Assembly: GCA_024278345.1 (NCBI GenBank)
Contig: JAJRTK010000079.1
Location: 1-22,436, forward strand
Length of the DNA: 22,436 nucleotides
Source of the DNA: a bacterium
Lineage (GTDB): Bacteria; CSSED10-310; JAJRTK01
Reading direction: 5' to 3'
Translations under genes and position numbers: made by a program
In this document: positions 1 to 22,436 of the stretch, in pieces
Layout of the letters: each line of letters starts with the position of its first letter
Position numbering within the stretch: the stretch's first letter is position 1
Notes under the pieces: model-generated
The model's database searches: none
The model's input: only the letters and a program-made list of their open reading frames with translations
What the model was told of the DNA's origin: nothing

Positions 1-153
1 CGGACGACCGCCGAGTAACGCGAGGCGTGACCCTTCGAGTCACGCAAACGTGACCCTTCGAGTCACGCAAACGTGACCCTTCGAGTCACGCAAACGTGAC
101 CCTTCGAGTCACGCAAACGTGACCCGCCGAGCGGTAGCGAGGCGTTGCCCGAA
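1..153. repeat. Tandem array of 23-bp palindromic units (array 1)
   Basis: Three perfect 23-bp units lie at 39-61, 62-84 and 85-107, followed by an 18-nt partial unit at 108-125. Each begins GTCACGCAAACGTGAC, a 6-bp stem with a CAAA loop, then CCTTCGA. Because CGTGAC and GTCACG are complementary, the stem can also form across the CCTTCGA linker, so the array is nested in two registers. A hybrid first unit at 15-38 (GTAACGCGAGGCGTGAC plus linker) resembles the units near 5476. The edges, CGGACGACCGCCGAG on the left and GAGCGGTAGCGAGGCG on the right, recur at the edges of that other array. The window may cut off its left side. There are no unique spacers, so it is not CRISPR. Function unknown. 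Confidence 0.85.
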
Positions 154-250
154 ACCTTGCCACTTCACAATCCTCGAAGTGTCCCGTTTTGCGTGGATGC
201 CCGCCGACCACCGATGACCGGTACTCGATCATGGACTTTGCCTGGAACAA

Positions 251-1612
251 TTAGTTCTTGAGCGCTTGAAGCGGCGCTGGGATGCGGCCGCCTCTTCGGA
301 TGAAGCCGTGGGAACTTTCTTTGGAGATTGCCATGACCGGCGCCTCGCCCAGGAGACCTCCGAAGATCGCTCTTTCCCCGACGCCTTTGCCGGGAACAGG
401 AATGATCCGGATTCCGGTGGTCTTGTGGTTCACCACTCCGATAGCTACCTCGTCGGCGATGATGGCGCTGATGGTCGCCGCGGGCGTGTCTCCCGGGATG
501 GCCACCATGTCCAGGCCCACGGAGCAGACCGCGGTCATGGCTTCGAGCTTCGAAAGGCTCAAGGCCCCCGCTTCCACGGCCTGGATCATTCCCTGGTCCT
601 CGCTCACGGGGATGAAGGCTCCGCTGAGGCCGCCCACGTAGGAGGAAGCCATGGCTCCGCCCTTTTTCACGGCGTCCACAAGGAGGGCCAGGGCAGCGAT
701 GGTGCCGTGGGTTCCGCATCTTTCCAGGCCCATGGCTTCGAGGATGTCGGCGATGCTGTCTCCCGCCGCTGGGGTTGGAGCCAGGGAGATATCGAGGATC
801 CCGAACTCCACGCCCAAGCGCTGGGCTATGGTGCGGCCCACCACCTCGCCGGCGCGGACGATCTTGAAAGCCGTTCGTTTGATGGTTTCCGCCAGTTGAC
901 CCATATCGACATCACCGACGGTCTCAAGGGCCTTGAGGACGACTCCCGGGCCGCTGACGCCCACGTTGATGACGCATTCGGGCTCGCCGATCCCGTGGAA
1001 GGCTCCGGCCATAAATGGGTTGTCTTCGGGGACGTTGGCGAAGACCACCAGTTTGGCGCAACCGATGCCGTCCCGGTCCGCGGTGGCCTGGGCCAGGTCC
1101 TTGATGAGGATCCCCATCTGCCCGATGGCGTCCATATTCATCCCTGCCCGGGTGGTCGCCACGTTCACTGAGCCGCAAAGGCGTTCCGTCGATGAAAGGG
1201 CCAGGGGGATGGACTCGATGAGCGTCCGGTCGCCTCGGGTGTAACCCTTGTGGACGAGGGCGGAAAAGCCGCCCACGAAGTCGATCCCCAGACTGCCCGC
1301 TTCCTCGTCTATGGCCTTGGCCAGGCTCACCATCTCCTTGCGGGTGCGGCCCTCGGCCAGGAGGGAGAGTGGAGTCAGGGACAGCCTGCGGTTGCAGATG
1401 GGGATGCCCAGTTCGTCTTGGACCTGGTTCGAGATGGGGACCAGGTCCCGGACAAAGTGGCGGATCTTGCGTCGGACGCGGTCCTGGGTTTCCGAGGCCC
1501 GGCTCCCGATACAGTCGCGGAGGCTGAGGCCCATGGTGATGGTGCGGATGTCCAGATGCTCCAGGCGCACCATGAGGAGGGTGTCGAGGATTTCTCCGGG
1601 GTCTAACTGCAT
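251..1612 (-). CDS. UPF0210 / PFL family protein (DUF711)
   Basis: The 453-residue product matches the usual length and pattern of the UPF0210 (DUF711, 'PFL family') proteins. Characteristic segments include DIRTITMGLSLRDC near the N-terminus, FVGGFSALVHKGY, NPFMAGAFHGIGE, INVGVSGPGVV, VEFGILDISLAPTPA, GLSGAFIPVSED, and a C-terminal GGRIPAPLQALKN. The fold is related to pyruvate formate-lyase, but the family lacks a demonstrated radical activity and its function is not established. The ATG at 1612 was chosen because the preceding in-frame residues, read from a TTG at 1735, do not resemble the family N-terminus; no strong ribosome binding site precedes either start. The ACT-domain gene just upstream is the classic partner of this family, so the two are probably co-transcribed and act together, perhaps with the ACT protein sensing an amino acid. 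Confidence 0.93.
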   Translation of the reverse strand: MQLDPGEILDTLLMVRLEHLDIRTITMGLSLRDCIGSRASETQDRVRRKIRHFVRDLVPISNQVQDELGIPICNRRLSLTPLSLLAEGRTRKEMVSLAKAIDEEAGSLGIDFVGGFSALVHKGYTRGDRTLIESIPLALSSTERLCGSVNVATTRAGMNMDAIGQMGILIKDLAQATADRDGIGCAKLVVFANVPEDNPFMAGAFHGIGEPECVINVGVSGPGVVLKALETVGDVDMGQLAETIKRTAFKIVRAGEVVGRTIAQRLGVEFGILDISLAPTPAAGDSIADILEAMGLERCGTHGTIAALALLVDAVKKGGAMASSYVGGLSGAFIPVSEDQGMIQAVEAGALSLSKLEAMTAVCSVGLDMVAIPGDTPAATISAIIADEVAIGVVNHKTTGIRIIPVPGKGVGERAIFGGLLGEAPVMAISKESSHGFIRRGGRIPAPLQALKN

Positions 1613-1780
1613 GGTGGGGATTCCGGTGGCTGGAGTTTGCCGAAATAAGTTGGGGTCATCGGCGAGCAGGGCGACGGACGTGAGCGGCCGCGAGTGGCCG
1701 GAGCGGAACTCAGCACAAAGAAGCTTGAAGGGCAAGCCGTTACCCAGGGATTAGGAGAGAGGTTTTTCTTCTTCACCCGC
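1613..1780. other. Spacer between the ACT and UPF0210 genes
   Basis: These 168 bp are open in the UPF0210 frame from a TTG at 1735, but the encoded residues look non-conserved. On the minus strand, about 1640-1712 contains a stretch with GTTCCGCTC and GCTCGCCGATGACC that loosely resembles the dispersed repeat found at 9483 and 22348. No terminator-like hairpin with a T-tract was seen. Confidence 0.4.
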
Positions 1781-2314
1781 TCAGACCCGGTGCATCGCTT
1801 CGAAAATCTCCTGTTTCTGGATGGAGACTTCGAGGCCAAGGTCTCGGCCGGCGCTCATGACCCGTTCCTTGAAGGTCTTGAAGCTATAGCTCTGAAGGTC
1901 GAGATCGACGGAGAGGATGAGGCTGAAATAGCCCTGGAGAATGGTTTGGCTCACGTCGCGAATGTTGCCCCCCTGCCCGGCGATGGCGGTTGCCAGTGTG
2001 GCCAGAATCCCCTGTTGATCGATGCCGAAGGAACAGATGACAATCCTGTTGCCAACGCGATTCTGCCGGTCGTTGGTGGGTGGCCGGTTCGCCATGGGCC
2101 GTGGAGGGGAGGGCGGAATCGGTTTCTGCCGGTGGGATTTGGTTCCGTAGTCGTGGGCTGGAGGGGCGTTTTTGTGCCCCGGGGCGACGATGGAGAGGCC
2201 CATTTGCCGCGCAACATCCCTGGCCGACGGCGTGAGGATGGCGTCTTCGTCCAGGACGAGCTGGTCCCGCCCTCTTTGGGACTGAAGCATTTCCGCCGTG
2301 ATGACTTTTCGCAT
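1781..2314 (-). CDS. EutQ-like N-terminal segment fused to a UPF0237-type ACT domain
   Basis: The 177-residue protein has two parts. Residues 88-177 form an ACT domain of the UPF0237/GcvR-like type (IVICSFGIDQQGILATLATA, NIRDVSQTILQGYF and the terminal IFEAMHRV). In other bacteria this small protein (about 90 residues) is encoded next to UPF0210, exactly as here, and is assumed to be a regulator that binds a small ligand. Residues 1-45 (MRKVITAEML, then ILTPSARDVARQMGLSIV) resemble the beginning of ethanolamine-utilisation EutQ and related microcompartment proteins; the ARDVAR segment is typical. A proline-rich linker (about 46-87) joins them. An AAGGA ribosome binding site lies about 8 nt before the ATG. 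The ACT assignment is firm; the EutQ-like reading is by pattern and the joint function is unknown. Confidence 0.87.
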   Translation of the reverse strand: MRKVITAEMLQSQRGRDQLVLDEDAILTPSARDVARQMGLSIVAPGHKNAPPAHDYGTKSHRQKPIPPSPPRPMANRPPTNDRQNRVGNRIVICSFGIDQQGILATLATAIAGQGGNIRDVSQTILQGYFSLILSVDLDLQSYSFKTFKERVMSAGRDLGLEVSIQKQEIFEAMHRV

Positions 2315-2437
2315 CGATGGTTCCTTGAGGGTCCGTTCAGGGCGCCTTCGGTGGAGTTCCGCGGCGCCGTTAGCAGTTGGCGTCGAGCACCTTTTCCCAT
2401 GGGGAGGAGCCCGTGGAGTGGATTCCGTGAAGAGGGT

Positions 2438-5161
2438 TCAAGGGTCGAGCGTTTCAAGAGCTTGGATGGCGGAGGGTCTTTGCGCCTTGACGAGGGCGAT
2501 GCAAAGGTCGATGGACTGGAGGGCTGCTTCCAGGTTTCGTGGGCCTCCTGGCAATCGATGAAGGAGTGGCTCGAAGAAGCTTCGGGCCTGGCGTTTTTCC
2601 GATTCTTGGCAGAACCGGTCAGCCAGGAATGGCAGGTCGCCTCGGTGGGTTCCAGGAAGGCGGGGCAGGATGGCCTCGACGTTGCCGGTGAGCCAGTTCC
2701 AGGCTCCAGCCAGGTCGTCGGTGCCGTGAAAGTGCCTCCATAATAGCCGACTTGCCTCGTTGAGTCGAAGGCTTGGGTCCAGGATGAGGCGCCGGATTTC
2801 CGGGGCAAGGCTTGTAGCACGGATCTTGGCCAATCCTGCCACGATTTCGGATCGGACGATGGGGTCGTTGGACGTTTTAAGGACGGCGGCCAGCAGGTGG
2901 AAGAGGTTGCTTCCCTCGATTTCCGTGGCTACGGCCAGGGCCGTGGGTATGAGGTCCCTTTCCAGGCGTTCGGGGTGGGGCTCGCCGCCTTCCAGGTAGA
3001 GGCGTCCCAGGCTCGCGAGCTTCTTCCGGGTCTCCGGGTCTTGGGTCGTCATGGCCAAATAGGCGACGACATCCCCGCGAAACGTGCTGTTTCCTTCCGT
3101 GGCTGGACCGTCCAGTGGGCCGAGCTTTTTCAGGACGGGGCGGTAGATGCGCTGTCCCAGGGCAGACAGTTTCGGTCGGAGCCTCTTGGGCACCACCTGG
3201 CGATGGAGAATCCCCAGGAGCGAGATGGGGGCCGTGGCCACGAAGGGATTGGCATCCACCGCCAGGGATTCCAGGAGGCGAAGGACTGTTCCCGCGGGGA
3301 TTGCGGCGCTTTGGAAACCCGCCACCAGGCTGTCCGCCAGGGAGAGGCGCTCCCGTGACGTTAGCTTCTCAAGGCCGGTCGTGGCCAGGGCTTCGAGCTG
3401 TTTTCCCGGGAGGGACCACCGGAAGTAACCGTTGCCCCCGGCGTTGGGGAAGAGCCAGGCCGGCATGGGGCCTTCCAGTGGCAGTTCCCCGGACGGCCCG
3501 GTCACCAGGCCGCAGCTCCGGCGCTGAACGCCGCCGGATTCATAGCGGACGCAGAGGGGGAACTGCCAGGAAAAGCTCTGCTCCAGCCCTGCCCCCACGG
3601 GGCTGTATCTTTCCACGTGGTAGCGCAGGGAAGCCGCGGCGTCGGTCTTGTTCCAGACAACCTTTGCCCTGAGCTCGGGAACGCCGGGCTGCAGAAGGAA
3701 GCTCTTGAAGGGCGCGGCCACCCTTTTTCCAGATTCGGCGGCCAAAGCGCTCAAAAGGTCGTCCACGGCGGCGCTTTCGTTGGCGTGGAGACGGAGATAC
3801 CGCTGGATTCCCTTCTGGAAGGCCGGGCGCCCCATCCAGCTCTCGAACATACCCAATACCGCCGCGCCCTTGCTGTAGGTGATGCCGTCGAAGGCGTTGT
3901 CGATGTCGTGGCTTGTGCGGATCTCCTGGCGAATCTTTCGGGAAGAGTCGAAGCTGTCCTCGTCCATGGCCGAATGGATCCGATCTTGGAGCTCCACGTC
4001 GGCATTCCACCCAGGAAACCACTGGTGGACGACGCGGGCGGCGAGCCAGGTGGCGAAGGCCTCGTTGAGCCAAAGATCGTCCCACCAGGCCATGGTGACC
4101 AGGTTCCCGAACCACTGGTGGGCCAGCTCGTGGACGATGATGCCCGCCGCGTGGCGCCGGAGGGATTCCGATGCATCCTCTGGCCGGAAAAGAAGGAACT
4201 TCTCCCGGAACATGATGGCGCCGACGTTCTCCATGGCGCCGGCCTCGAAGTCGGGAACGGCCAGGATATCGAGCTTTTCATAGGGAAACCCCATCCCGAA
4301 ATAGCGCTCCAGGCGAAGAATGGCCTCCCGGGTGGTCTCCAGGGCGAGGCCCAGCTTGCCACCCTTGCCATGAGCCGCCACGGCCCGGAGAGGCAGAGGG
4401 CGTTGGCGGACACTGCTGGGGGGTACGGGATCACCGGCGACCACGTCCAGCGGACCCACGGCGAAGGAGATAAGGTAGGTGGGAAGGGGCGGTGTCTCCC
4501 GGAAACGGACCTCTTTTTTTCCGTCCGGTAGCAAGATTGTCTCACTCACCGGTGTCGCCCCGATGACTACGTCGTCACGGGCCGCAACCACAGAGATCTC
4601 AAAAGGTGTCTTGAAGCCCGGCTCGTCGAAAGATGGAAAACAACGCCGCGCATCGATGGCCTCGAATTGCGTGAAAGCGTACCGAAGCCCCGATTCCTCT
4701 ACCAGGTAGAGCCCTCGAAGCTGTCGGTCGAAAGGGGCTTCATAGACAATCCGGAGCGTCGCCTCCTGCGGGGGCACTTGCTGGGACAAGGTTATCTTGG
4801 CCAGCCCGTCATCGGTGGTCTGCCCGTAGGAGGCCTCGATCTCGCGGCCGTCCTGAAGGCGCAAGCTCGCCCGCCGGACTTCCAAAAGATTGCCGTGGAG
4901 CCAGATTTCCCCCGTGGCCGCGGCCATCCGAAGGTCGATCTCCGCCGTGCCGGAAAAAGTCTCCCGCTCCGGAGATATTTCCAGTTTCAGCCGATAACGG
5001 AGCGGTCGAATCTCCGGCGGAAGACGGAACAGCTTCGCCCCGGGGGCCAAATCCGAGGCACTCGCCGCCTGGAGTGGCTCCAGAAGGCCCACAAAGCAAA
5101 ATAAGATCCCCCAAAAACAGACAAGGAGGGCCCGGGCAACGAGCAAGTAGAGAAGATACAT
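2438..5161 (-). CDS. Exported M1 family zinc aminopeptidase (PepN/ERAP-like)
   Basis: The product (907 residues) cleaves N-terminal amino acids from peptides. It has the M1 exopeptidase motif GAMEN at 308-312, zinc ligands HELAH at 344-348 and Glu367 in NEAFA, and the catalytic Tyr429 in ITYSKG. The first ~35 residues are strongly hydrophobic and end in AASA, which predicts a signal peptide, so the enzyme probably works in the periplasm or outside the cell. An ERAP1-like helical C-terminal region follows the catalytic domain. The start at 5161 places the signal peptide at the N-terminus; the reading frame stays open to 5272, but that extension would bury it. A perfect TATAAT box lies about 50 nt upstream. 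The ACT gene follows 123 bp downstream on the same strand and may be in the same transcript. All key residues are present. Confidence 0.95.
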   Translation of the reverse strand: MYLLYLLVARALLVCFWGILFCFVGLLEPLQAASASDLAPGAKLFRLPPEIRPLRYRLKLEISPERETFSGTAEIDLRMAAATGEIWLHGNLLEVRRASLRLQDGREIEASYGQTTDDGLAKITLSQQVPPQEATLRIVYEAPFDRQLRGLYLVEESGLRYAFTQFEAIDARRCFPSFDEPGFKTPFEISVVAARDDVVIGATPVSETILLPDGKKEVRFRETPPLPTYLISFAVGPLDVVAGDPVPPSSVRQRPLPLRAVAAHGKGGKLGLALETTREAILRLERYFGMGFPYEKLDILAVPDFEAGAMENVGAIMFREKFLLFRPEDASESLRRHAAGIIVHELAHQWFGNLVTMAWWDDLWLNEAFATWLAARVVHQWFPGWNADVELQDRIHSAMDEDSFDSSRKIRQEIRTSHDIDNAFDGITYSKGAAVLGMFESWMGRPAFQKGIQRYLRLHANESAAVDDLLSALAAESGKRVAAPFKSFLLQPGVPELRAKVVWNKTDAAASLRYHVERYSPVGAGLEQSFSWQFPLCVRYESGGVQRRSCGLVTGPSGELPLEGPMPAWLFPNAGGNGYFRWSLPGKQLEALATTGLEKLTSRERLSLADSLVAGFQSAAIPAGTVLRLLESLAVDANPFVATAPISLLGILHRQVVPKRLRPKLSALGQRIYRPVLKKLGPLDGPATEGNSTFRGDVVAYLAMTTQDPETRKKLASLGRLYLEGGEPHPERLERDLIPTALAVATEIEGSNLFHLLAAVLKTSNDPIVRSEIVAGLAKIRATSLAPEIRRLILDPSLRLNEASRLLWRHFHGTDDLAGAWNWLTGNVEAILPRLPGTHRGDLPFLADRFCQESEKRQARSFFEPLLHRLPGGPRNLEAALQSIDLCIALVKAQRPSAIQALETLDP

Positions 5162-5213
5162 GGGAAAAACTCTTGGAAATCGATGGCGCGCTTGGCGAAC
5201 ATGACAAAACCCA

Positions 5214-5219
5214 ATTATA
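5214..5219 (-). promoter_or_regulatory. Putative -10 box of the M1 aminopeptidase promoter
   Basis: The minus strand reads TATAAT here, which would give a leader of roughly 45 nt before the ATG at 5161. A weak -35 candidate, TTCGGA, lies at 5238-5243 with an 18-nt spacer. Only the -10 is convincing. Confidence 0.45.
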
Positions 5220-5341
5220 CAGGGCATGGAGGAAAATTCCGAAAACGTCACACCGGAAGATAGGCAAGGCACTGCAGTTGAACCGATTCTTCGCCATAAT
5301 CCTCATGGAGACCAATCGACCACCCCGGAAGTATGAAAGAA

Positions 5342-5592
5342 ACGACGCGGAGCGTCGTACATAAACGTGGGTCCAGGGAGCGAGCTCCCTGGTGGGTGCA
5401 GGGCAAAGCCCTGCCAGGGGACCGGGGACGGAGTCCCCGGACGACCGCCGAGCGGAGCGAGGCGTGACCCGCCAGGTAACGCGCGGCGTGACCCGCTGGG
5501 TAACGCGCGGCGTGACCCGCTGGGTAACGCGCGGCGTGACCCGCTGGGTAACGCGCGGCGTGACCCGCTGAGCGGAGCGAGGCGTGGCCCGC
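5342..5592. repeat. Hairpin string plus 24-bp tandem array (array 2)
   Basis: Four perfect inverted repeats follow each other: ACGACGC/GCGTCGT with loop GGA at 5342-5358, CCAGGGAG/CTCCCTGG with loop CGAG at 5373-5392, GCAGGGC/GCCCTGC with loop AAA at 5398-5414, and CCGGGGAC/GTCCCCGG with loop GGA at 5422-5440. They lead into an edge module CGGACGACCGCCGAG, then four units GTAACGCGCGGCGTGAC + CCGCTGG starting at 5476, 5500, 5524 and 5548, and a closing edge GAGCGGAGCGAGGCG. Each unit is a near-palindrome with one mismatch in a 7-bp stem. The edge modules recur in the array at 1-153. The element fills most of the gap between two divergent genes. It has no unique spacers and no coding potential that I believe. 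Confidence 0.85.
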
Positions 5593-5645
5593 AATCTAAG
5601 AAGACAATGATCTGCTTTGCGTGTACTTTCACGGTAATCCGTTGC

Positions 5646-5650
5646 GGAGG
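5646..5650 (+). promoter_or_regulatory. Ribosome binding site of the fatty acyl-CoA reductase
   Basis: GGAGG lies 7 nt before the ATG at 5658 and fixes that start. Confidence 0.75.
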
Positions 5651-5657
5651 CTAGACC

Positions 5658-7631
5658 ATGAGAAAAAAAATCTTCGTGACCGGTGGGACCGGCTTCATCG
5701 GCCGGGGTCTTGTCCGGGCGCTGTTGAGCCGAGGGATCCAGCTCTTCCTGCTGGTCCGGCCCAACTCCATGGAGCGCCATGGGCATCTGTTGGCCGAATT
5801 CCGCCACCAGGCAGGCGGGGCCTCCTCCTCCCTGGAAATCGTCCAAGGGGATCTTTGCGGGGACCTTGGGCATGTTCGCTCGTCGTTGCCATACGATCTC
5901 GACGCCGTCTTCCATCTGGCGGCCCTCTACGATTTGGGAGCCACAAGGGAGCGGCTCATGGAGGTCAATGTCGAGGGAACCCGGAAACTGCTGAACCTCC
6001 TTCGGGAATTGGAGTTTGGGGGGACGCTCCACTATGTCAGCTCCGTGGCCGTGGCGGGAGACCACCAGGGAAGGTTTACCGAGGAGATGTTCCAGTGCGG
6101 CCAGAAGTTTCAGCACCCGTACAACCGGAGCAAGTTCGAGGCGGAAAAACTGGTGCGCCGGATCGCGGATGTTCCCGTCCGGATTTACCGGCCATCGGCT
6201 GTCGTTGGGAACAGCATGACCGGAGAATCCCCCAGACTCGATGGTCCGACGGTCTTGTTCCCCATCCTGGAGAAGCTGAGGCGTTGGCTGCCTCCCTCGG
6301 CTCCCCTGGTGGCTTTCCCCCTGGGGGGCCGCCTGAACATGGTTCCCGTGGATTTCGTCGTGGCGGCCATGGACCGGATTGCGCACCTGCCGGGCCTGGA
6401 CGGGAAGACCTTTCACATCGTGGACCCCCGACCCCTCCCCACGGAAAAGAGTCTGACAGCACTCCTGGAGGCCACCGGCGGCCCGAGGATCCGGTGGGTG
6501 CTTCCGGCAGATCCCGCCCTCTTGTTTCCGGGAATTGCCGACACCATCAGGGAATCGGGTGCCGCACGTATGCTGCTTCACCAGATCCTGGCCGGAGAGG
6601 GAATTCCCCCCTCGATCCTGGACGCCAGAGTGGACGGAGCCCGGTTCCGGTGCGCCAATACCGTGGCCGCCCTGGAGGGGAGCGGGATCCAGTGCCCCCC
6701 CTTGCCCGACTACGTGGACCGGTTGTGGCGCTACTACGAAGAACACCTCTCCCCGGCCAGGAACGTGGATGCGCGTCGCGGGCAGGCCCTTTCCGGGCGG
6801 CGGATCGTGATCACGGGTGCATCCTCCGGAATCGGCCGCGCCACCGCCCACTTGTGCGCGCGGCACGGAGCCAGGCTGATCCTGGTGGCCCGCCGGAAGG
6901 AAAAGCTCCAGGAGCTTTGCCAAGAGATCGAGCCTCTGGCCGGGACCGCAACCGCCTATCCTTGTGACTTGTCCGACGGTGACGCCTGCGACGAGCTGAT
7001 CTCCGCCGTCCTGGACCGGGAGGGCGGTATCGACGTCCTTTTCAACAACGCCGGCCACTCCATCCGCCGCCCCCTGGATCAGTCGTTCCACCGCTTCCAC
7101 GATTTTGAGCGCCTCATGCGGATCAATTACTTCCCCGCGGTCCGTCTGACGTTGGGGTTTCTGCCCGGAATGGTGGAGCGGCGAGACGGACATATCCTCC
7201 ACTCTTCCACCATGGGAACCATGGGGCCATCGCCCAGGTTTGCCGCCTATCTTCCAACCAAATGCGCCTTCGACGCCTTCTGTGACTGCCTGGCCGCGGA
7301 ATACGCCGACAGGGGGATCGCCGCCACGCGTCTCCATTTTCCCCTGGTCCGGACGGAGATGATCAGCCCAACCGCCGAGTATGCCGGCGCCAAGGCCATG
7401 TCGCCCAAGGAAGCCGCGGAGATCGTCATCGACGCCATCGTAGAACGTCCTCGCCAGGTCCTGCCACCCCTGGGCTACGTCATGCGTCTTTCCGCCCTGT
7501 TCGGCCCAAGGTTCTACAGCCAGGTCCTGAACCTGCTCCACCACCTTTGGCCTGCCGGTGAAGACCTCCATCCCGAACTCGAGCCCGACAGGAACCTGGC
7601 CCGCCTTCTCTTTCCGGCCCCGATCATCTGA
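5658..7631 (+). CDS. Alcohol-forming fatty acyl-CoA reductase, two fused SDR domains
   Basis: The 657-residue product matches in length and order the bifunctional Marinobacter fatty acyl-CoA/ACP reductase (Maqu_2507 type), which converts acyl-CoA to fatty alcohol with NADPH. The N-terminal extended SDR domain (about 1-370) has TGGTGFIG at 8-15 and Tyr155/Lys159 in HPYNRSK. The C-terminal classical SDR domain (about 378-657) has TGASSGIG at 386-393, a NNAG motif followed by SIRR, and Tyr531/Lys535. In the studied relatives the C-terminal domain makes the aldehyde and the N-terminal domain reduces it to the alcohol. The usual catalytic serine position is Thr518, preceded by Ser517. A GGAGG ribosome binding site precedes the ATG. 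The gene stands alone between repeat regions, with no wax synthase visible, so a role in wax ester or lipid alcohol formation is inferred. A hypothetical paralogue acting on another aldehyde is possible. Confidence 0.88.
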   Translation: MRKKIFVTGGTGFIGRGLVRALLSRGIQLFLLVRPNSMERHGHLLAEFRHQAGGASSSLEIVQGDLCGDLGHVRSSLPYDLDAVFHLAALYDLGATRERLMEVNVEGTRKLLNLLRELEFGGTLHYVSSVAVAGDHQGRFTEEMFQCGQKFQHPYNRSKFEAEKLVRRIADVPVRIYRPSAVVGNSMTGESPRLDGPTVLFPILEKLRRWLPPSAPLVAFPLGGRLNMVPVDFVVAAMDRIAHLPGLDGKTFHIVDPRPLPTEKSLTALLEATGGPRIRWVLPADPALLFPGIADTIRESGAARMLLHQILAGEGIPPSILDARVDGARFRCANTVAALEGSGIQCPPLPDYVDRLWRYYEEHLSPARNVDARRGQALSGRRIVITGASSGIGRATAHLCARHGARLILVARRKEKLQELCQEIEPLAGTATAYPCDLSDGDACDELISAVLDREGGIDVLFNNAGHSIRRPLDQSFHRFHDFERLMRINYFPAVRLTLGFLPGMVERRDGHILHSSTMGTMGPSPRFAAYLPTKCAFDAFCDCLAAEYADRGIAATRLHFPLVRTEMISPTAEYAGAKAMSPKEAAEIVIDAIVERPRQVLPPLGYVMRLSALFGPRFYSQVLNLLHHLWPAGEDLHPELEPDRNLARLLFPAPII

Positions 7632-7644
7632 ATCGGCGGTGGGT

Positions 7645-7677
7645 CGCCGGCAAGTGTGGAGCCGGCTCCTGCCGGCG
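7645..7677. repeat. REP-like palindromic element
   Basis: GCCGGC occurs three times (7646-7651, 7661-7666, 7671-7676), and GGAGCCGGCTCC at 7658-7669 is a perfect 12-bp palindrome. The arrangement CGCCGGCAAG followed by TGTGGAGCCGGCTCC resembles the REP elements known from pseudomonads, which often lie just past the 3' ends of genes, as here 13 bp after the reductase stop. It may also act as a transcription barrier, but there is no T-tract. Confidence 0.55.
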
Positions 7678-7689
7678 CATCGGTCCGAG

Positions 7690-7980
7690 GCGCGAGGATC
7701 TTTGGGGGAGTGGGTGGTGAGCGGCGCGGATTTGGAGGTGCGGAGGGCGTTCGAGGAGTGGCTAAAGCGTCTGCTGTTGCCGTCGAAAAGACTGGAAAAG
7801 AAGGAACTATCCAGCCTTGGGCTGGAGGAGGCAAGAACGATGCTGGCGGAACGAGTCCGAGAATGGACCCGGGAGTGGGTGGAGGAAGGCAAGAAAGAGG
7901 GGCTGGAAAAGGGGCAGGAAAAGGGGCGAGAGGAGGGCCTGAGAAAAGGGGTTGTGAGGGGGGGCCGGGCGCCCTCATGA
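7690..7980 (+). pseudogene. 3' fragment of an Rpn-family putative nuclease/transposase
   Basis: The frame ending at 7980 encodes the typical tail of Rpn-like (PD-(D/E)XK, 'recombination-promoting nuclease') proteins: an EVRRAFEEWLKRLLLP segment, a LEEARTMLAERVREWTREW helix and a highly charged Lys/Glu/Gly repeat tail. The nuclease domain, normally some 200 residues, is absent: the recognisable part begins near 7699, right after a REP-like palindrome, and upstream in-frame residues belong to the reductase's 3' end in another frame. The fragment ends overlapping the last codons of the convergent peptidase gene. I infer a relic truncated by recombination at the palindrome. A short expressed peptide from an internal GTG cannot be excluded. 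Confidence 0.65.
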
Positions 7981-9372
7981 AGATCGCATTGCGTTCCGCC
8001 CCCGCTCCATGGCCTCCGGGGATTTCGGAATGGCCACGCTCAGATTTTCCGGGTCTCCAGCCGTCACCAGAATGTCGTCCTCGATGCGGATGCCGCCAAA
8101 GCCCATGTGGCGATCAACGCGGGCAAAATCCACCTGGTCCCGGAAGGTCTCCCGAAACTCCCGGTTCTCAAGGATGGAAGCCGCGAAATAGATGCCCGGC
8201 TCCACGGTGAGGACGTGGCCCGGCTCCAGCCGGGTCTCGTTTCTCAGGTATTTCAGTCCCATCCTTTCGTCCTTGCGGTTTTTCAGGTACTCCGCCCCTC
8301 TCATCAGGGAATCCATGTCATGGGTATCGAGGCCCAGGGGATGGCTGGTCCCGTGGGGATAGAAGAGGGCGACGGCGCCCGATTCCACGAGATCACCCAC
8401 GGATCCACGGAGGAGTCCTACCTCCCGGAGACCCTCGGCAAGTATGCTCGCCGCTGCCCGGTGAACGTCGGCATAAGTGGATCCCGCCCCGCAAGCATCA
8501 ATGCCAGCGGTCTCGGCGGCAAGCGCGATCCCATAGAGATCCCGCTGGAACGGCGTGAGCTTCCCGGAAACAGGGAAAGTGCGGGTCACATCGGACGCAT
8601 ATCCCGATGGCGCCGCCGCTGCCGCGTCCACCAGCAAAAGCTGCCCGACCTCCAGGGTGTTCTCGTAGCTCTCGCAGTGGAGCACATCGCCCCGGACGGT
8701 TACGATGGCCTCGTACGCTTCGGCGAAATCGGCCTCCAGGAACGCGGCCCAGAGCTCCCTGGCAAGCTCCTGCTCCTTGACGCCAGGGCGGCACGCCGCG
8801 AAGAGCCGCCGATGCCCCTCGGCCGTGACCTCCACCGCCCGCCGGATTTCCGCCACTTCGGTCGGGGACTTCACGGAGCGGTGCCGTGCGGCCACCTCCC
8901 TTAGCGCCTGAGAATCGCGCTCCTCTTCGTGCTCCGCCACTGGATCAAGGGCGAGCCCCGTCCACTCCCGGAGCCGTGCCATGGCCCGCGCATCCTCAAT
9001 GGCCAACGCATGGATGGGGCGGGCCTCGACCTGGAGCCTCTCCAGGATTTCCGGCAGCTTCTCCATGGCCAGGAGGCGGTGGGCGCCGTGGAGCTCACAA
9101 AGTTCATCGAAGGATTCGAATTGCCCGTGCCAGAGAGCGGCATTGGGAGCGGGTGCCGGCAGAAAAAGCGTGTACTGCCCGTCAAGGAAGAGGGCCGCGG
9201 CGCCAGGAAGCCGGCAACCAGTGTAGTAGAGGAAGGTGCTCTCCTGGCGAAACCGGAGCCGAACACTGCTGCTATTGCCGTGCGGCGCATGGTTTCCCAC
9301 AAGGAGAACAGGGTCGGGAAGCTCGGCTTGGAGACGCTCTCTGCGAGTCGAGATTTCAGCCTGTGGGATCAT
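7975..9372 (-). CDS. Xaa-Pro aminopeptidase, M24B family
   Basis: The 465-residue product removes N-terminal residues preceding proline, using two metal ions. The N-terminal domain (about 1-170) contains the segments expected of PepP-like proteins (RLRFRQESTFLYYTG, then ALFLDGQYTLFLP). The catalytic pita-bread domain carries all five metal ligands: Asp249, Asp261, His344 in GTSHPLGLD, Glu391 in TVEPGIYF and Glu431 in RIEDD. There is no signal peptide, so it is probably cytoplasmic and completes degradation of imported peptides. The ATG at 9372 is preceded by GAGG at a 6-nt spacing; the frame stays open to 9702 but the added residues look non-conserved. A possible TATAAA -10 box lies at 9428-9433 on the minus strand. 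Its last codons overlap the Rpn fragment on the other strand. Confidence 0.94.
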   Translation of the reverse strand: MIPQAEISTRRERLQAELPDPVLLVGNHAPHGNSSSVRLRFRQESTFLYYTGCRLPGAAALFLDGQYTLFLPAPAPNAALWHGQFESFDELCELHGAHRLLAMEKLPEILERLQVEARPIHALAIEDARAMARLREWTGLALDPVAEHEEERDSQALREVAARHRSVKSPTEVAEIRRAVEVTAEGHRRLFAACRPGVKEQELARELWAAFLEADFAEAYEAIVTVRGDVLHCESYENTLEVGQLLLVDAAAAAPSGYASDVTRTFPVSGKLTPFQRDLYGIALAAETAGIDACGAGSTYADVHRAAASILAEGLREVGLLRGSVGDLVESGAVALFYPHGTSHPLGLDTHDMDSLMRGAEYLKNRKDERMGLKYLRNETRLEPGHVLTVEPGIYFAASILENREFRETFRDQVDFARVDRHMGFGGIRIEDDILVTAGDPENLSVAIPKSPEAMERGRNAMRSS

Positions 9373-9482
9373 GGCAACCTCGCTTCGGTGGGGCAGGTTG
9401 AAAGGACAGGGCGAATGGGAAACCCCGTTTATACCACGCATGGGCCGGACGTTGAAAGCAAATGAGCCAATCTTCCTTTGGG

Positions 9483-9541
9483 TTGCATTCCGCTCACGTC
9501 GTGCGCCGTCCGGCACCCGCCGCTCGCCCATCACCGCCGAC
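9483..9541. repeat. Dispersed ~57-bp repeat, copy A
   Basis: The stretch beginning TTGCATTCCGCTCAC and ending ATCACCGCCG matches, with small substitutions and one short gap, the stretch at 22348-22403. It starts 111 nt upstream of the Xaa-Pro aminopeptidase start. Function unknown; it may be a regulatory or mobile short repeat. Confidence 0.6.
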
Positions 9542-9580
9542 GGAGCCCATCGATCAGCCCTTCTAACCTCGATAACCAAC

Positions 9581-9609
9581 TTGACTTCTAACGGATGGCA
9601 TACGAAAAT
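9581..9609 (+). promoter_or_regulatory. Possible promoter of the Uma2 gene
   Basis: TTGACT at 9581-9586 is followed after 17 nt by GAAAAT. The -35 is good and the -10 poor. The leader to the ATG at 9701 would be about 85 nt. Confidence 0.3.
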
Positions 9610-9700
9610 GAGGCTACAGGGAGCATTCCAAAATAAGGAGCGGTTCTTGACGCTGCTCTTTATTGAACCAACCGCCTTCCAACCCAGGAGGGTCTCTTTC

Positions 9701-10459
9701 ATGAGTCTTGTGGAATCCCCCCCGATGGCGGCGATCCCGGAAACGATCGTCTATCCCGACACGGATGGTCAACCCATGGCGGAAAATGACTGGCAGCGTG
9801 AACTGATCGTGGACTGCATCCAGGTACTCGAAGAGCATTACCGAGACCGACAAGATGTCTATGTCTCCGGCGATCTCCTGGTCTACTACCAGGAAGGAGA
9901 GCCGCGGCTGCGGGTGGCTCCGGACGTTCTGGTCGTCCACGGCGTGGAGAAAAAGAAACGGAAGAGCTACTTCATCTGGAGGGAAGAGAAAGCGCTGGAC
10001 CTGGTCATCGAGATTGCGTCCGACTCCACGTGGCTCCGTGATTTGACAGAGAAGTCGGTTCTCTACCATGAAATCGGGGTTCAGGAGTATTTCCTGTTCG
10101 ACAGCACCGGTGAGCGTTTTGGGCCGCTCCTTGCGATGAAGCGAAGGAATGGGCGCTTGGAGGAGGAAGAGCCGGATGAGCGTGGGCGGATCCTGAGCGA
10201 GGTCCTCGGCCTGGAGCTGGGCGAATCTGAAGGTCGGTTACGGTTTTATCTTCCGGGAGAGGCGAAGCCATTGCCAACCCCCGGGGAACAGGCGAAGCAA
10301 GAGGCGGCCCGAGCGGAGCGGGAAGCGGCCCGAGCAGAGCGGGAAGCGGCCCGAGCAGAGCGGGAAGCGGCCCGAGCAGCTATTGCAGAGGCTGAAAGAA
10401 ACCGCGCCTTGGAGCGGATCCGGGAGCTGGAAGCTCAGTTGACCGCCTTGCGGGGATAA
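9701..10459 (+). CDS. Uma2 family putative endonuclease with coiled-coil tail
   Basis: The 252-residue product belongs to the Uma2/DUF820 family, which has a PD-(D/E)XK nuclease-like fold and no firmly known role. Visible family features are APDVLVV with Pro74-Asp75, the LDLVIEIASDST segment with Glu104, Lys118, and HEIGVQEYFLFD near 123-134. Residues about 200-227 are a heptad repeat of EAARAER encoded by near-identical 21-bp DNA repeats, followed by a coiled coil to the end. AGGAGGG at 9686-9692, 8 nt before the ATG, decides the start. Such genes are often present in many copies per genome and are frequently exchanged. The tandem heptads probably change in number between strains by slippage. 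No partner gene is evident. Confidence 0.88.
   Translation: MSLVESPPMAAIPETIVYPDTDGQPMAENDWQRELIVDCIQVLEEHYRDRQDVYVSGDLLVYYQEGEPRLRVAPDVLVVHGVEKKKRKSYFIWREEKALDLVIEIASDSTWLRDLTEKSVLYHEIGVQEYFLFDSTGERFGPLLAMKRRNGRLEEEEPDERGRILSEVLGLELGESEGRLRFYLPGEAKPLPTPGEQAKQEAARAEREAARAEREAARAEREAARAAIAEAERNRALERIRELEAQLTALRG
10299..10380 (+). repeat. 21-bp tandem repeats within the Uma2 gene
   Basis: Roughly four copies of a GCGGCCCGAGC(A/G)GAGCGGGAA unit encode the EAARAER heptads. Copies are nearly identical at the DNA level, which suggests recent expansion by slippage. Confidence 0.8.
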
Positions 10460-10475
10460 GCGGAGCGCGGGTTTT

Positions 10476-10487
10476 CCAAAGCTTTGG
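10476..10487. promoter_or_regulatory. 12-bp perfect palindrome after the Uma2 gene
   Basis: CCAAAGCTTTGG lies 16 bp past the stop codon. It could contribute to a weak transcription stop, but no T-tract follows; its role is uncertain. Confidence 0.2.
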
Positions 10488-10567
10488 CCGGAAGGAAGAA
10501 AAGAAAGCGATCTGCTGCTATACTGCGACGTATCGTCAGGCCGTGGGGCTGAGTGTTGCCCTTGACC

Positions 10568-10822
10568 GGACGCTTCTTTGGCCTCGGTCATGGTACCGGC
10601 CACCCGAAAAAAGCGCGCGGCGCACAAAGAGGGGTCCAGGGAGCTGGCTCCCTGGCGTGGGTCTGATGCCGAGCGTAAGCGAGACGCGGCACAAGGGGCC
10701 GCAGCGCAAGCTCCCAGCGGAGGTCCGGAGGCGGAGCCTCCGCCGGGTTCCAGGGCTGGAAGCCCCGGGGCGGCGTCTGAAATCTGAACCGTGGCCGGTA
10801 CCATGACCGAGGACGCTTCTTT
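10568..10822. mobile_element. MITE-like foldback element with 22-bp terminal inverted repeats
   Basis: The 22 bp at 10582-10603 (CCTCGGTCATGGTACCGGCC plus AC) is the exact reverse complement of 10791-10812. The 12-bp direct repeat GGACGCTTCTTT lies at 10568-10579 and 10811-10822, on either side, overlapping the right inverted repeat by 2 bp, as expected for a 10-12 bp target duplication. The interior has no credible gene but several hairpins: CCAGGGAG/CTCCCTGG at 10636-10655 and GGAGGC/GCCTCC at 10727-10741. The first hairpin stem is the same as one at 5373. The structure suggests a non-autonomous element moved by an unknown transposase, or a large foldback made by recombination. It sits 70 bp upstream of the radical SAM gene. 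Confidence 0.6.
10730..10765 (-). repeat. 36-bp module, copy 1
   Basis: This 36-bp segment, inside the foldback element, is the exact reverse complement of 15862-15897. It contains two small palindromes (around CCAGGGCTGGAAGCCC and GGCGGAGCCTCCGCC). Confidence 0.85.
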
Positions 10823-10892
10823 TTCTTCACGGTGGCTCCAGACGGCGTGCGGTTTTCTCAAGGCGTGCCAATCCTAAACGAGGCTCGAGGCC

Positions 10893-13688
10893 ATGAAACA
10901 TTCCTATGCCGACCTTCTGTTCGATGTCCAGAAACCCGCTCGCTACGTGGGGGGAGAAGTGGGATCGCGTGTGCCGGACTACGAAACCGCCCAAGTTTCC
11001 ATGGCGTTGGCGTTTCCCGACCTCTACGATATCGGGATGAGCCACTTGGGGACGAAGATCCTCTACAAGATCCTGACGGAGCAACCGTCGGTGGCCGTGG
11101 AACGGGTCTTTTGTCCGGCCATCGACCTGGAGGCACTGTTGCGAGAACGCGAGCTTCCCTTAGTGACCCTGGAGACGGGTCGCCCCCTTGGGGAGTTCGA
11201 CGTGGTGGGTTTTTCTCTTCAGTACGAGATGACCTATACCAATGTCTTGACCATGTTGGATTTGGGGGGGATTCCCTTGCGTGCCGAGGATCGTGGGGAA
11301 GGCGACCCGCTGGTGTTGGGCGGGGGGCCTACGGCGACACATCCCGAGCCCATGGCGCCCTTCTTTGATGCCTTTCTTATCGGTGATGGCGAGGAAAAGC
11401 TGCTGGAGCTACTTCTTCGGTGGGCAGCTCTCGGAGTGCGCGGCCTTGGCCGGCGGGAAAAGCTGGTGTCGCTGGCGCGCCTGGGCGGGGTTTATTGTCC
11501 GGGGCTGTACCGGACGAAGCTCGACGAATCCGCCGGCTTCGAGGTGGTGGATGCGCCTTTGGAGGCAAAGGTACCCACGGTGGTGAAGCGAACTTGGATC
11601 ACCGACTTGGAGCGGTATCCGTTTCCCGATGATTCGCCTGTTCCGGTGGCAGAGGCGGTTTTTGATCGGATGGCCATCGAGATCGCCCGGGGCTGTACCG
11701 AGGGCTGCCGCTTCTGCCAGGCCGGGATGATCTACCGGCCTGTCCGGGAACGGAGTCCCAAGTCCATCGTGGACACCTTGCTCCGCTCCATCAAAAAGGG
11801 CGGCTATGATGAGGTGGGGCTCACGAGTCTTTCCACGGCTGACTATTCCTGTATCTCGCCGCTGGTGCGGTCGGCCATGGCCGAGCTGACCCGAAGAAAG
11901 GTAAGTCTCTCGGTGTCGAGCCTTCGGGCTTACGGTTTGGATGAGGGGCTTCTGGACGAGATCGCCGGGGTCCGGGCGACGGGTTTGACCTTTGCGCCGG
12001 AGGCGGGAACCCAGAGGCTTCGAGACGTCATCAACAAGAATATCACTGACCTGGATATCTTGCAGTCGGCGGAGCGGGTTTTTTCCAGGGGCTGGCAGCG
12101 CATAAAGCTCTATTTCATGATTGGGCTACCTACGGAGACCGAGGCCGACGTGGAGGGAATCCTCGATCTGGCGGAAGAATGCTTTCGCGTGGGGCGGAAA
12201 CACCATCGCCCCGGGCGGCTGAAAGTCACGGTGAGTGTCTCATCTCACGTGGCCAAACCCCACACTCCGTTTCAGTGGGCGGCCATGGACTCCATGGAGC
12301 TGCTCTTGGAGAAACAGGCGCTCCTTCGCGATGGCTGCCGCCGTGCGCGGCTCCAGTTTCGGAGCCACGACGTTCGGGTGAGCTACGTGGAGGCTTTGCT
12401 GGCGCGGGGCGACCGTCGCACGGGAGCCCTGGTGGAGAAGGCGTGGCGTCGGGGAGCTCGTTTTGATAGCTGGGACGAGCATTTCGATTGGGGGCTCTGG
12501 CGGAAGGCCCTCGACGAGTGGATCCAGGATGAGGGGATCGATTTGGGGCGCTGGACGGCAGAGATTCCCGTGGGCGCACGCCTCCCATGGGACCATATCG
12601 ATGTTGGATTGGAGGCTGGATTCCTGGAAACGGAGTGGAGGCGTGCGCGCCGGGAAAAGGTGAGTCCACCGTGTGGAAAAGCGTACGGCCAGCAGGTGCA
12701 TCACACGAATCTTGCGGTCGCTCGGGAGGACCGGAGAAAGCTGATTTGTTACGACTGTGGCGTGGTCTGCGATCTGGAGGAGATGCGATCCGAAAGGCTG
12801 ATCTTCCTGGAAGAAATGGGTGCGGATGCGCCCGCGCCGGTCGGGACAGGCCTGAATCGGCGCCTGTCGCTGAGCAAGAAGGGGAAAGGGAGCCAGAACC
12901 TTTTACAGCAGCGGGACAAGCAGGGGTACCGGCTGGTTTACACGAAACTTGGCAGGGCTAGATTCCAGGGGCATCTGGACACTGTTCGCGAGCTGCCGCG
13001 CATCCTGCGCCGCGCAGGGCTCGAACTTTTCTATTCCAGCGGCTACCACCCGATGCCGGCCATGAGCTTCGCTCCGGCGCCAAGACTTGGGGTGCAATGT
13101 CTCCGGGAGGTCGTGGACATCGGAGTTTGCGGAGATATTCCGCCCGCGGAAATCCTACATTCGCTCCACGGGGCGTCGCCCGAGGGCTTCAAGTTTCTGG
13201 ATTGCCGGGCGGTGCGGCCCGGATGCCGCGGGTTGTCGAAGATCGTCCGTGGTGTTGATGCCGCCGCTTTCTTGGGGAAAAAGGAGATGGAGGAAACCGG
13301 CGGTTTGGAATCTATCGAGGCGGCGTTGGCCTGGGCGTTGGCGGCGGAGAAACTGGAGCATGGCTGCATCAGAAAGGGAAAAGAGCGGCTGATCGATCTG
13401 CGGGGCGGGATCGCGGAGTTGGCGCTCTGGAGCTCGGATCGCCTCGTCGCGGCCATCCATGACGCCCTCAGGCCCGTTGAGAAGTCGATGTTCCCCCTCA
13501 TCGATCTCGACGGAGTGGAGGCGGCCATCTTTGTCCGGCGATTGCAGCCTCCTGGCCTACAGCCCAGGATGGCGGAGATCGTCCGGGCGGTGACGGGGCT
13601 TCGCCTGCCTCCCACCAGGATTGTCAGGCTGGGGATTGTGGCCGAGCTTCCGTCGGGCGACCTGGGCCGGCCCATTGAGGCCTTGTAG
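10893..13688 (+). CDS. B12-binding-type radical SAM protein fused to DUF2344 (TIGR03960/TIGR03936)
   Basis: The 931-residue protein has three parts. Residues 1-250 match the TIGR03960 N-terminus (DLYDIGMSHLGTKILY, GFSLQYEMTYTNVL, GGGPTATHPEP). The radical SAM core carries the CX3CX2C cluster motif Cys268, Cys272, Cys275 in ARGCTEGCRFCQAGMIYRP. Residues about 679-900 are the DUF2344/TIGR03936 domain (YRLVYTKLGRARFQGHLD, then SSGYHPMPAMSFAP). Between them lies a further cysteine group: Cys594, Cys619, Cys622, Cys626 with His603/His604, possibly a metal or second iron-sulfur site. The family is widespread, often beside ribonuclease G and ribosomal protein L21/L27 genes, and its reaction is unknown; here those neighbours are absent. 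GAGG lies 9 nt before the ATG. The classical DxHxxG cobalamin motif was not seen, so cobalamin binding is assumed from the family name only. Confidence 0.93.
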   Translation: MKHSYADLLFDVQKPARYVGGEVGSRVPDYETAQVSMALAFPDLYDIGMSHLGTKILYKILTEQPSVAVERVFCPAIDLEALLRERELPLVTLETGRPLGEFDVVGFSLQYEMTYTNVLTMLDLGGIPLRAEDRGEGDPLVLGGGPTATHPEPMAPFFDAFLIGDGEEKLLELLLRWAALGVRGLGRREKLVSLARLGGVYCPGLYRTKLDESAGFEVVDAPLEAKVPTVVKRTWITDLERYPFPDDSPVPVAEAVFDRMAIEIARGCTEGCRFCQAGMIYRPVRERSPKSIVDTLLRSIKKGGYDEVGLTSLSTADYSCISPLVRSAMAELTRRKVSLSVSSLRAYGLDEGLLDEIAGVRATGLTFAPEAGTQRLRDVINKNITDLDILQSAERVFSRGWQRIKLYFMIGLPTETEADVEGILDLAEECFRVGRKHHRPGRLKVTVSVSSHVAKPHTPFQWAAMDSMELLLEKQALLRDGCRRARLQFRSHDVRVSYVEALLARGDRRTGALVEKAWRRGARFDSWDEHFDWGLWRKALDEWIQDEGIDLGRWTAEIPVGARLPWDHIDVGLEAGFLETEWRRARREKVSPPCGKAYGQQVHHTNLAVAREDRRKLICYDCGVVCDLEEMRSERLIFLEEMGADAPAPVGTGLNRRLSLSKKGKGSQNLLQQRDKQGYRLVYTKLGRARFQGHLDTVRELPRILRRAGLELFYSSGYHPMPAMSFAPAPRLGVQCLREVVDIGVCGDIPPAEILHSLHGASPEGFKFLDCRAVRPGCRGLSKIVRGVDAAAFLGKKEMEETGGLESIEAALAWALAAEKLEHGCIRKGKERLIDLRGGIAELALWSSDRLVAAIHDALRPVEKSMFPLIDLDGVEAAIFVRRLQPPGLQPRMAEIVRAVTGLRLPPTRIVRLGIVAELPSGDLGRPIEAL

Positions 13689-13850
13689 ATCAAGGAACGT
13701 GGCGAGTGGCGGCGGCCGGATGGCCGGTGACGGGAGCGGAAGTCAACCCAAAAGAAGATCAGGCGGATTGTTTCCCCTTGCGTTTGATGCGTGATACGAC
13801 CTTAGTCTCAGGTTTGGGAGTGCTTTTTCCGCGCTGCGGGGGTGCCGGTG

Positions 13851-15746
13851 ATGTGTGGAATCTGTGGGATATACCATCCTTTGGACGCGGAGCCCGTGGA
13901 TGGTGAGCTTGTGGCAAAGATGACCGCGACGATGGCTCATCGCGGGCCGGATGCGGGGGATGTGTGGACGGATGGGGTCATCGGGCTCGGACACCGGCGG
14001 CTCCGGATTGTTGATCTCCTTGGTGGTCAACAGCGGATGGTTTCCCATGAGACAGGTGTGGTCATTTCTTTTAATGGGGAGATTTACAATTTTCGAGCGC
14101 TACAAGAGGAGTTGGCCGGCCTGGGATCGGTTTTTCGGCACCAGAGCGATACCGAGGTGATTCTCAAGGCCTATGAAACCTGGGGCGACCGGTGTGTGGA
14201 ACGATTTCAAGGGATGTTTGCCTTCGCCATCTGGGATCCTGGGCGGCGGCGCTTGTTTGTAGCTCGGGATCGCTTTGGGATCAAACCTTTTTACTACTCC
14301 TACGACGGTGGAAGATTCTGTTTTTCATCGGAAATCAAGGGGCTCCTGGCGGTGCCCTGGGTATCGCGGGAAATCGATCCCGACGCCATGGAGGAATTCC
14401 TGTCGCGGCAGTACGTGCCTGGGCCGGGGACGATTTTTCGGAAGATCGACCAATGTGTGGCAGGACATCGTCTGGTTTGCGACCGGACTGGAGTTTCCCA
14501 GGCTCCCTTTTGGTGTTTGCGTCAGGTCCCCCACGGATTGATCGGGGAAGACCTCGCCAAAGAAACCCTGTCCCGGTTCCGGAAGGCTGTCCAGGAACAT
14601 CTGGTCAGCGACGTTTCCGTGGGTGCGTTTCTCAGCGGAGGCCTTGATTCAAGCCTTGTGGTGGGTCTCATGCAGCGGGAGGCCTCCAAGCCCATCAAGA
14701 CATTCTCCGTTGGCATCAAGGGACTTCCCGCCTATTCCGAGCTCTCCCATGCTCGGAAGGTTGCCCGGTGGTTCGGCACGGAGCACCACGACTTGATGCT
14801 GGGTCCTGATGCCGTGATCTCCCACCTCCAGCAGACCGTGGAGCAGATGGATGAGCCCTTTGCCGACTATGCGGCGCTTCCCACCTACTTGCTGTCGCGG
14901 CTGGCCTCGAGATACGTGAAGGTCGTCTTGACCGGGGAGGGCGCCGACGAGCTGTTCGGGGGGTACCGGCGATACTTGACCTCCTGGATTCCGGCGCATT
15001 TTCGCCAATGGAGAAGGCTCCCCGCAAGGGTCTGGCGGAGCCTCTTGATCCGATCCGCGCAACCTCCAACCGAAGCCGCCAAAACCGCCGAATTCGGCGG
15101 GAATCACGAAGTTTGGGAATCCGGAGAATCCCTGGAGAAGCACCTGGGCTACCGTTCGACCTATCTTTTCCGCCGCCGGGAGTTGCGTGGGCTCTTGGAA
15201 CAAAGCAGAAGGCGCGAAAAGGCCATGCATGGCGATAGCCCACATCGGGAGAGCGGACAAACATCGGGAAAAGGGGACCTTCTCAACCAGTTCATGCGCG
15301 CCGACATCCAGACTTGGCTCCCGGACAATCTGTTGAAAAAGGTCGATCGGATGTCTATGTTGGCGTCGGTGGAGGCGCGGGTTCCCTATCTGGATCACGA
15401 GTTCGTGGAGTTCGTGATGTCGATTCCCGGATCCGTCAAGATCGACCCGTGGCGCCAGAGAACGAAGGTGCTGCTCAAGTCCGTGGCTCAGGGGCTCTTG
15501 CCGCCAGAGATCATCCACCGCAAGAAGCAGGGGTTCACGGTGCCTGTCAACGAGTGGCTTCGGGACGAGCTAAGAGAACTGAGCCACGACCTTCTTCTGT
15601 CAAGCTCGGCACGGTTTACGACCTTCTGCCGGCGCGCTGCCGTGCTCCGTCTTCTTCGGGAGCACCAGGAAGGCCGCCCACACGGTCGAAAGATCTGGGG
15701 CTTGCTGGTTCTGGAGATGTGGTGCCAAGCCACTGGAGTCGGTTAG
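13851..15746 (+). CDS. asnB: Asparagine synthase (glutamine-hydrolysing), AsnB family
   Basis: The 631-residue product has a class II glutamine amidotransferase domain, with the nucleophile Cys2 directly after the initiator Met (MCGICGIY), SFNGEIYN and RFGIKPFYY, followed by an ATP-pyrophosphatase synthetase domain with SGGLDSS at 262-268. The start at 13851 was chosen over an in-frame GTG at 13842 because the Cys must be exposed at the N-terminus. A GGGGG at 13838-13842 could serve as ribosome binding site. AsnB catalyses ATP-dependent amidation of aspartate using glutamine. Paralogues that lie in polysaccharide clusters may amidate sugars or cell-surface components instead; the flippase gene 215 bp downstream makes this possible. 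Which substrate is used cannot be decided from sequence. Confidence 0.92.
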   Translation: MCGICGIYHPLDAEPVDGELVAKMTATMAHRGPDAGDVWTDGVIGLGHRRLRIVDLLGGQQRMVSHETGVVISFNGEIYNFRALQEELAGLGSVFRHQSDTEVILKAYETWGDRCVERFQGMFAFAIWDPGRRRLFVARDRFGIKPFYYSYDGGRFCFSSEIKGLLAVPWVSREIDPDAMEEFLSRQYVPGPGTIFRKIDQCVAGHRLVCDRTGVSQAPFWCLRQVPHGLIGEDLAKETLSRFRKAVQEHLVSDVSVGAFLSGGLDSSLVVGLMQREASKPIKTFSVGIKGLPAYSELSHARKVARWFGTEHHDLMLGPDAVISHLQQTVEQMDEPFADYAALPTYLLSRLASRYVKVVLTGEGADELFGGYRRYLTSWIPAHFRQWRRLPARVWRSLLIRSAQPPTEAAKTAEFGGNHEVWESGESLEKHLGYRSTYLFRRRELRGLLEQSRRREKAMHGDSPHRESGQTSGKGDLLNQFMRADIQTWLPDNLLKKVDRMSMLASVEARVPYLDHEFVEFVMSIPGSVKIDPWRQRTKVLLKSVAQGLLPPEIIHRKKQGFTVPVNEWLRDELRELSHDLLLSSSARFTTFCRRAAVLRLLREHQEGRPHGRKIWGLLVLEMWCQATGVG

Positions 15747-15861
15747 ACCCGCCGGATCCGCGGGAAAGTCCGCTACTTCGAGGCGGTGGGCATCGGTGGT
15801 GCCTTCGGCGGCTCTCGCTACTCATCGCCCCGGCACCCGGTGAATTTAGGATCCGGCGCCA

Positions 15862-15897
15862 GGGCTTCCAGCCCTGGAACCCGGCGGAGGCTCCGCC
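15862..15897 (+). repeat. 36-bp module, copy 2
   Basis: Identical to the reverse complement of 10730-10765. Here it lies in the 215-bp gap between the asparagine synthase and flippase genes, with an extended stem CCAGGGCT/AGCCCTGG at 15860-15878. The rest of the gap shows no clear promoter. Confidence 0.85.
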
Positions 15898-15961
15898 CCT
15901 CCGCAAGTGGGTGGAGTCCGCGTTTTTCTGTTCTAGGACCTTCAAATGAGGGATTGGGTGG

Positions 15962-17404
15962 ATGAATCAGCATTCGAAGGATCGACGGAAGCTGTTTTCT
16001 TTTGCCGCCTGGCTTGGCGCGTCGTTCGTGGTGTCGGGAGCGGTTCGCCTCATAGCCGTGGGGATCGTGGGTCGCGCCCTGGGTCCGGAGACCTTTGGGC
16101 GGCTCCAGTACGCTACAAGTCTCTACCTTTATTTCTTTGCTTTCGCTGAATTTGGGCTGGTGACGCTGGGCACGGTCCGCATTGCGCGGGAGCCGGCGCT
16201 AGCCCGTGCTTACGGTCGTATCATCGTCACGGCACTCCTTTTGATGTCCGCGGCTTCCCTGGTGGTGTTGCTCTGTCTGGCGCCCTTCATCGCTCCGACC
16301 GAATCCGCATTCCTGATGGTCTATGGGGTTGGCCTCATCGTCCATGCGCTTTCTTTGGAGTGGGCGCTCCGAGGCCTTGGGCGGATGGGAGCCGTGGCTG
16401 TTTTCGAGGTGGTGCGGAGTCTCAGCTATCTTGGGGCAGTGGTGCTGCTTGTGTCGAAGCCGGATCACGCCCTCCGAGTGGTGTTTCTCCAGGTCGGTGC
16501 GGCAGCGTTGGCGGCAGCGGGGCTAGCCCTTTATTACAAAAGGGTCACGAGCCCGGTGGCGTCTGGAAGCTCGGTGGCTGTCGAGCCCCCAGACCCCGGT
16601 TTTGCTCGGGCGGCCATCGCGGCGGCGGCGCCCATTGCCGCCGGGCAGATAGTGGCGATCTTCTACGGGCAGTGCGACCTCATCGCTCTTCGGTGGCTGG
16701 CTTCCGCGGCGGCGGTGGGATATTACGCACCGGGGGTGAGGATGCTGCTTCCGTTGAACCAGCTCGTGAGCCTTGCGCTCCAGGCCTGGCTCCCTGTTTT
16801 GGCTTCCAGTTATTCGGCATCTAGAGAGCGTTTTTCGGCTCTCCTTGTGGAGCTTCTGGAGGGTCTGGCCTGGTTGATCATTCCGGGAGGCATCGCGGGT
16901 TGGCTGATGGTTCCCTGGCTCTTGGAGCTTTTTTTTGGGGCGGGCTATTTGCCTGGAGCGGCGTCTTTCCGTGGGCTGGTGCTGGCTTTTGGAGTCCTCT
17001 GCATTCGATCGCCTCTCTCCATGGCGTTCCTTGCTGTTTCCAGAGAGTGGCACTATCTTGGCGTCACCAGTTTGGCCACGGTGGTGCGGACGGCTTCGGT
17101 CATGGTTTTGGTGCCGCCCCTGGGAGTGGAGGGTGCCGCCCTTGGGGTATTGCTGGGAGAACTGAGCTTTTTCGTGGGGAGTTTATCGTTCTTGCGGGTC
17201 GTAGGTAGCGGCCGCCTCCTGGTTGCCTACACCGGGCCGGCAGTCTCGGGATGCGCGGCGGTTTTGTCGTTGTATCTGATTCCCGTGGAATGGGGTTCGC
17301 CGCGCTGGGTGGTCGCCGCCAGTCTGTATGGCGTCGGTTTCTGGGGACTGGCGTGGCCGCGGTTTCGGCGTCTGCTCCGGTTGCTCCGGGCTGCGGGAGG
17401 CTAG
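15962..17404 (+). CDS. Polysaccharide flippase, Wzx/MOP superfamily
   Basis: The 480-residue product is an integral inner-membrane protein with about 12 hydrophobic segments, preceded by a short basic N-terminus (MNQHSKDRRK). The first helix is followed by the typical GRALGPETFGRLQYA segment of lipopolysaccharide/teichoic acid flippases, and a central APIAAGQIVAIFYGQCDLIAL segment with a matching helix in the second half. These proteins move lipid-linked oligosaccharides across the inner membrane for O-antigen, capsule or exopolysaccharide assembly. The ATG at 15962 is preceded by GAGGG about 10 nt upstream. The upstream asparagine synthase homologue may modify the same glycan. Glycosyltransferases are missing from the window, so the rest of the pathway must lie elsewhere. 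Substrate cannot be predicted. Confidence 0.88.
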   Translation: MNQHSKDRRKLFSFAAWLGASFVVSGAVRLIAVGIVGRALGPETFGRLQYATSLYLYFFAFAEFGLVTLGTVRIAREPALARAYGRIIVTALLLMSAASLVVLLCLAPFIAPTESAFLMVYGVGLIVHALSLEWALRGLGRMGAVAVFEVVRSLSYLGAVVLLVSKPDHALRVVFLQVGAAALAAAGLALYYKRVTSPVASGSSVAVEPPDPGFARAAIAAAAPIAAGQIVAIFYGQCDLIALRWLASAAAVGYYAPGVRMLLPLNQLVSLALQAWLPVLASSYSASRERFSALLVELLEGLAWLIIPGGIAGWLMVPWLLELFFGAGYLPGAASFRGLVLAFGVLCIRSPLSMAFLAVSREWHYLGVTSLATVVRTASVMVLVPPLGVEGAALGVLLGELSFFVGSLSFLRVVGSGRLLVAYTGPAVSGCAAVLSLYLIPVEWGSPRWVVAASLYGVGFWGLAWPRFRRLLRLLRAAGG

Positions 17405-17490
17405 GATGACCTCTCTTCTTGGGCGGGCGGCGATACGTTTTCCGTCTGAAGAAGTTTGCCTCAACAATTGAGACGAAAGGATCTCTTCAA

Positions 17491-20400
17491 ATGCGAATGG
17501 GACGGCTTTCCTTCGTGTGGCTCCTGGGTTTTTCGTGTGGGCTGATGTTCGGGGCTCCCGCGGCCTTTTCCGATGATGCACCGACCCGGGCCGGTAGCGG
17601 GAATCCCGCCCCCGCGACGAATTTATCTAGGGAGGCTTCGCTCTTGCCGCCAGAGGCGATTCTAGGGTTTCGCCTGGGAGACCGCGCAGCGACTCCGGAG
17701 CAGATCGAACGCTGCCTCCGATCCTGGAGCTTGGCCAGCCCTAGGGCCATGCTGGCCGAGTATGCCCGGAGCTACGAGGGTCGCGGTCTTTTTGCTCTGT
17801 TTATCTCCTCGGAAGAAAACCTGAAGCGGCTGGGAGAGATCCGGGCCGGCTGGAAGATGGTGGCGGACCCAAGAGGAAACGCTGGGCCGGCGCTGGAGCG
17901 CTTGGCGGCCGAGCTTCCGGCCGTCGCCTGGCTGGGCTATTCCATTCACGGGGACGAGACATCCGGTGGCGACGCCGCCTTGGCAGTGGCTTACCATTTG
18001 ATTTCATCGAGGGATGCCCCGGTGCCGGGCCTCTTGAACGACCTGGTGATCGTCATCGACCCCATGATGAATCCAGACGGCCGCCAGCGCTGGCTTCAAC
18101 AGATAGCGGAACAGCGAAGCGGCGTTCTGGATGCCGACGATCAGTCGCTTCTTCATGAGGGATACTGGCCCATGGGGCGCGGGAATCACTACCTGTTTGA
18201 CCTGAACCGCGACTGGATTTACGGGGTGCATCCGGAGACCCGCGGCCGTCTGCGGCTTCTCCTGGACTGGCACCCGCTTATTTTTGTGGACGCTCACGAA
18301 ATGGGCGCCCAGGATAGCTACCTTTTTTCGCCTTCCCGGGAGCCCATCAACGGGAATCTACCCGCCAGGCGCCGCCATTGGTGGGCCATCTTCGCCCGTG
18401 AGCAGGCGGCGGCCTTCGATCTGCGCGGTTGGCGGTATTACACCGGGGAATGGAACGAGGAGTGGTATCCGGGTTATAGCTCCTCCTGGTCCGGTTATCG
18501 CGGCGCCGTGGGAATCCTTTACGAACAGGCGGCGGTCAGTGATGGCGCCGTCCGGCGGCCCGAGGGGAGGCTCATGACCTACCGGGAATCGGTGGACCAT
18601 CAGGCTGTGAGCAGTATGGCGAATCTACTTTCTCTTCGCCGGCACCGTGGAGAGCTGGCCGTGGAGTTCCTTCGCGAGCGGCGGCTGGCAGTCTCTGACA
18701 AGGGACCCTATGCTCGGCGGATCTTCGCTGTCTTGCCCACTCCCAATCAGTCGCGGCTCCGCCGGTTCCTCGATCTCATGGATCTCCAGGGAATCGAGGT
18801 TTTCAAAGCCGCCGCCGATTTTCAGGGGCTTCAGGCGGTGGATCAGCTAGGACGGGTCCTAGACCGGCCGACGGTGCCCGCGGGAACACTCTTGATCCCC
18901 AATCGTCAGCCCGAGGCCCATCTGCTAGCGGCCATGCTGGAATTCGATCCACGCATGACAGACCAATTTCTCACCGTGGAACGGCGAAAGGTGATCGGGG
19001 AAGGCCGCTCGCTTCTCTACGATACCACGGCCTGGAACATCACCATGATGTTTGGGCTAAAGGCCTGGGAATTGGAAGCCGATCTTCCCTCCTCGGCGCG
19101 GCGTGTGGGCGGGGGCAGCCAGGCAGGAGCGGTGGATCGAGGATCGGGTTCGGCGACGGTGCTTGAAGCAGAGCCTAGGGGCGGTGCAACCCGGGTTTCG
19201 TCCGCGGCGGCGGGGCCGCGAGCCGGGAATGAGGCTGGCCTCGGGCAGAGGGCCACTGCTCATCGGCCCGCCGGGGTTGGCTCCGGCCCCGGTGCGAAGA
19301 ATCAGCCAGCGGCGGAAGCCGTGACTCAGGTTGCCGGTGCCGCCGAGGCAAGGAGCGGCCAGGGCCGTCCAACTCCGGTTTCTCCGCCGGATGGAATCGG
19401 GCAATCCCCCGATTCGTCCATGGCGGCTGGAACTGCTAGCGCCAGGTCGAGCCGCCGGGACCCTGGCCGACGAGATAGCGGTCAAGCTAGTCTGGCCGGC
19501 CCGCCGACCGAGCCCGGGGTGACGAGGCGAGGGATGGGAGCGGCTGCGACTAGCCCGAGCGGACCGCAAATCCAAAAAAGATCGACGAAAAACCAGAAGT
19601 CCACGGAAAATAGAGTGGAAAAAAAGGTGCCGGTACCCGCGGTGATCCCCGAAGCCCGCCAAGCTTGGGTCATCGATGGGGCTGATGATGCTTCCGTTGT
19701 GGCGGCGGCCAGGCTGATGGCGCGGGGGATCGAGATTCGCGTGGCCCAACGGGCCTTTACCTTCGACGGGAGAGACTTTTCCCGCGGTTCGGTCCTTGTG
19801 ACGCGGGAAGACAATCGGCGGGCCGAAAAAGTTGCCGTCCAGGTTCTCGAAGATCTCCGGAAGCACCTCGGAGTCACGGTCTGGGCTGTCAATTCAGGGC
19901 TTGGTCAGGGCAAGGGAGATGTCCCCGATCTTGGAGGCGAGCACTTCCCGCTTTTGGAGCGGCCTCGCGTAGGACTTTTCGGCCGAAAAGGCGTGAGCTC
20001 CACCGATTTTGGGGCGATTTGGCATTTGTTGGACCTCTCCTTCAGGTTGCCTGTGGCGCTGTTGGATCTCGAGTCCATCGCCTATCTGGACTTGCGGAGA
20101 TACAATGTTCTCATTCTTCCCGGGCAGTGGTGGCCTCGGGCGTCAAAAGAGGAGCTGGCGCCGCTCAAAAACTGGGTGGAAGCTGGTGGAACGCTCCTCG
20201 CCGTGGCTACGTCCGCTGCAAGCTTGGCGGTCCCGGAGTCGGAGCTTTCCGGTGCCCGTGAGCTGCCCGATGTCCTGGAAAAACTCGATGAATACGAGCT
20301 TGCTCTTTTTCGCGAATGGGAGGGACGCCGCGCGGCGGTGGACGCTGAAAAAACCTGGTCGCGCAGCCCCGCGGCCAAGGTGGCTTATCCTTGGGATGCC

Positions 20401-21015
20401 AAGGTTGAAGCTCGTCCGTCCACGCAGGAACTGAAGCGGAGAGATGGCTGGCAAAGGCGTTTCAGTCCCCAAGGTGCCTTTTTGGCGGGGAGGATTGACG
20501 ACCAGCACTGGCTCACTTTCGGATGTTCGACGCCGCTGCCAGTTTTATTTGGCCGAAACCCGGTCCTCATGGCGAAAGAGAGCGTTGAGGCACCGGTGAG
20601 GCTCGGCATTTTTCTTCCCGTTCCAGAGACAAAAGCCCAAGAAAAGGAGGAGCCTTCGAAAAAATTGAAGACTCCGCCCGACACGGAACCGACCGAAGGG
20701 AACGAAGACCAACGGAAGAAAACGGACCCCGTGAAGAAGAAAACACCGGACAACAAACGGTCTCGCATCGGTTGGGCGCCCGTGCCCGCCGGACAGGAGA
20801 TGCAGCTCCGCATGAGCGGCCTTCTCTGGCCTGAAGCCGCGCACCGGCTGGCCAACGCGGCTGTGGTGACTCGGGAATCCCGTGGCCGGGGGCAGGTGAT
20901 TCTCTTCGCCGTCGAGCCCGTATTCAGGGGCTCGACGTTGGCAACTGCAAGGATCTTCGTGAATGCCGTCATCTACGGGCCGGGCCTGGGCACCGACCCA
21001 GTCATCGAACCCTGA
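17491..21015 (+). CDS. Exported M14 family zinc carboxypeptidase-like protein with long disordered insert
   Basis: The 1174-residue product starts with a signal peptide (hydrophobic WLLGFSCGLMFGAPAAFS), so it is exported. The M14 domain has zinc ligands His153 and Glu156 (IHGDETSGGD) and His269 (VDAHEMG), the DLNRDW motif and the proposed catalytic Glu345 (GILYEQ). Residues about 534-716 are a low-complexity stretch rich in Gly, Ala, Ser, Arg and Pro. A C-terminal region follows, including an amidotransferase-like Rossmann segment (RVGLFGRKG, YNVLILPGQWW, near 827-925) and a second charged insert (about 1046-1092, rich in Lys, Glu, Pro). GAAAGGA lies 9 nt before the ATG; the frame stays open back to 17419. 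Related proteins, from memory, are about 850-950 residues without such inserts. It probably cleaves peptides or cell-wall peptides outside the cytoplasm. Confidence 0.87.
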   Translation: MRMGRLSFVWLLGFSCGLMFGAPAAFSDDAPTRAGSGNPAPATNLSREASLLPPEAILGFRLGDRAATPEQIERCLRSWSLASPRAMLAEYARSYEGRGLFALFISSEENLKRLGEIRAGWKMVADPRGNAGPALERLAAELPAVAWLGYSIHGDETSGGDAALAVAYHLISSRDAPVPGLLNDLVIVIDPMMNPDGRQRWLQQIAEQRSGVLDADDQSLLHEGYWPMGRGNHYLFDLNRDWIYGVHPETRGRLRLLLDWHPLIFVDAHEMGAQDSYLFSPSREPINGNLPARRRHWWAIFAREQAAAFDLRGWRYYTGEWNEEWYPGYSSSWSGYRGAVGILYEQAAVSDGAVRRPEGRLMTYRESVDHQAVSSMANLLSLRRHRGELAVEFLRERRLAVSDKGPYARRIFAVLPTPNQSRLRRFLDLMDLQGIEVFKAAADFQGLQAVDQLGRVLDRPTVPAGTLLIPNRQPEAHLLAAMLEFDPRMTDQFLTVERRKVIGEGRSLLYDTTAWNITMMFGLKAWELEADLPSSARRVGGGSQAGAVDRGSGSATVLEAEPRGGATRVSSAAAGPRAGNEAGLGQRATAHRPAGVGSGPGAKNQPAAEAVTQVAGAAEARSGQGRPTPVSPPDGIGQSPDSSMAAGTASARSSRRDPGRRDSGQASLAGPPTEPGVTRRGMGAAATSPSGPQIQKRSTKNQKSTENRVEKKVPVPAVIPEARQAWVIDGADDASVVAAARLMARGIEIRVAQRAFTFDGRDFSRGSVLVTREDNRRAEKVAVQVLEDLRKHLGVTVWAVNSGLGQGKGDVPDLGGEHFPLLERPRVGLFGRKGVSSTDFGAIWHLLDLSFRLPVALLDLESIAYLDLRRYNVLILPGQWWPRASKEELAPLKNWVEAGGTLLAVATSAASLAVPESELSGARELPDVLEKLDEYELALFREWEGRRAAVDAEKTWSRSPAAKVAYPWDAKVEARPSTQELKRRDGWQRRFSPQGAFLAGRIDDQHWLTFGCSTPLPVLFGRNPVLMAKESVEAPVRLGIFLPVPETKAQEKEEPSKKLKTPPDTEPTEGNEDQRKKTDPVKKKTPDNKRSRIGWAPVPAGQEMQLRMSGLLWPEAAHRLANAAVVTRESRGRGQVILFAVEPVFRGSTLATARIFVNAVIYGPGLGTDPVIEP

Positions 21016-21036
21016 TCCAAAGCCAATGCTTGGATC
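21014..21036. terminator. Hairpin between convergent genes
   Basis: GATCCAA and TTGGATC, extended by GC/GC with one bulged A around a CAAT loop, form a 9-bp stem that fits exactly between the stop codons of the M14 gene and the aldo/keto reductase gene. There is no T-tract on either side, so it is a possible bidirectional stop rather than a canonical terminator. Confidence 0.4.
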
Positions 21037-22242
21037 TCAGGCCAATGTTCGGAGGGCCGTGGCAAGGCGCTTGGCCAGATCGATGCCCTGGGGGCAGGCG
21101 GCCGTCGCTCGAGCCAGGTCCATTCCTTCGAAGTGGCGTTCGGTGGGGGAGAGGTGTCGGAACTTCGATTTGGCCCGGCCCGTTTCGCCGTAGCATTCGT
21201 GGTACATAAGATAGCGCAACGTGTCCGCGATGCGGAGGTCTCCCCCCGCCAACGGCTCGCAGATCTGGTTGCAGCCCTGGCACGAGGTGTGGGCCGTGGC
21301 CCGGGCAAGCTGCCGGAGTTGCTGAAATTCCGCCATGGAGAGGTCGATGGGCGACTTGGCGGCGGCCACGTTTTCCGCGAGTTTTTTCGTGTTGTCCATG
21401 TGAGAGACCACGGAATCGATCCTATCGTCCACCCAGACGGCCTTGAGCTTGGCCTGGGCCAGGTTGAACCGCTTCGACTTGAACTGTTGCACCTCTTTGG
21501 AATCGTCGGGGACCGAGTTTTGCGTCTTCATGGCGATGAGCCCGATACCCGCCTTCTTGCAGCGGTCGATGGCCTTGTTCAGCTCCAGATCTCCATATTT
21601 CGCAAAACTGTAGCGGAACATGATGGCGTCGATTCCACCGACTTCCACGGCCTTGTTCAGAAGCTCCGCGACTCGGCCGCCGTGGCACGAGAAACCGAAG
21701 AAGCGAGTCTTGCCGCTCTTTCGCATCTTTTCGCCCATGGCGATGAACCGAGCCTCCAACTTTGATACATCGTCCAGAGCGTGCATGAAAAAAAGGTCGA
21801 GATAGTCGGTTTCAAGCTGCTGCAGGCAGGTGTCAAGATTCGCCCAATAGTCTTCCGGCGTTCCCTTGCGCCCAGGACCCTTAGAGGTGATCCAGAGCTT
21901 CTTGCGATCCCCTATCTGCTTGATGAATGGAGCGATGGTCTTGTGGGACTGCCCGCGAGCGTAAACCAGGGCCGTATCCAGGTAATCCACTCCCTCCTTG
22001 AAGGCCCGGTGCAAGATTTTGTCATACTTCGCATTGAACTTCTGAGCACAACCCAAAAGAAGGATCGGGATCGATTCACCAGTGGAACCAAGCGGTTTGC
22101 GCGGCACCTTTTTGGGAGCCCCGGTCTTGGGAACCTCGTCTCCCGCAAGGCTGTCAGTAGCGTGGAGAAGGCCCGCACCAGCGCTAGCCAGGGCCAGGCT
22201 CTTGAGGAAATCGCGACGGGAAGATCTTGGGGTCTCGTCCAT
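21037..22242 (-). CDS. Tat-exported aldo/keto reductase with C-terminal 4Fe-4S motif
   Basis: The 401-residue product begins with a twin-arginine signal (SRRDFLK at residues 8-14 followed by a hydrophobic stretch), so it is predicted to be exported folded. The aldo/keto reductase barrel has the full catalytic tetrad Asp89, Tyr94, Lys121 and His154. The C-terminus has Cys321, Cys324 and Cys328 in CQGCNQIC and Cys383 followed by Pro, the pattern of a ferredoxin-like 4Fe-4S site in a known subgroup of this family. Family members normally reduce carbonyls with NADPH, but export and an iron-sulfur cluster suggest electron transfer to another redox partner. GAGG lies 7 nt before the ATG. The frame runs on to 22410, but the Tat signal defines the start. 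The substrate is unknown. Confidence 0.9.
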   Translation of the reverse strand: MDETPRSSRRDFLKSLALASAGAGLLHATDSLAGDEVPKTGAPKKVPRKPLGSTGESIPILLLGCAQKFNAKYDKILHRAFKEGVDYLDTALVYARGQSHKTIAPFIKQIGDRKKLWITSKGPGRKGTPEDYWANLDTCLQQLETDYLDLFFMHALDDVSKLEARFIAMGEKMRKSGKTRFFGFSCHGGRVAELLNKAVEVGGIDAIMFRYSFAKYGDLELNKAIDRCKKAGIGLIAMKTQNSVPDDSKEVQQFKSKRFNLAQAKLKAVWVDDRIDSVVSHMDNTKKLAENVAAAKSPIDLSMAEFQQLRQLARATAHTSCQGCNQICEPLAGGDLRIADTLRYLMYHECYGETGRAKSKFRHLSPTERHFEGMDLARATAACPQGIDLAKRLATALRTLA

Positions 22243-22273
22243 GTTGACCTCAGGGGGAATGGATGGAAAAGTG

Positions 22274-22287
22274 TTCCGCATGCGGAA
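22274..22287. promoter_or_regulatory. 14-bp perfect palindrome upstream of the aldo/keto reductase
   Basis: TTCCGCATGCGGAA is perfectly symmetric and lies 32 nt before the reductase start, a typical place for a dimeric repressor operator. No clear -10/-35 pair was recognised around it. Confidence 0.4.
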
Positions 22288-22347
22288 GATTGGGTCGTGC
22301 TCTTCTTTTAGGGCGGGGTTGTCGGCAAACCCTTTGTTTTCTACGTG

Positions 22348-22403
22348 TTGCGTTCCGCTCACATCGGCGGCAGTCCGTCCGCCGCTGTTCGCCATCATCG
22401 CCG
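22348..22403. repeat. Dispersed ~57-bp repeat, copy B
   Basis: Starts TTGCGTTCCGCTCAC and ends ATCATCGCCG, aligning with 9483-9541 along its length with a 3-nt gap and scattered changes. It starts 106 nt upstream of the reductase start, in the same orientation relative to the gene as copy A. Confidence 0.6.
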
Positions 22404-22436
22404 CTCTCACTCTCCACTGCCCTAAGGCCGAAGCAC

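What the first reader, a model, noticed from the sequence alone, without database searches (positions are those of the whole stretch)
5342..5592. Second array with the same edges but a different homogenised unit
The two arrays, about 5.4 kb apart, share edge modules (CGGACGACCGCCGAG and GAGCGG(T)AGCGAGGCG) yet have internal units that differ in sequence and length (23 versus 24 bp). The hybrid first unit of array 1 resembles the array 2 unit. This looks like a modular repeat family in which edges are fixed and the core is locally amplified, a pattern not explained by REP, CRISPR or MITE models that I know.
Basis: partly seen in the sequence, partly recalled or inferred. Interest (0 to 1): 0.65.

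Follow-up and report, generated by a model that had tools for sequence, protein, structure and literature searches.

The report
Modular MITE carrying amplified hairpin repeats
The array is the expandable middle of a small, hairpin-rich, non-coding mobile element that exists in hundreds of copies in this bacterium; fixed ends around a variable number of core units is a known design (pneumococcal BOX elements), so this is a new family of a known kind.

Summary
Arrays 1 and 2 share both edge modules and carry homogenised 23-bp and 24-bp units. The edge module occurs 134 times in the genome (reversed control 2).

The arrays are the middle of compact non-autonomous mobile elements. Array 1 lies in an element type with 23-bp terminal inverted repeats (GGGTATCCACGYAAGGCGGGACA, about 490 sites); 14 of 34 complete copies have perfect 8-bp target duplications (chance 0.2%). 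Array 2 lies in a second type with unrelated ends, flanked by TA (window 5297-5636).

The shared core is a chain of GC-rich hairpins. The 23/24-bp difference is the loop (AAA against GNGG) of one stem-loop module. Most copies hold one unit and a few hold up to six. Most 24-bp arrays repeat their own local variant; the 23-bp unit is identical at many loci. That fits slippage between short direct repeats.

The closest precedent is BOX elements (boxA-boxBn-boxC; in S. suis two end types around the same boxB). No mobilising transposase with matching ends was found. A RAYT-like gene exists but is not linked to the arrays. No host function is shown.

The parts
1..202 (+). E1: right part of a TIRa-type MITE, cut by the contig end; holds array 1
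   Evidence: Ends in TGTCCCGTTTTGCGTGGATGCCC (180-202), the TIRa right terminus; the window is contig C546 from base 1
1..15 (+). Left edge module CGGACGACCGCCGAG of array 1
   Evidence: 134 genome copies at <=1 mismatch, reversed control 2
26..125 (+). Array 1: 23-bp unit CGTGACCCTTCGAGTCACGCAAA, 4.3 copies
   Evidence: the same unit in tandem at many other loci
129..144 (+). Right edge module GAGCGGTAGCGAGGCG of array 1
   Evidence: sequence
180..202 (-). TIRa right terminal inverted repeat
   Evidence: about 490 sites in the genome, reversed control 0
5297..5636 (+). E2: element holding array 2, including flanking TA at 5297-5298 and 5635-5636 (the flanking direct repeat can also be read as TAATCC)
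   Evidence: left end (7 hits) and right end (10 hits) each recur in other copies; core 143 hits
5342..5358 (+). Hairpin 1 ACGACGC-GGA-GCGTCGT
   Evidence: fold
5373..5392 (+). Hairpin 2 CCAGGGAG-CGAG-CTCCCTGG
   Evidence: fold
5398..5414 (+). Hairpin 3 GCAGGGC-AAA-GCCCTGC
   Evidence: fold
5422..5440 (+). Hairpin 4 CCGGGGAC-GGA-GTCCCCGG
   Evidence: fold
5438..5452 (+). Left edge module CGGACGACCGCCGAG of array 2
5457..5570 (+). Array 2: 24-bp stem-loop units (CGTGACCCGCTGGGTAACGCGCGG), near-identical
   Evidence: this unit variant is private to this locus among those fetched
5570..5584 (+). Right edge module GAGCGGAGCGAGGCG
   Evidence: sequence
5593..5634 (+). Right end module of E2 (...GCGTGTACTTTCACGG)
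   Evidence: 10 hits, one of them 44/44 identical (L152)
10580..10812 (+). E3: third, related hairpin element with TIR GGCCTCGGTCATGGTACCGGCCAC
   Evidence: flanked by the direct repeat ACGCTTCTTT at 10570-10579 and 10813-10822

Best explanation
Array 2 is the variable-copy core of a small non-autonomous mobile element, one of several related GC-rich, hairpin-chain MITE families that have spread through this genome. A transposase supplied in trans recognises the ends and moves the element (inferred; no matching transposase found). Inside, short direct repeats (GACC[C]GCCGAG/TTCGAG) flank one stem-loop module; slippage or unequal exchange between them adds or removes whole stem-loop units, which homogenises units at a locus (inferred from unit patterns). 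Core modules are also found inside elements with different ends, so recombination or gene conversion between copies probably swaps cores (inferred). Shown here: the modular structure, high copy number, TIRs with 8-bp duplications for the array-1 element type, TA-bounded insertions for elements with array-2-like ends, and local homogenisation. The most likely biological role is selfish DNA; effects on neighbouring transcripts are possible but untested.
For: TIRa about 490 sites genome-wide, 0 in the reversed control. 34 complete elements with both flanks: 14 with an 8/8 and 17 with a >=7/8 target duplication, against 0.18% in mismatched pairs. Nested insertions: six elements with array-2-like ends sit at TA in the right TIR of TIRa elements, with host sequence continuing on both sides; a third family interrupts an ISL3 transposase ORF with duplication GTTCAAGCG. 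Same core under different ends: E2 left end 7 hits, right end 10, core 143. Left and right end subtypes are linked (MI 1.16, p=0.0002), whereas the GTTGC hairpin and the unit type show no clear link to the ends (p 0.07-0.27). Copy number: 58 loci, 36 with one unit, 12 with two, 10 with 3-6; within-array identity 97% against 81% between; in most 24-bp arrays the amplified unit equals that element's own edge variant (array 2 itself is an exception, its edges are CGGAGCGAGG and its units TAACGCGCGG). Strong folding, RNA z -4.0 for E2, DNA z -4.9 for the hairpin chain. Only 4 of 35 TIRa elements lie inside predicted genes, where 77% of random points would.
Against: No transposase with matching ends was found: IS1595, IS630, ISL3, DDE_Tnp_1 and IS256 searches gave few fragments, and the IS1595-like and ISL3-like copies have other apparent ends. 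The ends of E2 itself are not significant inverted repeats (local score equal to shuffles), and TA is too short to prove a duplication there. A third core feature (the stem variant of hairpin 4, called 'hairpin3' in the script) is linked to the ends (p 0.0002-0.007), so core exchange is not free. Classes were hand-made and n is 34. 17 of 34 TIRa elements lack a recognisable TSD. The MAG is 88% complete in 550 contigs, and only 23% of it was read in full.
Confidence: 0.85

Rival explanations
1. A REP/BIME system: hairpins dispersed and tandemly amplified by a RAYT (Y1 tyrosine transposase).
For: The genome holds one RAYT-like gene (L279; NF047646 67 bits, Y1_Tnp 30 bits). BIMEs are mosaic, hairpin-rich and sometimes tandem (PMC3733652).
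Against: GTAG tag absent from E2. TIRs with 8-bp target duplications do not fit RAYT/REP. Core hairpin modules were not found at the RAYT locus at <=4 mismatches, beyond weak edge-like matches and one nearby TIRa site. The RAYT score is below the NCBIfam cut-off.
Confidence: 0.05
2. A functional regulatory or RNA-processing element kept by selection (attenuator, terminator, RNase site) whose repeat number tunes neighbouring genes, such as the reductase gene whose ORF starts at 5658 just after E2.
For: Very stable folding; E2 ends about 21 bp before the start codon of the 5658 ORF; intergenic bias. BOX elements can alter expression (PMC3049150).
Against: No terminator-like tract or promoter match pointing at the 5658 gene. 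Elements occur in all intergenic gap types and in some predicted ORFs. No match in 40 other genomes, 7 of them of the same phylum.
Confidence: 0.08
3. Independent cassette mobility: the core hairpin chain is itself a mobile or recombinational cassette captured by different transposon types.
For: Core under unrelated ends; unit type and GTTGC hairpin not clearly linked to ends.
Against: No fixed core boundary or target duplication for the core alone was seen; one core stem variant is linked to the ends. Ordinary gene conversion explains the same data.
Confidence: 0.1

Closest known systems
BOX elements of Streptococcus pneumoniae and S. suis (boxA-boxBn-boxC; boxE-boxBn-boxF), PMC3049150
   Same: Composite short repeat with fixed end modules and a variable number of tandem core modules; in S. 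suis two different end types enclose the same core module; nested insertions among repeat families; folded transcripts; patchy distribution.
   Different: Sequence not compared (no BOX sequence was at hand); units 23-24 bp (boxB is longer, own knowledge); GC-rich (E2 66%, core 73%); a chain of four further hairpins sits between the left end and the array; the host belongs to a different, poorly sampled phylum.
Bacterial MITEs in general (e.g. RUP, Nezha, MITEAba12)
   Same: Short, non-coding, TIRs, target duplications, high copy, nested insertions.
   Different: GC-rich rather than AT-rich; internal minisatellite; partner insertion sequence not found; E2-type ends are not clear inverted repeats.
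BIME/REP elements with RAYT
   Same: Mosaic of short palindromes, intergenic, tandem amplification.
   Different: No GTAG tag in E2; defined TIRs and 8-bp TSDs in the TIRa type; no linked RAYT.

Membership tests
MITE (array-1 / TIRa type) | Terminal inverted repeats | tested here: met
   23-bp TIR, about 490 sites; 35 facing pairs giving elements of 99-411 bp in 1.39 Mb
MITE (array-1 / TIRa type) | Target site duplication | tested here: met
   14/34 perfect 8-bp against 0.18% null
MITE (array-1 / TIRa type) | Ends match an autonomous insertion sequence | tested here: inconclusive
   five transposase families searched; no copy shown to have TIRa ends; assembly incomplete
MITE (array-2 / E2 type) | Terminal inverted repeats | tested here: not met
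   local alignment score of the two ends equals shuffles
MITE (array-2 / E2 type) | Target site duplication | tested here: inconclusive
   flanked by TA, or TAATCC; six nested elements with similar ends sit at TA in known host sequence
BOX element | Fixed end modules with variable number of tandem core modules | tested here: met
   58 loci with 1-6 units; homogenised
BOX element | Sequence homology to pneumococcal boxA/B/C | not tested
   BOX sequences were not at hand
REP/BIME with RAYT | GTAG (or CGTC) tag beside the palindrome | tested here: not met
   no GTAG in E2; CGTC in hairpin 1 is part of the stem (sequence)
REP/BIME with RAYT | RAYT gene linked to the repeats | tested here: not met
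   one RAYT-like gene in the genome; no core hairpin module found beside it
CRISPR | Unique spacers between repeats | tested here: not met
   units abut with no spacers

The most novel reading that the evidence does not exclude
A hairpin-chain core with an expandable stem-loop minisatellite is passed between at least two transposon end types that use different targets (8-bp duplication and TA), so one passenger core is spread by two unrelated transposition systems in the same genome.
Probability: 0.35. Interest if true: 0.55.

Novelty: new member of a known kind. Interest (0 to 1): 0.33.

Why it matters
It shows that the BOX-like design (fixed ends, variable tandem core, same core under two kinds of ends) exists far outside streptococci in an unrelated GC-rich genome, which suggests convergent routes to modular MITEs. 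It also helps to explain why this assembly is broken into 550 contigs: about half of the contig ends sampled carry these modules (64 of 132, against 4 of 264 interior windows).

Tried and rejected
Presence elsewhere: no match in 40 other genomes, phages or viral contigs (one exact pattern); plasmid matches were weak and local. No Rfam family. The ISL3 transposase in C5 was considered as the autonomous partner because a TIRa right end follows it: rejected, since the copy appears to end in GGCTCTTCGCCATC, typical of ISL3 from my own knowledge, and to be inserted inside a MITE. IS1595-like copies were considered because that family makes 8-bp duplications (own knowledge): their shared boundary GGCTCTATATGCG differs. 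The idea that ORFs read in frame through elements was not pursued: start sites may lie downstream. The organism could not be named: the one named genome scan gave only distant homologues.

Full report
What was reported. Two arrays 5.3 kb apart share edge modules but have different homogenised units. This is correct, and the modules are far above chance: 134 genome copies of the left edge against 2 for the reversed control.

Where it lies. The window is the whole of contig C546 of a 6.06-Mb, 550-contig genome, 88% complete. I read 1.39 Mb of it. A search of 40 other genomes, 7 of them from the same phylum and the rest more distant, found no match to the array-2 stretch.

True boundaries, array 1. 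Copies of the edge module sit in complete elements. The commonest type has the inverted repeat GGGTATCCACGYAAGGCGGGACA at both ends, about 490 sites genome-wide and none in the reversed control. Of 34 elements with both flanks, 14 have a perfect 8-bp duplication of the flanking DNA and 17 have at least 7 of 8, against 0.18% for mismatched flanks. Array 1 is the right part of such an element, cut by the contig end; its right terminus is at 180-202.

True boundaries, array 2. It lies in a different element, 5297-5636. Its left end has 7 hits and its right end 10 in the sequence read, while the core between has 143. It is flanked by TA on both sides (or TAATCC). Its two ends are not significant inverted repeats. 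Six elements with similar ends are nested in the right terminus of array-1-type elements, always at TA, with the host sequence continuing on both sides. So mobility of this end type is supported, but its duplication is only two bases and could also be read as part of the element.

Third family. A related element is at 10580-10812, with inverted ends and the direct repeat ACGCTTCTTT on both sides. In C5 a copy interrupts an ISL3 transposase ORF, duplicating GTTCAAGCG.

Anatomy of the core. From left: hairpin 1 (5342-5358), hairpin 2 (5373-5392), hairpin 3 (5398-5414), hairpin 4 (5422-5440), left edge, stem-loop units, right edge. E2 as RNA folds better than all 100 shuffles (z -4.0). Each unit is a linker CGTGACCC-NNYGRG plus a stem-loop. 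The 24-bp unit has a GNGG-type loop and the 23-bp unit an AAA loop, so the length difference is in the loop of one homologous module (sequence comparison of the units).

How the array grows. Among 58 loci, 36 have one unit, 12 have two and 10 have three to six. Identity is 97% within arrays and 81% between. In most 24-bp arrays the repeated unit equals the element's own edge variant; array 2 is an exception, as its edges carry CGGAGCGAGG and its units TAACGCGCGG. The 23-bp unit instead is identical at many loci. The direct repeats GACC(C)GCCGAG flank the stem-loop at the unit spacing. Local slippage or unequal exchange is the simplest reading; it is inferred.

Module exchange. In 34 elements left and right end subtypes are linked (p 0.0002), while the optional GTTGC hairpin and the unit type are not clearly linked to either end (p 0.07-0.27). 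The stem variant of the hairpin before the left edge is linked (p 0.007 and 0.0002), so exchange is partial. Classes were hand-made and the test is exploratory.

Location. Four of 35 elements lie inside predicted genes, where 77% of random points fall (rough gene caller). This fits either insertion preference or purging of harmful insertions.

Mobiliser. Searches for five DDE transposase families found few, mostly fragmentary copies, none shown to have the ends of these elements. One RAYT-like gene exists without core hairpin modules beside it. The partner is unknown and may be in the unassembled part.

Comparison with the known. This works like BOX. Sequence descent from BOX was not tested. 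It is a MITE by its defining features for the array-1 type, except that the partner is unknown; for the array-2 type one feature was not met and one is inconclusive, so that type is described as MITE-like.

Verdict. A real, well-formed repeat family in this genome, ordinary in kind. The notable part is one core under two end types with different targets.

Noticed in passing
window 10580-10812: Third hairpin element with TIR GGCCTCGGTCATGGTACCGGCCAC and a perfect 10-base flanking direct repeat; its modules are among the most abundant repeats in the sample.
   Followed up: partly
L165 about 341-537: A copy of the third family interrupts an ISL3-family transposase ORF, with target duplication GTTCAAGCG.
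   Followed up: yes
L279 1012-1737: RAYT-like gene (below NCBIfam cut-off) whose ORF contains a duplicated GSEPAPTQPDTTDRA stretch, possibly a repeat inserted in frame.
   Followed up: partly
L143, L156, L230, L252, L255, L261: Six nested insertions at the same TA in the right terminus of TIRa elements, from two lengths of inserted element (about 104 and 165 bp): a preferred target.
   Followed up: partly
contig ends of the genome: 64 of 132 contig ends carry these modules against 4 of 264 interior windows: the assembly breaks at the repeats.
   Followed up: yes
L145 4011-4179; L157 5790-6021: Elements lying within long open frames that read through them upstream of TPR or methyltransferase domains.
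   Followed up: no
L157, L165, L182, L257: A segment of a few hundred bases, GGTCCAGCAACTGTCTTGAATGTCAA..., replaces or interrupts hairpin 2 in some elements.
   Followed up: no
window 10304-10379: In-frame 21-bp tandem repeat near the 3' end of an ORF with a Uma2 domain.
   Followed up: no
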